Position numbers and translations under genes: made by a program. A DNA stretch of 64,000 nt from Hyphomicrobiales bacterium (GTDB lineage: Bacteria > Pseudomonadota > Alphaproteobacteria > Rhizobiales > Rhizobiaceae). The notes beneath the pieces were generated by a model. It saw only the letters and a program-made list of their open reading frames with translations, was not told the DNA's origin and did no database searches. The DNA lies in assembly GCA_900473175.1 (NCBI GenBank), contig UCKM01000020.1, forward strand, positions 62,001-126,000. Reading direction: 5' to 3'. Below are positions 1-64,000 of the stretch, one piece after another; positions within the stretch are counted from its first letter, which is position 1; each line of letters begins with the position of its first letter.

Positions 1-160
1 TCGATATAAATTGCCCGACCAAGATGCCCAGAAGGAGAAGAATTGTGCTGCCGATCACCAGTTCGCCTGGGGCGCTGGCGTTGCGGCTCGTTCCTCGCGG
101 CCGCGAAAAAACCCGTAAGATGGAACCACGCGTCAACCGCACCGCTTGCCAGCGCCACAC
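1..160 (-). CDS. Partial hypothetical membrane protein, 5' end only
   Basis: A reading frame without stops enters from the left edge on the minus strand. It can start at a GTG at 158-160, preceded at about nine bases by TTGGAG. The 53 visible codons give a basic, Arg-rich N-terminus followed by one strongly hydrophobic segment (LVIGSTILLLLGILVGQF), so this is probably the first transmembrane helix of a membrane or exported protein. I do not recognise the family. The divergent neighbour is the alpha-galactosidase. The rest of the gene lies outside the window, and the start is a guess. Confidence 0.35.
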   Translation of the reverse strand, partial: MWRWQAVRLTRGSILRVFSRPRGTSRNASAPGELVIGSTILLLLGILVGQFIS

Positions 161-337
161 GCAGTAAATCTCCAAGTTGTACCCTGGATGAATCGGACAA
201 AAGTATAATTGTGCTAATGGTGTTTCTGTGTAATTAATTTTCATGCGGTGCAGTTTTTGGGCCGGAATACGGTACTCAATGTAAATTATTTTCATTCAAT
301 CGATTGGTTGCACTGCCCGATTTGAGAGGGGAAATTC

Positions 338-2302
338 ATGAGGAAGAATATTTTAGTGTTTTTACTTTCGCTGATCCCGGCAGTCCCTTTACCTGCCACA
401 GCAGTGACGCTGTTTTCGCAAGCGGTTCCTGAATCTGCCCCAGCGGCCACGGCATCTTCACCAGCGGTCCCTTTATCCGCCACAACGTTCACGTCATCTT
501 CGACAGAGGTCCCTTTATCTGCCCCAGCGGCCACGGCATCTTCGCCAGCGGTCCCTTTATCTGCCACAACGTTCACGGCATCTTCGATAGCGGTCCCTTC
601 TGCGCCACTTCCGCCTCTTCCACGCTTTGCCACTCCTTCCATGGGGTGGAATGCCTGGAACACGTTTCAATGCAACGTGAATGAGGACCTTATAAAGGGT
701 GCCGCTGACGCTATCGCTTCCAATGGCATGAAGGACGCGGGTTACAGCTATGTAGTGATGGACGATTGCTGGACGCAAGGCTACTACGAAGACGGCAAGG
801 CTGACGACGGGACCAGAAAATATCGCGACGAGAATGGTAGGCTTATCGTTAATACCAAACGATTCCCGAATGGGATCAAACCAATTGCGGATTATGTTCA
901 CAGCAAGGGCTTGAAGTTTGGCATCTACTCTTCGCCAAGCAATTGGACTTGTGCTGCTTATCCTGGAAGTCTTGGCCATGAAGAAATAGACGCCCAAACC
1001 TTCGTCGAGTGGGGTGCTGACTATCTCAAATACGATCTTTGCGGTGGTCAGCAGCAAAGTTTTGCGAAGATGAGGGCCGCCTTAGATAAGTTTTCTCCCA
1101 ACAAGTACATCTATCTTGCAGGCAATCCTCAGCTGCGGCCATCGTCCGTGACGGACCCTTACCTGAATATATTGGATTCGGCCACCTTCGCCTTTGACGT
1201 AGCTCCAAACTGGGCTTCGATCACCTCCCATATCGACCAGATTGCACCTTTTGCCGGCTATAGCGTGCCTGGCTACACCAATTATGCCGACATGCTCGAA
1301 GTCGGCGTGGGTACTCAATTGACCGCGGACCAACAAAGGGCGCATTTTGGCATGTGGGCCATGTTGGCAGGTCCGTTGACAGCTGGGAATGACATTCGGT
1401 CCCAAAGCAAAGACACGCTTAAAATATTGACTAATAAGGATATTATCGCAATTGATCAGGACAAATTGCAATTGCAGGCAATGATGCTTGCAGGTTATTC
1501 GGAACAAAACAGCAAAATCACGGTATGGCAGCGCCCACTTGCTGAAAGCGGCGTACGGGCAGTCCTGGTATTGAATCGCGGCAGTGCGGCAGCAACTGTC
1601 CCGCTGAAGTTTGCCGATTTCGGACTTTCGGGTTCCGTACACGTGAACAGTCTGTGGGATAGCGTCGATCTCGGCGCGAAAACCGATAAGATAGATGTCA
1701 ACGTCCCCGCAACGGGATCGGTTGTGCTCAGGTTGAGGGGAGAGGAGGCCAAGCTTGCAGGCACAGTTGACCTTACCAGCCAGCCATGGATCTATGCTGC
1801 CGAAACTGCCAAGCAGAAAGATTGTACTGGTCAGGACATTTATTATTGCTGGAAAAGCGATCCACAACAGGCAAGGAGCGGTCTGCTGCCACGGATCGTT
1901 GTCAAGAATACCCAGATTGTTGCGGTCGATTCTAAGCAGGTGAAGTCGAGCAGCACCGCCTCCAGTCTTCAGATCGGCACGGAGATCTTCGACCACGGTT
2001 TCATCGGCAGTACCTATAGCCAGATTGTCTATCGCCCCAACGGCCGATGCACCAGGTTCAAAGGGCTTACAGGTGTCGACAATCAATCGGTCGCGGTCGG
2101 CGCCGGAACCGTGAAGCTTGAAGTGTGGGATGACAGCAAGCCGCTATATTCAACCTTTGACATGAAAAAAGGGGACAAGGCGACGCCGTTCGATATTGAT
2201 GTAACCGGTGTTCAAACGCTGAGAATTATTCTTAGAGGCTCGGAGAGTGGTCTTTCTGCCGACATTGCTTCTCCGGTTTTGGAATGCACAAGCGGCGCGT
2301 AG
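338..2302 (+). CDS. Secreted alpha-galactosidase, glycoside hydrolase family 27
   Basis: Predicted to release terminal alpha-D-galactose from oligosaccharides outside the cytoplasm. Residues 1-22 form a signal peptide. Residues 16-85 are five 14-residue Ser/Thr/Ala/Pro repeats. The GH27 barrel starts near residue 97 with MGWNAWNTF. The nucleophile is Asp233 in YLKYDLC, and the likely acid/base is Asp318 in ADMLEVG, followed by HFGMWAMLAGPL and GND. The C-terminal region (about 490-654) resembles an NPCBM-type carbohydrate-binding module. At 654 residues it is longer than single-domain GH27 enzymes. GAGAGGGG lies about nine bases before the ATG. Upstream DNA and parts of the gene are more AT-rich than the neighbours, which hints at acquisition. 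The family is clear from the motifs; the substrate is inferred. Confidence 0.88.
   Translation: MRKNILVFLLSLIPAVPLPATAVTLFSQAVPESAPAATASSPAVPLSATTFTSSSTEVPLSAPAATASSPAVPLSATTFTASSIAVPSAPLPPLPRFATPSMGWNAWNTFQCNVNEDLIKGAADAIASNGMKDAGYSYVVMDDCWTQGYYEDGKADDGTRKYRDENGRLIVNTKRFPNGIKPIADYVHSKGLKFGIYSSPSNWTCAAYPGSLGHEEIDAQTFVEWGADYLKYDLCGGQQQSFAKMRAALDKFSPNKYIYLAGNPQLRPSSVTDPYLNILDSATFAFDVAPNWASITSHIDQIAPFAGYSVPGYTNYADMLEVGVGTQLTADQQRAHFGMWAMLAGPLTAGNDIRSQSKDTLKILTNKDIIAIDQDKLQLQAMMLAGYSEQNSKITVWQRPLAESGVRAVLVLNRGSAAATVPLKFADFGLSGSVHVNSLWDSVDLGAKTDKIDVNVPATGSVVLRLRGEEAKLAGTVDLTSQPWIYAAETAKQKDCTGQDIYYCWKSDPQQARSGLLPRIVVKNTQIVAVDSKQVKSSSTASSLQIGTEIFDHGFIGSTYSQIVYRPNGRCTRFKGLTGVDNQSVAVGAGTVKLEVWDDSKPLYSTFDMKKGDKATPFDIDVTGVQTLRIILRGSESGLSADIASPVLECTSGA
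383..592 (+). repeat. Five tandem 42-bp repeats in the alpha-galactosidase N-terminus
   Basis: Five 42-bp units (383-424, 425-466, 467-508, 509-550, 551-592) encode 14-residue units beginning VPL or VPE. They alternate between an APAATASSPA type and an ATTFTSSS type, so the last four make a higher-order 84-bp repeat. A sixth unit begins at 593 and runs out. The first unit overlaps the hydrophobic part of the signal peptide. The protein product is a Ser/Thr/Pro/Ala linker, probably extended. Confidence 0.85.
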
Positions 2303-2422
2303 GCTACCGCGGCAAATCAAGGAGAGCCGCCGTCCGGCGGCATCCACTACCCTGGTAGGCGTGGAAGGCTTGAAACATCGAAGCGAGCCTGTCACGCTTA
2401 ACTCCTTTCGAGGAGAACCGAA

Positions 2423-3313
2423 GTGCTGTTCCATGGATTGTCCGCCTTCCCGATCACGCCCGCTGACGAGCGTGGCCGTGTCAATATTGGCGAACTGGCG
2501 GGTCTCGTAGAGCGCCTCGGTACGGCAGGCGTCGATTCCGTCGGCCTTCTTGGCAGTACCGGCTCATATATGTACCTGTCGCGCGCCGAACGGCGGCGGG
2601 CGATTGAAGCAGCCGTCGATTGCCTGCGTGGCGAAACACCGCTCATCGTCGGTGTCGGAGCACTTCGCACTGACGATGCCCGGACTTTTGCGCATGATGC
2701 GCAAGCGGCAGGGGCCGACGGGCTTCTGCTTGCTCCAGTCTCCTATACACCGCTCACCGACGAAGAGGTGTTCCAGCATTTCGCCGCAGTCGCAGCAGCG
2801 ACGGATCTGCCGCTTTGCATCTACAACAATCCGGGCACGACGCATTTCTCATTCAGCAACGCCCTTTTGCGACGGCTGGCCGATATTGCCCGGATCGTCG
2901 CAGTGAAATATCCGGCCTTGCCTTCACCAGACGTCAAGACGCTTCACGGGGAGCTTCAATCCACACTGCCTGAGGGTTTCGCCATTGGCTATAGCGGCGA
3001 TTGGAATGCGGCGGGTGCCGTGCTTGCCGGCGGTGTCACCTGGTACAGCGTCGTCGCCGGACTGCTGCCGGAACCGGCCCTGAAGCTGATGCGGGCTGCT
3101 CAGGCGGGGGATGCTGCCGAAGTTCAGCGTATCAACGGCCATTTCGAACCGCTATGGGCACTGTTCCGCGAGTTGAGCAGCTACCGTGTCGTCTACGCAG
3201 CGGCAAACGGCATGGGTTTGTGCCGGGCGGACCCGCCGCGACCCATGCTGCCGCTTCCGGCCGGCGACCAGCAGCGCGTCATGCAGGCCATCGCGGCGCT
3301 CGATCAGGTATAG
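2423..3313 (+). CDS. DapA-family class I aldolase/lyase (not typical DHDPS)
   Basis: A 296-residue (beta/alpha)8 protein of the dihydrodipicolinate synthase/N-acetylneuraminate lyase family. The GTG start is chosen because GAGGAG lies about eight bases upstream. The Schiff-base lysine is Lys162 (VAVKYPA) and the catalytic tyrosine is Tyr134 (YNNPGTT). Genuine DapA enzymes carry an Arg a few residues after that Tyr (YNxPxR) and a GTTGE motif near residue 45. Here these are YNNPGTT and GSTGSY, so the lysine-pathway role is unlikely. Other 2-keto-acid aldolases or dehydratases of the family are possible. It follows the alpha-galactosidase by 120 bp, which contains a GCCGCC/GGCGGC hairpin at 2326-2341. 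Confidence 0.8.
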   Translation: MLFHGLSAFPITPADERGRVNIGELAGLVERLGTAGVDSVGLLGSTGSYMYLSRAERRRAIEAAVDCLRGETPLIVGVGALRTDDARTFAHDAQAAGADGLLLAPVSYTPLTDEEVFQHFAAVAAATDLPLCIYNNPGTTHFSFSNALLRRLADIARIVAVKYPALPSPDVKTLHGELQSTLPEGFAIGYSGDWNAAGAVLAGGVTWYSVVAGLLPEPALKLMRAAQAGDAAEVQRINGHFEPLWALFRELSSYRVVYAAANGMGLCRADPPRPMLPLPAGDQQRVMQAIAALDQV

Positions 3314-3427
3314 CCTTGTCGGACAGGCCGCTGGGTTAGTGGCATCGAACGGCCCGGCGTGGTAAGAGCCGCCTTGATATGCGCCAGACCCGCAGGCCTG
3401 GCAGCGTGAACACATTTGGAACTACCG

Positions 3428-4432
3428 ATGAAAGACCAGTATCTTAACCGCGAAAAACTCTTCGCGGTTGCCCCTATGATCGACTGGACTGACCGGCATT
3501 GCCGGACGCTCCATCGCCAGTTCACGCGCCATGCGCTGCTCTACACGGAGATGGTGGTGGCGGATGCCGCTATCCATGGCAAGCGCGAACGGATACTCGG
3601 ATTCTCACCGGAGGAGCAGCCGGTGGCGCTGCAGCTGGGCGGATCGGAACCGGTGAAACTGGCGGCTGCAGCACGCATCGGCGAAGCCATGGGCTACAAG
3701 GAGATCAATCTCAATGTCGGCTGTCCATCCGACCGTGTGCAGTCGGGTGCATTTGGCGCCTGCCTGATGCAGACCCCCGCCATCGTTGCGGCATGCGTTG
3801 ACGCGATGAAGCAGACGGTGGCAATCCCGGTCACGGTGAAATGCCGTATCGGCGTCGATGATCAGGATACGCAGGTCGCGCTTGACGAACTCGCTGACGC
3901 GGTATTCCGCGCCGGTTCCGACGCCTTGTGGGTGCATGCGCGCAAGGCGTGGCTCAAGGGACTTTCGCCGAAGGAGAACCGCGAAATACCGCCACTCGAT
4001 TATGATCGGGTCTACCGGCTGAAGCGACAAAACCCGAATCAATTCATCGGGATCAATGGCGGTATTCAGTCGCTCGATGAAGCAGTTCAACATCTGAATC
4101 ATGTCGACGGCGTCATGCTCGGCCGCGCCGCCTATCAGGACCCGATGCTGCTGATGGATGTTGATTCCAGGATTTACGCAAGCGCAGTTACCCCACCATC
4201 GATCGAAACCGTTATCGATCGCATGTGCGCCTATGCGGATGCCCACATTGCGGGCGGCGGACGCCTGTCGCACGTCACCCGCCACATGGTCGGCATGTTC
4301 CATGGGGCTGCTGGCGCGCGCCGCTGGCGGCAGATTCTTTCGACAGAAGCCAACCGGACCGACGCGCCAAGCGCGGTGATCCGGTACGCCTACGACATGG
4401 TCCGCAACGCGCCTGCAGCCGAGGCTGCGTAA
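3428..4432 (+). CDS. dusA: tRNA-dihydrouridine(20/20a) synthase DusA
   Basis: FMN-dependent enzyme that reduces uridine to 5,6-dihydrouridine in the D-loop of tRNA. It has the Dus N-terminal signature FAVAPMIDWTD, the substrate-site motif NLNVGCPS, and the catalytic cysteine Cys112 in GACLM. It also has the DusA-type segment VHARKAWLKGLSPKENR and the FMN-binding INGGIQ and VMLGRAAYQDP motifs. The ATG at 3428 is chosen over the upstream TTG at 3416 because TTGGA precedes it and family members start close to this point; 334 residues is usual. It is a single gene with no obvious operon partner. Confidence 0.95.
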   Translation: MKDQYLNREKLFAVAPMIDWTDRHCRTLHRQFTRHALLYTEMVVADAAIHGKRERILGFSPEEQPVALQLGGSEPVKLAAAARIGEAMGYKEINLNVGCPSDRVQSGAFGACLMQTPAIVAACVDAMKQTVAIPVTVKCRIGVDDQDTQVALDELADAVFRAGSDALWVHARKAWLKGLSPKENREIPPLDYDRVYRLKRQNPNQFIGINGGIQSLDEAVQHLNHVDGVMLGRAAYQDPMLLMDVDSRIYASAVTPPSIETVIDRMCAYADAHIAGGGRLSHVTRHMVGMFHGAAGARRWRQILSTEANRTDAPSAVIRYAYDMVRNAPAAEAA

Positions 4433-4448
4433 GGGGGCTCGAGCTTCC

Positions 4449-5153
4449 CTAGTCGGAAAGCATCAACCGGTCGCCGCGCACCGAAAAGCCGCTCAACGTG
4501 TTCAAAAAGTTCATGCCGAGCAGACTGCCGGCCATGCGGCCGTCCTGTGTGACCATGGCGCGGATATTGCGCCGCTCGATTGCACCGATCTTGAGGCTGT
4601 CCAACGTGACGTTCGCCGCTTTCGCGATGCCATTGGCCGTGATGATCGGCGTTCCATAGGAAAGCTTGTCGGGGTCGAGCCCGGCGCGGCGTGCGTCATC
4701 CGCCGAAAGGACGATCGACGATGCGCCGGTGTCGACAATGAACGGGACTGTCGCACCATTGACGTCGCCCCGGACCTCGAAATGACCATTTTCGGCCTTG
4801 GCCAGAGTCACGGTCACCACGCCGTCGCCGTCGCGGTTGGAAATCGGACTGCCGGGGATGAGGCCTGCCGTAATGCGGTGTCCGACATCCTGCAACTCGT
4901 AGCGGTATTGGTAGCCTGCGACGAGCGCCAGAATGATGATGACCCAGATGGCAATGCTGCGCAGAAAATGGCCCAGCGGGATACCGGAGCCGAGGAGGGC
5001 GGAGGCAAGAACGATACCCCAGATGCCCATATAGGCGAAACGGGCAAAGTCATCATTCTGCAGGCCGAGTGTGGCTCCGCTGTCATTATTGGCCATCAGC
5101 AGCAACAGGGTCGCACCAATCAGGGCTATGATGATCCAGAGCAGGCGGCTCAT
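4449..5153 (-). CDS. TIGR02281-family retroviral-type aspartic protease
   Basis: A 234-residue protein with two predicted N-terminal transmembrane helices (about 3-22 and 30-70), then a pepsin-like clan AA domain. That domain carries VDTGASSIVLS with the catalytic DTGA motif and a C-terminal half ending GSLLGMNFLNTLSGF. Bacterial homologues act as a dimer like retroviral proteases; substrates are generally unknown. The start at 5153 is supported by AGGAGG ten bases upstream. It begins five bases after the DUF1289 gene ends, so the two are almost certainly co-transcribed, probably with cobS further upstream. Confidence 0.9.
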   Translation of the reverse strand: MSRLLWIIIALIGATLLLLMANNDSGATLGLQNDDFARFAYMGIWGIVLASALLGSGIPLGHFLRSIAIWVIIILALVAGYQYRYELQDVGHRITAGLIPGSPISNRDGDGVVTVTLAKAENGHFEVRGDVNGATVPFIVDTGASSIVLSADDARRAGLDPDKLSYGTPIITANGIAKAANVTLDSLKIGAIERRNIRAMVTQDGRMAGSLLGMNFLNTLSGFSVRGDRLMLSD

Positions 5154-5158
5154 GTCGA

Positions 5159-5392
5159 TCAGGCCTCCTGTTCTTTCTCGCGCGCCATCCGGGTTCGCCT
5201 TGTTTCGCGCCGCGGACGGCGTTCGACTGTCTCGAGCCGTGCAGCAAGATCGTTCATGATGCTCCGCCGGTTGTCCGGCGACATGATCGTCCAGGCACCG
5301 ATTTCCTCGCGCGTGCGCCCGCAACCGAAGCAATAGCCGGTCTTCATGTCGATGGCGCAGACGAGGATGCAGGGTGACTCGATGATGCTCAT
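5159..5392 (-). CDS. DUF1289 family small Cys-containing protein
   Basis: A 77-residue protein with the DUF1289 pattern: SPCILVCAID...GYCFGCGRTREEI, four cysteines that could bind a metal, followed by a very basic, Arg/Glu-rich C-terminus. The function of the family is not established. It sits between cobS (18-bp gap) and the aspartic protease (5-bp gap) on the same strand, and forms an operon with them. Confidence 0.88.
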   Translation of the reverse strand: MSIIESPCILVCAIDMKTGYCFGCGRTREEIGAWTIMSPDNRRSIMNDLAARLETVERRPRRETRRTRMAREKEQEA

Positions 5393-5410
5393 GCTAAAGA
5401 CTTGGTACGA

Positions 5411-6184
5411 TCAAAGCGCGATGACAAGCCCGAGCAGGAGCGAAATTGTCGCTATTTGCTGCATGGCGCCAAGTGTATCGCCGGTTTGCCCGCCAATCTT
5501 GTCGCGGCAGAGTGCCACGAACGCGTAGTGGGCAAATGCCGTCAGTCCCGCGGCCAAGACGATGGCCCACAAGCCGCCGGCCAATCCATAACCGATCGCC
5601 AGCAGAATTGCCCCGAGCACCAGCGCAAAGTTCGAGCCATCTTCGTCCGGAATGCCAGCCTTGTCAGAAACGCCCCCGGCGCGCGCGGAAGGCAGGCTTT
5701 GCCAGAACCTGGCCAGAGCAGCCCGGCTAGCGGCCTCCGTCGCGATCACGACGAGAACAGCCTGCATGGGCGAAACTGCGTCGAGCATCGTGGCCAGCAG
5801 TGTCGTCCGCAGCAAGACAGAGATGATGAGGGCGAGGGTGCCATAGGAGCCGATTGACGAATCCTTCATGATTTCGAGGCGTCGCTCCTTGGATGAGCCG
5901 CCATAAAAGCCATCGGCGACATCCGCCAGTCCATCTTCGTGCAATGCTCCCGTCGTCACGATCGTCGTGATCACCACCAATATTGCGGTGATGATATCCG
6001 GCAGATGCAGTGCGGCGGCGACCAAAAGTGCAAGCGATGCAGGCAACGCGATGATCATCCCCGCCAGTGGAAAGGCGCGGACGTTCTCGCTGAGCGTGCC
6101 ATCATGGCCATCGAACCAGCGCGTCGAAACGGGCAGGCGCGACAGGAAAGCCAGCGCGCGCATCGTCTCCTTGACCAAATCCAT
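5411..6184 (-). CDS. cobS: Adenosylcobinamide-GDP ribazoletransferase CobS
   Basis: A 257-residue inner-membrane enzyme joining adenosylcobinamide-GDP and alpha-ribazole to give adenosylcobalamin, the last step of the nucleotide loop assembly. It shows the N-terminal FLSRLPVSTRW, the catalytic TGALHEDGLADVADG stretch with acidic residues, the SSIGSYG motif, and a series of hydrophobic helices to the C-terminus. It is divergent from cobT (126-bp spacer), its partner that makes the alpha-ribazole phosphate precursor. I see no cobalamin riboswitch in the spacer. Confidence 0.95.
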   Translation of the reverse strand: MDLVKETMRALAFLSRLPVSTRWFDGHDGTLSENVRAFPLAGMIIALPASLALLVAAALHLPDIITAILVVITTIVTTGALHEDGLADVADGFYGGSSKERRLEIMKDSSIGSYGTLALIISVLLRTTLLATMLDAVSPMQAVLVVIATEAASRAALARFWQSLPSARAGGVSDKAGIPDEDGSNFALVLGAILLAIGYGLAGGLWAIVLAAGLTAFAHYAFVALCRDKIGGQTGDTLGAMQQIATISLLLGLVIAL

Positions 6185-6310
6185 GCTCTTGCCCCCGAAT
6201 TCAAGGGTCGCGACACTGTGTGACGTGTGTTGACCTTTGCGTTTTCTGTTTCAGCGCTTATAGGACGGGGGTTCCTAATTTGCCATGAAGACTTGATTGC
6301 AAGGGATATC

Positions 6311-7327
6311 ATGACCACTGGCCTGCCGTTTGACGATTTCCGCACGCTCATCGAGACGTTGCCCGGACCTGATGAAGCCGCCGTGGCGGCCGTGCGCAAG
6401 CGCGACGCGACACTGACGAAACCGCCTGGCGCACTCGGCCGCATGGAGGAGATCGTCGAATGGCTCGCGGCCTGGACGGGGCGCTCGCGCCCGCAGATCA
6501 CGCGCCCGCTGGTTGCGGTCTTTGCCGGCAATCACGGCGTCACGGCCAAGGGCGTCTCGCCTTATCCATCCTCCGTCACGGCCCAGATGGTGGAGAATTT
6601 CGCCGCGGGCGGCGCTGCAATCAACCAGATCTGCATCGCCAATGATCTTGGCCTCAAGGTCTTCGATCTCGCCCTTGAATATCCGACCGCCGATATCACC
6701 GAAGACGCGGCGATGGACGAAAAGACCTGCGCCGCCACGATGGCGTTTGGCATGGAATCCATAGCGGGCGGCACGGATCTTCTGTGCATCGGCGAGATGG
6801 GCATCGGCAATACAACGATCGCGGCCGCGATTTTCCACGGCCTTTATGGCGGTAGCGCCGAAGATTGGGTTGGACCCGGAACCGGTGCCAACGCCGAAGG
6901 CTTGAAGCGCAAGGCAGATGCGGTGCGTACGGCGGTCGCGCTTCACTCGGCGCATCTCAAGGATCCGCTGGAGGTGCTGCGGCGTCTTGGCGGCCGCGAG
7001 ATCGCAGCCATGGCGGGTGCCATTCTTGCGACCCGCGCGGAGAAAATCCCCGTTATCGTCGATGGCTATGTGGCGACTGCTGCCGCCGCGATCCTGCATC
7101 GTGCCAATCCTGCGGCAATCGATCATTGCCTGTTCGGACACGTTTCAGCGGAGCCTGGCCATCGCAAGGTCTTGGAATTTCTGGGCAAGAAGCCGCTTCT
7201 CGATCTTGGCATGCGGCTCGGTGAAGGAACGGGCGCGGCGCTGGCGGCGGGCATCGTCAAGGCTGCCGCGCTTTGTCATAGTGGCATGGCGACGTTCGAT
7301 CAGGCTGGCGTCAGCAATCGCGATTGA
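6311..7327 (+). CDS. cobT: Nicotinate-nucleotide--dimethylbenzimidazole phosphoribosyltransferase CobT
   Basis: Transfers ribose phosphate from nicotinate mononucleotide to 5,6-dimethylbenzimidazole, giving alpha-ribazole 5'-phosphate for the lower ligand of cobalamin. Family signatures are KPPGALGRMEE near the N-terminus, FAGNHGV, GEMGIGNTT, and the catalytic glutamate in LGEGTGAALA near the C-terminus. The ATG at 6311 is chosen because AAGGGA precedes it; it gives 338 residues, normal for CobT. Longer in-frame starts upstream have no ribosome site. The gene is divergent from cobS. Confidence 0.96.
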   Translation: MTTGLPFDDFRTLIETLPGPDEAAVAAVRKRDATLTKPPGALGRMEEIVEWLAAWTGRSRPQITRPLVAVFAGNHGVTAKGVSPYPSSVTAQMVENFAAGGAAINQICIANDLGLKVFDLALEYPTADITEDAAMDEKTCAATMAFGMESIAGGTDLLCIGEMGIGNTTIAAAIFHGLYGGSAEDWVGPGTGANAEGLKRKADAVRTAVALHSAHLKDPLEVLRRLGGREIAAMAGAILATRAEKIPVIVDGYVATAAAAILHRANPAAIDHCLFGHVSAEPGHRKVLEFLGKKPLLDLGMRLGEGTGAALAAGIVKAAALCHSGMATFDQAGVSNRD

Positions 7328-7331
7328 AGTG

Positions 7332-7351
7332 AGGCCCGCGCAAGCGGGCCT
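7332..7351. terminator. Convergent hairpin between cobT and the histidine kinase
   Basis: A perfect 8-bp stem AGGCCCGC/GCGGGCCT with a GCAA tetraloop lies five bases after the cobT stop and overlaps the stop codon of the converging kinase gene. CTTTTT follows shortly on the plus strand. It probably ends cobT transcription and may act in both directions. Confidence 0.7.
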
Positions 7352-8873
7352 AGGCAGCTTTTTGACGCGCCGATCTTTTGTGAACAATTCCAGTCTGTTG
7401 AATAACCCGGCTCCGGGGAAACGTCGCAAGCGCCTCGGTTCCTTCACGCAACTTGGAGAACAGATGGAACTGTCCGTCGTGGATGTGGACCAACGCCTGA
7501 ACGATGGGGAGGCCAAGCCCCGTTCCTTGTTCCGCATTCTTGATGGCGATCGAGCCTTGCCCGAAAGCCGATAGCACCACCGGAATTTCCTCGGGCGGTA
7601 TGCCAGGGCCGTTATCGCGGACCGAGATGTATTGCCCGCCACCCACCGTCCAGCCAACCTTGATATAGATCTTGCCGCTGTTCGGGGTGAACTTGATCGC
7701 ATTTGCCATGAGATTAAGAACGATCTGGCGTATCGAGCGTTCGTCCGCCTCGATGCGCAACATGCCCGGCTCGAACTGGGGGACGAGACTGATGTTCTTG
7801 TTGCGCGCCTTGAGTTTCATCATGTGAATGCACGCGTCGGCGACATCCGTCAGCAGCAGCGGCTCCTCATTGATCGTGTACCGGCCTGCTTCGATACGGC
7901 TCAGATCAAGTATCTCATTGATCAGATTGAGCAAGTGCTCGCCCGAAGCATGGATGTCACTTGCATATTCGCGGTAGGTGCCGTTCTGCATGGGGCCGAG
8001 CACTTCCTTGGCCATCACCTCGGAGAACCCAAGGATGGCATTGAGCGGCGTGCGCAGCTCGTGGCTCATCGAAGCGAGAAAGCGCGATTTGGCGAGATTG
8101 GCTTCCTCGGCCCGGCGCCGACCTTCGTCAGACATGGCATTTGCCGTTTCGAGTTCGGCGATCAGCGCATCTTTTTCCGACTGGAGCGCGAGGGTAACGG
8201 CAACAGCCTGGTTGAGCCGCGTCGCGACCAGATAGAAAAAGGCAAGTCCGGCAAAGAGCATGATGACCATGATCCCCGCTAGCGGATTACCCAATTGCTT
8301 GGATGCAAGCAGTGTATAGGTGATAACCGGCAAGGTGAAAGCGGCGAGGATCGCGGCGCGCAGGGCAGATGAAACAATGGCGGTGATCGCCATCGCCAGA
8401 ATTAGAACCACGGCCTTGATTACCGGAAAGAAGCTTATGCCGCAGGTATCGCAATCGAGATAGGCGAAGTAGGCCCAGCCTATGCTGGTCAGCAAATGCC
8501 CGCTGAGATAGATCACCTGCCATTGCCGCACGAGCTCGTTGGCTATACCTTTCCTGGCGAGGTGGCGTGCCAGCAATCCGAGGATTGCATAGAGGCCGAT
8601 CGTGAAGGCAGCCCACAGCGCAATGCTCTTACCAAAGCCCGCAAACACGCCGATCGCGGCGATCATTGCGATCAGGAGCGGTATCGTTGCCGAATTGACG
8701 ATCAGCGCCCGTGTATGCATGAACAGCAATTCGCGCTCGAAATGATTATTGCCCGCGCGTTCCATCAACTGGTCACGCGCGCCGCGCATGACGTCGGACA
8801 GGTCCTTATTGCGCGGCGATTTGCGCCGATCAACGATGTTCTTGTCGGTGGTGGTTGCGTCGAGCGATGCCAT
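7350..8873 (-). CDS. PleC-like membrane sensor histidine kinase
   Basis: A 507-residue sensor kinase. Five to six hydrophobic helices occupy about residues 50-230. A short coiled coil follows, then a HisKA domain with the phospho-acceptor His271 in SHELRTPLNAILGFSE and a HATPase_c domain (N box NLMANAIKFT, DNGPGIP, GTGLGLPIV). The C-terminal FGQGS...AEQGTGLGLP and SKLREGTEALATFP strongly resemble PleC/DivJ-family kinases of alphaproteobacteria that feed the DivK-CtrA cell-cycle pathway. I take the Met at 8873 because GAGG lies just upstream, whereas the ATG at 8936 has no ribosome site. No response regulator gene is adjacent. The signal sensed is unknown. Confidence 0.85.
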   Translation of the reverse strand: MASLDATTTDKNIVDRRKSPRNKDLSDVMRGARDQLMERAGNNHFERELLFMHTRALIVNSATIPLLIAMIAAIGVFAGFGKSIALWAAFTIGLYAILGLLARHLARKGIANELVRQWQVIYLSGHLLTSIGWAYFAYLDCDTCGISFFPVIKAVVLILAMAITAIVSSALRAAILAAFTLPVITYTLLASKQLGNPLAGIMVIMLFAGLAFFYLVATRLNQAVAVTLALQSEKDALIAELETANAMSDEGRRRAEEANLAKSRFLASMSHELRTPLNAILGFSEVMAKEVLGPMQNGTYREYASDIHASGEHLLNLINEILDLSRIEAGRYTINEEPLLLTDVADACIHMMKLKARNKNISLVPQFEPGMLRIEADERSIRQIVLNLMANAIKFTPNSGKIYIKVGWTVGGGQYISVRDNGPGIPPEEIPVVLSAFGQGSIAIKNAEQGTGLGLPIVQALVHIHDGQFHLFSKLREGTEALATFPRSRVIQQTGIVHKRSARQKAA

Positions 8874-9035
8874 GCGCCTCGTTCCAGATGGCCTATATCT
8901 GCACTTGTGGCAGCATTGCATCGCAAGCCTATTCATAAATGATTAATGGAGGATCAAATCGAATGCGCAGATTCGATTCGAATTGATTCTGGAGGTCGTT
9001 CACGCCATGAAGCGTATTTCCAGGGCGGGTTTCCC

Positions 9036-9671
9036 GTGACCGGCTATCGACGCAGGTGGCGGCACCAAGCTGCAGCGCCGCGCCCTTTCGCGCGCAAAGT
9101 GCTGGATTTCATCCTGATGCTCCTGCTTCTTGGCTTGATCGCGCTTCTGGCGGCGAAGCTCAACGGGCGGGCGCCGGTAGAGGCTCTGACCGGCAAGGCC
9201 TATGTCATAGACGGTGACACGATTTCGATTGCAGGCAACCTTATCCGGCTAAAGGGCATCGATGCTCCCGAACTTGCGCAAAGTTGCGGTAGTGGTGCGG
9301 GGCCGAGCGCTTGCGGTCAGCTATCACGCCAGGCGCTCGTAAGGCTCGTGGGTGGACGCGAGGTGCGCTGCGACGCGTACGGGCGCGACAAGTACAACCG
9401 GAGCCTTGCCACCTGCTATGCGGGCGAGATCAATCTCAATCGCGCGATGATCGAGGCTGGACAAGCGGTGGCCTATGGCGATTATCATGATGCAGAGGCG
9501 CAGGCCCGCGGTGCGAGGATAGGACTGTGGTCAAGTTCGTTCGAGACACCACAGGACTGGCGCAAGGATCACGCGGCGTTGCCCGAGGAGGAACGACAGC
9601 ACGAGCGAGGTCGCGGCGCTGATCTGTTCGGTCAGTTTCTTGATTGGCTCAAGCGTTTGCTGGGAGGATGA
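9036..9671 (+). CDS. Membrane-anchored thermonuclease (SNase-like) family protein
   Basis: A staphylococcal-nuclease-fold protein with an N-terminal membrane anchor (LDFILMLLLLGLIALLAA) and the SNase core: VIDGDTISIAGNLIRLKGIDAPE, with the Ca-binding acidic residues and an active-site Arg, then YGRDKYNRSLATC and LNRAMIEAGQAVAY. Probably cleaves nucleic acids on the periplasmic side. The start is uncertain. I prefer the GTG at 9036, preceded by AGGGCGGG; an in-frame ATG at 8946 has no ribosome site and would add an unlikely soluble N-terminus. The stop overlaps the next gene's ATG (ATGA), so the two are translationally coupled. Confidence 0.82.
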   Translation: MTGYRRRWRHQAAAPRPFARKVLDFILMLLLLGLIALLAAKLNGRAPVEALTGKAYVIDGDTISIAGNLIRLKGIDAPELAQSCGSGAGPSACGQLSRQALVRLVGGREVRCDAYGRDKYNRSLATCYAGEINLNRAMIEAGQAVAYGDYHDAEAQARGARIGLWSSSFETPQDWRKDHAALPEEERQHERGRGADLFGQFLDWLKRLLGG

Positions 9672-10285
9672 AAGTGAAATTATATGACGGAGGCCGCGCA
9701 CCCAATCCGCGACGCATGCGGATTTTTTTGGCCGAGAAGGGGATTGAAGTCCCTTTGATACCGGTGGATATGGCCGCCATGCAGCATAAATCGGCAGAAA
9801 TCACCGCGCTCAATCCGTTTCAGCGGTTGCCGATACTGGAGCTTGACGACGGAACCGTCCTTACCGAATCCGTGGCGATCTCGCGCTATTTCGAAGAGCT
9901 TCATCCGGAGCCGCCATTGTTTGGCCGTGGAGCACTGGGCAAAGCCCAGGTCGAGATGTGGAACCGACGCGTCGAGCTCTATCTCATGGCAGCCATTACC
10001 GCAGCGTTCCGCCACACGCACCCGGCAATGGTCGAATGGGAGATACCGCAGGTTCCCGCATGGGGCGAGGCGAACCGGCCAAAGGCTTTGAACTACATGA
10101 AAATCATCGATGATCAACTCGCGACGCATGAGTTCGTTGCCGGAGACGAATTCTCGATCGCCGATATCACACTGCTTGTGGCGCTGGATTTCCTGAAGCC
10201 TGCGAGAATCGTAATACCGGACGAACTCAACCATCTGCGGCGCTGGCACGCGGCCGTTTCGAGCCGGCCAAGCGCCAAGGCCTGA
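9668..10285 (+). CDS. Glutathione S-transferase family protein
   Basis: A 205-residue GST. The thioredoxin-like N-domain begins MKVKLYDGG and has the cis-proline and glutathione-binding segment FQRLPILELDDGTVLTESVAISRYFEE. The all-helical C-domain contains the N-capping FSIADITLLVALDF motif. It probably conjugates glutathione to electrophiles, but the substrate is unknown. The ATG at 9668 overlaps the thermonuclease stop by four bases and is preceded by TGGGAGG. The uracil glycosylase follows after three bases, so the three genes form one transcript. Confidence 0.92.
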   Translation: MKVKLYDGGRAPNPRRMRIFLAEKGIEVPLIPVDMAAMQHKSAEITALNPFQRLPILELDDGTVLTESVAISRYFEELHPEPPLFGRGALGKAQVEMWNRRVELYLMAAITAAFRHTHPAMVEWEIPQVPAWGEANRPKALNYMKIIDDQLATHEFVAGDEFSIADITLLVALDFLKPARIVIPDELNHLRRWHAAVSSRPSAKA

Positions 10286-10288
10286 CGG

Positions 10289-10918
10289 GTGACGACCCTG
10301 CAGACGCCACTCACGGCGCTTTTCTTCGAGATCAAGGCCTGCCGGATTTGCCGTGATACACCGCGTTACGGTCCGCCTTTGCCGAACGAACCCAATCCGG
10401 TCTGCGTCGTTTCATCCACGGCGCGGATCGTTATTTGCGGCCAGGCGCCCGGCATTCGCGTCCACAATACCGGTCTGCCGTTCAACGATCCGTCCGGGGA
10501 CCGACTGCGCGACTGGCTCGGCGTTGACCGGGAAACGTTCTACGATTCAGGCAAGTTTGCGATCGTGCCAATGGGCTTTTGTTTCCCCGGTTACGACGCC
10601 CATGGCGGCGACCTGCCGCCGCGGCGGGAATGCCGTGAGACCTGGCATGACCGCATATTCAGCTCCATGTCGCAGATCGAGCTGATCCTTACGATCGGCC
10701 AGTATGCGCAGGCTTACCATCTTGGCCGCAGACGGCGCGCCAGCATGACTGATACGGTTCTCAACTGGCGCGATTATTTTGTGGTGGAAACGGGCCCCGC
10801 CATTCTGCCCCTGCCGCACCCTTCGTGGAGAAACAACGTCTGGTTGAAGAAAAATCCATGGTTCGCGGAGAACGTTCTTCCCGTGTTGCGACAGAAGGTC
10901 AGGATTCTAATTTCTTAG
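10289..10918 (+). CDS. Uracil-DNA glycosylase family protein
   Basis: A 209-residue member of the uracil-DNA glycosylase superfamily. It shows the motif A region VICGQAPG, a following FNDPSGDRLRDWL, and the motif B region LPLPHPSWRN near the C-terminus. An N-terminal CxxC (ACRICRD) is present, but I cannot see the full four-cysteine Fe-S set of family 4 enzymes. It probably removes uracil or a related base from DNA, or has lost activity. The GTG start lies three bases after the GST stop; this coupling decides the start. Confidence 0.85.
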   Translation: MTTLQTPLTALFFEIKACRICRDTPRYGPPLPNEPNPVCVVSSTARIVICGQAPGIRVHNTGLPFNDPSGDRLRDWLGVDRETFYDSGKFAIVPMGFCFPGYDAHGGDLPPRRECRETWHDRIFSSMSQIELILTIGQYAQAYHLGRRRRASMTDTVLNWRDYFVVETGPAILPLPHPSWRNNVWLKKNPWFAENVLPVLRQKVRILIS

Positions 10919-10938
10919 AGGAAGAAACGAAATTTTTT
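10911..10938 (+). terminator. Possible AT-rich terminator after the uracil glycosylase gene
   Basis: TTTCTT-AGAGG-AAGAAA forms a 6-bp stem that includes the stop codon, and a run of seven T follows at 10932-10938. The stem has little GC, so this is a weak candidate. The next gene starts 170 bp on. Confidence 0.3.
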
Positions 10939-11112
10939 TGAGATTCGCAAAGATTGGAATAAATTTCTTGTACGCTCGATGATTATCAGACCATAAAGTA
11001 TGTCATTCCAAGGCATGACCAAAAATCGAAAGGTTCGTGCGCAAATTCAAGCTATTACTGCGTAGTTTGTGCGTCCTGTCGGGCACATGGAGCAGTAAGG
11101 GGAAGACCGAAC

Positions 11113-11592
11113 ATGGATAGACTCGACCGAAAGATTCTTCGCCTGTTGCAGGAGGACGCAACCCTTGCCGTGGCGGATGTCGCCAAGAAGGTCGGTCTTT
11201 CGACAACACCGTGCTGGCGCCGCATACAGAAGCTCGAGGAAGACGGTGTAATTCAGCGCCGAGTCGCCATTCTTGATCCGGTGCGCGTCAACACGCGGGT
11301 GACGGTTTTTGTTTCGATCCGGACCGGCTCTCACAGCAATGAATGGCTGAAACGTTTCTCGGAAGTCGTGCAGGACTTTCCCGAAGTGGTTGAATTCTAT
11401 CGCATGAGCGGCGATGTCGATTATCTGCTGCGCGTTGTTGTGCCGGATATCGCGGCCTATGATGCGGTGTATAAACGCCTCATCACCAAGATCGATATCC
11501 GTGATGTCTCGTCTGCCTTTGCCATGGAGCAGATCAAATACACGACCGAGCTGCCGCTGGAATATATGAGCATCGAGAAGGAGCCGGCCTGA
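11113..11592 (+). CDS. Lrp/AsnC-family transcriptional regulator
   Basis: A 159-residue regulator: winged helix-turn-helix at residues 1-60 (DRKILRLLQEDATL...KKVGLSTTPCWRRIQKLEEDGVI), then the RAM ligand-binding and oligomerisation domain (FPEVVEFYRMSGDVDYLLRVVVPD). Family members bind amino acids and often control their own gene and amino-acid uptake or breakdown genes. It stands alone; the AT-rich 170-190 bp upstream probably holds its promoter. The polar amino-acid ABC operon is about 4 kb away, but a regulatory link is only speculation. Confidence 0.94.
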   Translation: MDRLDRKILRLLQEDATLAVADVAKKVGLSTTPCWRRIQKLEEDGVIQRRVAILDPVRVNTRVTVFVSIRTGSHSNEWLKRFSEVVQDFPEVVEFYRMSGDVDYLLRVVVPDIAAYDAVYKRLITKIDIRDVSSAFAMEQIKYTTELPLEYMSIEKEPA

Positions 11593-11717
11593 TCGACCTT
11601 TTCGACAATTGCAGCCTGATGTCCGCGGCGCTCCGTTGTCGCAAACCGCACCATCGTCCGCATCAGGCTGAATTCTCATAAGGTCGCTGACCGATCAGTC
11701 GCGTCAAGGCGATTGGC

Positions 11718-12587
11718 CTATTTCTCCAGCCGAGCCAGCAGGGATGATGTATCCCAGCGCTTTCCGCCCATGCCCTGCACATCCTTGTAGAACTGGTCGA
11801 CCAGCGCGGTTACCGGCAGCTTTGCATTGTTGCGGTCGGCTTCTGCGAGGCAAATCCCGAGATCCTTGCGCATCCAGTCCACCGCGAAGCCGAAGTCGTA
11901 TTTTCCGGCATTCATGGTCTTGTGGCGGTTTTCCATCTGCCACGAGCCTGCGGCGCCCTTGGAAATCACCTCGATAACCTTCTCGATATCGAGTCCGGCC
12001 TTCTTGCCGAAATGAATGCCCTCGGCAAGCCCCTGGACAAGACCGGCAATGCAGATCTGGTTGATCATCTTGGTCAGCTGACCGGCGCCCGCTGGTCCCA
12101 TCAAGCCAACCATCTTGGCAAAGGATTCGATGACCGGCTTGGCCCGGTCGAATGCATCCTCGTCGCCGCCGACCATGACGGTCAGCGCGCCATTTTCCGC
12201 GCCTGCCTGACCGCCGGAGACGGGAGCGTCGAGGAAGTGGATGCCCAGCTTGCGCGCCTCCACGTCGAGTTCGCGGGCGACTTCTGCCGAGGCTGTCGTG
12301 TTGTCGATGAAGATCGATCCCTGCTTCATCGCGTGAAAAGCACCATTCTCACCGATCGTCACCGAGCGAAGGTCATCATCATTGCCGACACAGGAGAAGA
12401 CGAAGTCCTTGCCCTTGGCCGCCTCGCCAGGGGTGGGCGCATGGCTGCCCTTGAACTGCTCGGCCCATTTCCTTGCCTTTTCGCCGCTGCGATTGAAGAC
12501 CGTAACGTCATGGCCGCCGCGCGATTTGAGATGACCCGCCATGGGATATCCCATGACTCCAAGACCAATAAAAGCGACTGTTGCCAT
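11718..12587 (-). CDS. NAD(P)-dependent beta-hydroxyacid dehydrogenase (3-HIBADH family)
   Basis: A 289-residue enzyme of the 3-hydroxyisobutyrate/tartronate-semialdehyde dehydrogenase family. It has the N-terminal Rossmann motif GLGVMGYPMAGHL, the substrate-binding segment FLDAPVSGGQAGAENG, and the catalytic Lys173 in GAGQLTKMINQ. The helical C-domain begins near residue 165. The start at 12587 is set by AGGA about ten bases upstream. The exact substrate cannot be told; 3-hydroxyisobutyrate (valine breakdown) or glyoxylate/succinic semialdehyde are possible. It is divergent from the penicillin acylase gene across a 64-bp spacer. Confidence 0.9.
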   Translation of the reverse strand: MATVAFIGLGVMGYPMAGHLKSRGGHDVTVFNRSGEKARKWAEQFKGSHAPTPGEAAKGKDFVFSCVGNDDDLRSVTIGENGAFHAMKQGSIFIDNTTASAEVARELDVEARKLGIHFLDAPVSGGQAGAENGALTVMVGGDEDAFDRAKPVIESFAKMVGLMGPAGAGQLTKMINQICIAGLVQGLAEGIHFGKKAGLDIEKVIEVISKGAAGSWQMENRHKTMNAGKYDFGFAVDWMRKDLGICLAEADRNNAKLPVTALVDQFYKDVQGMGGKRWDTSSLLARLEK

Positions 12588-12651
12588 TGCGTAAATTCCT
12601 CTGTCAGATAGGCCATGTTGTTGAGTATCGTTTTGGGGGGACGTTAAGACA

Positions 12652-15111
12652 ATGCGGCGGATCATCAAAGGCCTATTGTGGATCGTCTTCTCGCTCATCC
12701 CCATTGCATTGCTTGCATGTGTGCTCGGTTACGTCTGGCTCGCCCGCTCGGTCACGCCCGCGACTGGAGAAATGTCGCTTGCGGGTCTGTCTGCTCCGGT
12801 CACGATAACGCGCGACAGAAACGCCGTGCCGCATATCAGCGGCAGTTCGGTCGAGGATGTGCTGACGGCGCTTGGGTTCGTCCACGCGCAGGAACGCCTG
12901 TGGCAGATGGAAATGAACCGCATGGCCGGCCAGGGCCGTCTGTCGGAAATTTTCGGCGACAAGACAGTCTCCACGGATACGTTCCTGCGCTCGATCGGCC
13001 TTTACGAATCGGCGCAGAACTCTGTGGAATCGCTCGACGCGCCCGATCGCAGCAAGGTCGACGCCTATGTGCGCGGAATCAATGCATTTATCGATAGTGC
13101 AGCTCCGGCTTTCGGCTCAAAATACTCGCCCGAATTCGTCATCCTCGGGCACCAGCCAGAAAAATGGAGCGCGGCTGATGTAATCGTCACGCTGAAGCTG
13201 ATGTCGGTGTCGCTCGCCGCCAATATCGACGACGAGGTTCTCCGGTTGAAGTTCGCGCGCCTAGGCATGACGGACGCTGAGATAACCGATCTCGAGCCGC
13301 CGGTACCGGGCGATGCACCGCCGCCCTTGCCGGATCTGCGCCAGCTTCTCGGTTTGCCGAGCGGTACTCTAAAGGCCGGTGCCGCCGAGGCGGACGGCCG
13401 CTTTGCCGCGCTGAACGAGATCATGTCAACGGGTGCCTCGAACAATTGGGTCGTGGGCGGCGCGCGCACCGAAAGCGGAAAACCGATTCTCGCCAATGAT
13501 CCGCATCTCGGACTGAGCGCCCCGGCGATATGGTATTTGGCGCATCTTCAGGTGAAGAACAGCGACGGTACATTAAAAAACCTCGTCGGGGTGACTTTGC
13601 CGGGTGCGCCGCTGGTCCTGCTCGGGCGCAATGACAGGGTGGCCTGGGGGTTCACCAATACGGGTTCGGACGTTCAGGACATTTTTGTGGAGAGGGTCAA
13701 TCCTGCCAACTCGGATGAGTATCAGACACCTCGGGGTTTCCAGCCTTTTGAAAAGCGGCCCGTGACGATCAAGGTCAAGGGAGCGCAATCCGTAAGCTTC
13801 GACAGGCGCATCACGCGCCATGGTCCGGTCTTGCCCGCCGACTACCGCAGTCTCGACCATTACATGCCGGACGGTAGCGTTGCATCTTTATCCTGGACGG
13901 CTCTTGCAGGCGACGACAAGACGATTTCGGCGGGTTTCAAGCTTTGGGATTTTGCTACAGTCTCCGATTTCCAGAATGGCATGCATGATTTCATCACCCC
14001 CATGCAGTCGATTGTCATTGCCGATGTGGACGGCAATATCGGCCTGATCGCGCCGGGCAGGGTGCCGGTTCGTGATCCCGCCAATCAGATCATGGGCCGT
14101 GCTCCGTCGCCTGGCTGGGACGCCACCTATGACTGGAAGGGCTTCATACCTTATGATGAATTGCCGCGCGTCTACAATCCCGCCGACAATGTGCTTGCCA
14201 CAGCAAACACCAAGATTGTCGGTGCAGATTACCCGCATTTCCTCACCTTCGACTGGGATGAGCCTTGGCGCTTCGAGCGGATCAAAGCATTGGTCTACGG
14301 TGCCAACCAACAGACGTTGGAGACCAGCCGCAGGGTGCAGGGCGATGCTTTCGACAACGGCTATGCAGCCTTGCTGCCAGCCATGCTCGCAGCGGTCAAA
14401 GGCCGCGGCGACGTCGATGAAGATGTCATTGCGCAGCTCAGTGCCTGGGATGTCGTCGAGGATCGCAATCGCCCAGAGCCTCTGCTCTTCAATGCCTGGC
14501 TCCGAATGGCGATTAAGCGCGTTCTGGCAGATGACCTGGGCGAGGCTTTCCCATCCTTTTGGCAGGGTCACGTCAGCGCGATGCTGCGTTGGCTCGGACC
14601 AAATCCGGCGCGCGACTGGTGCGACGACAGACGCACGCCAGAAAAGGAAAGCTGTGGCGATGTTCTCGCGCTTTCACTTCGCGACGCAATCAAGGATCTT
14701 GATATACGCCTCGGTTCAGATCGTTCGAAATGGAACTGGGGGACACTGCACTATGCTTACGGAGCGCACCGGCCATTCTCGCAGGTCAGTCCGCTCGACC
14801 GGATTTTCGATGTCACCGTTCCGGCATCAGGAGGAGCGTTCAGTCTGGACCGCGGCAAATCGCTGTTTACCGATGAAAGCAATCCATTCCGGGTGACGCA
14901 TGGAACCAGCTTTCGCGGGCTCTACGATCTCGCCAACCTCGATCGCTCGACCTATATCCAGACCACCGGTCAATCGGGCAATGTCCTCTCATCGAACTAC
15001 AGGGATTTCGCGGAGAGATGGGCAAATACCGAAGCGATCACCATCCCGACCGACGAGAACGTCTATCAGGATGGCTTGCTCGGCATTTGGCGCTTGAAAC
15101 CGCAAAAATAG
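12652..15111 (+). CDS. Penicillin acylase family N-terminal-nucleophile hydrolase
   Basis: An 819-residue precursor of an amidohydrolase that matures by self-cleavage. An N-terminal membrane segment (about 5-28) acts as signal or anchor. The alpha region is about 40-255, followed by the cleavage site with the expected beta-subunit nucleophile Ser263 in STGASNNWVVGG. The beta subunit has NDPHL and the characteristic VVLLGR...WGFTNTG region. Known relatives cleave penicillins, cephalosporin side chains, aculeacin or acyl-homoserine lactones; this sequence alone does not decide which. The protein should act in the periplasm. Confidence 0.92.
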   Translation: MRRIIKGLLWIVFSLIPIALLACVLGYVWLARSVTPATGEMSLAGLSAPVTITRDRNAVPHISGSSVEDVLTALGFVHAQERLWQMEMNRMAGQGRLSEIFGDKTVSTDTFLRSIGLYESAQNSVESLDAPDRSKVDAYVRGINAFIDSAAPAFGSKYSPEFVILGHQPEKWSAADVIVTLKLMSVSLAANIDDEVLRLKFARLGMTDAEITDLEPPVPGDAPPPLPDLRQLLGLPSGTLKAGAAEADGRFAALNEIMSTGASNNWVVGGARTESGKPILANDPHLGLSAPAIWYLAHLQVKNSDGTLKNLVGVTLPGAPLVLLGRNDRVAWGFTNTGSDVQDIFVERVNPANSDEYQTPRGFQPFEKRPVTIKVKGAQSVSFDRRITRHGPVLPADYRSLDHYMPDGSVASLSWTALAGDDKTISAGFKLWDFATVSDFQNGMHDFITPMQSIVIADVDGNIGLIAPGRVPVRDPANQIMGRAPSPGWDATYDWKGFIPYDELPRVYNPADNVLATANTKIVGADYPHFLTFDWDEPWRFERIKALVYGANQQTLETSRRVQGDAFDNGYAALLPAMLAAVKGRGDVDEDVIAQLSAWDVVEDRNRPEPLLFNAWLRMAIKRVLADDLGEAFPSFWQGHVSAMLRWLGPNPARDWCDDRRTPEKESCGDVLALSLRDAIKDLDIRLGSDRSKWNWGTLHYAYGAHRPFSQVSPLDRIFDVTVPASGGAFSLDRGKSLFTDESNPFRVTHGTSFRGLYDLANLDRSTYIQTTGQSGNVLSSNYRDFAERWANTEAITIPTDENVYQDGLLGIWRLKPQK

Positions 15112-15120
15112 GTGACGGCT

Positions 15121-15741
15121 CTAGGTGAGCGGGATCATTACCGCCTTCTGGTAGGATGCGCGTTGTTTCAGGCGCGCATACCAGGCGGCAAGATGTGGAT
15201 GATCCGGGCGCTCGATCGGCATTTCCAGCCAGGCATAGGTGAAACAACCGACCGGAATGTCACCGACGCCGAGCGTCTCTCCGGAAAGGTAGGGTTGCTC
15301 GGCAAGTGCGGCATCGACGATCCCGAACAGGTTGCTACAGGTTTCGATGCCTTTTTCCTTCGCATTCTGATCTTGTTTGTCCGGCGCCAGACGGACGACA
15401 TTCCAGAAAACATCGCGGAAGGGGTTAGCGAGCGTCGATGTCGCCCAATCCATCCACCGCTCGGCTTTGGCCCGCGCAGCTGCATCGGCAAGGTAGAGGG
15501 TCGATTGGCCGTATTGGGCAGCGAGGTAGCGTACGATGGTGTTGCTTTCCCAAAGCACGAGATCCCTGTCTTCCAGCGTCGGCACCAGGCCATTGGGGTT
15601 CTTTGCGCGGTATTCGGGATCGGCAACTATCCCGTGCGCGCCCCCTGCAGGAATATTCTCGTAGGGAACGCCGACTTCCTCGGCGGCCCAGAGCGCTTTC
15701 TTGACGTTGGTCGAGTTTGTCCGGCCCCAGATCTTCAGCAT
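15121..15741 (-). CDS. Glutathione S-transferase family protein
   Basis: A 206-residue GST with N-domain MLKIWGRTNSTNVKKALWAAEE; the serine in the TNSTN region is placed like the catalytic Ser of several bacterial GSTs. The glutathione-site segment is NGLVPTLEDRDLVLWESNTIVRYLA, and the C-domain ends GVGDIPVGCFTYAWLEM. The substrate is unknown. It starts 22 bp after the ABC permease gene on the same strand and is probably the last gene of that operon, in the place where an ATPase gene is often found. Confidence 0.9.
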   Translation of the reverse strand: MLKIWGRTNSTNVKKALWAAEEVGVPYENIPAGGAHGIVADPEYRAKNPNGLVPTLEDRDLVLWESNTIVRYLAAQYGQSTLYLADAAARAKAERWMDWATSTLANPFRDVFWNVVRLAPDKQDQNAKEKGIETCSNLFGIVDAALAEQPYLSGETLGVGDIPVGCFTYAWLEMPIERPDHPHLAAWYARLKQRASYQKAVMIPLT

Positions 15742-15763
15742 GGTTCTCTTCTTCCAGTGGATG

Positions 15764-16600
15764 TTAGCGGATCAGGTGGCGCGTGATGCGCCGCTCCATC
15801 CAATCCCAGATATGGCGCAGGATTTCCACCAGAATAAGATAAATGATGGCCGCCCAGAGATAGGCCTGAAAGTCGAAGGTGCGCGAATAGGCCAGTCGCG
15901 TGTAGCCCATGAGGTCATAGACCGTTATCAGCGCGACGATTGCCGAGCCCTTGATCATCAAAATGACTTCATTGCCATAGGGGCGCAGCGCCACGATCAG
16001 TGCCTGCGGCAGGATGACCTTCCAGAAGGTGACGAACTTCGAAATGCCGAGCGATGCTGCTCCTTCCCATTGCCCGAGCGAAACGCTGCGGATCGCGCCA
16101 CGCAATATTTCGGCCTGGTAGGCGGCCGTATTGAGTGCAAATGAGACGAGGGCGCAATACCAGGCTTCCCGGAAGAATACCCACAGGCCAACGGCTTCGA
16201 GCTGCGTTTTGAACGAGCCAACGCCGTAGTAGATCAGGAAGACCTGCGCGATCAGCGGCGTACCGCGGAAGAAATAGACATAGGCATAGGCGACCGATGA
16301 CGCGAACCAGTTCTTGCTCATCCGGCCAAGTGCCACCGGTATTGATATCAACGCGCCCAGAATGATGGATGAGCCGACGAGGCCGATTGTCGTTTTCAGA
16401 CCGCTCCAATAGGTGGGGCCATATTTCTGGATGAGTTCGGGGTTCCACGCCGTATAAAGATAGAACAACAGGCCAATGATGAGCGCAGCCCATATTCCGA
16501 CAAGCACGTGACCGATGACGCGTGGTTTTGTCCATCGTTTTGGCGGCGCGGGCGGGCGCAAAGTGGTTGGTGTCCTTGCGTTGAGATAGCTCTCGGTCAC
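15764..16600 (-). CDS. Polar amino-acid ABC transporter permease (HisM-like)
   Basis: A 278-residue inner-membrane permease with a hydrophilic N-terminal extension of about 25 residues and five to six helices. It carries the binding-protein-dependent transport signature near the C-terminal third (LRGAIRSVSLGQWEGAASLG), the loop that contacts the ATPase. It starts with a GTG that overlaps the stop of the preceding permease (GTGA at 16597-16600), so the two subunits are coupled and most likely form a heterodimer. Confidence 0.9.
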   Translation of the reverse strand: MTESYLNARTPTTLRPPAPPKRWTKPRVIGHVLVGIWAALIIGLLFYLYTAWNPELIQKYGPTYWSGLKTTIGLVGSSIILGALISIPVALGRMSKNWFASSVAYAYVYFFRGTPLIAQVFLIYYGVGSFKTQLEAVGLWVFFREAWYCALVSFALNTAAYQAEILRGAIRSVSLGQWEGAASLGISKFVTFWKVILPQALIVALRPYGNEVILMIKGSAIVALITVYDLMGYTRLAYSRTFDFQAYLWAAIIYLILVEILRHIWDWMERRITRHLIR

Positions 16601-17310
16601 CGCTTCACCCCGCTTCTAGCCGCGCGACGTTCAATTGCGTCAATGACGAAGGACGAAAGGATGGCAAGCACCAGATAAATCATGCAGGCTGTGCCGAAAA
16701 ACAGGAATGCGTGCTTCGTAACGCGCGCCGCGACGCCGGTCTGACGCAATATGTCGGCGAGGCCGATGGCGGAAACGAGCGCCGTATCCTTGAGCAGGAT
16801 CATCCAGAGATTGGCAAGGCCGGGCAGGGCAATGCGGATCAATTGCGGCAGGATGACCTTGCGCATCGTCTGGCCATTGGAAAGGCCGATGGCATAGCCG
16901 CCTTCATATTGGCCCTTCGGTATGGCCCGAAACGCCGACAGGAACACTTCGCTGGCATAGGAAGAAAATACCACGCCAAGGGCAAACATGCCGGCGATGA
17001 ACGAATTGATCTCGATATTTCCGGTATAGCCAAGCAGCAAGGCCAGTTTCTGAATGCCGATCTGGGCCCCAAAATAGACTACGAACAAGGTGAGCAATTC
17101 GGGCAAGCCACGGAAAATCGTGGTGTACATGTTCGCCGCAAGTTTGACGGACGGTTCCGACGATTGCTTGCCGAGAGCGACGAAAAAGCCGATCACCAGC
17201 CCAACCGGCAGGGTTGCGAGGGCCAAACTCACTGTTACGAGAATACCGCTGGCAATGCTCGGGCCCCATCCGCCTTCACCAAAACCAAGTAACCCAATCG
17301 AGCCTTCCAT
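16597..17310 (-). CDS. Polar amino-acid ABC transporter permease (HisQ-like)
   Basis: A 237-residue inner-membrane subunit with five predicted helices and the conserved cytoplasmic loop (FRAIPKGQYEGGYAIGLSN) that docks on the ATPase. I take the ATG at 17310, which gives the usual MEGSIGLLGFGEGGWG-type N-terminus; an upstream TTG at 17343 has no ribosome site. It follows the binding-protein gene after 125 bp containing a strong hairpin and overlaps the next permease by four bases. Confidence 0.9.
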   Translation of the reverse strand: MEGSIGLLGFGEGGWGPSIASGILVTVSLALATLPVGLVIGFFVALGKQSSEPSVKLAANMYTTIFRGLPELLTLFVVYFGAQIGIQKLALLLGYTGNIEINSFIAGMFALGVVFSSYASEVFLSAFRAIPKGQYEGGYAIGLSNGQTMRKVILPQLIRIALPGLANLWMILLKDTALVSAIGLADILRQTGVAARVTKHAFLFFGTACMIYLVLAILSSFVIDAIERRAARSGVKR

Positions 17311-17382
17311 AGGCAACTTTCTTGTTCGCGGGCTATTCCCCAAAGCTCATTATGTGAGCCGGCCCGTCATTCTTTGAACGTG

Positions 17383-17410
17383 TGCAGATGGCAGTTACCC
17401 GCCATCTGCA
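17383..17410 (-). terminator. Intercistronic hairpin between binding protein and permease genes
   Basis: A perfect 10-bp inverted repeat, TGCAGATGGC and GCCATCTGCA, surrounds an 8-base loop. It lies 26 bp after the stop of the binding-protein gene and about 73 bp before the permease start. It lacks a clean U tract, so it is more likely an mRNA-stabilising or partial-termination hairpin. Such hairpins commonly let binding protein be made in excess over permeases. Confidence 0.6.
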
Positions 17411-17435
17411 TTCTTATCAAGTCAGTCCGTCCGGC

Positions 17436-18227
17436 TCAATCCTCGCCGCCGTAAACGTCAATCTTGAAGTACTTGTCGTTAATTTCCTTGTACTTTCCGT
17501 TCTTGCGAATGGCTGCAATGGCCGCAGTGAACTTGTCGGCAAGCGCGGTATTGCCTTTCTTTACTGTCACACCGGCGCCGGGGCCATGGATCGAAACATC
17601 AGGCTCGATCGTGCCGAGCAGCTTGCAGCATGCACCTGCATCGCTGTCGAGCCACTGGCCAAGCACGATCACGTCGTCCATCACCGCATCGATGCGGCCA
17701 TTGGAGATATCGAGCTTGTACTCGTCCGCAGTCGGATACATCTTGAGCTCGGAGCCGCTATATTTCGCCTGCGCGAAGTTGGAGTGGCTGGTGGACGCCT
17801 GGACGCCGAGGGTCTTGCCCTTCAGTGCTTCCGGGGTGATGTCCTTGATGGCGGAATCCTTCGGCACGGCAATGGCTGGCGGTGTGTTGTAGTACTTCTT
17901 CGAGAAGTCGACCTTCTCAAGGCGCTCCGGCGTGATCGACATGGATGCGATGATCGCATCAAACTTGCCGGCCTGCAGTGCCGGGATCATGCCGTCCCAA
18001 TCCTGCGATACCCACGTGCATTGAGCCTTCATCTCGGCGCACAGGGCATTGCCGATGTCGATGTCGAAGCCTTCAAGCTTGCCATCGGGAGTCAGGTTGT
18101 TGAAGGGCGGGTAGGCTCCTTCGGAAGCAATGGTCAACTTCAGGGCGTCCTCTGCGTGAGCTGCACCCATGGTAAAGGCCAGAGCCGCAGCGGATATCGC
18201 GAGTGCGAGACGCTTGGTGATACGCAT
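17436..18227 (-). CDS. Polar amino-acid ABC transporter substrate-binding protein
   Basis: A 263-residue periplasmic protein of solute-binding family 3. The signal peptide is MRITKRLALAISAAALAFTMGAAHA with cleavage near residue 25. Ligand-binding lobes follow with the family motifs GAYPPFNN, GFDIDIGNALCAEM, WDGMIPALQAGKFDAIIASMSITPERLEKVDFS. It resembles lysine/arginine/ornithine-binding proteins, but ligand specificity is inferred. First gene of the importer operon; the 223 bp upstream, back to mobB, should hold the promoter. Confidence 0.92.
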   Translation of the reverse strand: MRITKRLALAISAAALAFTMGAAHAEDALKLTIASEGAYPPFNNLTPDGKLEGFDIDIGNALCAEMKAQCTWVSQDWDGMIPALQAGKFDAIIASMSITPERLEKVDFSKKYYNTPPAIAVPKDSAIKDITPEALKGKTLGVQASTSHSNFAQAKYSGSELKMYPTADEYKLDISNGRIDAVMDDVIVLGQWLDSDAGACCKLLGTIEPDVSIHGPGAGVTVKKGNTALADKFTAAIAAIRKNGKYKEINDKYFKIDVYGGED

Positions 18228-18450
18228 TTATTTGAACCTCTCTTTTATGGCCCGGCTGTTCCCCTATTTTTTTGGACAGCCTTCCGGGCAAGTCGCAGTT
18301 TTTACTGCTCCCGGCGAGGATATTCCCACTAGTTTTTGCCTAAATGCAACTGGGAATCGTGCGTCGCCGAACAAATCCGAAGGGCAAAATCACACAATAA
18401 TTGGGGCCCCTTTCTTTTTGTTGCGCGCGCCTTAGTTGAAACGGCATTTT

Positions 18451-18978
18451 CTAACCCGCCTTGCGCGAAAGTCCCATCTCCCGCTCAATCAGATCCGCCA
18501 GGCCGACGACGTCATCGAGATCAAAGACGGGAATCGGCTCGTTCGTGATAGGGTAATCGCTGGCGATGGCGATGATCGCCGGGTCGTTCGCGGCCAGACG
18601 CTCGCCGGCTCGGCCCTCAAGCCTTCTCGTCTCGATCTTCTTGTGGGGTTCGCGCTTGTAACCCTCGACCAGTACCAGATCGCAAGGGGCCAAACGGGAG
18701 ATGATCGCATCCAGCGAGGGTTCGCTTTCATCGGTCAGCTCATGCATCAGCGCCCAGCGCCTGTCAGAGACGATGGCGACTTCACCTGCCCCTGCCTTGC
18801 GATGGCGGTAGGAGTCGGTCCCCTCCTTGTCGATGTCGAAATCATGGTGCGCATGTTTGACCGTCGAGACCTTCCAGCCGCGCCGGGTCAGTTCGCCGAC
18901 GAGCTTGACCGTCAGGGTCGTCTTGCCCGAGTTTTTCCAGCCGGTGATACCGAATGTGCGATGCGTATCGGAAGTCAT
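18451..18978 (-). CDS. mobB: Molybdopterin-guanine dinucleotide biosynthesis protein MobB
   Basis: A 175-residue P-loop GTPase that assists MobA in adding GMP to molybdopterin. Walker A is GWKNSGKTT at about residues 11-19; VKHAHHDFDID and LVLVEGYKREPHKKIE are typical MobB motifs. The ATG at 18978 overlaps the mobA stop (ATGA), so it is translationally coupled to mobA; this overlap decides the start over the in-frame ATG at 18993. It is the last gene of the moaA-EamA-mobA-mobB operon. Confidence 0.94.
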   Translation of the reverse strand: MTSDTHRTFGITGWKNSGKTTLTVKLVGELTRRGWKVSTVKHAHHDFDIDKEGTDSYRHRKAGAGEVAIVSDRRWALMHELTDESEPSLDAIISRLAPCDLVLVEGYKREPHKKIETRRLEGRAGERLAANDPAIIAIASDYPITNEPIPVFDLDDVVGLADLIEREMGLSRKAG

Positions 18979-19610
18979 TGCGTATTGATCCATCTTTGCC
19001 GGGCGTCGACAATATCCTGTGGTGTATTGATATTGAAGAACGGATCAAATGGCGCGCCCGATTGCGGCGTAACAATGGGAAATTCCGCGATCCTGTGGGG
19101 ATGACCTTCAATCCAGGCAATGACCCTGCGGTTCTTTTCCTCGCTCAGCCAATGGCGCAGGTCGGTCTTGAGCAAGACAGGCCATAGCCCGAATACTGGA
19201 TGCAGCCTGTCGCCGGAGGAAGCGACGCCGATATGACCGGGCGCGTCGGCGATCGAACGGCGAAGCGTGTAAACAAGGTCATCGGGAAAGAACGGCGTGT
19301 CCGTCGCGACCGTGACGATGTGCGAGAAGGCGGCCGGCTGATTGGCCGCCCATTCCATACCGGCCAGTACCCCGGCCAGCGGACCGGCAAAACCGGAAAT
19401 GTCGTCCGGGATTACCGGGACATGCAAACTCGCAAAATGTTCGGGGTTGCCGTTACTGTTAAGTGCGATGACGTCAACCTGGCGCGCCAGGCGCGCGTGG
19501 ACGTGGTCAATGAGGCGTCCATCGCCGAAGGAGAGGACCGCCTTGTCCTGCCTGTCCATCCGCCGGGATTGGCCACCTGCCAGCATCACACCCGCAATAC
19601 GCACGCTCAC
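18975..19610 (-). CDS. mobA: Molybdenum cofactor guanylyltransferase MobA
   Basis: A 211-residue nucleotidyltransferase that transfers GMP from GTP to molybdopterin to make the MGD cofactor used by DMSO-reductase-family enzymes. The nucleotide-binding motif LAGGQSRRMDRQDKA is at the N-terminus; VATDTPFFPDDL is the metal and substrate loop; the C-terminus has FDPFFNINTPQD. The GTG start overlaps the stop of the EamA transporter gene (GTGA), and its own stop overlaps mobB. Confidence 0.95.
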   Translation of the reverse strand: MSVRIAGVMLAGGQSRRMDRQDKAVLSFGDGRLIDHVHARLARQVDVIALNSNGNPEHFASLHVPVIPDDISGFAGPLAGVLAGMEWAANQPAAFSHIVTVATDTPFFPDDLVYTLRRSIADAPGHIGVASSGDRLHPVFGLWPVLLKTDLRHWLSEEKNRRVIAWIEGHPHRIAEFPIVTPQSGAPFDPFFNINTPQDIVDARQRWINTQ

Positions 19611-20530
19611 ACCCCATCCGGTGACGTCGTTGCCGCCTCCGCCGTGATTCCGACGGGCTTCAGGCGGTTGACGATGCGCTCACGGTAGAGCGTATAAAGC
19701 CCGCTGCCAATGACGATGATCGATCCGATGATCATTGGAATATCGGGAAAATCGCCAAAGAACAGGAAACCGAGCAAAATCGCCCAGAGCAGGCTGGTGT
19801 AGCGGAATGGCGCGACAAACGAGATTTCTCCCTCGCGCATGGCAAGAATCAGGAAGTGGTAGGCGACGATGACACAGCAGGCCGCCAATGTAAGCAGCAG
19901 CGTGTTTGTCAGCGACATGGGTGTCCAGCCGCCAAGCGGCCCGATCAGCACGATGCCAGCCAGCGAAACGCCGACCGACGTCAAAGCCGAAATCATCAGG
20001 ACAGGAATGGTTTTCGGCACTTTGCGGGTGGCGAGATCGCGCAGCGCGGCAAATATGACCGTGACGACGATCAGGAGGATATAGGGGCTTACGCCAGCGC
20101 TTCCCGGCCGCACGATGATCAACACGCCGGTAAAGCCGACAGCGATGGCAACCCAGCGCCGCCACCCCACAGGTTCGCCGAAGAACATCGCGGCTCCCAT
20201 GGTGACGACCAAAGGCAGGGCCTGCAGAATTGCGGATGTCAGGGCGAGGGGTACATGTACCAATGCAATGAGGAAGCTCACCGTTCCGACCACTTCGCCT
20301 ATGACCCGGATAATGGTCATCTTATGCAGCGCTTGGCGCAGCGGAATGAGCATTCCCTTGTGCCAGGCAAGCGCAAGGATCAGCACCGTGGCGATCGATC
20401 CGCGCACAAGCATGACCTGGCCCATATTCATGTGCTCAGCGACGTATTTCACGGTTGCATCGTTGAAGGTGAAGCTGGCCATGCCAATGGCCATATAAAG
20501 GCTGCCGCGCAGATTGGGAGAGAGTGCCAA
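19607..20530 (-). CDS. EamA/DMT-family membrane transporter in the Moco operon
   Basis: A drug/metabolite transporter superfamily protein with about ten hydrophobic helices in two EamA repeats, the second beginning near GLSPYILL-type residues. The exported or imported compound is unknown. It is linked to molybdenum-cofactor genes: moaA ends 61 bp upstream and the stop overlaps mobA by four bases. The start is uncertain: the frame is open to a TTG at 20578, an ideal GGAGGAG at 20560-20566 is followed by in-frame CTG (20554) or ATT codons, and a TTG at 20530 gives the N-terminus best like the family (ALSPNLRGSLYM). I list the last. Confidence 0.85.
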   Translation of the reverse strand: MALSPNLRGSLYMAIGMASFTFNDATVKYVAEHMNMGQVMLVRGSIATVLILALAWHKGMLIPLRQALHKMTIIRVIGEVVGTVSFLIALVHVPLALTSAILQALPLVVTMGAAMFFGEPVGWRRWVAIAVGFTGVLIIVRPGSAGVSPYILLIVVTVIFAALRDLATRKVPKTIPVLMISALTSVGVSLAGIVLIGPLGGWTPMSLTNTLLLTLAACCVIVAYHFLILAMREGEISFVAPFRYTSLLWAILLGFLFFGDFPDIPMIIGSIIVIGSGLYTLYRERIVNRLKPVGITAEAATTSPDGV

Positions 20531-20639
20531 GATGATCGTTTCCGAGTGAATCAGCGATTCTCCTCCGGAATCGCACAAGTTGATATATCAGCCTGTGCCA
20601 ATCGGCGCATTCGGAATATTGAAGTTGTCAAAGGACGGC

Positions 20640-21674
20640 TCAGCCGCCGGTGACGCTCATATGACGGGACACCGCCGGGCGGTTGTGACGGCGATCGATA
20701 ATGAAATCATGGCCCTTCGGCTTGCGGCCGATAGCCTCGTCAATGGCGGCATTCACGAGTTCATTGCCTTCCGACGCACGCAATGGCGCGCGCAGATCCG
20801 CCGCATCCTCCTGTCCGAGACACATATAGAGCGTGCCGGTGCAGGTCAGGCGGACACGATTGCAACTCTCGCAGAAATTGTGCGTCATCGGCGTGATGAA
20901 ACCGACGCGACCACCAGTCTCCTTGACCTCTACATAACGTGCCGGACCGCCCGTCTTGTAGGCGATATCTTCCAGCGTGAATTCTTCGCTTAGCTTTGCC
21001 CGCACCAGGGACAGCGGCAGATACTGGTCGGTGCGGTCGAGATCGATTTCGCCCATCGGCATGGTTTCGATCAGCGTCAGATCCATGCCGCGTCCATGGG
21101 CCCAGCGGATCATTTCGGGAATTTCGTGATCGTTGAAGCCCTTGAGGGCAACCGCATTCAGCTTGACCTTTATGCCGGCAGCCTGGGCGGCATCGATGCC
21201 TTCCATGACGCGGCTGAAATCGCCCCAGCGGGTGATCTCGCGGAACTTGTCGGGATTGAGTGTATCGAGCGATACATTGATGCGCTTGACGCCATGGCCG
21301 GCCAGTTCGCTCGCGAATCGCGCCAGTTGCGAACCATTGGTCGTCAGCGTCAGCTCTTCGAGTGCGCCGGATAGAAGATGACGGGAAAGCTCGCCGATCA
21401 GGTGGATGATGTTCTTGCGCACGAGTGGCTCGCCGCCGGTGAGTCGCAGTTTTTTCACACCCTTGTCGATGAATGCGGTGCAGAGGCGATCGAGCTCCTC
21501 GAGGGTCAGCAGCTCTTTCTTCGGCAGGAACGTCATGTGCTCGGACATGCAGTAAGTGCAGCGGAAATCGCAACGGTCGGTCACCGAAACGCGCAGATAG
21601 CTGATCGTTCGACCGAATGGGTCGATCATCGGCGCCTGGTATGCGGGTCTGTCGAGCAATGATACGTGGTCCAA
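20640..21674 (-). CDS. moaA: GTP 3',8-cyclase MoaA
   Basis: Radical-SAM enzyme that rearranges GTP to 3',8-cyclo-GTP, the first step of molybdenum-cofactor synthesis. The N-terminal 4Fe-4S site is the CxxxCxxC of [18 protein letters not shown] is the SAM-binding segment; the second cluster is the C-terminal CxxC...C in [14 protein letters not shown]. It ends in the usual GG. The frame is open to 21710, but the start is decided by a perfect AGGAGG six bases before a TTG at 21672-21674, giving 344 residues, the normal length. It heads the Moco operon. Confidence 0.95.
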
Positions 21675-21821
21675 AAGCTTCCTCCTGAAGGAGAGATAAG
21701 GTGCCGGCACTTGCTTGTCCAGTCATGGTCACAAGCATGCTGTTTCAAGCAAAACTATATGTCGGCTTGCGGCCTGCCTTTTCGGCGCTTACAGAAGTTC
21801 GGCTAACGAGGATTATACACC

Positions 21822-22196
21822 ATGACAGACGCCTGGCCGAAAGAATTGCGCGTCAGCAAGGATCGCCGGTCGCTTACGGTCAGCTTCGACAACGGCGAAA
21901 CCTATACATTTGCGGCTGAGCTCCTGCGCGTAGCCTCGCCATCTGCGGAGGTGCAGGGACATTCCCCGGAACAGCGCGTTACAGTGCCCGGCAAGATCAA
22001 TGTCGAGATCACCAGGATGGAACCCGTCGGCAATTATGCCGTGCGTATCATCTTCGACGACATGCACGATACCGGCCTGTTCAGTTGGGACTACCTGCTT
22101 GAACTTGGCCGCAACAAGGAAAGCCGCTGGCAGGCCTATCTCGATGAACTTGCCGAAAAGGGATTGAGCCGCGAGCCATTTGCACCACGGCATTGA
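21822..22196 (+). CDS. DUF971 family protein
   Basis: A 124-residue protein with the DUF971 fold (related to the N-terminal domain of gamma-butyrobetaine hydroxylase): WPKELRVSKDRRSLTVSFDNGE, then YAVRIIFDDMHDTGLFSWDYLLELG. In other bacteria the domain is found alone or fused to Mrp/ApbC-type iron-sulfur carriers, so a role near Fe-S or metal handling is possible but unproven. It is divergent from moaA, an Fe-S enzyme, with a 147-bp spacer. Confidence 0.88.
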   Translation: MTDAWPKELRVSKDRRSLTVSFDNGETYTFAAELLRVASPSAEVQGHSPEQRVTVPGKINVEITRMEPVGNYAVRIIFDDMHDTGLFSWDYLLELGRNKESRWQAYLDELAEKGLSREPFAPRH

Positions 22197-22434
22197 GCAT
22201 TCCGGACAACCTGCCTGTCCATCGTCAGTTCTGAACCAGCATGAGAATTCGGTTGAATTGATGTAATGTGTCGAAATCGGCACACAGCTGGAAATTATAG
22301 CGCGCAGAATAATCAATCGGGCGTTGGGCATTGTTAAAAGATTCTAAATAGGATGCGGTGAAACTGGCCGAACACCAAATCAGAGGCCGGCCCATGTTGA
22401 CCATGGGCGAGAAAGTACCATCCGGGCGAGCATC

Positions 22435-24348
22435 ATGAACTCCTTTTCCAAAAAACAGGCAATCTTCCTGGCTGCAATGTTGTCGGCAACCGCCGTCCCG
22501 CTGTCGCCAGCATCTGCCGCAAACAATCTTATGGAGCTGTTGTTCGGCCCCCACCGCGTCAATTCCCAGCCTGTAGCGCAACCACGAATGCTTCGGCCCA
22601 ATGAGGTTGACCAGTCCGACAGGCGCGCGCCTATCAAGCGTGTGACCGTGACCGCTCCGTCGAATTACGACTATAAGCCTGACACGTTGACTCAGGTCGA
22701 TTTCTCCAAGGTCGACCCCCAATTGACCGCCTCCGCCGATCATGATGCGGCTTCGCCGCCGCAGATGGAGCAGTTCGGTTTGAAGCTCGATCATCTGAAG
22801 GAAGCGCACATACAGGCAGAAAAGCAGATTGCCGACGCGATCGTTTCCTTCTACGCGACGAAACAGCGGCCGATCTGGACTGCATCCTATGATGTGAGCC
22901 CGAAAGCCAGGGAAGTCGTGGCACTTTTCGCCAAGGCCGGTGCGGAAGGCCTCGATCCTGAAGATTACGCGGTCAAGGTGCCGAGCGACGACTACGACCG
23001 CAGCAATATCCCCGCGCGTCTGAAGGAACTGGCCGAATTTGAGCTTACGATGTCGGCGCGCGCCCTGCGCTATGCGATGGACCAGGGTGAGGGGCGTATC
23101 AATCCAAATCGCCTTAGCGGCTTCCACGACTTTGCGCTCGACCGCGTCAAGCCCCGTGAAGTGATCGACCAGCTCGCTTCCGCCAACGATCCAGGTGCAG
23201 TGCTTGCAGGCTTCGCCCCGCAAAACAAATGGTACGCGGAACTAAAGCAGAGCCTGCAGGAAATCGGCGACGCCAAGGAACCGAGCGTGCGCGTGGCTCC
23301 CGGCACCAAGATCCGGCCCGGCGACGAAAACCCCGAAATCGCCAATGTCGTCGCCCTCATCAAAGCCAAGGCGCCCAAGGAGTATCTTGCCACGCACGAG
23401 GCAGTGCTTCAGGCGCATGAAAATGCCAGTGTCTATGACGAGAGCCTCGTTGCGGCGATCAAGGATTTTCAGACGCAGCAGGGGCGTAAGCCTGACGGCA
23501 TCATCGGCAGCAGCACGATCAATTCGCTGCAGGCCGAATCGACGTCGTCGAAACGCGACCGGATCGCCTACTCCATGGAGCGGTTGCGCTGGCTGCCGCA
23601 TGATTTCGGCAAGCGTTATGTCTTCATCAATCAGCCCGCCTTTCGCGCGCAGTATTTCGATGACAATACCGAGAAGCTGGCGATGAACATCGTCGTCGGT
23701 ACGCCGACGAACCAGACCTATTTCTTCGATGATACGATCGAAACGGTGGTCTTCAATCCATCCTGGGGCGTGCCGCGTTCGATCATTCTCAACGAGATGA
23801 TGCCGAAGATCCTCAACAACCCTTCCTATCTTGAGAGCAGCGGCTATGAGGTTGTGGATAAGTCGAACCGCGTGATCCCGTCAAGTTCGGTGAACTGGTC
23901 GCAGGTCGCCGCAAATGGCGGCGGCGTCGGCATTCGCCAGAAGCCGAGCCTCGACAATGCGCTCGGCGAACTCAAGATCCTGTTTCCCAACAGTCATGAC
24001 ATCTACATGCACGACACGCCGGCAAAATCCTATTTCAAGCGGGACATGCGGGCATTGAGCCATGGCTGTATCCGCCTGGAGCATCCGCGCGACATGGCAG
24101 CAGCGGTACTCGGTGTTCCAGTTGGCGACCTGCAGCAGTATTTCGGCAAGAACGAGCGCAGCGTCAGGGTCCCGAATCCGTTGCCGGTGTACATTTCCTA
24201 TTTCACCGCGTGGCCGGATGCGACGACAGGTCAGATTCACTTTTACGCCGATGTCTACGAGCGGGACGCCTATCTTGAAAAGGCTTTCGACAAGACCCGG
24301 GCCGTACGCCAGTCAACAACCCAGGCAGCGCAGACGGCAAGGCTTTAG
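22435..24348 (+). CDS. Periplasmic L,D-transpeptidase (YkuD), YcbB-like
   Basis: A 637-residue exported protein predicted to make 3-3 peptide crosslinks in peptidoglycan or attach proteins to it. The signal peptide ends at ASA, near residue 29. A long N-terminal region (about 120-300) matches the YcbB scaffold domain. A putative peptidoglycan-binding helix bundle follows (IKDFQTQQGRKPDGIIGSSTINSL, about 342-366), then the YkuD domain (about 395-580) with the active-site HGC: SHGCIRLEHP, Cys545. The order scaffold-PG binding-YkuD and the length match E. coli LdtD. It faces the Anbu gene tail to tail. Confidence 0.93.
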   Translation: MNSFSKKQAIFLAAMLSATAVPLSPASAANNLMELLFGPHRVNSQPVAQPRMLRPNEVDQSDRRAPIKRVTVTAPSNYDYKPDTLTQVDFSKVDPQLTASADHDAASPPQMEQFGLKLDHLKEAHIQAEKQIADAIVSFYATKQRPIWTASYDVSPKAREVVALFAKAGAEGLDPEDYAVKVPSDDYDRSNIPARLKELAEFELTMSARALRYAMDQGEGRINPNRLSGFHDFALDRVKPREVIDQLASANDPGAVLAGFAPQNKWYAELKQSLQEIGDAKEPSVRVAPGTKIRPGDENPEIANVVALIKAKAPKEYLATHEAVLQAHENASVYDESLVAAIKDFQTQQGRKPDGIIGSSTINSLQAESTSSKRDRIAYSMERLRWLPHDFGKRYVFINQPAFRAQYFDDNTEKLAMNIVVGTPTNQTYFFDDTIETVVFNPSWGVPRSIILNEMMPKILNNPSYLESSGYEVVDKSNRVIPSSSVNWSQVAANGGGVGIRQKPSLDNALGELKILFPNSHDIYMHDTPAKSYFKRDMRALSHGCIRLEHPRDMAAAVLGVPVGDLQQYFGKNERSVRVPNPLPVYISYFTAWPDATTGQIHFYADVYERDAYLEKAFDKTRAVRQSTTQAAQTARL

Positions 24349-24372
24349 AGCTTTTCTGCGAGAAAGCTCTAA
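24345..24372. terminator. Bidirectional terminator carrying both stop codons
   Basis: TTAGAGCTTT and AAAGCTCTAA make a perfect 10-bp stem with an 8-base loop. The left arm holds the TAG of the L,D-transpeptidase (24346-24348); the right arm holds the TAG of Anbu on the other strand (24369-24371). Both converging transcripts therefore end in the same hairpin. Confidence 0.65.
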
Positions 24373-25109
24373 CCGCGCGGCACGATCTCGAATGGTGGCA
24401 GGCTTTGCAGCGCAAGCTTCAGGGCCTGCGACCAGCCCTCGGATATCATCTCGTAGTAGGGATCGTGGCGTTCGATCCGTTTCTCGAATCCGAGCTTGAA
24501 GCTGTCGGATTCGTAAAATTGCAGGTCAAGCGGCAATCCAACCGACAGGTTGGATTTCAAGGTGGAATCGAAGGATACCATCAGGAGTTTGGTAGCCTCC
24601 TCGAATGTCATTCCCGGATCATAGGAACGCACAATGATCGGCTTGCCGTATTTGTGCTCGCCGATCTGGAAAAATGGCGTGTCGGGGGTGGATTCAATGA
24701 AATTGCCTTCCGGGTAAATCAGAAACAGGCGCGGGTCACCGCCCTTGATCTGACCGCCGAGAATGATCGATGCGCCAAACGAATCCGCCCGTTGTCCGCC
24801 CGAATCCACCTCTTCGATCACATGTCTTATCGTGTCTCCGATCAGCCGGGCCGTCTGGAACATCGACGGCATTTCATAGATCGACGGCGCGCGTTCTGAG
24901 GGTACCTTGGTGCGCTCGTTGAGAATGCTGATCACTGCCTGTGTGGTCGCGAGATTGCCGGCAGAAAGCAATGTGATGACGCGGTCGCCAGGCTTGGCCC
25001 ACGTGTACATTTTCTTGAAAGTCGAAATATTATCGAGTCCAGCATTGGTCCTCGTGTCAGACATGAACACGAGCCCGCGGTCCAATTTGAGTCCCACGCA
25101 ATAAGTCAT
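24369..25109 (-). CDS. Anbu proteasome-like peptidase (ancestral beta subunit)
   Basis: A 246-residue Ntn-hydrolase of the bacterial proteasome-homologue family known as Anbu. It begins MTYCVGLKLDRG: removal of Met would expose Thr as the nucleophile without a long propeptide, as expected for Anbu, and SDTRTNAG with Lys32/33 follows. Known members assemble into open ring or helical particles without an ATPase cap; substrates are unsettled. Last gene of a four-gene operon: it starts 33 bp after the transglutaminase gene. This gene set recurs in many proteobacteria and has been proposed to make and break down peptide-like conjugates. Confidence 0.93.
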   Translation of the reverse strand: MTYCVGLKLDRGLVFMSDTRTNAGLDNISTFKKMYTWAKPGDRVITLLSAGNLATTQAVISILNERTKVPSERAPSIYEMPSMFQTARLIGDTIRHVIEEVDSGGQRADSFGASIILGGQIKGGDPRLFLIYPEGNFIESTPDTPFFQIGEHKYGKPIIVRSYDPGMTFEEATKLLMVSFDSTLKSNLSVGLPLDLQFYESDSFKLGFEKRIERHDPYYEMISEGWSQALKLALQSLPPFEIVPRG

Positions 25110-25142
25110 AGTATAATCCCAGGTCCAAAACGATCAGAGCGA

Positions 25143-25940
25143 TTACTGCTCCACATTGACCTCGACGGCAAGTGATTCGATGCCTGGTCCAACGCGTATA
25201 CCGGAAATTGGCGCCGCTTCACGATAATCAAGCCCGCAGGCGACGCGCACATAGCCTTCATTGGGGCAGATATCGTTGGCGGCATCGAAACCAACCCAGC
25301 CCAGCCCGTCTATGTGGACCTCCGCCCAAGCGTGACTGGCCGTCTGTTCGATCGTGTGGTTGAGCATGAGGTAACCGGACACGTACCGGGCAGGGATGTT
25401 CAAAAGCCGTGCCACCGCGAGGAAGATGTGCGTGTGATCCTGGCAGACGCCCTTGCCGTTGATCAGCGCTTCTTCGGCTGTCGTGGTGATCGTGGTCGAA
25501 CCAGGCGTATACGCGACCTTCTGGTGCAGAAGGCCCATCAGATCGTGCATGACCGCGAGTTTGTCGGATTTGACTTCAAGACTTGCGGCCAAGTCCCGGA
25601 TTGCTTCGCCAGGCTTGGTAAGACTCGTCTCACGCTCATAGAGCCAAGTCGGCATGAAGTTATAGACTTTGCCGAAAACGCCGGTGCGATCTTCGGTTTC
25701 AATCTGCCCTCCCGCGCGGATGACAAGTTCCTCGATGTCGCGCTCGAGGCTGATCAGCAGCGTCCTGTTGCCATAACCGTCACGGTAGTTTGCTTCCTGT
25801 GTCGCCCCTTCCACGTTTAGCGTCCAGTCGATCACCTTCTGGCCGGGGCTACTTTGCGGATACATGCGCAAACGCAGGACCGAGTAGTGCACCGGAGCAT
25901 CATAGCGATAGTGGGAATTGTGCTGAATATTCAGAAGCAT
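25143..25940 (-). CDS. Transglutaminase-like cysteine peptidase of the Anbu operon
   Basis: A 265-residue member of the bacterial transglutaminase-like family. The N-terminal beta domain (NIQHNSHYRYDAPVHYSVLRLRMYP) precedes the papain-like core with Cys166 (GKGVCQDHTH), the catalytic His in SHAWAEV and the Asp in GFDAAN. The family hydrolyses or forms amide bonds. I take the ATG at 25940; an in-frame TTG at 25949 would overlap the alpha-E stop as TTGA, so coupling from that codon is also possible. It is the third gene of the operon. Confidence 0.9.
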   Translation of the reverse strand: MLLNIQHNSHYRYDAPVHYSVLRLRMYPQSSPGQKVIDWTLNVEGATQEANYRDGYGNRTLLISLERDIEELVIRAGGQIETEDRTGVFGKVYNFMPTWLYERETSLTKPGEAIRDLAASLEVKSDKLAVMHDLMGLLHQKVAYTPGSTTITTTAEEALINGKGVCQDHTHIFLAVARLLNIPARYVSGYLMLNHTIEQTASHAWAEVHIDGLGWVGFDAANDICPNEGYVRVACGLDYREAAPISGIRVGPGIESLAVEVNVEQ

Positions 25941-25945
25941 GATCT

Positions 25946-26887
25946 TCAATCGAAGTTGTAGGCTTCAGCAATCTTGCTGCTCAAGCTGTTCGTTTGATAG
26001 ATGAGGTCACTCAGAAACTCGTGGAGGCCGTTGTCAAATATGGTGCGGATTTCATTGTTTTCGAGCCGCGTCATGATGCCTTCGGCCATGTCATGACATT
26101 CGTGCCGCTTGCCGTAGTCGATTGCAAGGTATTTCAGATTGTCGACGATGTTCGAATAGCAGAAGTTGAGCGATCGCGGCATGCGGGAGTTGAGGATCAG
26201 GTAATCCGCTATATTCACCGGATTATATTCGACATCATAGACCCAGCGATACGAGCGGTGGGCTGAAACCGAGCGCAGGATCGACTCCCATTGGAAATTG
26301 TCGAGCGTTGTGCCGACATAGGAGATCGACGGCAACAGCACGTAATATTTGACGTCGAGAATTCGGGCGGTGTTGTCCCCGCGCTCGATGAATGTGCCGA
26401 TGCGGGCAAAATTGTATATTTCGTTGCGTAGCATGGTCCCATGAAACGCTCCGCGAATGATTGCCGTCTCGCGCTTGATCTGATCGAGAACGCGCGGAAG
26501 ATCAGTTTCAGGTACGGTCTGCGCCAGGGTCGATTTGAGGATCATCCATGTCTCGTTGACACTTTCCCAGGCTTCGCGGGTCAGCGCGGTACGCACCATC
26601 CGTGCGTTCAGGCGGGCCGTTTCCACGCAGGACATGACGCTGGATGGATTGTCGAGATCGCGCAGCAGGAAGTCGGACACGAGGCTGGCATTATACTCGT
26701 TGTATTTGTTGTCATAGCCGATCTTGACGCCCGCACTCATCAATACCGATGACCATTCCTCGGGGGCATCTGATGTCTTCGTAAGCGCCATGCGCAACCC
26801 GGCATCGATCAGGCGCGCCATGTTTTCCGCCCGCTCGATATAGCGGAACATCCAGTAGAGACCATTTGCGGTGCGGCCAAGAAGCAT
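25946..26887 (-). CDS. Alpha-E domain protein (DUF403)
   Basis: A 313-residue all-helical protein of the alpha-E family: MLLGRTANGLYWMFRYIERAENMARLIDAGLRM at the N-terminus, with a Glu/Asp/Arg-rich core (FARIGTFIERGDNTARILDVKYY). Its biochemical function is not known; it is almost always encoded beside a circularly permuted ATP-grasp and a transglutaminase. It lies 58 bp after the ATP-grasp gene and touches the transglutaminase gene. Confidence 0.92.
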   Translation of the reverse strand: MLLGRTANGLYWMFRYIERAENMARLIDAGLRMALTKTSDAPEEWSSVLMSAGVKIGYDNKYNEYNASLVSDFLLRDLDNPSSVMSCVETARLNARMVRTALTREAWESVNETWMILKSTLAQTVPETDLPRVLDQIKRETAIIRGAFHGTMLRNEIYNFARIGTFIERGDNTARILDVKYYVLLPSISYVGTTLDNFQWESILRSVSAHRSYRWVYDVEYNPVNIADYLILNSRMPRSLNFCYSNIVDNLKYLAIDYGKRHECHDMAEGIMTRLENNEIRTIFDNGLHEFLSDLIYQTNSLSSKIAEAYNFD

Positions 26888-26945
26888 TTTCTAGTGTCAT
26901 CCCTCGTTATTTGGTCGAACCGTCTTCAGCGGTTCTTGATCTCAA

Positions 26946-28358
26946 TTAATCGTCTAACACCCACGTGTCCTTGGTGCCGCCGCCCTGGCTGGAATTGACG
27001 ACAAGCGAGCCTTCCTTCAGCGCCACGCGGGTCAGTCCGCCCGGCGTGATGCGAATACGGTCCGAGACCAGCACGAAGGGCCGCAGGTCGACATGGCGCG
27101 GCGCCAGACCCTTCTCGGTCATGATCGGGGTTGTCGAAAGCGCCAGGGTCGGCTGGGCGATGTAATTCTTCGGATTTGCCTTCAGCTTGAGCGCAAAAGC
27201 CTCCCGCTCCTTTTTCGAGGCAGCGGGCCCGACAAGCATGCCGTAGCCGCCGGAGCCGTGCACCTCCTTGACAACCAGGTCCGCCAGATTTTCGAGGACA
27301 TATTTGAGCGTGTCCGGTTCCGAGCAGCGATAGGTTGGAACATTCTCCAGGATCGCCTTGCGTCCTGTATAGAACTCGACGATTTCCGGCATGTAGGAGT
27401 AGAGGGCCTTGTCGTCGGCAATGCCCGTCCCGGGCGCATTGGCGATGGTGATATTGCCCGAACGATAGACGTCCATGATCCCGGCGACGCCAAGGGCGGA
27501 ATCGCGGCGGAAGGTGAGGGGATCGAGGAACGAATCGTCGACGCGGCGGTAGAGAACATCGATGGCGCGGTTGCCTTCGGTTGTCCGCATGACGACCTTG
27601 CCGTTTTCGACCTTGAGATCGCCGCCCTCGACCAGTTCCACGCCCATCTGGTCGGCGAGGAATGCATGTTCGAAATAGGCTGAATTGTAGATGCCGGGCG
27701 TCAGCACCGCGATTGTCGGAGCGCCCTTGCATCCGGGGGGCGCCACTGCCGCGAGGGACTGACGCAGCAGCTTCGGGTAGGTTTCGACCGGACGCACCTT
27801 GATCTGCTGAAACAGTTCCGGAAACAGCTGCATCATCGTTTCGCGGTTTTCCAGCATGTAGGAAACGCCGGAGGGCGTCCGTGCATTGTCTTCGAGAACA
27901 TAGAACTGATTTTCTTCAGTTCTGACGATGTCGACGCCGATGATGTGGGTGTAGACGTTGCCGGGCGGACGGAATCCCACCATTTCCGGCAGATAGGCTT
28001 CGTTATGGATAAAAAGTTCGCGCGGAATACGACCGGCACGAATGATCTCCTGACGATGATAAATATCGTCGAGAAACGCATTGAGGGCCATAACGCGCTG
28101 TTCGATGCCCTGCGAAAGACGGCGCCATTCATTGCCGGTAATGATCCGTGGAATGATATCGAAAGGGATGAGCCTTTCTGCTGCCTCCTCATCGCCATAT
28201 ACGGCGAAGGTGATGCCGGTCTTGCGGAAAACGTTCTCTGCGTCCAGCGTCTTCTGCGCCAATCGTTCCGGGTTCTGGGTATCCAGCCAGCATTTTAGCT
28301 GTTCATAGGGCGGGCGCACATCACCGCCGATTTTGATCATCTCATCAAATGGCTTCAC
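26946..28358 (-). CDS. Circularly permuted type 2 ATP-grasp protein
   Basis: A 470-residue predicted amide-bond-forming ligase. Features include NEAYLPEMVGFRPPGNVYTHIIGVDIVR, ENQFYVLEDNARTPSGVSYMLENR with metal and ATP-binding acidic residues, VKEVHGSGGYGMLVG (a lysine/glycine-rich ATP loop placed late, as in circularly permuted grasps), and the C-terminal GGLTRVAL...SQGGGTKDTWVL. Iyer and colleagues grouped such proteins with alpha-E, transglutaminase and Anbu as a predicted peptide-tagging or peptide-synthesis system; no product is established to my knowledge. First gene of the operon; the 236 bp upstream shows nothing else recognisable. Confidence 0.92.
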   Translation of the reverse strand: MKPFDEMIKIGGDVRPPYEQLKCWLDTQNPERLAQKTLDAENVFRKTGITFAVYGDEEAAERLIPFDIIPRIITGNEWRRLSQGIEQRVMALNAFLDDIYHRQEIIRAGRIPRELFIHNEAYLPEMVGFRPPGNVYTHIIGVDIVRTEENQFYVLEDNARTPSGVSYMLENRETMMQLFPELFQQIKVRPVETYPKLLRQSLAAVAPPGCKGAPTIAVLTPGIYNSAYFEHAFLADQMGVELVEGGDLKVENGKVVMRTTEGNRAIDVLYRRVDDSFLDPLTFRRDSALGVAGIMDVYRSGNITIANAPGTGIADDKALYSYMPEIVEFYTGRKAILENVPTYRCSEPDTLKYVLENLADLVVKEVHGSGGYGMLVGPAASKKEREAFALKLKANPKNYIAQPTLALSTTPIMTEKGLAPRHVDLRPFVLVSDRIRITPGGLTRVALKEGSLVVNSSQGGGTKDTWVLDD

Positions 28359-28594
28359 TCAAAATCCCCTTCATAATGAGAGTCATTCAAGCGGGTTCAG
28401 CAAAAAAAGCAAGCACATTCCATCGTTTAAGAACGCGTGGGTGCGTTCAGCTCAAAAAATAGGCAGCCGATTAAGGTTAGAGGCAATCACCCCCGGATTT
28501 TCGGCTAATCCATGGGCGTTCAATTGCAGCCATCTACGACGACGAAGCCGGGATGCGGGAATCCCCGGCTTGGTGAATCAATTTGATTGGCCCA

Positions 28595-29152
28595 TCAATA
28601 GGGCGAGTAGCACTGACGACGCGGACCATAATAAGGCTGGAACGTATTGTCATAGGCCCGGTACGACCGATAGCGGTTATAGCACCATTGCGTATGGGAC
28701 ATGCCGCCGCCATAGCCACCATAGCCACCATAGCCACCATAGACCGGAGCGCGATAGATCGGGGCGCTCAATGCATTTCCGATGATCAGGCCACCAGCCA
28801 AAGCGCCAAGCGGGATCCATGCATCATTATAATACCTATAGGGCCGATAGTACCGATAGCCACCATAGCCGCCATAGCCGCGACCCCAATAGGGACCGCC
28901 GCCGTAGTAACCGCCGCCGTAGTATCCGCCGCCACCATACCAGCCGCCGCGCCAGCCGCGATTGCGATACCAGGAACCATTGCCGTTCCAGTTGCCGTTC
29001 CAATGCCGCCGGTATTGCACCGGTTGGATGTTGGTGCTTCCCGTCTCAATCGTCACGGGTGATAGAGGTGCCGAATAAGCAGGGACAGTTCCAATAGATG
29101 CCGTCCCCACCACCATCGCGAATGCGGAAAGTATTGAGGTAAGCTTTCGCAC
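28595..29152 (-). CDS. BA14K family Gly/Tyr-rich exported protein
   Basis: A 185-residue secreted protein. The start is a GTG at 29152 because AGGAGG lies just upstream; it leads straight into a signal peptide ([27 protein letters not shown]). A long Gly/Tyr/Trp/Arg low-complexity segment (about 60-115) and [11 protein letters not shown] surround a short hydrophobic stretch ([15 protein letters not shown]). The C-terminus, [16 protein letters not shown]...RRQCYSPY, is the BA14K motif with two cysteines. The founding Brucella abortus 14-kDa protein is an immunoreactive, lectin-like protein; the role here is inferred to be at the cell surface. Confidence 0.88.
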
Positions 29153-29295
29153 TTTCTCCTCCTCGCGAAACGCAAGGTCTCGCACTTGTTAAAGGAGTAG
29201 GAAATATATCAGATGTCGAGCCAAAATTGGCGTGGCATCAGTCGCAATATGAACGGTGCGCCATCGATTTTGTTCCAAATCACGCCTTCGTGACG

Positions 29296-29979
29296 TCATG
29301 CATTGACCGCGCCTGTCAGCTCGTCGGCGAGTTCCACCTTCAGCTCGCGAAAATGCGATATGATGCGGCTCGGATCGTAAGCGGAGACAGGCAGGTCCGA
29401 ATAGCCAAAATCGACGGCAACCACCGGAATTCCGGCCGCCTTGGCCGTGTCTATATCTGTGCGACTGTCGCCAATCATGACGGCGCGGTCAGGATCGCCA
29501 CCGGCCTTCTTGATCGTCTCGATCAAATGGCGCGGGTCGGGTTTGCGGAACGCGAACGTATCGGAGCCGCAGATGGCATTGAAACGCGATGCCTGTCCGA
29601 GCCCGGTCAAGAGGTTGACGGATAGCCCTTCGAATTTATTGGTGCAGACAGCAAGCAGATAACCTGCCTTCGAAAGGTCATCCATCGCCTGCGCCGCGCC
29701 CTCGTAAAGCGCTGAATGCCCGGGCATGTGCGCGCTGTAATGTTCGATGAAAATGTCCACGAGCCAGTCGAGTTGCTCCGGGCTCGGGAGTTTCTGCTGC
29801 GCCTCGAATGCACGTTCGATCATCACACGGCCACCTTGGCCGACATAGCGGCGCAACGCGACCGGATCGACCTTCTGCATTCCTGCACTATCGAGGCAAT
29901 GGTTGAGACTGTCGAGCAGGTCGGGCGCGGTATCCACGAGGGTTCCATCAAGGTCAAAAACAACGATTGGCTGAGACAT
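29296..29979 (-). CDS. gph: HAD-family phosphoglycolate phosphatase
   Basis: A 227-residue haloacid-dehalogenase phosphatase. FDLDGTLVDTAPDLLDSLN carries the nucleophile Asp and acid/base Asp. The second motif is VCTNKFEG, the Lys lies in FAFRKPDP, and the Mg-binding GDSRTDIDTAKAAG ends the core. Length and cap type fit phosphoglycolate phosphatase, which removes 2-phosphoglycolate produced during DNA repair. It is divergent from rpiA across 166 bp; in related bacteria the two genes are commonly side by side. Confidence 0.92.
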   Translation of the reverse strand: MSQPIVVFDLDGTLVDTAPDLLDSLNHCLDSAGMQKVDPVALRRYVGQGGRVMIERAFEAQQKLPSPEQLDWLVDIFIEHYSAHMPGHSALYEGAAQAMDDLSKAGYLLAVCTNKFEGLSVNLLTGLGQASRFNAICGSDTFAFRKPDPRHLIETIKKAGGDPDRAVMIGDSRTDIDTAKAAGIPVVAVDFGYSDLPVSAYDPSRIISHFRELKVELADELTGAVNA

Positions 29980-30145
29980 TCTTTTTCCTGTGACATCCGG
30001 GGTGGAGGGCGGAATTTCGCCCGTTTCGTGTGCTGGCCTGGCGTTAAAACAAACAACGAGCCTTGACCCGGTTGTCTGACGTGTTAGGAGCCCAGTGTCG
30101 CGTCAAAGCGGGATCAAGTCAAAGCTACAAGAGGGCGCACCACCA

Positions 30146-30850
30146 ATGGATGCGAGAACATTGAAAATCAAAGCGGCCGCCGAGGCACTGACCTATGTCA
30201 AAGACGGCATGCGGCTCGGCATCGGAACGGGCTCGACAGCGGAAGAATTCGTCCGGCTTCTGGCGGCGAAAGTTGAAGCTGGCCTCAACGTCATCGGCGT
30301 GCCGACATCCGAACGCACCGCTGCGCTTTGCCGCGAGCTCGGTGTGAAACTGACGACGCTCGACGAAACGCCGCAACTCGATCTGACGATCGACGGCGCC
30401 GACGAAGTCGATGCCGACCTCAGCCTCATCAAGGGCGGCGGTGGCGCTTTGCTGCGCGAAAAGATCGTTGCGGCAGCGTCAACCAGGATGATCGTAATTG
30501 CCGACGAATCAAAGCTGGTGCAAACGCTTGGTGCCTTTCCCCTGCCGATCGAAGTCAACCGTTTTGGCCTCGCCGCCACGAAACTTGCCATCAAACGCGC
30601 CGCGTCCGGTCTTGATCTTTCCGGTCCCATTACATTGAGGATGACGGGAGCCGAACCATTTGTTACAGACGGCGGGCATTTGATCCTGGATGCATCTTTT
30701 GGCCGCATTCCGGATACAAGAGCTTTATCAAATGCTTTGCACGCCATTCCCGGCGTCGTGGAGCACGGACTTTTTCTGGAGCTGGCGCGCGTGGCCATTC
30801 TGGCCGGTGCTGACGGCATCCGAACACTGACAACGAAAACGGAGCGATAA
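30146..30850 (+). CDS. rpiA: Ribose-5-phosphate isomerase A
   Basis: A 234-residue enzyme interconverting ribose 5-phosphate and ribulose 5-phosphate in the non-oxidative pentose phosphate pathway. Signatures are [20 protein letters not shown] with catalytic acidic residues, and [14 protein letters not shown]. The ATG at 30146 is chosen because GAGGG lies about ten bases upstream and the product has normal length; an open frame continues to 30095. The DUF2059 gene starts four bases after the stop, so both share an mRNA ending at the 31454 terminator. Confidence 0.96.
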
Positions 30851-30854
30851 ATTC

Positions 30855-31412
30855 ATGAACCTTGCATCTGGCTTCCGCCGTTTGATTGCACCTTTGTCTG
30901 TTGCGATCATGCTTGGCGGTCTCTGCGCTGCACAAGCGCAGGACATTACCCCATCGCACCTGGCAGCTGCCCGCGCAGCCGTTGCCGCCATCAAGGCGAC
31001 TGACATGTTCGACGGGATCCTGCCTGGCGCAGCACAGAGCCTCAAGGCCGAACTGATCCAGAAGGATCCGAATCTGGAATCGGTCATCAGTTCAACGGTC
31101 GATGAACAGGCGCTCAAGCTTGCTGCGCGCCGTGCTGACCTCGAGAACGAAGCCGCGCGCGCTTACGCCGTATCGTTCAGCGAAGAAGAACTCAACGCGA
31201 TCACCGGCTTCTATTCCTCGCCCGCCGGTTTGAAGCTGTTGTCGGAAGGTCCGATCGTCACGCGTGAGGTGAACAAGGCCGCTTCCATCTGGCAACGCGG
31301 TGTCGCTCGCGATCTGGCTCAGGCCGTTGCGGAAAAGATCGCTGCTACCGCCGCTGCTACTGCCCCAGCTGCGGCTGCCAAGCCAGCAGAACCGGCGAAA
31401 CCAAAGCCTTAG
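30855..31412 (+). CDS. DUF2059 exported protein
   Basis: A 185-residue protein with a signal peptide (cleavage after AAQAQ, near residue 29). A helical DUF2059 domain follows (about 40-150), containing FSEEELNAITGFYSSPAGLKLLSE, and the tail is Ala/Pro/Lys-rich (about 160-185). The function of DUF2059 proteins is not known; they are periplasmic. It is co-transcribed with rpiA, four bases apart. Confidence 0.9.
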   Translation: MNLASGFRRLIAPLSVAIMLGGLCAAQAQDITPSHLAAARAAVAAIKATDMFDGILPGAAQSLKAELIQKDPNLESVISSTVDEQALKLAARRADLENEAARAYAVSFSEEELNAITGFYSSPAGLKLLSEGPIVTREVNKAASIWQRGVARDLAQAVAEKIAATAAATAPAAAAKPAEPAKPKP

Positions 31413-31453
31413 GGTCCTGGCCTGAATTGCTCCATCGGAGCTGAAACATCTGG

Positions 31454-31478
31454 AAAGCCCGGCTCAGTGCCGGGCTTT
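31454..31478 (+). terminator. Rho-independent terminator after rpiA-DUF2059
   Basis: AAAGCCCGGC-TCAGT-GCCGGGCTTT, a perfect 10-bp stem with a 5-base loop ending in T residues, lies 41 bp after the DUF2059 stop and 65 bp before the glutathione reductase start. Confidence 0.85.
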
Positions 31479-31543
31479 GTACTTTCAAACGGGCACTGTA
31501 CAACCCATATCCAGTGACTCGACCAGATTCGGAGTATTTCGCC

Positions 31544-32935
31544 ATGGCATCCTATGACTACGACCTCTTTGTTATTGGAGGCGGATCGGGCGGGGTGCGC
31601 GCTGGTCGGCTTGCAGGCGCGATGGGCAAGAAAGTCGCACTCGCCGAAGAATACCGGATGGGCGGCACCTGCGTCATCCGCGGCTGCGTCCCGAAAAAGC
31701 TCTTTGTCTACGCGTCGCAATTTCCCGAGCATTTCGAGGCATCGGCAGGGTATGGCTGGAGTATTGGCGAGACCAGCTTCGACTGGCCGACTCTCGTCGC
31801 CAACAAGGATCGCGAAATTGCCCGGCTTGAGGGCCTGTACCGGCAGGGGCTGAACAATTCGGATGTCGAAATTTTCGAGAGCCGCGCCGTGCTGGTCGAC
31901 GACCATACGATCGAAATTCTCAAGACCGGCAAGCGCTTCACCGCAGATCAGATTCTGGTTGCGACTGGCGGTCATCCCAATCCGCATGTGGCCTTGCCCG
32001 GCCACGAATTGTGCATCAGCTCCAACGAGGCGTTCCATCTTGATAGATTGCCGAAGGCTATCGTCATTGAGGGCGGCGGCTACATAGCGGTGGAGTTTGC
32101 CAATATATTCCACGGGCTCGGTGTCGAGACGACCCTGATCTATCGGGGGAAGGAAATCTTGTCCCGCTTCGATCATGATCTGCGGCAACTGCTGCATGCG
32201 TCAATGATCGAGAAGGGTATTCATATCCGCTGCGTCGAGATGATCAAAGAGGTCAAACGCGGTGGCGATGGCCGTCTCGCCGCTCATCTCTCGTCCGGGG
32301 ATACCCTCGTTGCGGATCAGGTCATGCTTGCCATCGGACGGGTACCGAACACGACGGCCCTCGGACTTGAAGCGGCCGGAGTCGCGGTCGATGAGATCGG
32401 TGCGATCAAGGTCGATGCCTATTCGCGAACGACCAAGGACAATATCTGGGCAGTCGGCGACGTGACCAACCGGGTTCAGCTGACGCCTGTCGCCATCCAT
32501 GAGGCAATGTGCTTCCTCGAAACGGCGTTCAAGAACAACCCGACCAAGCCGGACCACCGCCAGATTGCCACGGCGGTGTTCTCACAGCCCGAGATCGGCA
32601 CCGTCGGCCTTTGTGAGGCGGATGCGGCAAAGGAGTTCAGGGAACTCGAAGTCTACCGTGCCCTGTTCCGGCCGATGCGCAACACGCTGTCCGGAGCCAA
32701 GGACAAGATGCTGACCAAGCTGATTGTCGATGCCGCGACACGCAAGGTCATCGGTGCGCATATCCTCGGACCGGATGCTGGCGAGATGGCGCAATTGCTC
32801 GCCATTCCGATCAAGGCAGGCTGCACCAAGGATGATTTCGACAGGACGATGGCCGTCCACCCCACCGCATCGGAAGAACTGGTGACGATGTACAAGCCAA
32901 GCTACCGCATCGTGAATGGCGAGCGCACCGATTGA
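31544..32935 (+). CDS. gor: Glutathione-disulfide reductase
   Basis: A 463-residue flavoprotein reducing glutathione disulfide with NADPH. FAD-binding GGGSGGVRAGR is followed by the redox disulfide Cys43/Cys48 in GGTCVIRGCVPKK. The NADPH-binding IEGGGYIAVEFANIFHGLGVETTLIYR follows, then AVGDVTNR for FAD, and the C-terminal AVHPTASEE supplies the catalytic His of the partner subunit. The ATG at 31544 has GGAG upstream. In this window two GST genes would draw on the glutathione it recycles. Confidence 0.95.
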   Translation: MASYDYDLFVIGGGSGGVRAGRLAGAMGKKVALAEEYRMGGTCVIRGCVPKKLFVYASQFPEHFEASAGYGWSIGETSFDWPTLVANKDREIARLEGLYRQGLNNSDVEIFESRAVLVDDHTIEILKTGKRFTADQILVATGGHPNPHVALPGHELCISSNEAFHLDRLPKAIVIEGGGYIAVEFANIFHGLGVETTLIYRGKEILSRFDHDLRQLLHASMIEKGIHIRCVEMIKEVKRGGDGRLAAHLSSGDTLVADQVMLAIGRVPNTTALGLEAAGVAVDEIGAIKVDAYSRTTKDNIWAVGDVTNRVQLTPVAIHEAMCFLETAFKNNPTKPDHRQIATAVFSQPEIGTVGLCEADAAKEFRELEVYRALFRPMRNTLSGAKDKMLTKLIVDAATRKVIGAHILGPDAGEMAQLLAIPIKAGCTKDDFDRTMAVHPTASEELVTMYKPSYRIVNGERTD

Positions 32936-32975
32936 TGGAACCAGTGGCGCCTAGGGCGTACGACGTGCCGCCCGA

Positions 32976-33860
32976 TTAGGCCGCGCGCATTTCTCGCCGC
33001 CGGGCAGAACCTTCGGGGAGCTTTGCATCCAGCAGCCAATTCGTGACCGCGGGCCATAATTTGCCCGCTTGGTGCTTGCGGAAAAAGCCGAGATGGCCGA
33101 TCGGCGCCCCGTCGGAATGGCCGGGCGAATACCACATTTCATGAACGGACGCATTGTCAAAGCGCCTGAGCAGGCTATCGACCGCCCGCGGCGTACCCCA
33201 GACATCATCTGTTATGCCGACGGAAAGAAGCGGGATCGTTACCGACTGGAAGTGTTCTGCTTCAGGAACGGCCGGATCGGCGAAAAGGAAATCCGGGTTG
33301 CGGCACCAGCGCGCCCAGTCGCGGAAGATGGTGCCAGGGATAGCTTCGCCAAGCCCACCCCACTTCGGCAGCTTGCCGAAGGGGATAGTCAGGGGCACAC
33401 CGAGGAGGTTCATCTTGGCATACATGGCGCAGGGCTGAGCCGTGTTTCGATAATAGCCGGAGAGCGAGGCGAGCAAGGCAAATCGTTGAAACTCTGCTGA
33501 ACGGTTGCTGAGGCCAAGCGCTACGCCGCCAAAGGAGTGGCCAAGGCCGACCAGCGGCCGGGGACCTGAAATCCTTTTCAATTCATCCAGGGCTGCAGGA
33601 AAATCGAGTACGCCCCAGTCTTTCAGGTTGAGGCGGGTCTTCCACCCACTCGGGGCAGTGGATTTGGCAACACCCCGATAGTCGTAGGTCAGCACGTACG
33701 AGGCGCCAAGCTCAATCAAACGGCCGGCGAAATGCCGATAGATGGTGTCCGGTACGGCTGCCGCAGATGAAATCAGCACGGCGGGACCATCACCACCACC
33801 TTTGTACAGGCTACCCCGCAGCGGAAATCCGTCCGCCGCCTTGAATACGATATCGTCCAT
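32976..33860 (-). CDS. Alpha/beta hydrolase
   Basis: A 294-residue alpha/beta-hydrolase. The nucleophile elbow is GLGHSFGGVALG, the acid is likely the Asp in GITDDVWGTP, and the His is in IGHLGFFR. It begins DIVFKAADGFPLRGSLYKG, like a subgroup of uncharacterised hydrolases of rhizobia. The substrate is unknown. It is convergent with gor and separated from it by 40 bp. Confidence 0.88.
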   Translation of the reverse strand: MDDIVFKAADGFPLRGSLYKGGGDGPAVLISSAAAVPDTIYRHFAGRLIELGASYVLTYDYRGVAKSTAPSGWKTRLNLKDWGVLDFPAALDELKRISGPRPLVGLGHSFGGVALGLSNRSAEFQRFALLASLSGYYRNTAQPCAMYAKMNLLGVPLTIPFGKLPKWGGLGEAIPGTIFRDWARWCRNPDFLFADPAVPEAEHFQSVTIPLLSVGITDDVWGTPRAVDSLLRRFDNASVHEMWYSPGHSDGAPIGHLGFFRKHQAGKLWPAVTNWLLDAKLPEGSARRREMRAA

Positions 33861-34060
33861 TGATCCTCCCAGATCATCTTACTTTGACGTTAACGTAATT
33901 CAAAACGGCTCGTTCGACAATCGTCAAATCGCGCGGGTACCGCATTCGCTGGCCGGGACTGGTGTATTCCCATCAATTGGACTATATGAGCGCCTGCCGG
34001 TACGACCGGAAAGTTCCCAACAATCGCTACCAATGTGGAAAGCAAATAACAGGTGCAATA

Positions 34061-35440
34061 ATGACGAAGAATTGGACACCGACTTCCTGGAGAGGCAAAC
34101 CGGTCAAGCAGATGCCTTTTTATCCGGACGCTCAGGCTCTGAGCGATGTCGAGGCCCGTCTTCGTACCTATCCGCCGCTCGTTTTTGCAGGTGAGGCGCG
34201 CAAGCTCAAGAAGCAGCTTGCCGCCGTCTCCCGAGGCGAGGGTTTTCTGCTTCAGGGCGGTGATTGCGCCGAGAGCTTTGCCGAACATGGCGCCGACAAT
34301 ATCCGCGATTTCTTCCGCGTCTTCCTGCAGATGGCAGTCGTCCTGACCTTCGGTGCCTCGCAGCCCGTCGTCAAGATCGGCCGCATTGCTGGCCAGTTCG
34401 CCAAGCCGCGTTCGGCCGATACCGAGACGAAGAACGGTGTCGAGCTTCCGGTCTATCGCGGCGATATCATCAATGGCACCGAGTTCACCGAGCAGGCTCG
34501 CATTCCCGATCCTGCGCGCCAGGAAATGGCATACCGGCAGTCGGCGGCGACGCTGAATCTCTTGCGCGCTTTCGCCCAGGGTGGCTATGCCAATCTGGAA
34601 AACGTCAACCAGTGGATGCTGGGTTTCGTTGCCGACAGTCCGCAAGGCGAACGCTACGGCACACTGGCTCGCCGCATCTCCGATACGATGGACTTCATGC
34701 GTGCGGTCGGCATCACGTCGGAAACCAATGCGCAGTTGCGGGAGACCGATTTCTACACAAGCCACGAGGCCTTGCTGCTCGGCTATGAAGAGGCATTGAC
34801 CCGCGTCGATTCCACATCCGGAGACTGGTACGGCACGTCCGGCCACATGATCTGGATTGGCGACCGCACGCGCCAGGCCGACCATGCCCATGTCGAATAT
34901 TGCCGCGGCATCAAGAACCCGCTTGGCCTCAAATGCGGCCCGACGCTGGAAGCCGACGATCTGATCCGCCTGATCGACCTGCTCAACCCGGCCAATGAGG
35001 CAGGGCGGCTGACACTGATCGCCCGCTTTGGCCATGACAAGGTCGGTGATCATCTGCCGAAGCTGATCCGCGCCGTCCAGAAGGAAGGCCGCAACGTCGT
35101 CTGGTCGTGCGATCCGATGCATGGCAACACGATCACGGCCAATGGCTACAAGACCCGGCCGTTCGACCGGATCCTGAAAGAAGTCGAGAGCTTCTTTGCC
35201 GTTCATCATGCCGAAGGAACGTATCCGGGCGGCATTCATATCGAGATGACCGGCAACAACGTAACGGAATGCACGGGCGGTGCGCGCGCGATTTCGGCAG
35301 AAGATCTGTCCGATCGTTACCACACCCATTGCGATCCCCGCCTCAATGCCGACCAGGCGCTTGAACTGGCGTTTCTCGTTGCGGAACTTTTGAAGAAGGA
35401 ACGCGACAGCCATCCGCAGAAGCTGGCCGTCAACGGATAA
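34061..35440 (+). CDS. Class II 3-deoxy-7-phosphoheptulonate (DAHP) synthase
   Basis: A 459-residue plant/Mycobacterium-type (class II) DAHP synthase that joins phosphoenolpyruvate and erythrose 4-phosphate, the first step of the shikimate pathway. Family motifs include [22 protein letters not shown] with the metal-binding Cys, [34 protein letters not shown] and GGIHIEMTG. The ATG at 34061 has AGGTG upstream; the frame is open further to 33962 without a ribosome site. A strong terminator follows. Confidence 0.95.
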
Positions 35441-35465
35441 ATTCCAGGTTGTTCAACCATTTCGC

Positions 35466-35492
35466 AAAGGGCGGCCTTGATGGCCGCCCTTT
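35466..35492 (+). terminator. Rho-independent terminator after DAHP synthase
   Basis: AAAGGGCGGCC-TTGAT-GGCCGCCCTTT, a perfect 11-bp stem with a 5-base loop followed by GTTTTTG, lies 26 bp after the stop codon. Confidence 0.9.
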
Positions 35493-35543
35493 GTTTTTGA
35501 AAGGGGCTGGAGTTTTGTAGTTCGGGATTCTATCAAGTCGGGC

Positions 35544-36719
35544 ATGGACACAAAACCCACGCACCGAATCCGTCTGACTGCGTCTTTCCGTTCATTCATG
35601 CAGAATGAGGCCTCCGGAGGCATCATTCTGATGGTCGTCGCCGCTCTGGCGCTCATCATCGCCAACTCGCCATTGAGCGAAGATTACTTCGGTGTCCTCA
35701 AGATTTATGTCGGTGGCCTGAGCATCCTGCACTGGATCAATGATGCGCTGATGGCAGTGTTCTTCCTTCTGGTTGGCCTCGAAATAAAACGCGAAATGAT
35801 CAGCGGGCAATTGTCGACCTGGTCGCGGCGCGCGTTGCCGGGCTTTGCCGCCGTTGGTGGCATGCTTGTGCCCGCGCTGATCTTCATCGCCTTCAATGAG
35901 GGCGGGACCATCCGCGGCTGGGCAATTCCCTCGGCGACCGATATCGCTTTTTCGCTCGGCGTCCTGTCGCTGCTGGGATCGCGCGTGCCTTTGTCGCTCA
36001 AGGTTTTTCTGACCGCTCTCGCCATCATCGACGATCTCGGCGCGGTTATCATCATTGCGCTGTTCTATTCCGAAGGGCTGAACATACCGGCCCTGCTCGG
36101 CGTGGCCGCCGTCTTTGCAATCCTCATGACCATGAATGCCCTCGGCATGGTCCGGCTCTGGGCTTATCTCATCCTTGGTGTAATCCTGTGGATACTGGTT
36201 TTCAAATCCGGTATCCACGCCACCATTGCCGGCGTGTTGCTCGCCCTCGCCATCCCGATGCAGGGTAAAAGGGGACAATCGGATTCGCCGCTGCTAAAGC
36301 TTGAACACGCCATCCAGCCCTGGGTCGGCTTTCTCATCGTGCCGATCTTCGGCTTTGCCAATGCCGGTGTTTCATTCACTGGCGTTTCCTTGTCCAATCT
36401 CGCCGATCCGGTACCGCTTGGCGTGGCCGCGGGCCTGTTTGTCGGAAAGCAGATCGGGGTATTCTTTTTCGCATGGCTGGCGATCAGGCTGCGGCTGGCC
36501 GAGCGGCCATTGGGCGCCAGCTGGATGCAGGTCTATGGTGTGGCGATGCTATGCGGCATTGGCTTCACAATGAGCCTGTTCATCGGCCTGCTCGCCTATG
36601 CCAATTCGCCATTGCTGCAGGATGAAACCAAGCTCGGCGTGCTGCTCGGGTCGTTGCTATCGGCGGTGCTTGGTGCCATTTTGCTGATATGGTCGTCCAG
36701 GCGCTCCCGCAAGACGTGA
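35544..36719 (+). CDS. nhaA: Na+/H+ antiporter NhaA
   Basis: A 391-residue inner-membrane antiporter that exchanges internal Na+ or Li+ for external protons. About twelve helices are visible. The ion-binding Asp163-Asp164 pair lies in [18 protein letters not shown], Asp133 in ATDIAFSLG, and conserved GLEIKREM and [12 protein letters not shown] segments are present. It stands alone, 104 bp after the previous gene and its terminator. Confidence 0.95.
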
Positions 36720-36755
36720 ACCGCCATTATCCATTCTCAGTTGGGAGACAAAAGC

Positions 36756-37175
36756 ATGACGGAAGTGCATCGCGGCTCGTGCCTGTGCGGCAAGGTTCGG
36801 TATGAAACGCGCGGCGCCCTGCGCGGTGTGGTGTACTGCCATTGTTCCCAATGCCGCAAACAATCGGGCCATTTCTATGCAGCGACCAATGTTCAGGACG
36901 ATTCGATCAGCATATCGGGGGCAGAGCACATAAGCTGGTATGCGGCCAGCGAATATGCAAAGCGCGGGTTCTGCAAGAATTGTGGCTCCGTCCTTTTCTG
37001 GAAGCACCATCAGCTCGATCATATTTCCGTCATGGCCGGGTCATTCGATCAGCCGTCCGGTTTGCGCGGCGAGAACCATATTTTCGTTGCCGACAAGGGC
37101 AATTACTACGAGATCGACGACGGCCTGCCGCAGTATGAGCGCAGCGGCGGCGGTGTCGTCGTGGCTGGGGACTGA
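36756..37175 (+). CDS. GFA family (glutathione-dependent formaldehyde-activating-like) Zn protein
   Basis: A 139-residue protein with the beta-rich GFA fold and its zinc cysteines: SCLCGKVRYE, CHCSQCRKQSG and FCKNCGSVLFW. The fold is named after an enzyme proposed to bind glutathione and formaldehyde, but most members have no proven activity. GGGAGA lies seven bases before the ATG. Confidence 0.9.
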   Translation: MTEVHRGSCLCGKVRYETRGALRGVVYCHCSQCRKQSGHFYAATNVQDDSISISGAEHISWYAASEYAKRGFCKNCGSVLFWKHHQLDHISVMAGSFDQPSGLRGENHIFVADKGNYYEIDDGLPQYERSGGGVVVAGD

Positions 37176-37244
37176 TTGTTCGAAGGATTGACCTGTGCTG
37201 ATCTCGCTCTAAAGCTGCGCTAAGCAGAAACACGAGGAGCGGGC

Positions 37245-37595
37245 ATGCATCGGCTGGTACTGGCATTCATCAATTCCATGCGCGCGCTGAGATATTTGGC
37301 CAAGCATGAAAAAGCGGTTCAACAGGAACTTGTCCTTTTTTTTCTGTCCATTCCGCTGGCGGCCGTGATCGCCCCTACTGGCCTTTCCTTCCTGCTGCTC
37401 ACCGGATCGGTTCTGTTCCTGATCATGATCGAAGTGCTCAACACCGGCATCGAGGCAGCCTGCGATGCGGTGTCCCTCGACTTTCACCACGAGATTCAGA
37501 TCGCCAAGGATTGTGGGTCGCTCGCCGTACTGATCTCGGTTATTCTTGTCGCAGCGGTCTGGTCTTATACGCTGTGGAGCGTGTTTTTTACCTGA
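37245..37595 (+). CDS. dgkA: Diacylglycerol kinase (prokaryotic, DgkA)
   Basis: A 116-residue integral-membrane kinase that phosphorylates diacylglycerol with ATP, recycling lipid released during envelope synthesis. Three helices are visible. The active-site signature is EVLNTGIEAACD, with Glu63, Asn66 and Glu70 matching the E. coli catalytic positions, followed by AKDCGSLAV. The length is typical. nadE starts 52 bp downstream on the same strand. Confidence 0.93.
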   Translation: MHRLVLAFINSMRALRYLAKHEKAVQQELVLFFLSIPLAAVIAPTGLSFLLLTGSVLFLIMIEVLNTGIEAACDAVSLDFHHEIQIAKDCGSLAVLISVILVAAVWSYTLWSVFFT

Positions 37596-37647
37596 AACGT
37601 ACGATGCCAATATTGTTTTCCCAGCAACGAACCGATATATGTTCATT

Positions 37648-39324
37648 ATGAGCAAAAATCCTGACATTCTTCGTATCGCCATCGCTCAGCTCAATCCGGT
37701 GCTGGGTGACATCAAGGGCAACCTGGGAAAAGCCCGCGAGGCGCGCGCCGATGCGGCGCGACAGGGCGCTGACCTCATCCTGTTCACCGAGCTTTTCATT
37801 TCGGGCTATCCGCCGGAAGATCTCGTGCTCAAGCGTTCGTTCATCGATGCCTGCGAGAAGGCGGTTCGCGAGTTCGCTTTGGATACCGTCGACGGCGGGC
37901 CCGGCGTCATCATCGGCATACCGCTCAAGCGGGAAAGCGGGCTGCACAATTCGGTCATGGTGCTCGACCAAGGCGAGGTGATTGCCGAGCGCTTCAAGGT
38001 GGACTTGCCCAACTATGGCGAGTTCGATGAAAAGCGCGTCTTCCAGCCCGGTCCGATGCCGGGGCCCGTGAATTTCAGGGGTGTACGCATTGGCGTCCCG
38101 ATCTGCGAGGACATATGGGGCGACCTCGGTGCCTGCGAAACACTGGCCGAAAGCGGCGCGGAGATCCTGTGCGTGCCCAACGGTTCGCCTTATTACCGTG
38201 GCAAGATGGATGTGCGCTATCAGGTGGCGCTTCGGCAGGTAATCGAGACCGGCTTGCCGCTTGTTTTCGCCAATCAGTTGGGCGGGCAGGACGATCTCAT
38301 CTTCGACGGCGCATCCTTTGCATTCAATGCCGACAAGAATCTCGCCTTCCAGATGTCGCAGTTCGAGGCGCAATTGAGCGTAACGACATGGCGGCGCGGT
38401 GCGGATGGCTGGTCGTGCGGCGAGGGACCGATGTCAAGAATCCCGGAAGGCGAGGAGGCGAACTATCGCGCCTGCATGCTGGGCCTGCGCGACTACGTCA
38501 ACAAGAACGGCTTCAAGGATGTCGTCCTCGGGCTTTCCGGCGGCATCGACTCGGCGATCTGCGCGGCGCTTGCCGTCGACGCGCTGGGTGAAGAGCGACT
38601 GCGCGCCGTGATGATGCCCTATACCTATACGTCGAAGGATTCGTTGAAGGACGCCGAGGATTGCGCCCGCATGCTCGGCTGCCGCTATGATATCGTGCCG
38701 ATCTTTGAGCCGGTGCAGGGCTTCCTCAAGGCGCTTGGTCCGACATTCGAGGGGACCAAGGAAGGCATCACCGAGGAAAACCTGCAGAGTCGTGCCCGTG
38801 GCACGATCCTGATGGCGATTTCCAACAAGTTCGGATCGATGGTGGTGACAACCGGCAACAAGTCGGAAATGTCGGTCGGCTACGCCACGCTCTATGGCGA
38901 CATGAATGGCGGCTATAACCCGATCAAGGATCTCTACAAGATGCAGGTCTACGCCATGTCCGAATGGCGCAACAAGAATGTGCCGGCTGGCGGTCTTGGC
39001 CCGTCCGGCGAAGTCATACCTGTCAACATTATCAGCAAGGCACCATCGGCCGAGTTGCGGGAGAACCAGACAGACCAGGATTCGCTGCCGCCTTATCCGG
39101 TTCTCGACGATATTCTCGAGTGCCTTGTCGAGCACGAGATGAGCGTCGATGAGATCGTCGAACGCGGCCACGAGCGCGCGACGGTCGAGCGCATCGAGCA
39201 TTTGCTGTACATTGCCGAGTACAAGCGCCGGCAGTCGGCACCGGGCGTAAAGGTGACGAAGAAGAATTTCGGACGCGACCGGCGCTATCCGATCACCAAC
39301 CGGTTCCGGGACCGTGGGTTATAG
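37648..39324 (+). CDS. nadE: Glutamine-hydrolysing NAD+ synthase
   Basis: A 558-residue two-domain enzyme converting nicotinate adenine dinucleotide to NAD+ with glutamine as nitrogen donor. The nitrilase-type glutaminase domain (about 8-260) has Glu48 in LFTELFISGYPPEDL, the Lys in NYGEFDEKRVF and nucleophile Cys153 in VPICEDIWG. The synthetase domain has the P-loop LGLSGGIDSA and NKSEMSVGYATLYGD. Ammonia should pass through an internal channel. The ATG at 37648 is preferred; an in-frame ATG nine bases earlier is equally possible, since neither has a strong ribosome site. Confidence 0.95.
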   Translation: MSKNPDILRIAIAQLNPVLGDIKGNLGKAREARADAARQGADLILFTELFISGYPPEDLVLKRSFIDACEKAVREFALDTVDGGPGVIIGIPLKRESGLHNSVMVLDQGEVIAERFKVDLPNYGEFDEKRVFQPGPMPGPVNFRGVRIGVPICEDIWGDLGACETLAESGAEILCVPNGSPYYRGKMDVRYQVALRQVIETGLPLVFANQLGGQDDLIFDGASFAFNADKNLAFQMSQFEAQLSVTTWRRGADGWSCGEGPMSRIPEGEEANYRACMLGLRDYVNKNGFKDVVLGLSGGIDSAICAALAVDALGEERLRAVMMPYTYTSKDSLKDAEDCARMLGCRYDIVPIFEPVQGFLKALGPTFEGTKEGITEENLQSRARGTILMAISNKFGSMVVTTGNKSEMSVGYATLYGDMNGGYNPIKDLYKMQVYAMSEWRNKNVPAGGLGPSGEVIPVNIISKAPSAELRENQTDQDSLPPYPVLDDILECLVEHEMSVDEIVERGHERATVERIEHLLYIAEYKRRQSAPGVKVTKKNFGRDRRYPITNRFRDRGL

Positions 39325-39382
39325 GGTGTTGCAAACGCGCCGCACCTGCGCCGCAAACACGCGAAGTTGAAAAATCAGGCAC

Positions 39383-39411
39383 TTGGCGCTTGAAAGCGAT
39401 TCACTTATAAG
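39383..39411 (+). promoter_or_regulatory. Candidate sigma-70 promoter for the ABC exporter leader
   Basis: TTGGCG (39383-39388), a 17-bp spacer and TATAAG (39406-39411) give a fair housekeeping-type promoter. Transcription would begin near 39418, about 29 bases before the leader minigene. Found by eye; the -35 match is only moderate. Confidence 0.4.
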
Positions 39412-39446
39412 CGCAAGTCCGGCAATGAAGACCGGGAGGTTTTCGA

Positions 39447-39491
39447 ATGACAGTCTTTTATATGTCCCCGCGGGGCGGCGTTCGTTCCTGA
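39447..39491 (+). CDS. Candidate 14-residue leader peptide upstream of the ABC exporter
   Basis: An ATG preceded at seven bases by a strong GGGAGG opens a frame encoding MTVFYMSPRGGVRS, then TGA. This ribosome site is among the best in the window, yet no longer protein follows in this frame. Codons 8-10 overlap a CCCCGCGGGG palindrome, and two RNA hairpins follow the stop. The arrangement is that of a regulatory leader peptide controlling the exporter gene 193 bp downstream. A second ATG at 39425 in another frame would give about 40 residues but has a poor ribosome site. Not recognised; function inferred from layout. Confidence 0.45.
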   Translation: MTVFYMSPRGGVRS

Positions 39492-39500
39492 CACGTGATG

Positions 39501-39547
39501 ATGGAAAGCCTCACGGGCTTTTCGATTACCTTCACAAGTCAAGGTAA
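39501..39547 (+). promoter_or_regulatory. Two tandem hairpins after the leader minigene (possible attenuator)
   Basis: The first hairpin (about 39503-39523) pairs GGAAAGCC with GGCTTTTC around a short loop and ends in four T, like a weak terminator. The second (39526-39547) pairs TTACCTT with AAGGTAA around eight bases. The remaining 137 bases before the exporter start show nothing I can name. The whole gene-free stretch 39325-39684 is therefore best read as a 5' regulatory region. Confidence 0.4.
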
Positions 39548-39684
39548 CCCATCGCCGATATTGGCCTTTCCTGTCACCAGGCGAGCAGCCAAATCAATCA
39601 TGCCGTACTGATCTTCTTCAAATTCACGGCATTTTCGTCTGCATTGCTTTATGAGGCTGGTGCGTTTTGCACCGGACAATCGTC

Positions 39685-41499
39685 ATGACTTTTTTTCGAT
39701 TCAACCTGCGCGGCGGCGCTTTCCGCAGCGTTCTTGGATTCACCTGGACTCACTGGCAGAAACAGCCGGGGCGGCTCTCCGTCATTATCGGCGCGGTGCT
39801 GCTGTCGACGCTCGCCGATGTCTTGACGCCGCTCTATTCCGGTCGGCTTGTCGATGCTGTCGTCAACGGCCATGCCAGAGAAGAGATTGTCTGGAATGCT
39901 GCCATCGCAGCCTTCGCGACCCTGCTTGGCCTGTCGCTGGGTGCGATCATTCTGCGGCACATTACCTTTATCGGGGTCACCAGCCTCACATTGAAGATGA
40001 TGTCGGACATTGCCTCTGGTGCGTTCTACCGCATCCAGCGCTTTTCGACCGACTGGCACGCCAATAGTTTTGCCGGCTCGACGGTGCGCAAGGTGACCCG
40101 CGGCATGTGGGCATTGGATCTGCTCAACGATACGCTGCTGCTTGCCCTGTTCCCGTCGATCGTCATGCTTGCCGGTTCCACGATTCTGATGGCGTGGTAC
40201 TGGCCATTGATGGGCGTGATCATTGGCATCGGGTCGCTGGTGTTCGTCACGGTGACCGTGGTGATGTCGCTTGGCTTTGTCGCGCCGATGGCAAGTCTTG
40301 CCAATCGCTGGGACACCAAGCTGGGCGGTTCGCTCGCCGATGCTGTCAGCTGCAACATGGTAGTGAAGGGCTTCGGTGCGGAAAGCCGCGAAGATGCGCG
40401 TCTTGCCAAGGTTCTGACCAAATGGAAAGACCGGACGGCACGCACTTGGATCCGGGGTACCTGGAACGGCACGACCCAGGGCGCGATGCTGCTCGCTCTG
40501 AGGGCGGCGGTGATTGGCTTTGCCTTGATCCTGTGGTCACAGGGCCAAGCAAATGCGGGTGATATCACCTTTGTGCTGACGTCGTTCTTCATCCTGCAGG
40601 GCTATCTGCGCGAAGTCGGCATGCATATCCGCAATTTGCAGCGTTCGGTCAATGACATGGAGGAACTGGTTGATATTCAGAGTCAGCCGCTCGGCATCGA
40701 CGACCGGCCCGGCGCCAAGCCGATTTCGATCACCAAAGGCAGGATCGAATTCGGCAATGTGACCTTCCTCTACGGAGCCCACCGCCTGCCGCTTTATGAC
40801 AGGTTCTCGGTGACGATCCGGGCAGGCGAGCGCGTCGGGTTGGTGGGACATTCCGGTTCGGGCAAGACGACATTCGTCAAGCTGATCCAGCGCCTGCACG
40901 ATGTGAAGCAAGGCCGCATATTGATCGACGGCCAGGATATTGCCGAAGTGCGGCAGGCGTCCCTGCGCCAGCAGATCGCCATCGTGCAGCAGGAGCCGAT
41001 CCTGTTTCACCGGTCGCTGGCCGAGAACATCGCCTATGCGCGGCCTGGTGCCACGCAGGACGAGATCGAGCAGGCCGCAAGGCAGGCGAGCGCCCACGAC
41101 TTCATCGCGGCCTTGCCGAAGGGGTACGGCACGCTGGTTGGCGAGCGCGGTGTCAAACTCTCTGGCGGTGAACGTCAGCGTGTGGCGATCGCGCGGGCAT
41201 TCCTTGCGGATGCGCCTATCCTCATTCTTGACGAGGCAACCTCGAGCCTTGATTCGGAATCGGAAGTGCTGATCCAGCGGGCGATGGAACGGCTGATGCA
41301 AGGACGGACGACTTTGGTGATCGCGCACCGTCTATCGACCGTGCGCGCGCTCGACCGGCTGCTGGTGTTCGACCATGGCAAGATCGTGGAAGAGGGCAAC
41401 CATGAGGCTCTGATCCGGCTGGGTGGCGGTATCTATCGCAGCCTGTTCGAGCGGCAGGCGCTGGAACTGACCAAGGGCCTCGTGTTGAACGATGACTAG
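39685..41499 (+). CDS. ABC transporter ATP-binding/permease (MsbA-like exporter half)
   Basis: A 604-residue type IV ABC exporter half-transporter. The six-helix membrane domain is about 25-325; the nucleotide-binding domain has Walker A GHSGSGKTT, the Q-loop in IAIVQQEP, signature LSGGERQR, Walker B LILDEATSSLD and the H-loop IAHRLS. It probably works as a homodimer pumping lipid, peptide or drug outward; the substrate cannot be told. I use the ATG at 39685; a TTG at 39667 is in frame. Upstream lies a candidate promoter, leader peptide and hairpins, unusual for this window. Confidence 0.9.
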   Translation: MTFFRFNLRGGAFRSVLGFTWTHWQKQPGRLSVIIGAVLLSTLADVLTPLYSGRLVDAVVNGHAREEIVWNAAIAAFATLLGLSLGAIILRHITFIGVTSLTLKMMSDIASGAFYRIQRFSTDWHANSFAGSTVRKVTRGMWALDLLNDTLLLALFPSIVMLAGSTILMAWYWPLMGVIIGIGSLVFVTVTVVMSLGFVAPMASLANRWDTKLGGSLADAVSCNMVVKGFGAESREDARLAKVLTKWKDRTARTWIRGTWNGTTQGAMLLALRAAVIGFALILWSQGQANAGDITFVLTSFFILQGYLREVGMHIRNLQRSVNDMEELVDIQSQPLGIDDRPGAKPISITKGRIEFGNVTFLYGAHRLPLYDRFSVTIRAGERVGLVGHSGSGKTTFVKLIQRLHDVKQGRILIDGQDIAEVRQASLRQQIAIVQQEPILFHRSLAENIAYARPGATQDEIEQAARQASAHDFIAALPKGYGTLVGERGVKLSGGERQRVAIARAFLADAPILILDEATSSLDSESEVLIQRAMERLMQGRTTLVIAHRLSTVRALDRLLVFDHGKIVEEGNHEALIRLGGGIYRSLFERQALELTKGLVLNDD

Positions 41500-41527
41500 T
41501 GGATCGCGTTCGCGTTGTGCGCGGTTC

Positions 41528-41629
41528 GACAGGGCTCACCATGAGGGAATGGATTGGCTGCAGGGAGCCAGGAATCGCAACGTTGCGATGATCTTGCAAC
41601 TCACAAAACGACCTCATGGTGAGCCTGTC
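41528..41629. repeat. Palindromic intergenic repeat (MITE- or REP-like)
   Basis: Near-identical inverted arms, GACAGGGCTCACCATGAGG (41528-41546) and CCTCATGGTGAGCCTGTC (41612-41629), enclose about 65 bp. Inside is a perfect 16-bp palindrome, ATCGCAACGTTGCGAT (41574-41589). As RNA it would fold into a long branched hairpin. Short palindromic elements of this kind are dispersed between genes in rhizobial and Brucella chromosomes; this is the only copy I see here. No coding capacity. Confidence 0.65.
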
Positions 41630-41658
41630 TACCACGAGCGACAATGAATGCCGAAGGA

Positions 41659-41690
41659 AATATGGGCCGCGCGAAATCGCGGCCCATATT
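41659..41690. terminator. Strong 13-bp stem hairpin just upstream of gltX
   Basis: AATATGGGCCGCG-CGAAAT-CGCGGCCCATATT is a perfect 13-bp stem with a 6-base loop. It lies 33 bp before the gltX ATG and 160 bp after the exporter stop. It lacks a long U tract. It may end exporter transcription, or be part of the gltX 5' leader. Confidence 0.55.
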
Positions 41691-41723
41691 GCCATTGCCG
41701 GCAGCATCCGATATGCCGCACGC

Positions 41724-43097
41724 ATGACCCCGATCGTCCGCTTTGCACCGTCCCCCACTGGCTTTATCCATATCGGCAACACGCGGATAGCCTTGTTCAA
41801 CTGGCTTTTCGCGCTGCAGAACAAGGGGCAATTCATTCTGCGCTTCGACGACACGGACACTGTGCGTTCGAAGACGGAATATGCCGAGGCGACCATTGCT
41901 GACCTCGAATGGCTTGGTATCGAGCCGGTCCGGATCGAGTATCAGTCGAAACGCATTCCGCTTTATGACGCGGCCGCCGAGAAGCTCAAGGCTGCCGGCG
42001 TGCTTTATCCCTGCTATGAGACTGCCGAGGAACTGGAGCGCAAGCGCAAGCTGCGTCTGGCGCGCCGGCTACCGCCAATTTATGGCCGGGAAGCGTTGAA
42101 GCTGACCGCAGCCGACCGGGAAAAGCTCGAGGCAGAGGGCCACAGGCCGCATTGGCGCTTTCTTTTGCCGAATTTCAAGGACGACCCGTTTTCGATAGCG
42201 CGGACCGAGGTTCATTGGGACGATCTGGTGCGCGGCCGCGAAACCGTCGACCTCTCCTCCCTATCCGATCCGGTGCTGGTGCGTGAGGACGGGACCTATC
42301 TCTATACCTTTACCTCGGTCGTCGACGACGTTGACATGGGTATCTCCCATATTATTCGCGGCAATGACCACATCACCAATAGTGGGGTCCAGATTTCCAT
42401 TATCGAGGCTCTGGGAGCAAAAGTCCCGGCGCTTGGTCACATCAACCTCTTGACGACGGCGTCGGGGGAGGGAATTTCAAAGCGCACTGGCGCTCTCTCC
42501 ATCGGCAGCCTGCGTCGTGACGGCTATGAGCCGATGGCGGTCGCAAGCCTGGCGGTGCTGATCGGCACCTCGGAGAATGTGACCGCCGTGCCGGATATGG
42601 CAAGGCTGGCCGCAATGTTCGATCCTGCCGCCACGTCAAAATCCGATTCGAAATTCGATCCTGCCGATCTTGATGCGCTCAACCGCGCATTGATACACGC
42701 AATGCCTTTCGAGGACGCCAGGGACCGGTTGGCGGCGTTGGGGATTGCAGGCAATCAGGCAGAAGCATTCTGGCTCGCAGTCCGCGGCAATCTTTCGCGT
42801 GTTTCGGACGCGTCCGGCTGGTGGACGATCGTAAGGCAAGGCCCTGCGCCTGACGAGCGGCTCGCCGCAGAGGATATCGAGTTCGCGCGCAATGCCTTCG
42901 ATCTGCTGCCGTCGGAACCCTTTAGCCGTGATACCTGGAAACAGTGGACCGATGCGGTAAAGCTGCAGAGCGGACGCAAGGGAAAGCAGCTGTTCATGCC
43001 GCTTCGCATCGCCCTCACTGGGCTGACTTCTGGTCCTGAGCTGGCGGATTTGTTGCCCCTGCTTGGTCGGGAAGGAACGCTGGCCCGACGACCCTGA
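41724..43097 (+). CDS. gltX: Glutamate--tRNA ligase
   Basis: A 457-residue class I aminoacyl-tRNA synthetase. The HIGH-type motif appears as FIHIGNTR in [16 protein letters not shown], and the KMSKS-type motif as [16 protein letters not shown], the FTSVVDD loop and the helical C-terminal anticodon-binding region are present. The start is the ATG at 41724, the only position giving the canonical [14 protein letters not shown]-terminus; the longer frame would run back through the palindromic repeat. The 3' end overlaps the converging DUF2865 gene by 83 bp. Alphaproteobacteria often carry two GltX paralogues; which one this is cannot be decided here. Confidence 0.94.
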
Positions 43098-44055
43098 CCT
43101 TGCGGTTGGGATCGATCGGCTTGTCTTCCGTCAGCGGCTTTGGTTTCTCGACTTCGGTTTTTGCCGCTTGCGGCTCGCCCAATTGAATGATCGACGAGGC
43201 CTGTGTGGCGGGCGTTGCGGCAGGGGCTGCTGGCTCAGTCTTGGCTAAGGGCGGCTGTTCCGGCTTTGCCGGTTCTGCCGTTTTTGGCGGCTCCGCCGGC
43301 TTGGCGGAAACGGCTGGCTTCTGCGATTCTTTTACTGTCGCTTGCGGATCGCCCAGCGTTTTGAAATCACCGGCCGCCTTCTGGCAGCTGCACTGCGGCG
43401 TCGCGGTGGCACCCGCCTTCCTGAATTTGAAGGCGTTGGGCATGTTCTTGTATAAATCGCCCCGCAGCGAAATCATTGCTCCGGCATCCTGGCTGTCGGT
43501 CGGACGGTAGAACAGCTTCGCGCCGGGACATTGCGACTGGCACTGCGCCTGATCGCGCGAGAAATTCTCAGCGCCCGTATCGTAGGAAAGCGGGAAATAA
43601 TAGCCGTCGCATGAGCGCACGCACAATGTCTGATAGCGGCCACCATAGGCTGGCGCGGTGCTTAACTCGGGGTCAATTTGCTCCGGCTCGCTTCCAAGCA
43701 CGTCATAGTCGGGTGGCTCGGACGCCGCCCGCCGCGGCTCATCGTACAGGGGGGCGTCACGCCGCGGCTGTTCATAGCGCGGTACGTCGCGCCTCGGTTC
43801 GTCGCGCTGCGGCGTGTCGTATAGGGGTTGATCGCGAACGGGAGCATCGGCAACGGGACAGTTATTGGCATCGAGCGCAGCCTCAACCCGGTCACGGCGC
43901 AGCCGCAGTTCATAATCATCAGGATCACGGTTGAGCGTCAGCTGATCCAGGCGCTCCTGCATCCGCACGCAAATGTCTGAATTTGCGTGCGAAAGCTGTG
44001 TCGTCGCCAGGGCGGCGCCAATCGCGACAATGGCAAATCGAAATATGCGGTACAT
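43015..44055 (-). CDS. DUF2865 exported protein
   Basis: A 346-residue protein with signal peptide [25 protein letters not shown] charged Pro/Arg/Asp/Tyr-rich segment (about 65-115) with repeated [20 protein letters not shown] units follows. The Cys-containing DUF2865 domain has [30 protein letters not shown] and PQCSCQKAA, and the tail is Ala/Pro/Lys-rich. The family is restricted to rhizobia-like bacteria and its function is unknown. I choose the ATG at 44055, which gives a clean signal peptide; upstream in-frame ATGs fall in or beyond a hairpin. The 3' end overlaps gltX on the other strand. Confidence 0.85.
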
Positions 44056-44076
44056 GCGGTAATCCAGGGCTTTCAG

Positions 44077-44101
44077 GCGCATTCGGGTGGGGCGAATGCG
44101 C
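44077..44101. terminator. Hairpin between maeB and the DUF2865 gene
   Basis: GCGCATTCG and CGAATGCGC form a perfect 9-bp stem with a 7-base G-rich loop, 42 bp after the maeB stop and 22 bp before the DUF2865 start (both minus strand). There is no U tract, so it may terminate weakly or shape the DUF2865 leader. Confidence 0.45.
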
Positions 44102-44143
44102 GTGAACCATCCACGGCCATGCGGCAGCAATAAGACCCTTGGC

Positions 44144-46441
44144 TTAATCAACGCGTTGTGAGGCCTCCACCACGGCAAGTGCGGTCATGTTGACGATGCC
44201 GCGCGACGTCACCGATGGCGTCAGGATATGAGCGGGCTTGGCAGCGCCCAGCAATATCGGCCCGACATGCAGCGCGTCGGTGACGGTCTTGACCACGTTG
44301 AGCGTGATGTTGGCCGCATCGAGATTGGGGAAGACAAGCAGATTGGCCTCGTCGCTGAGGCGCGAGTGCGGAAGTACGCGCTCACGCAGCACCTGCGACA
44401 GGGCGGCATCCCCATGCATCTCGCCGTCCTGCTCCAGATGCGGTGCCTTTGCCCGCAGGATTTCCGACGCCGTCCGCATCTTGGCGGCGCTGTCCGAATC
44501 GCGCGAACCAAAGTTCGAATGCGACAGGAGGGCGGCCCGCGGCTCTATGCCGAACCGGCTGATCTCATTGGCCGCAAGGACGGTCTTCTCCGCGATTTCC
44601 TCGGCGGTGGGATCGATGCTCACGTAGGTGTCGGTCAGAAACAGCACGCCGCGCTGGGAGATCAGCAGGCTCAGCGCCGAGAAATTGCGGATGCCTTCCA
44701 GCTTGCCGATGATCTGGTCGACATTGCGCAGATGCCGCTCGAAGCGGCCCTCGAGACCGCAGATCATTGCGTCGGCCTCACCACGCACGATGGCAAGCGC
44801 CGCAATCACTGTGCTGCTGGCGCGGACCATGGTGCGGGCAACTTCCGGTGTCGTGCCGCGCCGTCCTGTCAGGGAGACGAGAAGATCGACATAGTCGCGG
44901 TAGCGCGGATCATCCTCCGGATTAATGATATTGAAATCGGTGCCGACCTTGATCTTCAGGCCGTAACGCTTCAGCCGTGACTCGATCACCTGCGGGCGTC
45001 CGATCAGGGTCGGGATGGAGATGCCTTCCTCAAGAACCACCTGCGCGGCGCGCAGGACGCGCTCGTCCTCACCGTCAGCATAGATGACGCGCTTTTTCTC
45101 GGCCGTCTTCGCCGCGGTGAAAATCGGCTTCATGATCAGGCCGGACCTGAAGACGAAGCGGTTGAGCCGGTCGAGATAGGCGTCGAAGTCTTCGATCGGT
45201 CGCTCGGCAACGCCGGTTTCCATAGCCGCCTTGGCGACCGCGGGGGCGATGCGCAGGATCAGGCGCGGATCGAATGGTGAGGGAATGAGATAGTTGGGAC
45301 CGAACGTGGGCGTTTCGCCGGAGTAGGCGCGGGCGGCGACATCGGACGGCTCTTCGCGCGCAAGCGCGGCGATGGCCTGTACTGCCGCCATCTTCATTTC
45401 CTCGTTGATCGCCCGGGCGCCGCAGTCCAGCGCACCGCGGAAGATGTAGGGGAAGCAGAGGACGTTGTTGACCTGATTGGGGAAATCCGAACGGCCGGTG
45501 CAGATCATTGCGTCGGTGCGTGCGGCTCGGGCTTCCTCGGGCATGATTTCGGGATTGGGATTGGCAAGGGCCATGATCAGCGGGTTTGGCGCCATCTGCT
45601 TCAAAAGTTCGGGCTTCAACACGCCGGCGGCCGAGAGGCCGAGAAATACATCGGCGCCGCCAATGACATCGGCGAGCACGCGCGCATCGGTCTTCTGCAC
45701 ATAGACGGATTTCCACCGGTCCATCAGCGTGTTGCGGCCCTCATAGACCACGCCATCGATATCGCAGACCCATATGTTCTTGCGGTCGGCACCAAGCTTG
45801 ACGAGAAGATTGAGACAGGCGAGGGCTGCCGCACCGGCGCCGGAGGCGACGATCTTGACCTTCGAAAGGTCTTTTCCGGCAAGCTCCATGCCGTTGAGAA
45901 TGGCCGCCGCGACAATGATGGCCGTGCCATGCTGGTCATCGTGAAACACCGGTATGTTCATCTTGGCGCGCAGCTGTTCCTCGACCTCGAAACATTCAGG
46001 CGCCTTGATGTCCTCGAGGTTGATGCCGCCGAACGTCGGCTCCAGCGCGGAAACAACATCGACGATGCGGTTGATCTCGTTGGCATCGATCTCGATGTCG
46101 AAGACGTCGATATTGGCAAACTTCTTGAAGAGGACCGCCTTGCCCTCCATCACCGGCTTGGACGCGAGCGGTCCGATATTGCCAAGGCCAAGGACCGCGG
46201 TCCCATTGGAGATAACGGCAACGAGATTGGCGCGGCTCGTATAATCGGCGGCGGTGGAGGGATCGGCGTGAATTGCAAGGCAGGGCGCAGCAACGCCCGG
46301 GGAATAGGCAAGTGCCAGATCGCGCTGGTTGCCGAGCGTTTTCGTGGCTTGGATTTCCAGCTTACCCGGCTGTGGAAAGCGGTGGTAGAACAGCGCGCTT
46401 TCGTCGAGATCAGAGCTGCTGGGCGTTTTATCCTTGGCCAT
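44144..46441 (-). CDS. maeB: NADP-dependent malic enzyme with phosphotransacetylase-like domain
   Basis: A 765-residue MaeB-type malic enzyme, oxidising malate to pyruvate and CO2 and reducing NADP+. The malic domain (about 15-430) has [37 protein letters not shown] and the Rossmann motif [13 protein letters not shown]. The C-terminal part (about 440-765) is homologous to phosphate acetyltransferase ([15 protein letters not shown]...LIGRP) and in known MaeB proteins is regulatory. The ATG at 46441 is supported by AAGGA upstream. Confidence 0.95.
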
Positions 46442-46670
46442 GGAGCGGGGTCCTTCCGGAAAATTGGTTCGGCGCGTCACAAGTCTTCGATCGAGGCTTT
46501 TCTAACACGCTTGAATAACATTCAGACGCATAAATGAAGTCCATTTTGTTACAAGTGTTTATCGTACGAAAGGATGTAGTTTTCGGCCCCGTCATATGAT
46601 TGTGACATGAATCGGGTTTGTGTCAGCGCAACTGGATGCAATTGCACCCGCGCTGAACGGAGATCAGCCC

Positions 46671-47492
46671 ATGGTCGAGAACGAAGCCCGCAACTTCCGC
46701 ACGCTTTTCCTGTCCGATGTCCATCTCGGATCGAAAGGTGCGAAAGCCAGCTTTCTCCTGGATTTCCTGAAGCATCACGACGCGGATACCATTTATCTTG
46801 TCGGCGACATCGTCGATGGCTGGCGCTTGCGCCGCAACTGGCATTGGCCACAGGAACACAATGATATCGTGCAGAAGCTGCTGCGCAAGAGCCGCAAGGG
46901 TGCGCGCATAATCTACATCGCCGGCAATCACGACGAATTCCTGCGCGATTTTCAGGGCACGCACTTTGGCGGCATCGAGGTAATGGACCGCACGATGCAC
47001 GAGACGGCCGATGGGCGGAAATTCCTTGTCATCCACGGCGACCAGTTCGACGTGGTCGTGCGCAATGCCCGCCATATCGCCTGTCTCGGCGATTGGGCAT
47101 ATGACGCCGCGCTTGCCATCAACACGATCATGAACAAGGCGCGGCGCATGCTTGGCCTGCGCTATTGGTCGTTCTCCGCCTGGGCAAAATTCCGCGTGAA
47201 GAAGGCGGTGAATTTCATCGGCTCGTTTCAGACCGTGGTTTCGGACGAAGCGAGGCGCATTGGCGCTGACGGCGTGATTTGCGGCCACATCCACCATGCA
47301 ACCATCGAACACATCGACGGCATCGAATACATCAATACCGGCGATTGGGTGGAAAGCTGCACGGCGATTGTCGAACACTTTGACGGACGCATGGAGCTTC
47401 TGTCGTGGACGCATCTGATCGGCGAGCAGGCTGGCTTTGCGCCAGTCGTTCGCTTGGACGACAAGCGTCCAAAGGCGGCGAATGCGGCCTGA
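46671..47492 (+). CDS. LpxH-like metallophosphoesterase (UDP-2,3-diacylglucosamine diphosphatase family)
   Basis: A calcineurin-like phosphoesterase of 273 residues with the full metal site: LFLSDVHLGSKG, VGDIVDGWRLR, AGNHDEF, HGDQFDV and GHIHHATIE. Annotated relatives are called UDP-2,3-diacylglucosamine diphosphatases, which cleave UDP-diacylglucosamine in lipid A synthesis, but this long subgroup may act on other lipid pyrophosphates. The ATG at 46671 has GGAG eight bases upstream; a GTG at 46620 is an alternative. It overlaps the glycosyltransferase gene by 11 bp, a strong sign of joint function on an envelope lipid. Confidence 0.85.
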   Translation: MVENEARNFRTLFLSDVHLGSKGAKASFLLDFLKHHDADTIYLVGDIVDGWRLRRNWHWPQEHNDIVQKLLRKSRKGARIIYIAGNHDEFLRDFQGTHFGGIEVMDRTMHETADGRKFLVIHGDQFDVVVRNARHIACLGDWAYDAALAINTIMNKARRMLGLRYWSFSAWAKFRVKKAVNFIGSFQTVVSDEARRIGADGVICGHIHHATIEHIDGIEYINTGDWVESCTAIVEHFDGRMELLSWTHLIGEQAGFAPVVRLDDKRPKAANAA

Positions 47493-48564
47493 GCAGAGCG
47501 CCCTGCCAAAACGGCTTGTCATCGTTTCGGACGCCTGGCATCCGCAGGTAAACGGGGTCGTGCGGACGTTGACCAAGTTGCGCGAGCAGATGGAAGCGCG
47601 CGGCTTTGAGGTAACAATCATCTCGCCCGCCGATTATCGCTCGGTCGCTTGCCCGACCTATCCGGAGATCCGTCTGGCGCTGACCTATCCGCTTGCTGTC
47701 AAGAAACGGATCGAAGCGCTGCAACCAGCTTTTGTCCATATCGCCACCGAAGGCCCCCTCGGCATCATGGCGCGCCGGGCCTGCCTCAAGAATGACTGGC
47801 GTTTTACCACCAGCTTCCACACGCGCTTTCCGGAATATCTGCGCGAGCGGCTGCCGATCCCGCTTTCGTGGACCTATGGCTTTCTGCGGCGCTTTCACAA
47901 TGCTGCCGAAACCTGCCTCGTACCAACGCAATCGATCCATGATGAACTGGTCGAGCGCGGTTTCGAGACGCTGAAAGTTTGGACGCGTGGCGTCGATCGC
48001 AAGCTTTTCCGGCCCCAGCCGGGCACTGACCTTGACCTGCGGCGACCGATCTTTCTCTGCGTCGGCCGCGTGGCGCCAGAAAAGAACCTCGAAGCATTCC
48101 TGTCGCTCGACCTGCCGGGGACGAAGCTTGTTGTCGGTGACGGTCCTGATCTTGCGGAACTCAAGCGGAGATATCCGGGGACAGCGTTTGCCGGCAAGCA
48201 AGAGGGCGAGGCGCTCGCCCGATACTATGCCGGCTCTGACGTTTTCGTCTTTCCGAGCCGTACCGACACATTCGGGCTGGTGCTGCTTGAAGCGATCGCT
48301 TGCGGCCTGCCGGTTGCCGGCTATCCCGTCCCAGGGCCGAAAGACGTGATCGGGGCGTCGGGGGCGGGCGTCTTATCCCAGGACCTGCGCGAGGCGGCAA
48401 TTGGGGCGCTCGCCATGGGCCGCGTCGATCCTGACGTAATGCTCAAGGGTTTCAGTTGGGAAGCTTGCGCGGACATATTTGAAGGCGTTCTGACCAGTGT
48501 TGTCGGTGCGCGGGAGCTTGCTACGGGCAGGGTCGAGTCCAGGCGCGCCATATCGGCGCAATAG
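47482..48564 (+). CDS. Glycosyltransferase family 4 (GT-B) enzyme
   Basis: A 360-residue GT-B glycosyltransferase. The N-domain opens VIVSDAWHPQVNGVVRTL, as in GDP-mannose- or UDP-sugar-dependent transferases. The C-domain has LFLCVGRVAPEKNLEAFL-type residues and the donor-binding region RTDTFGLVLLEAIACGLP with the EX7E-like acidic pair. It probably transfers a sugar to a membrane lipid. The start at 47482 overlaps the LpxH-like gene by 11 bp. Acceptor and donor are unknown. Confidence 0.9.
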   Translation: MRPEQSALPKRLVIVSDAWHPQVNGVVRTLTKLREQMEARGFEVTIISPADYRSVACPTYPEIRLALTYPLAVKKRIEALQPAFVHIATEGPLGIMARRACLKNDWRFTTSFHTRFPEYLRERLPIPLSWTYGFLRRFHNAAETCLVPTQSIHDELVERGFETLKVWTRGVDRKLFRPQPGTDLDLRRPIFLCVGRVAPEKNLEAFLSLDLPGTKLVVGDGPDLAELKRRYPGTAFAGKQEGEALARYYAGSDVFVFPSRTDTFGLVLLEAIACGLPVAGYPVPGPKDVIGASGAGVLSQDLREAAIGALAMGRVDPDVMLKGFSWEACADIFEGVLTSVVGARELATGRVESRRAISAQ

Positions 48565-48686
48565 GTCGACAACAATAGTTACGAGCTTTTCTAGGCAGTT
48601 GGCGAATTTCGTGATAGTTGCGAATTTTGGGTCAAGCATGTTTGCGATTCTGGCCCGCCCATTTCCGATCTTCCGAAAGTCCTTCC

Positions 48687-49898
48687 ATGATAGCCGCCGC
48701 CTCAGCGGACCCGAGCCAGGATAAGCCGTCTCGTTTTGAGTTGCGCGTTGCCTTGGCCTATTTCGCAATTTTCATGTCGAGCGGTTTGCACCTGCCGTAT
48801 TTTCCGCTGTGGCTGGCGTTTCGCGACCTTACGCCGACGCAAATCTCAGTTGTCCTGTCCATGCCACTCTTCGTACGTGTCATCGCTGCGCCACTCGTTT
48901 CCATGCTGGCTGATCGATCGAATGACCGGGCGCACATCCTGAGCATTGCGACCGTTCTCGCCGCCATCGTCGCAGCATTCTATTTCGTGCCCTTTGGCTT
49001 TGCCGGAGTCCTGATCGTGTCACTGATGCTGGCGCCGCCCTGGACGTCGCAGGTGCCGCTTGCCGATACGATCGCCTTGTCGGGCGTGCGCCGCTATGGC
49101 GCGGACTTTGCCAGGATGCGGGTATGGGGTTCGATCTCCTTTCTGCTCGCCTCCTTTGCGGGCGGGGTATTTATCCAGCACATGGGTGAACAGATCATCC
49201 CTTCGGCCCTGCTCGGAGCCTTGATCGCCGCCTGCGCCATGAGCTTCGTCGTGCCGCGCATCGGCAAGCCCCGCCGCCTGTCGCCGCTCTCCGACGTCGA
49301 TATCGGGGACGCGGGCAGGGCGCTGCGCCGGCCAGCATTTGTCACCTTCCTGATCGCAACGGGTATCACGCAGGCAAGCCACGCCTATGGCTACAGTTTC
49401 TCGGCCATCTACTGGAAGTCGATAGGCATCGAGGAGACGATGATCGGATCGCTGTGGTCGATTTCAGTGGTGGCGGAGGTGATCATGTTCACCTCGTTCC
49501 GCCGTGTCTTCGGAAGGCTCCATCCGGCGAAAGTGCTGATGATCGGTTCGGCGGCCGCGATGTTTCGCTGGGCGGTATTTCCGTTGGTCGCGCCGGCCGG
49601 GCTCGGCATTGCCGGATTTCTGGTCATCCAAAGCCTGCACGCATTCTCCTTCGCGCTGTCGTTCCTCGGCATGCAAAAGATGATCGCATTGACCATTCCG
49701 GAAGAACGCGGCGGCACGGCACAGGGGCTTTCGACCTTCTTCATCGGGACGGCGCTGGCGATCGTCACGATGGCGTCAGGGCCGCTCTACAGCGCAACCG
49801 GAATCTATGGCTTCTACGTGATGGTGGCTTTGGCCGCATGCGGCCTTGCGCTTGCTAATGTCTCGCTGAATCTGGAGCAACGGGAAGTCTCCGCTTGA
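48687..49898 (+). CDS. MFS transporter (HcaT/3-phenylpropionate-permease-like)
   Basis: A 403-residue major facilitator with twelve predicted helices and the MFS_1-like architecture of HcaT/LacY-type symporters (VALAYFAIFMSSGLHLPYFPLWL near the N-terminus; MLADRSNDRAHIL as the loop 2-3 motif). The substrate is unknown. It converges on the dipeptide epimerase with a 2-bp gap, so there is no room for a terminator outside the coding regions. The start is taken at the ATG at 48687. Confidence 0.87.
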   Translation: MIAAASADPSQDKPSRFELRVALAYFAIFMSSGLHLPYFPLWLAFRDLTPTQISVVLSMPLFVRVIAAPLVSMLADRSNDRAHILSIATVLAAIVAAFYFVPFGFAGVLIVSLMLAPPWTSQVPLADTIALSGVRRYGADFARMRVWGSISFLLASFAGGVFIQHMGEQIIPSALLGALIAACAMSFVVPRIGKPRRLSPLSDVDIGDAGRALRRPAFVTFLIATGITQASHAYGYSFSAIYWKSIGIEETMIGSLWSISVVAEVIMFTSFRRVFGRLHPAKVLMIGSAAAMFRWAVFPLVAPAGLGIAGFLVIQSLHAFSFALSFLGMQKMIALTIPEERGGTAQGLSTFFIGTALAIVTMASGPLYSATGIYGFYVMVALAACGLALANVSLNLEQREVSA

Positions 49899-49900
49899 GT

Positions 49901-50884
49901 TTAGCCCCAAAGCTCGGGTTCGGGCGGGGAAAGGCGGCTGCCGTTGAAGATCAAGCCCGGCTTGCGATCTTCCTTCAAAATCAGCGGGCCATCCAGATCG
50001 ACAAAGTCCGCATCCTGCGCGACCAGTACCGCCGGAGCCATCGCCAGTGAGGTTCCCACCATGCAGCCGACCATGATGCCGAATCCAAGCTCGCGAGCGC
50101 GCTTTTGCATGCGCAGCGCCTCGGTCAGGCCGCCGGTCTTGTCGAGCTTGATATTGATGCTGTCATAGCGGCCAAGAAGCGTGTGAAGATCGTCCGTTCC
50201 GTGCGCGCTCTCATCGGCGCAGATCGGCACCGGATGCGGGATCGTCGCCAGGATCGCGTCGTTTCCGGCGGGCAGGGGCTGTTCGATCAAGACGACGCCG
50301 GCCCGGGCTGCTGCGAGCATGTTCTCGCGGATGTTTGCATCGGTCCAGCCTTCATTGGCGTCGAGAATGATACGGCTTGCGGGCGCCGCCGCTGCCACGG
50401 CGCGAATGCGTTCCACGTCGTTATCGCCGCCGACCTTGACCTTGATCAGCGGGCGGTCTGCCAGGGCTTTGGCTGACGCTGCCATCGTTTGCGCGCCGCC
50501 GAATGAAACGGTCACGGCAGTGGTCAGATCCTTGAGGCGGGGGAGCCCCGCAAGCGCAGTGGCAGAGTTGCCGCTGCGCTTGGCCTCAAGATCCCACAGA
50601 GCGCAATCGACGGCGTTGCGGGCTGCGCCAGCACCGATGAGACTTGGCAACTCGTCTCGGGTCGCACCATTGCTCAAGGCGGCGCGCAAGCCTTCGATCT
50701 GGGCGCAAACGGAATCCAGACTCTCGCCATAGCGCGCATAGGGCACGCATTCGCCACGCCCGGTGAAGGCGCCATCCGTCAAAGTGCACAGCACCACCGC
50801 AGCTTCGGTTTTCGATCCGCGGGAGATCGTAAATGTCCCAGCGATGGGCCAACGCTCGACCGCGATTTCTATTCCAACTACCAT
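49901..50884 (-). CDS. dgcA: Dipeptide epimerase / N-acetyl-D-glutamate racemase-like (enolase superfamily)
   Basis: A 327-residue enolase-superfamily enzyme of the muconate-lactonising subgroup. Catalytic Lys148 and Lys150 lie in IKVKVG, metal ligands are Asp175 (ILDANEGW), Glu201 (IEQPLP) and Asp224 (ICADES), and the second-face Lys is in INIKLDKTGG. Relatives epimerise L-Ala-D/L-Glu from murein peptides; the alphaproteobacterial subgroup includes DgcA, reported to work with DgcN in D-glutamate use. No dgcN is adjacent, so the symbol is tentative. Confidence 0.85.
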   Translation of the reverse strand: MVVGIEIAVERWPIAGTFTISRGSKTEAAVVLCTLTDGAFTGRGECVPYARYGESLDSVCAQIEGLRAALSNGATRDELPSLIGAGAARNAVDCALWDLEAKRSGNSATALAGLPRLKDLTTAVTVSFGGAQTMAASAKALADRPLIKVKVGGDNDVERIRAVAAAAPASRIILDANEGWTDANIRENMLAAARAGVVLIEQPLPAGNDAILATIPHPVPICADESAHGTDDLHTLLGRYDSINIKLDKTGGLTEALRMQKRARELGFGIMVGCMVGTSLAMAPAVLVAQDADFVDLDGPLILKEDRKPGLIFNGSRLSPPEPELWG

Positions 50885-50932
50885 TTTCGACGCCTTAATT
50901 GTTCAAGTGACACGAGCCGAGAGACTCGATAT

Positions 50933-52117
50933 GTGTGTGTGATGTTGACCGATAGAGCAAGCAATTCAAGTGCTTCTACCGCAGCGCCGCCTCATGTTGA
51001 ATTCAGCACCGAAGGCGACCGCGCGACGATCACGCTTTCCGGCGCTTGGACGACACGCAATGTGCGCCGTGTTGACGAGCGTATGCGCGAAATCGGCCGT
51101 GACAAGAGCTTTTCGAGCATCCTGATCGACCTTTCGGGCGTGGAACTTCTTGATACGGCCGGAACGTGGTTGATCGAGCGACTGCGCACCAAGCTCGAAG
51201 GGGCGGGAAAACAGGTCACCATCGAAGGCCAGTCGGAAAGTTGGGGCTCATTGTTCGAGGCCGTGCGCGAGGCGGCAAACACGCCCGACGACACGGTTCC
51301 TGTGGCGCGGCCAGGGCTGCTGATTCGCTTTCTGGCGACGATCGGCGGAACGGTCTATGCTTTTGGCGGCGATTTCGTGAAGTCCATGCACATCCTCGGC
51401 GCCACGGTCCGCGGTGCGCAGATGAAGGGCAGTCGCCGCGGCAGCATCAGGCCCGCGGCTATCGTCCATCAGATTGACAGCATGGGTATCGGAGCCGTTC
51501 CGGTCGTCGTCCTCATGTCCACAATTATTGGTGCCATCATCGCGCAGCAGGGCGCATTCCAGTTGCGCTATTTCGGCGCGGAAATTTTCGTCGTCGATCT
51601 TGTCGGCATTCTGGTGTTGCGCGAGATTGGCGTGCTTCTGACGGCGATCATGATCGCCGGCCGCTCGGGGAGCGCGATCACCGCCGAAATCGGCTCGATG
51701 AAGATGCGTGAGGAGACCGATGCGCTGACCGTCATCGGGCTCAACCCGGTCGGTGTCCTGGTATTTCCGCGTCTTGTGGCATTGGTCATTTCGCTGCCCT
51801 TGCTCACGATCATTGCCGATTTTGCAGCGCTCGCCGGCGCAATGGCGATTACCTGGGCCTATTCCGGCATAACACCCGATGCCTTCATTCAGCGCCTGCG
51901 CGACGCCATCGACCTGTCGAGCTATCTGGCTGGACTGATCAAAGCCCCGTTTATGGCGTTGATCATCGGCGTCATGGCGTCGGTGGAGGGCATGAAGGTT
52001 GGCGGCAGCGCCGAGTCCCTCGGCCAGCGCGTCACCGCGTCAGTGGTCAAATCCATTTTCGTCGTTATTGTGGTCGATGGCATTTTCGCGATCTTCTACG
52101 CATCCATCAATTTTTGA
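50933..52117 (+). CDS. MlaE-type lipid ABC permease with N-terminal STAS domain
   Basis: A 394-residue inner-membrane subunit of an Mla/MCE phospholipid transporter. Residues about 20-110 form a STAS domain (FSSILIDLSGVELLDTAGTWLIERL), the fold of free-standing MlaB. Residues about 125-390 are the MlaE permease (VLVLREIGVLLTAIMIAGRSGSAITAEIGSM, VFPRLVALVISLPLLT). The fusion should supply the MlaB role in cis. The start is either GTG at 50933, eight to ten bases after GAGAG, or ATG at 50942. First gene of the mla-like operon (E-F-D-lipoprotein). Confidence 0.92.
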   Translation: MCVMLTDRASNSSASTAAPPHVEFSTEGDRATITLSGAWTTRNVRRVDERMREIGRDKSFSSILIDLSGVELLDTAGTWLIERLRTKLEGAGKQVTIEGQSESWGSLFEAVREAANTPDDTVPVARPGLLIRFLATIGGTVYAFGGDFVKSMHILGATVRGAQMKGSRRGSIRPAAIVHQIDSMGIGAVPVVVLMSTIIGAIIAQQGAFQLRYFGAEIFVVDLVGILVLREIGVLLTAIMIAGRSGSAITAEIGSMKMREETDALTVIGLNPVGVLVFPRLVALVISLPLLTIIADFAALAGAMAITWAYSGITPDAFIQRLRDAIDLSSYLAGLIKAPFMALIIGVMASVEGMKVGGSAESLGQRVTASVVKSIFVVIVVDGIFAIFYASINF

Positions 52118-52136
52118 GCCAGGACCGCCAAGGCGA

Positions 52137-53012
52137 ATGATTCCGACAGCAAACCAGGAAAATGAGGGCGCCGGGGCCAGAGACATCCTCCTTTCCGTGA
52201 AGGATGTGAGTGTCTCATTTGGCAGATCGACCGTGCTCGATCATCTGTCGCTCGATGTCTATCGCGGTGAGATACTCGGCTTTGTCGGGGCGTCCGGTAC
52301 CGGCAAGTCGGTTCTGATGCGCACGATCCTCGGCCTCAACCAGAAGCAGTCCGGCACAATCAGCATATTCGGCCACGACATAGACCGTGCGAGCGAACAG
52401 GAAAAGCTGGGCGTCGACATGCGCATGGGCGTGTTGTTTCAACACGGCGCCCTGTTCTCATCCCTGACGGTGCTTGAAAATATTCAGGTCCCGATGCGTG
52501 AATATCTCGACACCCCCGAGCGATTGATGGACGAGCTTGCGCGGTTGAAAATCGATCTCGTCGGTCTCAAACCCGATACAGCCGAGAAATTCCCGTCCGA
52601 ACTTTCCGGCGGCATGATCAAGCGAGCGGCGCTGGCGCGGGCATTGTCGCTCGATCCCGAAATCGTGTTTCTTGACGAGCCGACTTCGGGCCTTGATCCG
52701 ATCGGCGCCGCAGATTTCGACGAGCTGATCGCCAATCTGCGCGATACGATGGGGCTGACGGTCTACATGGTGACCCACGACCTCGATAGTCTGTTCGCGG
52801 TTTGCGACCGAATCGCTGTATTGGGTAAGAAGAAGGTTCTTGTCGAAGGAACCATCGACGACATGCTGGCGTTTGACGATCCGTGGGTGCAGGAATATTT
52901 CCGCGGCAAACGTGCACGTCAGATCGTCAGCGACGGCAAGAACAGGCGGCGGTCGGGAGGCGATCGCGTTGCGCCGAAGCCCGTTCAGGGGCAAGAGGGT
53001 CAGGCTAAATAA
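52137..53012 (+). CDS. MlaF-type lipid ABC transporter ATPase
   Basis: A 291-residue ATPase that powers the MlaE/MlaD complex. Walker A is GASGTGKSV, signature LSGGMIKRAALARAL, Walker B IVFLDEPTSGLDP, and the H-loop VTHDLDSLF. The GGM(I/V)KR form of the signature is typical of the Mla/MCE ATPases. It carries a basic C-terminal tail (RQIVSDGKNRRRSGGDR). It starts 19 bp after mlaE with AAGG upstream, and mlaD follows after 3 bp. Confidence 0.94.
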   Translation: MIPTANQENEGAGARDILLSVKDVSVSFGRSTVLDHLSLDVYRGEILGFVGASGTGKSVLMRTILGLNQKQSGTISIFGHDIDRASEQEKLGVDMRMGVLFQHGALFSSLTVLENIQVPMREYLDTPERLMDELARLKIDLVGLKPDTAEKFPSELSGGMIKRAALARALSLDPEIVFLDEPTSGLDPIGAADFDELIANLRDTMGLTVYMVTHDLDSLFAVCDRIAVLGKKKVLVEGTIDDMLAFDDPWVQEYFRGKRARQIVSDGKNRRRSGGDRVAPKPVQGQEGQAK

Positions 53013-53015
53013 CCG

Positions 53016-54008
53016 ATGGAAACCAAAGCCAATTATGTTCTGGTCGGTATCTTCACACTGGTGATCTGCGCCCTTGCCTTCGCATTTGTTTATTGGATCG
53101 CCCGCTATGGCGACCGAAGCGAAACGGCGACCCTGGAAATCCGCATCCTCGGCTCTGTCACGGGCTTGACGGAGGGCAGCCAGGTTTTGTTCAACGGGAT
53201 CAAGGTCGGCAGCGTCAAGCGCCTTTCCATCGACGCCAACAATCCCGACGCGGTGATCGCGCAGACCGAGGTCAATGCCACGACGCCGATCACGCGTTCG
53301 ACACAGGCGACACTGGGCTTTGCCGGCCTGACCGGCCAGGCGTTCATCGAGCTCAAGGGCGGCAAGCTCAACGAACCCAATCTGCTCGAAGAAGCCGCGA
53401 AGGACGACCAGATTGCCCGCATGGACGCCGACCCTTCGGTCGTCAACAACCTTCTGCAAAAAGCGCAAACCATTCTCGAGCGCGTCGACGGGGCAGTTGG
53501 TTCCATCGAGAGCTTCATCAAGGAGGTGAAGGGCCCGTTGGTCGATACGGTCAACAACACCAAGAAGTTCACCGATGCTCTCGCCAACAATTCGGAAGTC
53601 ATCGACAAGTTCAGCCAGAGCGCGGAAGACGTGCAGGCCGTGGTCAAGGAAGCGCGCGAGATGATGACCAAGCTCAATTCCGCGTCGACGCGGGTGGATG
53701 GTGTCCTGGCCAAACTCGATACGCAATTGTCGGACCAGGATGGCAGCGTCGTCAGGGAAGTGCGCCAGACGATGCAATCCTATCGCGCCGTGGCCGACAA
53801 TCTGAATGCGAAACTCGGTCCGATCGCCGACAACATCAACCGATTCTCCGGACAGGGCCTGCGTGACGTCCAGGCGCTCGTAAATGAGAGCCGGCAATCG
53901 GTTCAGCGCATTGAACGCGCCATCACGGACCTCGGGAAAAACCCGCAGCGCGTGATTTTCGGCGGGGGCGGCAATGTTCCTGAATATGACGGGCGGACCC
54001 GCCGTTGA
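53016..54008 (+). CDS. MlaD-type MCE domain lipid-binding protein
   Basis: A 330-residue periplasmic protein anchored by an N-terminal helix (NYVLVGIFTLVICALAFAFVYWI). The MCE domain (about 38-115) has VTGLTEGSQVLFNGIKVGSV and FAGLTGQAFIEL. A long helical region (about 135-300) follows with MCE-typical repeats (VNNLLQKAQTILERVDGAVGSIESFIKEVK). It should form a ring that carries phospholipids between membranes. It lies three bases after the ATPase gene. Confidence 0.93.
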   Translation: METKANYVLVGIFTLVICALAFAFVYWIARYGDRSETATLEIRILGSVTGLTEGSQVLFNGIKVGSVKRLSIDANNPDAVIAQTEVNATTPITRSTQATLGFAGLTGQAFIELKGGKLNEPNLLEEAAKDDQIARMDADPSVVNNLLQKAQTILERVDGAVGSIESFIKEVKGPLVDTVNNTKKFTDALANNSEVIDKFSQSAEDVQAVVKEAREMMTKLNSASTRVDGVLAKLDTQLSDQDGSVVREVRQTMQSYRAVADNLNAKLGPIADNINRFSGQGLRDVQALVNESRQSVQRIERAITDLGKNPQRVIFGGGGNVPEYDGRTRR

Positions 54009-54072
54009 CTTTGGCATATTCGCATCGCATGAAGGTTAACGGATCGTTGCGCTTCGTGGGGACAGGGCATTG

Positions 54073-54657
54073 GTGAAATCAAGAACGACAATCGCCGCTC
54101 TGCTGATTGCCTTGTCCGTTTCAGCCTGCGCCAGCAGCAAGAAGCTCGATACCTTCGATCTCACCAGCCCTTCGCCGTCCCTGTCAGCGTCGAAAAAGCA
54201 GGGCCGGCAGATTCTCATTGCGGCGCCATCAGCCCTGAAGGCACTTGACGGCGAAAATGTCGTCGTGCGTTCCGGCCCGAATTCGATTTCATTCCTCAAG
54301 GGTGCGCAGTGGGCCGACCGCCTGCCGAATATCGTACAGTCGCGGTTCGTCCAGGCCTTTGAAAGCACGCACCGGCTTGGCGGGGTCGGCCGCCCCGGCG
54401 ATGGCCTTGCCATCGATTACCAGGTAATCAGCGAAATCCGCACCTTCGACATCGACGTCGCGGCTGGGAACACGGCCGTCGTCGAGATGGCTATCAAGAT
54501 TTTGAACGACAAGAACGGTACGGTGCGCTCTTCGCGCGTGTTCCGTTCGACCTCGCCGGTCAGCGGGCCCGGCAATGATGCCTATATCGCTGCCCTCGAC
54601 CGCGCCTTTGACGATGCCACGCGCAATATCGTGTCGTGGACACTGTCAGTCATTTAA
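54073..54657 (+). CDS. ABC-type transport auxiliary lipoprotein (Mla/Pqi-associated)
   Basis: A 194-residue lipoprotein with signal peptide and lipobox LSVSACAS, then the ABC_trans_aux fold (IAAPSALKALDGENVVVRSGPNSISFLKGAQWADRLPNIVQSRFVQAFE). In related operons such lipoproteins (PqiC-like) sit at the outer membrane and complete MCE transport. I take the GTG at 54073 with ACAGGG upstream; a TTG one codon earlier is possible. It ends the mla-like operon. Confidence 0.88.
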   Translation: MKSRTTIAALLIALSVSACASSKKLDTFDLTSPSPSLSASKKQGRQILIAAPSALKALDGENVVVRSGPNSISFLKGAQWADRLPNIVQSRFVQAFESTHRLGGVGRPGDGLAIDYQVISEIRTFDIDVAAGNTAVVEMAIKILNDKNGTVRSSRVFRSTSPVSGPGNDAYIAALDRAFDDATRNIVSWTLSVI

Positions 54658-54704
54658 GTTTCTAATATCAAGTATCTGTTTTTATTTCTCAATTTTGTAT
54701 TGCC

Positions 54705-55055
54705 ATGGATGAGCAGCGATCACTCCTCAATGCAATTAATCGTCTCGGTTCGTTCCAGATCGTTATGATCGCTTGTGCGGCGTCAGCGGCGATAACGTCT
54801 GCATTCTTTCTCGGGCGCGCGTCGGGCCGGCATGAAATACAGCACGCCGATCGCCAGCAGCTTGCCGCCCAAGCGCACAGGCTGGATGAGCTTCAGCGCA
54901 GCCTGAGCGATGAAAAAGATCGGGTCAGCCGATTCTCGGAGGCCAATCGGCGCTATGCCGGGGAGAATGACTCGCTCCGTGAACAGGCGAATACCCTCGC
55001 GGGCCGATTCCAAAGCCAGAACAACGGCTCGCTGGCCCCCGGCACTGGTCAATAA
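54705..55055 (+). CDS. Small membrane-anchored coiled-coil protein
   Basis: A 116-residue protein of unknown function: a short cytoplasmic N-terminus, one transmembrane helix (FQIVMIACAASAAITSAFFLGRA, about 17-39), then a charged helix (about 48-105) rich in Gln, Arg, Glu and Leu with heptad-like spacing, probably coiled coil. The spacer to the Mla operon is only 47 bp and AT-rich. Coding is supported by codon composition and the clear membrane-helix design, but no family is recognised. Confidence 0.6.
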   Translation: MDEQRSLLNAINRLGSFQIVMIACAASAAITSAFFLGRASGRHEIQHADRQQLAAQAHRLDELQRSLSDEKDRVSRFSEANRRYAGENDSLREQANTLAGRFQSQNNGSLAPGTGQ

Positions 55056-55114
55056 GTCTCGAAAGGCCAGATTGTCATGCACCGTTGATAGGGTGTCATG
55101 GTGCATTCGAATAG

Positions 55115-55240
55115 CACGGGGATGACATGCGCCTTGGCGCGAAACGCATTATGCTCACCCATTGCGGCCCACACATGCTGACGCGGAAAGCCGATGTACG
55201 CTTTGAGCTTGCCGAAGACGGGCAAGTCATCGATCTGTGA
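55115..55240 (+). pseudogene. Remnant C-terminus of an MBL-fold metallo-hydrolase
   Basis: After an in-frame stop at 55112-55114, this frame encodes HGDDMRLGAKRIMLTHCGPH followed by MLTRKADVRFELAEDGQVIDL and TGA. The stretch LGAKRIMLTH...ML...AEDGQVIDL looks like the C-terminal end of MBL-fold metallo-hydrolases, in which a 'GAKR..LTHM..DM' helix-strand pair and a 'DG..(V/I)' tail close the fold. Nothing upstream (55056-55114) encodes the rest of the domain in any frame I could read. It is therefore probably a deletion remnant. Recognition is from memory of the family pattern. Confidence 0.5.
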
Positions 55241-55255
55241 GCGAAAATTTCCAAC

Positions 55256-55286
55256 AAAAAAACGCGGCTCGAAGGCCGCGTTTTTT
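55256..55286. terminator. Bidirectional rho-independent terminator
   Basis: A7-CGCGGC-TCGAAG-GCCGCG-T6: a GC-rich 6-bp stem extended by matching A and T runs, so it has a U tract in both directions. It lies 16 bp after the MBL remnant and 21 bp after the end of the giant coiled-coil gene on the minus strand. Confidence 0.9.
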
Positions 55287-55307
55287 CGTTCGTATGGGTT
55301 CCCGCGC

Positions 55308-58300
55308 TTACCGAAGGCGGTTACTTGCATGCGCAAGCATCGTGTAGACCTTGCCGGTATCCGACGTCAGGTAGTTCTGCGTCGTGACATTGTCGCGGTC
55401 GTTGCGGCTGACGTCTTCGAGCAGGCGCTCGAAATCATCCATGTAGCGATCGACGGCGCGGCGGAATTCGGTGTCCGCCTGGTACTTGCGCTTGATCTCG
55501 TCAAAGGTCTGCTGACCCTTGAGCGTATAGAGGCGGCGGGTGAACACATTGCGCTCGCCGGCACGATAACGCTGCCAGAGTTCGACAGAAGCCTCATGGT
55601 CAATCGCACGCGTGATGTCGATTGATAGCGAGTTCAAGGATTCGACCACCTGACCGGGCGAGCGGCTGGTTGCCTTGGCCTTTGGCTCGGCATCTGCCTC
55701 ATCGCTCGATGCTCGGCGCAACAGGTCTGAGACCCAGCCATTGCCGGCGGGGCGTGCGCCAGGCGCCGCATTGCCACGGATATCGAGGCTACCGCGAATT
55801 GCAGGTGCTGCTGCCGCAGGAGTGGCCGCCTGTGCTGGCGACGTGGGTTGGCTTCGCTGCGGCTGCGCGGCAACGGCGGCCGTTGCCCGGGCAGGCGCGG
55901 CAGCGCGCGCGGCGCGAGCTTCGCCGACGTCAGTGAGGCGGCCGGATTTCTGAACGATTTCCGACAGTTCCTTCAAGGCGTTGATCTGCTCTGAGACCGC
56001 CTTGCGCATTTGCGCGGTGGACTGCTTGGCTTCTTCGGGCATGTCCATGACCCCGCGCTGCAATTCGGAACGGGTCTCTTCCAGTTCCGCGCGGATGGCA
56101 GCCGAGGAGCGGCGGATTTCATCGGTCGCGGTTGCGAACTTCTGCGATGCCTGCTCGACGACTTCCGAGATCGAATTGCGAATCTGCTCGGTTGTCTGCG
56201 AGGCGCGGCCTTCGGCGCGATCGAAAGCGGAGGATACAAGCGACTCGAACGAACGCATGGTCTTCTCGATGCTTTCGGACTTCGCAATAAGGCCTGCCGC
56301 GAGCTTCTGCAGTGCTTCCTGGCGATCATCGAAGGTGGAGGCGAGATTTGACTGCGAGGCATTGATCAGTTCGGAAGCCGAGTTGAGCATCTTGCCATGG
56401 TCGTCGAAGCGCTTGGCGATAGCCGAAATGTCGGTCAGTGTCGTGTCGGAGAGTTCCGACAGCTTGCCAAGATTGCCGTCGATAAGCCGGGTCGACGTCT
56501 CGAAGGATTCGGCAGCCTTGGTTGCATTCTCGGCAAAGGCGGTTGTCGTGTCGAGAAGCCGTCCATCGATGTCGCCAAGGTTCTTGGTCGCCATGTCGAT
56601 GAGTTCGCCGAGTTTCGCGTTGGAAGCGGAGAGGCGGTCGATGAGATTGCTGACATCGTCGGTGAGGCCGGCTTTCGCCGCCTGGACGGCGGTGATGGTT
56701 TCTGCGGTGCGGCTGGCGATCGCATTGATCAGAGCCGCATTCTCGACGCGCAACCGCTCCGTTGCGGCTGTCGTTGCTTCAACCAGCTGCGATGCGAGCG
56801 TGCGGCCATTGTCGGCGAGGCTGTCGACCAGAGGCTGTGCCGTATTGTCGAGGATGCCGATGATTTCCTGCGAACGCGCAGCGAGAACTTCGTTGAGCTC
56901 GCGGGTGCTTTCGGCCAGCTTCGAAGCAGTCGAATCGGTTGCTGCGGAGAAGCGGGCTTCGAGTGCTTCGAGATTGGCGGCGGCTTCACGGGCACGTTCA
57001 CCGAGGCGGCGTTCCGTTTCTGCGAGGCTTTCGTTCATGCGATGGCTGAATGCCTCGCCGTGACCGTCAAGCGCTTCGCCAGCCTTCTGCGCCTCGACCG
57101 TGAGGGAAGAGGCGGCGTCGCCGATCTTGTCACGCAGCGTACGCGCAACGACCGAAGCGCTCTGCTCCAGCGACTTGCGCACATTTTCGACGCCCATCGC
57201 AAGTGCGTTCTGCATGGTGTTCGTGCGCTCGTCGATCGTGCCGCCATGGGTTTCGAAGGCTTTTGCCAGCACCTCGGCGCTGTCCTGGAGCACTGCCTGA
57301 AGTGCAATGGTGCGATCACTGATCGTGCTGGCCTTGCTGTCCAGCGTCTGGCCGATGGCGGCGTTGCCCTGTTCCATGGCGGCCCGGATGCCGGCGATGC
57401 GGTCATCAAGCATGCCCGCATGCGCGTTCAATGTATCGCCAATGCGACCATCGCTGTCCGAGAGTACCGCACGGATCGCTGCTGCACGCTCTTCGAGAGC
57501 GCCAATATGCGAGGCAAGAATGTCGCCGATCTGGTTGTTGCCGCCGTCGAGCGCCGAGCGGATACCCGCTGTACGCTCTTCGATATCGGACACGTGGCGG
57601 GCAAGCACCTGTTCAACCTGACCCGTGCTCGAGTCGAGCATGGACCGGATACCGGCTGTGCGTTCTTCGAGCGCGCCGAGATGCGAGGCGAGCGTATCGC
57701 CAATCTGGTTGTTGCTATTGTCGAGCACCGACCGGATACCGGCAGTGCGCGTTTCGATATCATTTGCGTGTTGCGCGAGCGTATCGCCGATGCGCGAATG
57801 TGTATTCTCAAGCGCTGCCTGGATATCGGCCGTACGCTCGTCGAGCGAGGCGGCATGCCTTGCGAGCGTCTGGTCGATCCGCTGGTCGCTGTTCGTCAGG
57901 GCATTTTCGATGCCCGCGGTCCGATCCTCGATGGCACTCGCATGGGTGGCAAGGACATCGCTGATACGGGCATCACTGCTGGTCAGGGCCGACTCGATGC
58001 GGTTGGTGCGATCGTCGACGGAGTCGATGAAGCCGCCGAGGGTGTCATCGATACGGGCGCCGCTGCTGAGCAATGTCACCTGGATTTCAGCGTTGCGCGC
58101 GTCGATGGCTTGGGTGTGCGCAGCGAGCGTGTCGCCAAGCTTGATGTCGCTGCTGGAAAGAGCCAGCTGGATTTCACGGTTGCGCTCGTCAAGGCTCTTG
58201 GCGTGATGATCAAGGGTCTGCGCGATCTTGGCGTGCGTATCGACGAATGCAGCGCGCATGCCGGAGGTGCGATCGTCGATGATTTTTGCATGCGCGTCCA

Positions 58301-60353
58301 GCGTCTGGCCGATGCGGGAATCATTGGCATGAATTGCCGCTTCGATGGTCGAACTACGCAGGTCGATCGTGCGCGTATGTTCGTCCATCGTCTGGCGAAT
58401 CTTCGCATCCGTATCGGAGAACGCAGCATGCATGCCGGAGGTGCGGTCTTCGATGGCCTTGGCGTGCTGCTCGAGCGTCGCGCCAATGCGGGCATCATTG
58501 TCGTCAAGCGCCGCCCGCAGGTTTGCCGCCCGTTCTTCGAGCGATCCGGTGTGGCCCTCGATGATCTGGCCGATGGCGGTTGTGCTGGTCTCAAGAATGG
58601 TTCTGAGGTTCGACGTATGATCGCCGATTTGGCCCGCCTGTTCGCGCATGACGGCCGCTGCGCGATCCGTCTCGCCCGATAGTGTCGAGGCAAGCGCCTC
58701 GCGGCTCTCCGCCAATCTGTCGGCGAGCGCTGTTGCACTCGTCGAGAGCAGGCTGCCAACGGATTCCGACAGGCTCGACAGATCGTTGCCAATCTTGGCC
58801 TTGGTCTCGTCGACGATGCCATCGATGGAAGCGCGGCCATCGGTGAAGGTCTTGGCGATATCGCGGGTACGCTCGATCAACTGTTCGTTGATCTGGCGGG
58901 CGCGGGCCTCAAGTGCCGAATTGAGGCGTTCCGTGCTGGTATCGAGCGACTGCGCACGCGTCTCGAACTCCGCGAGCAGCGAACGGCCACGCTCGTTGAT
59001 CGTGGTGTCGAGCCCGGCGAGGCGGGTGTCGAATTCGCCGACCAGCGTTTGCGTGGCGTCGCCAAGCAGCGACAACATGCTGTTGGTGCGACCGTCCAGC
59101 GTGTCGGCCAGTTTCAGTGTCACCGCATCCGTCTGTTCGGACAGGGCTGCAATGCGCATTTCCAGAAGATTCGCAAAGGCTTCGCCGGACGTGCTGATCT
59201 TGTTCGAAATGTCGTCGGAGCGCGAAACGATGGACTCTGAGATCGCCTGTCCGCTCTGTGCCAGGCGGTCAATAAGGGTTTCCCCGGACTGGCTGATCGA
59301 CATGGTCAGATTGGTTGAGGCATTGGAAAGGTTTTCGCGCAATGCATCGCCAGCCTGCGACAGCTCATCCTTCAGCTGCTCGTGGGCGCTGGAGATCGAG
59401 GCGCGGACGCGCTCGGCATGGCCGATCACCGATTCGCGCTCGCCGCCGAGACGGTCGACCAGCGTGCGGATGCGGTATTCATTGTCCGTATAGACGCGTT
59501 CGAGCTGGTTGACTTCGGTCTGGACCAGCGTCTCAAGCTCGACGGCGCGGGCGAGGGTGCGTTCGACGCCTTCGCTCATCGCGGCAACTTCACGCCGCAC
59601 AGCCTGGCCGAGAGAAGCGACGCGGTCGGACGAGAGCATCTCCGGCTCCGACAGGCGCATGGCGGCCTCGGCCATGGAGCGCGCGGCATATTGCATTTCC
59701 TGGGCGCGGCGGACCATCAGCGCGAAGGCCCAGAACAGCATGATCGGCACGATGATGGCGACTGCGAGGCCGATCGCGTAGGGCGCCGCGGCAAAGTCGG
59801 CGAATGAATGGATGGACCACAGCGAGGCGCCGTACATTGCATTGCCGAGGGCAAGCACACCGGCAGTCCAGAGCAGGCTGATGATGGTCGTTACCAGCGC
59901 GTAGGATCGTGGCGCTTGCGCGGCCGGAATCGATGGCCGGGCGACCGTGGACTTCTGCAAAAGATCGTCGTTCGCAGGCTTGAACGTTTGCGCGGGCACT
60001 GCCGGCGCCTTGGGCAAAGCAGGCGGTGCGGCAGGTATGGGATTTGCGGCCTTGATCTGAGGTTTTGGCGCTGGAAGGGACGTGGTAACTGCGGCGGCGG
60101 GCGCCTTGGTTTCGGTAGCGGCTACCGGCTCAGGCTCTGAAGGCAAACTATGCTTTTCTGCTGCCAGTTCCTGCGCTGCCTGTGAAATCTGTGCTTCGAG
60201 ATCGCTGAGGGACAAGAGATCGTCATCGACGGGAGATAAATCCATATCCATCCCAAGCGTCGACTCGTCGAAATCGATTTCAAGTGCCTTTTCAAGAGCT
60301 TCGCCGAGTTCTTCTTCGGTTTTCGCTACCTTGCTTTTCGGAGCTGTGGCCAT
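55308..60353 (-). CDS. Giant membrane coiled-coil repeat protein ('kinesin-like')
   Basis: A 1681-residue protein. Residues 1-150 are acidic then Ala/Pro-rich. Two transmembrane helices (about 152-174 and 190-213) make a hairpin. Residues about 215-1480 are almost entirely predicted alpha-helix, including 17 consecutive 29-residue repeats at 572-1064. An Ala/Pro/Gln linker (about 1490-1560) leads to a compact C-terminal domain (about 1575-1681: DITRAIDHEASVELWQRYRAGE, FDEIKRKYQADTEF). Long homologues in Brucella and rhizobia are annotated as kinesin-like, but there is no motor domain or P-loop here. The start at 60353 is supported by GAGGT. The protein would project a very long coiled coil, probably into the cytoplasm. 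Function unknown; envelope organisation or polarity are guesses. Confidence 0.9.
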   Translation of the reverse strand: MATAPKSKVAKTEEELGEALEKALEIDFDESTLGMDMDLSPVDDDLLSLSDLEAQISQAAQELAAEKHSLPSEPEPVAATETKAPAAAVTTSLPAPKPQIKAANPIPAAPPALPKAPAVPAQTFKPANDDLLQKSTVARPSIPAAQAPRSYALVTTIISLLWTAGVLALGNAMYGASLWSIHSFADFAAAPYAIGLAVAIIVPIMLFWAFALMVRRAQEMQYAARSMAEAAMRLSEPEMLSSDRVASLGQAVRREVAAMSEGVERTLARAVELETLVQTEVNQLERVYTDNEYRIRTLVDRLGGERESVIGHAERVRASISSAHEQLKDELSQAGDALRENLSNASTNLTMSISQSGETLIDRLAQSGQAISESIVSRSDDISNKISTSGEAFANLLEMRIAALSEQTDAVTLKLADTLDGRTNSMLSLLGDATQTLVGEFDTRLAGLDTTINERGRSLLAEFETRAQSLDTSTERLNSALEARARQINEQLIERTRDIAKTFTDGRASIDGIVDETKAKIGNDLSSLSESVGSLLSTSATALADRLAESREALASTLSGETDRAAAVMREQAGQIGDHTSNLRTILETSTTAIGQIIEGHTGSLEERAANLRAALDDNDARIGATLEQHAKAIEDRTSGMHAAFSDTDAKIRQTMDEHTRTIDLRSSTIEAAIHANDSRIGQTLDAHAKIIDDRTSGMRAAFVDTHAKIAQTLDHHAKSLDERNREIQLALSSSDIKLGDTLAAHTQAIDARNAEIQVTLLSSGARIDDTLGGFIDSVDDRTNRIESALTSSDARISDVLATHASAIEDRTAGIENALTNSDQRIDQTLARHAASLDERTADIQAALENTHSRIGDTLAQHANDIETRTAGIRSVLDNSNNQIGDTLASHLGALEERTAGIRSMLDSSTGQVEQVLARHVSDIEERTAGIRSALDGGNNQIGDILASHIGALEERAAAIRAVLSDSDGRIGDTLNAHAGMLDDRIAGIRAAMEQGNAAIGQTLDSKASTISDRTIALQAVLQDSAEVLAKAFETHGGTIDERTNTMQNALAMGVENVRKSLEQSASVVARTLRDKIGDAASSLTVEAQKAGEALDGHGEAFSHRMNESLAETERRLGERAREAAANLEALEARFSAATDSTASKLAESTRELNEVLAARSQEIIGILDNTAQPLVDSLADNGRTLASQLVEATTAATERLRVENAALINAIASRTAETITAVQAAKAGLTDDVSNLIDRLSASNAKLGELIDMATKNLGDIDGRLLDTTTAFAENATKAAESFETSTRLIDGNLGKLSELSDTTLTDISAIAKRFDDHGKMLNSASELINASQSNLASTFDDRQEALQKLAAGLIAKSESIEKTMRSFESLVSSAFDRAEGRASQTTEQIRNSISEVVEQASQKFATATDEIRRSSAAIRAELEETRSELQRGVMDMPEEAKQSTAQMRKAVSEQINALKELSEIVQKSGRLTDVGEARAARAAAPARATAAVAAQPQRSQPTSPAQAATPAAAAPAIRGSLDIRGNAAPGARPAGNGWVSDLLRRASSDEADAEPKAKATSRSPGQVVESLNSLSIDITRAIDHEASVELWQRYRAGERNVFTRRLYTLKGQQTFDEIKRKYQADTEFRRAVDRYMDDFERLLEDVSRNDRDNVTTQNYLTSDTGKVYTMLAHASNRLR
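57162..58640 (-). repeat. 17 tandem 87-bp (29-residue) repeats in the giant protein gene
   Basis: The 1479 bp divide exactly into 17 units of 87 bp without insertions or deletions. The consensus protein unit reads roughly HAxxIEERTAGIRxALDxSDxRIGDTLAx. His at position 1, Asp/Glu-Arg at 7-8, Ile/Leu near 12 and 16, and Ile-Gly-x-Thr-Leu at 23-27 are best kept. Several central units are nearly identical in DNA too. Outer units, at both ends, are more diverged, as expected for expansion from the middle. Confidence 0.9.
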
Positions 60354-60654
60354 GCTTACCTCACAATATTGGCCGGTGACCACATGTGGAGCCCACCGCG
60401 CCATACTCTTTACGCCGCTACTGTATCGTACTGACACATGGATTGGAAAGAAACAACGGATTCGGCAAATGCTTAAAAGTTTAAACACAAGGTTAATTTT
60501 TTGAGGTCGGACGAAATTTCAGCCCAACATCAAAATTTACCGAACGTTCACCATAGTTGAGCTTTTTCAGGGTGTATTGCCTCGTTTTAACCTTGAATCA
60601 GCGCAATTTGAAGAAACTTGTTAGTTCATTCGTAAAAGTGTTCAGGAGAGTACA
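60354..60654. other. Gene-free divergent spacer between the giant gene and the Hpt gene
   Basis: 301 bp with no credible gene. It should hold both promoters. It is AT-rich, with three TTAA motifs in 24 bp (60473-60476, 60481-60484, 60493-60496) spaced by 4 and 8 bases; the CtrA box is TTAA-N7-TTAA, so the match is not exact. No strong hairpin or other RNA element seen. Confidence 0.5.
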
Positions 60655-61023
60655 ATGGCACAACAGGCATCGATGGCTTTCGCCTTGCCGGGCGGTGAAC
60701 AATCGACCCCATCGCGTAACCGCCCCATCGACCTCGTTCATCTGACACGCGAGACATTCGGCAATCGCGCCCTCGAAACCGAAATCCTTTGCCTCTTTTC
60801 CCGCCAGACCAGCAGCATTGCCGACCGGCTTGCCCATGCCAATCCCGATGATCGCGTTCGTCTCGCCAGATCGTTGAAAGGGTCCGCCCGCATGATCGGC
60901 GCCTTCGGCGTTGCCGACATGGCCGAGGAAATCGAATTCGCGCCATCCGATTCAAATAAGGTCAAGGAGCTGCGGTTGATCATCGACGATGTCCGCGATT
61001 ACATAGCCGCGATCACGCGGTAG
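60655..61023 (+). CDS. Hpt-like protein lacking the phospho-accepting histidine
   Basis: A 122-residue protein with the helical-bundle pattern of histidine phosphotransfer domains: RPIDLVHLTRETFGNRALETEILCLFSRQ, then LARSLKGSARMIGAFGVADMAEEIE. In active Hpt domains the segment reads (A)HxLKGSA, with the His phosphorylated; here Arg72 replaces it (codon AGA at 60868-60870). It therefore cannot relay phosphate by the usual route and may instead bind a receiver domain or be a regulator. CAGGAGAG lies seven bases before the ATG. It is divergent from the giant coiled-coil gene. Confidence 0.85.
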   Translation: MAQQASMAFALPGGEQSTPSRNRPIDLVHLTRETFGNRALETEILCLFSRQTSSIADRLAHANPDDRVRLARSLKGSARMIGAFGVADMAEEIEFAPSDSNKVKELRLIIDDVRDYIAAITR

Positions 61024-61155
61024 CCGTCATGTTGGTTGAATATATATGCCATGCCCGCCGCTCCCGTGCGAGCGCGGGCTGCGTCAGGGAGTACAATTGA
61101 CTTCCCGGCCCAAATCCCTATGTCAGCGATAACTTTCCTGCTTGGGGCATTTTTT

Positions 61156-61476
61156 ATGGCAAAGATCACGTTTGTCACTTTCGATGGCGCGCGTATTGAA
61201 GCGGACGCTGAAAACGGTTCGACCGTGATGGAGAATGCCATCCGTAATGCGGTGCCGGGCATCGATGCGGAATGCGGCGGCGCCTGCGCCTGCGCCACAT
61301 GCCATGTCTACGTCGACGAGGATTGGACCTCGGTGGCGGGAGAGCCCGAGGCCATGGAAGAGGACATGCTGGACTTCGCCTACGATGTTCGCCCGAATTC
61401 GCGCCTGTCCTGCCAGATCCGGGTTTCGGATGACTTGGACGGCATCGTCGTGCATGTGCCCGAGCGTCAGGCCTGA
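61156..61476 (+). CDS. 2Fe-2S ferredoxin (adrenodoxin type)
   Basis: A 106-residue electron carrier with the adrenodoxin/FdxB-type cluster site Cys40-x5-Cys46-x2-Cys49 and Cys86. It has the typical [17 protein letters not shown] and RLSCQI segments and ends VVHVPERQ. Such ferredoxins serve cytochrome P450s or Fe-S cluster assembly. The start at 61156 gives [11 protein letters not shown], the normal N-terminus; the longer open frame upstream is not protein-like. A ferredoxin-NADP reductase gene follows 188 bp downstream and could be its reductase. Confidence 0.94.
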
Positions 61477-61545
61477 TATTTTCTCATTGACCGATTAGAA
61501 TAGCTGCTATGCTTGTCGTTTTGGGGCCGGGCCGAGACGCATTCT

Positions 61546-61574
61546 CTTGACCTTGACGAGTGCAGTCGCTACGC
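61546..61574 (+). promoter_or_regulatory. Candidate promoter for the ferredoxin reductase gene
   Basis: CTTGAC (61546-61551), a 17-bp spacer, then CTACGC (61569-61574). CTTGAC-N17-CTATAT is the rhizobial housekeeping pattern; the -35 is perfect, the -10 poor. A small GTGCGTC-GTT-GACGCAC hairpin (61587-61603) would lie in the 5' leader. Confidence 0.3.
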
Positions 61575-61598
61575 GCAGTGCAGCCCGTGCGTCGTTGA

Positions 61599-63304
<1,706 letters not shown>

Positions 63305-63431
63305 GGGTACATTTCCTTTTCAGCCAAGTCTGCCCGATCCGGACCCTATCGTCAAAAACATTGCGGATGAATTGACGTGGTCCCGGTTCTGTTCAAAAAC
63401 AAATACAAGGTTTCGTGAAGGGAGCGTTTCG

Positions 63432-64000
63432 ATGCAAAGGATATGGCAGTTGGCCCATGGCCGCACATTGGCTTTGGGCGACCGCGCGCTGATAATGGGC
63501 GTTCTCAATGTCACGCCGGACTCCTTTTCCGATGGCGGCCTGCATTATTCGCTCGATCAGGCGCTGGACGGCGCACGCAAGATGATCGCCGAGGGTGCAT
63601 CCATTATCGACGTCGGCGGCGAATCGACCCGTCCCGGCGCCACCCGCGTCGAGCCTGCCGTCGAGCAATCGCGGGTATTGCCGGTTATCGATGCATTGGT
63701 GAAGGAGACGGATATCATCATTTCCGTCGACACATATCGTGAGGAGACGGCTCGGCTGGCCGTTGCAGCCGGCGCACACATTGTCAACGACGTCTGGGGT
63801 GTGCAGCGCGAGCCGGCCATTGCCGATCTCGCTGCCGAGACCGGCGCCGGGCTGGTTATTATGCATACCGGGCGCGAACGGGAACGCGATCCGGACGTGA
63901 TTGCCGATCAGTTCGCCTTTCTCAACCGGTCGCTGGAGATCGCCAAGGTTGCCGGTGTCTCGCAGGACCAGATCGTGCTCGATCCTGGCTTCGGCTTTGC
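63432..64000 (+). CDS. folP: Dihydropteroate synthase, 5' part
   Basis: The first 189 codons of folP, running off the right edge. The enzyme joins p-aminobenzoate to 6-hydroxymethyl-7,8-dihydropterin pyrophosphate in folate synthesis and is the sulfonamide target. Visible signatures are MGVLNVTPDSFSDGG (first DHPS signature), IDVGGESTRPGA (second), ISVDTYREE, HIVNDVWGV and LDPGFGF at the edge. GGGAG lies eight bases before the ATG. Truncated by the window only; no sign of damage. Confidence 0.95.
   Translation, partial: MQRIWQLAHGRTLALGDRALIMGVLNVTPDSFSDGGLHYSLDQALDGARKMIAEGASIIDVGGESTRPGATRVEPAVEQSRVLPVIDALVKETDIIISVDTYREETARLAVAAGAHIVNDVWGVQREPAIADLAAETGAGLVIMHTGRERERDPDVIADQFAFLNRSLEIAKVAGVSQDQIVLDPGFGF

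Follow-up and report, generated by a model that had tools for sequence, protein, structure and literature searches.

An Anbu operon with an obligate ATP-grasp/alpha-E pair and an optional proteasome-like hydrolase

The operon and its genes

The window, i.e., the whole stretch of 64,000 nucleotides analyzed here, belongs to a Phyllobacterium-like genome. On its minus strand, positions 24369-28358 hold an Anbu operon, in which genes for an ATP-grasp protein, an alpha-E protein, a transglutaminase-like protease (Tg), and Anbu follow each other, all with intact active-site motifs. The features are listed below, together with the evidence on which each assignment rests.

28359..28594, minus strand: upstream intergenic region of the operon (sigma-54 -24/-12 score: best 0)
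26946..28358, minus strand: predicted ATP-grasp ligase, circularly permuted, type I, first gene of the operon (PF14403/PF04174, PDB 3n6x; motifs over 112 sequences)
25946..26887, minus strand: alpha-E protein, obligate genomic partner of the ATP-grasp protein (PF04168, E 3.1e-92; same 171/299 genomes as ATP-grasp)
26450..26857, minus strand: alpha-E repeat 1, spanning residues ~11-146 and carrying the first ER motif (hhalign, N half vs C half)
25976..26407, minus strand: alpha-E repeat 2, spanning residues ~161-304 and carrying the second ER motif (hhalign, N half vs C half)
25143..25949, minus strand: transglutaminase-like cysteine hydrolase, Tg (PF01841, PF08379, PDB 3isr; triad conservation)
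24369..25109, minus strand: Anbu, proteasome-like Ntn hydrolase with a Met-Thr start (PF00227; PDB 5loy, 5nyj, 5nyf, 5nyw, 5lox; conservation)

The ATP-grasp and alpha-E genes are 58 bp apart and the Tg and Anbu genes 33 bp, while the spacing at the alpha-E/Tg junction depends on the start codon of Tg: a TTG at 25949 overlaps the alpha-E stop (4-bp overlap), and an ATG at 25940 leaves a gap of 5 bp. The original prediction had placed four same-strand genes here with these gaps (5 bp applying to the ATG start) and had recognized the known Anbu operon, and both statements are borne out, the latter by the four families in their order. The window operon is indeed a copy of an already known bacterial operon, which was first described in 2008-2009 (Valas and Bourne 2008; Iyer et al. 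2009, as cited in later papers). Published work is quoted here from excerpts of the papers.

The one-strand order ATP-grasp, alpha-E, Tg, and Anbu recurs at 82 of the 116 Anbu loci and is therefore far beyond chance. An AAA ATPase, predicted to be missing next to Anbu, is encoded neither in the operon nor by any flanking gene that a family scan could identify. Clustering of 1256 nonoverlapping neighbor ORFs of Anbu loci likewise revealed no general fifth partner, since the widest family spans just seven family codes and 13 loci (an ABC ATPase, as read by eye), followed by one in five codes (a dehydrogenase by eye) and others in at most four. Scanning the operon for promoters and terminators gave two promoter-like hits (3.5 expected) and five terminator-like hits (4.8 expected), none above the level of shuffled sequences.

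The putative ligase unit

The ATP-grasp protein matches PF14403 (E 3.1e-166) and PDB 3n6x (E 5.7e-196). Its motifs VLEDN..PSG, DDK, K....GSGGYG, and DLRPF, which probably provide the nucleotide- and metal-binding residues, are all intact in the window copy and in 102 of the 112 sequences compared. The protein is thus a predicted amide ligase, while the activity published for its homolog in the Yersinia Anbu operon is release of phosphate from ATP only (PMC6376114).

For alpha-E, which matches PF04168 (E 3.1e-92), a sequence search of the PDB gave no meaningful relative (best E 0.89). Its two halves do resemble each other: hhalign aligns the N half with the C half over 135 columns at a probability of 99.3 (E 1.4e-20; reversed control 0.7), and a second alignment gives 98.2, against at most 3.2 in 20 column shuffles. 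Judged by this internal similarity, alpha-E is a tandem duplication.

The two hydrolases

Tg matches PF01841 and PF08379 as well as PDB 3isr (E 3.4e-14), and its triad residues Cys166/His203/Asp219 (ATG numbering) recur in 109, 109, and 110, respectively, of the 110 copies aligned. Anbu matches PF00227 (E 3.6e-09) and five distinct Anbu sequences in the PDB (E 3e-89 to 3e-65). Thr1, which directly follows the Met, Asp17, and Lys32 (mature numbering) are retained in 115, 116, and 116 of 116 copies. Hence, the catalytic residues named beforehand (Cys166/His/Asp in Tg, Thr after Met in Anbu) are all present. The pocket of the window Anbu, T20-F30-S48-L52-T55, resembles that of Anbu-1 as given in PMC5666114, where P. 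aeruginosa has T48 and S55; from these residues, we classify it as Anbu-1-like. Close homologs assemble into an open split ring (PMC5666114, PMC8665760), and the window Anbu would be expected to do the same.

Among the relatives of the proteasome, Anbu is the least understood, and the question of its substrate dates from 2008. Crystal structures are in print (5loy, 5lox, 5nyf, 5nyj, and 5nyw), with no substrate found according to the excerpts. Anbu could be a general ATP-independent protease that recycles protein under nitrogen starvation, with its neighbors using or feeding this turnover. Its Thr1 is labeled by epoxomicin and MG132, it forms a ring-like assembly, and the authors themselves consider that their data favor protein degradation (PMC5666114); moreover, the operon is induced by nitrogen limitation (PMC7801951). 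Against this, Anbu was inactive on casein and a large peptide set (PMC5666114) and on proteasome substrates, with no peptidase activity in the assays excerpted (PMC6376114), and in wild-type Pseudomonas putida under nitrogen limitation Anbu itself rises just 1.12-fold (PMC7801951). A general protease need not require a ligase either, yet the ATP-grasp/alpha-E pair accompanies Anbu in 113 of 115 genomes, also where the genes are unlinked. We therefore consider a general protease unlikely, though worth keeping in mind.

Two other roles were set aside. Gating of Anbu by HslU is one of them: the second proteasome-family gene of the genome is HslV-like and lies on a separate contig (C34), beside an ORF of its own that we read by eye as HslU. 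The other, Anbu as an amidotransferase, was raised and then put aside in PMC6376114.

Distribution across genomes

We compared 299 genomes of one phylum, without correction for relatedness. ATP-grasp and alpha-E occupy identical sets of 171 genomes; they form an obligate pair, to which Anbu is an optional addition. The latter occurs in 115 genomes, 113 of them inside the ATP-grasp/alpha-E set (Fisher p ~1e-35, relatedness not corrected), and 58 of the 171 pair-bearing genomes lack it. The trio without Anbu in the fetched stretch was also seen directly, at 20 of 80 named loci and in the window genome's own family too. The four genes of the predicted system are thus there, but they are not equal partners (pair, 171/299; Anbu, 113/171). 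Two genomes (G094 and G248) have Anbu without ATP-grasp or alpha-E at the cut-offs used, and their Anbu retains the T/D/K residues.

Where Anbu is unlinked, with no ATP-grasp or alpha-E within ~8 kb, the pair is encoded elsewhere in 14 of 16 genomes and 7 of 8 families, compared with a background of 72/200 (binomial p 3e-5, assuming independent genomes). Because the pair is kept even so, the dependence of Anbu on it appears to hold without linkage, and the genome comparison suggests that Anbu needs a ligase as its partner. That the product of this ligase is the substrate of Anbu does not follow from co-occurrence as such. Two further families are nested in the ATP-grasp/alpha-E set, namely the DUF2126 amidoligase (92/92 genomes) and Peptidase_Mx (56/57 genomes), the latter adjoining Anbu loci in three family codes according to the neighbor clustering. 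Among 14 named control genomes, alpha-E was found in Caulobacter vibrioides and Synechococcus elongatus, DUF2126 in S. elongatus, and Peptidase_Mx in none.

In principle, the gene order could be a mere inherited neighborhood, with Anbu functionally unrelated to the three genes beside it. The 58 genomes that have the pair and no Anbu would fit, as would the in vitro results excerpted from PMC6376114: no complex among the operon proteins, no mutual stimulation, and no effect of Anbu on ATP-grasp. However, the order is kept at 82/116 loci and the dependence persists in 14/16 genomes with unlinked Anbu, and we regard this explanation as very improbable.

The explanation that we prefer, and to which we give an even chance, is a cytoplasmic ATP-dependent amide-ligase/hydrolase system of the known Anbu-operon kind, where Anbu acts on the product of the ligase instead of being a general protease. 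Herein, ATP-grasp and alpha-E would be the ligase unit because of their obligate co-occurrence and the existence of fused versions. Its ATP-grasp family suggests formation of an amide or peptide bond, either on a protein or on a small molecule. Tg and Anbu, going by their own families, would hydrolyze or trim the product, Anbu being an optional, ligase-dependent product hydrolase and not a free-standing general protease, and in many lineages the operon would be part of the nitrogen-starvation response. What is observed here is the gene content, the residues, the nesting of the families across genomes, the degeneration of the second ATP-grasp, and the enrichment of promoter sites in other families.

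A related idea is protein tagging: proteins would receive a peptide or an amino acid from the ligase (with or without Tg), and Anbu would either strip off this tag, in the manner of a deubiquitinase, or degrade the proteins that carry it. The original prediction was right that peptide synthesis or tagging had been proposed in print, as PMC5666114 and PMC6376114 both credit it to Iyer and colleagues (2009), and PMC6376114 repeats it. The pairing of ligase and hydrolase speaks for tagging and so, by analogy, might RimK/RimB, which polyglutamylate the ribosomal protein RpsF, and the ATP-grasp RloC, placed by epistasis in one pathway with RloA proteases (PMC12239564). No tag-like small protein is conserved nearby, in line with the absence of a fifth family in more than seven family codes among the 1256 neighboring ORFs, and the sequence fits tagging and our preferred explanation alike. 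All in all, tagging strikes us as distinctly unlikely.

Nitrogen regulation

Sigma-54 -24/-12 sites lie upstream of 37/182 type-I ATP-grasp genes, or of 36/178 once duplicates are removed, and are spread over 10 of 28 family codes. The controls gave 1.9 in random windows, 11/1216 for other ORFs, 2 for the reverse strand, and 0-2 when the spacing was shifted. The promoter-like sites of the intact operon are thus far above controls, in other families than that of the window. The window's family has a site in 1/12, and the window's own upstream region (28359..28594) has none (best score 0). At 28422-28408, a near-site TGG...TTGCT has a spacing one base short and was also read by eye in Phyllobacterium sophorae. 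Sites are not enriched upstream of DUF2126 (1/41) and were found upstream of 0/20 Anbu genes outside the core operon.

Published expression data point the same way. In Burkholderia cenocepacia, an ntrC mutation lowers I35_5080-83 by 6.0- to 9.4-fold (PMC5491218), and nitrogen limitation of P. putida raises PP_2686-2688 by 11- to 15-fold (PMC7801951). The latter trio still rises 14- to 20-fold in an rpoN mutant (PMC7801951), thus disfavoring strict sigma-54 control in this species. In view of the published work, "incompletely described" was too strong a label for the operon: its nitrogen/NtrC regulation in lineages other than the window's own, as well as structures, inhibitor labeling of Thr1, and ATP-grasp ATPase activity, are in print. 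Taken together, the sites and the expression changes suggest that related copies of the operon answer to nitrogen starvation.

Such regulation would also suit nitrogen scavenging by ligation first, for which the gamma-glutamyl putrescine route is the model: ATP-grasp/alpha-E would couple a nitrogen source bearing an amine or amide to a carrier acid, after which usable nitrogen would be released by the hydrolases. Shared NtrC/nitrogen regulation with genes for the uptake of urea, purines, and dipeptides favors this idea, as does the association of these domains with urea metabolism in marine metagenomes (PMC3597751). On the other hand, conserved neighbors of the operon include no oxidoreductase, transaminase, or transporter, and the window has no sigma-54 site, leaving scavenging improbable in our opinion.

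Comparison with known systems

Compared with the known Anbu operon, the window copy shows no essential difference: the four genes, their order, Thr1/Asp17/Lys32, the Anbu-1-like pocket, and the lack of an AAA ATPase are the same. The rlo operon of Pseudomonas aeruginosa also combines an ATP-grasp (RloC), a transglutaminase fold (RloB), and a peptidase (RloA), and loss of the ATP-grasp rescues loss of the peptidases (PMC12239564). RloA, however, is a secreted aspartic protease and RloB is membrane-bound and inactive, whereas the window Tg has an intact triad and its companion hydrolase is an Ntn enzyme; the excerpt of PMC12239564 mentions neither alpha-E nor Anbu. RimK/RimB likewise set an ATP-grasp glutamate ligase against a peptidase (PMC12239564) but belong to another ATP-grasp family and peptidase and have no alpha-E. 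With HslV and the 20S proteasome, Anbu shares the Ntn-hydrolase fold and catalytic residues. These have a dedicated AAA+ partner, unlike the Anbu operon; the HslV-like gene of the genome lies apart from this operon, and Anbu, from its published relatives, would be an open split ring.

What is new here are the boundaries of the system (the obligate pair, nested Anbu, the DUF2126 and Peptidase_Mx modules, the dead second ATP-grasp, and the duplicated alpha-E), which we did not meet in the excerpts of published descriptions. If Anbu works only with an ATP-grasp/alpha-E ligase, standard protease-substrate screens were bound to fail, and the proper target would be the ligase product, sought in nitrogen-starved cells. 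The genome comparison, through ligase dependence and the nitrogen-starvation response, makes the function of the operon testable.

The second operon

The prediction of a "complete" operon holds for the four genes but understates the system, as the genome has a second, Anbu-less operon (L005, C33:2505-9199) encoding Tg, a DUF2126 amidoligase, and an ATP-grasp::alpha-E fusion. Tg, ATP-grasp, and alpha-E domains are thus again united in one operon; it differs by the fused, motif-less ATP-grasp, the added DUF2126, and the lack of Anbu. The loss of catalytic motifs from the fused ATP-grasp recurs in 36/36 examined fusions. A dead ATP-grasp paired with DUF2126 would also help to identify the catalytic domain of the second operon.

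Tentatively, and with rather less than even confidence, we propose that both operons belong to a shared modular amide-ligase system. The pair would have been duplicated once, after which the second copy was fused, its ATP-grasp became a catalysis-dead scaffold, and ligation passed to DUF2126. The duplicated alpha-E might be the part that both operons share for binding the substrate or the product, with Anbu, Peptidase_Mx, and Tg as interchangeable product hydrolases and NtrC plus sigma-54 as the switch at nitrogen depletion in many lineages. In the window genome's own fused copy, where the ATP-grasp is degenerate, the ER motifs of alpha-E are kept.

The Anbu Operon and Its Surroundings

The window belongs to a 4.88 Mb draft genome, which we place close to Phyllobacterium since its ATP-grasp protein is 98% identical to the P. 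sophorae homologue. Its Anbu locus is a real example of an already known operon type, as the original prediction had it: gene order and Pfam families (strong matches for all four genes) agree, and the residues it named are found in the window proteins and conserved across the aligned copies. Of the predicted gaps, those of 58 and 33 bp agree, and the middle one, put at about 5 bp, is either 5 bp or a 4-bp overlap, depending on the start codon chosen for the transglutaminase-like gene (Tg). Structure-solved relatives were found for ATP-grasp, Tg, and Anbu, with alpha-E as the exception.

24369-28358, minus strand: ATP-grasp, alpha-E, Tg, and Anbu, in that order from 28358
Downstream, convergent, outside the operon: L,D-transpeptidase gene
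Upstream, outside the operon: BA14K-like gene
12652-15111, plus strand: penicillin-amidase family protein (PF01804), another Ntn hydrolase
55308-60488, minus strand: 1726-aa open reading frame, a probable long protein of helical repeats, whose sole matches are apolipoprotein-like amphipathic-repeat models (PF01442)

Phyletic Distribution and Linkage

All parts were searched in the same 299 genomes of one phylum, mostly at least 90% complete (293/299 with low contamination). Alpha-E occurs in 171 of them, and ATP-grasp (searched with alignment A1) in the identical 171. The other parts are nested within this set: 113 of the 115 Anbu genomes (a weak match of 32% identity in G016 included), all 92 genomes with the amidoligase family DUF2126, and 56 of the 57 with Peptidase_Mx, a zinc-ribbon metallopeptidase. 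The two Anbu exceptions (G094 and G248) share a genus code, and their Anbu proteins (loci L168 and L171) have intact catalytic residues despite the lack of a detectable ATP-grasp or alpha-E; at L171, the reading frame immediately upstream of Anbu matched no Pfam family. Conversely, 58 of the 171 genomes hold the pair without Anbu. Within the 171, with genomes treated as independent though related, Anbu shows no association with DUF2126 (58, 55, 34, 24; p 0.42) or Peptidase_Mx (40, 73, 16, 42; p 0.39), and the latter two co-occur (p 7e-6). Peptidase_Mx, which was not found in the window's own genome, adjoins ATP-grasp/alpha-E or Anbu at three loci:

L156:8747-9889, Peptidase_Mx
L170:6875-7990, Peptidase_Mx
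L174:6856-7986, Peptidase_Mx

About 8 kb on either side of 115 further Anbu genes was fetched, making 116 loci with the window. ATP-grasp, alpha-E, Tg, and Anbu follow each other in this order on a single strand in 82, eight are mixed clusters (two ATP-grasp/alpha-E pairs plus DUF2126), and 15 show no partner in the fetched stretch. Sixteen genomes have an unlinked Anbu, that is, no ATP-grasp or alpha-E in the stretch, which contig ends shorten in some cases; in complete genomes, G082 and G204 among them, the distance is genuine. The pair is present elsewhere in 14 of these 16 (7/8 family codes); in the background of genomes without a linked Anbu, 72 of 200 have it (p 3e-5, genomes treated as independent). 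In the window's family, seven genomes have the pair without Anbu, and the four loci read (L183-L186) all carry ATP-grasp, alpha-E, and Tg but no Anbu. Among 80 loci of named organisms found via ATP-grasp (a few shortened by contig ends, three duplicating surveyed genomes), Anbu lies in the fetched stretch in 60 and is absent from 20, including Rhizobium, Agrobacterium, Shinella, Devosia, and Burkholderia.

The presence of Anbu thus tracks the pair, linked or unlinked, and the pair often does without Anbu, which is the pattern expected for an enzyme acting on a ligase product. We propose that ATP-grasp and alpha-E would work as a joint ligase unit and that Anbu would act on what this ligase makes. 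Such a dependence on the pair would be less expected of a general protease. According to the available text of PMC8665760, the function of Anbu is not known. For testing the proposed relation between Anbu and ATP-grasp, the rlo system offers a genetic model: there, ATP-grasp loss rescues the loss of peptidases (PMC12239564, available part).

Tandem Duplication in Alpha-E and Apparent Duplication of the Pair

Judged from its own profile, alpha-E is a tandem duplication: its halves match with a probability of 99.3 (E 1.4e-20, 135 columns; 0.7 with the second half reversed) and, in a second alignment, of 98.2 (E 4.4e-14, 90 columns; at most 3.2 in 20 column shuffles). Our searches of open-licence papers turned up no mention of this.

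The window's genome encodes a second operon, without Anbu:

Contig C33 (L005:2505-9199): Tg-DUF2126 (1112 aa), ATP-grasp::alpha-E fusion (806 aa), and a second Tg (292 aa)

In the fused ATP-grasp, the motifs conserved in type-I copies are gone; the alpha-E part of the fusion keeps both ER motifs. Ten of 112 sequences fail the motif test (102 pass), nine being this fusion and the second copies of the eight mixed clusters, and the tenth (L162) an otherwise intact copy with one altered loop glycine. Across 40 further DUF2126 loci plus our own, the glycine loop is absent from 36/36 fused copies (two contain a DDK string at some position), and 13/13 unfused copies are intact; four loci have DUF2126 without a fusion, and one lacks a profile-detected DUF2126. 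Degenerate ATP-grasps form a single clade (45/115 sequences, support 1.0), as do the fusion-attached alpha-Es (38/108, support 1.0), so the pair appears to have been duplicated once, as a unit. Being invariably together, and fused in the paralogous operon, ATP-grasp and alpha-E probably form a single ligase unit.

Where the listed matches gave positions for both (82 of the 92 DUF2126 genomes), DUF2126 and an intact ATP-grasp are no more than 10 kb apart in 29. Peptidase_Mx is at most 10 kb from either of them in 16 of the 54 genomes listed (57 in all). Two Burkholderia species carry the entire set in tandem on a single strand.

Link to Nitrogen Regulation

Sigma-54 sites (-24/-12, score at least 10) precede 37 of 182 intact ATP-grasp genes in 330-bp upstream stretches, against 1.9 in random windows of the same loci, 11/1216 for other reading frames, 2/182 on the reverse strand, and 0-2 with the spacing off by 1-3 bases. 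Removing duplicates leaves 36/178, of which 30 lie 37-130 bp before the ATP-grasp profile match; the surveyed genomes alone give 25/103, spread over 10/28 family codes.

Published data from species other than the window's fit nitrogen control. In a Burkholderia cenocepacia ntrC mutant, I35_5080-83 (DUF404/407, DUF403, Tg, and a large Tg protein) fall 8.2-, 9.4-, 9.4-, and 6.0-fold, and 95% of the NtrC regulon is also under sigma-54 (PMC5491218, available part). From the loci read here, we infer that the large Tg protein is of the DUF2126 type. In P. putida under nitrogen limitation, PP_2686, 2687, and 2688 rise 12.6-, 11.0-, and 14.7-fold, and Anbu (PP_2685) only 1.12-fold; an rpoN mutant likewise shows a 14- to 20-fold increase for PP_2686-2688, and the table's urea transporter genes follow the same pattern (PMC7801951, available part). 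For this strain under this condition, the rise in the rpoN mutant argues against a strict dependence on sigma-54. The nested distribution, together with the link to nitrogen, makes the long-standing question of Anbu's function testable.

At the same threshold, no site was found upstream of the window's ATP-grasp, and its family has 1/12, so the nitrogen link rests on data from other species. About 50 bp before this gene lies an element that P. sophorae shares and of which Brucella tritici and Mesorhizobium loci carry similar versions; read by eye, it is a possible sigma-70-type promoter of the window's family:

28408-28440, minus strand: GTGCTTGCTTTT
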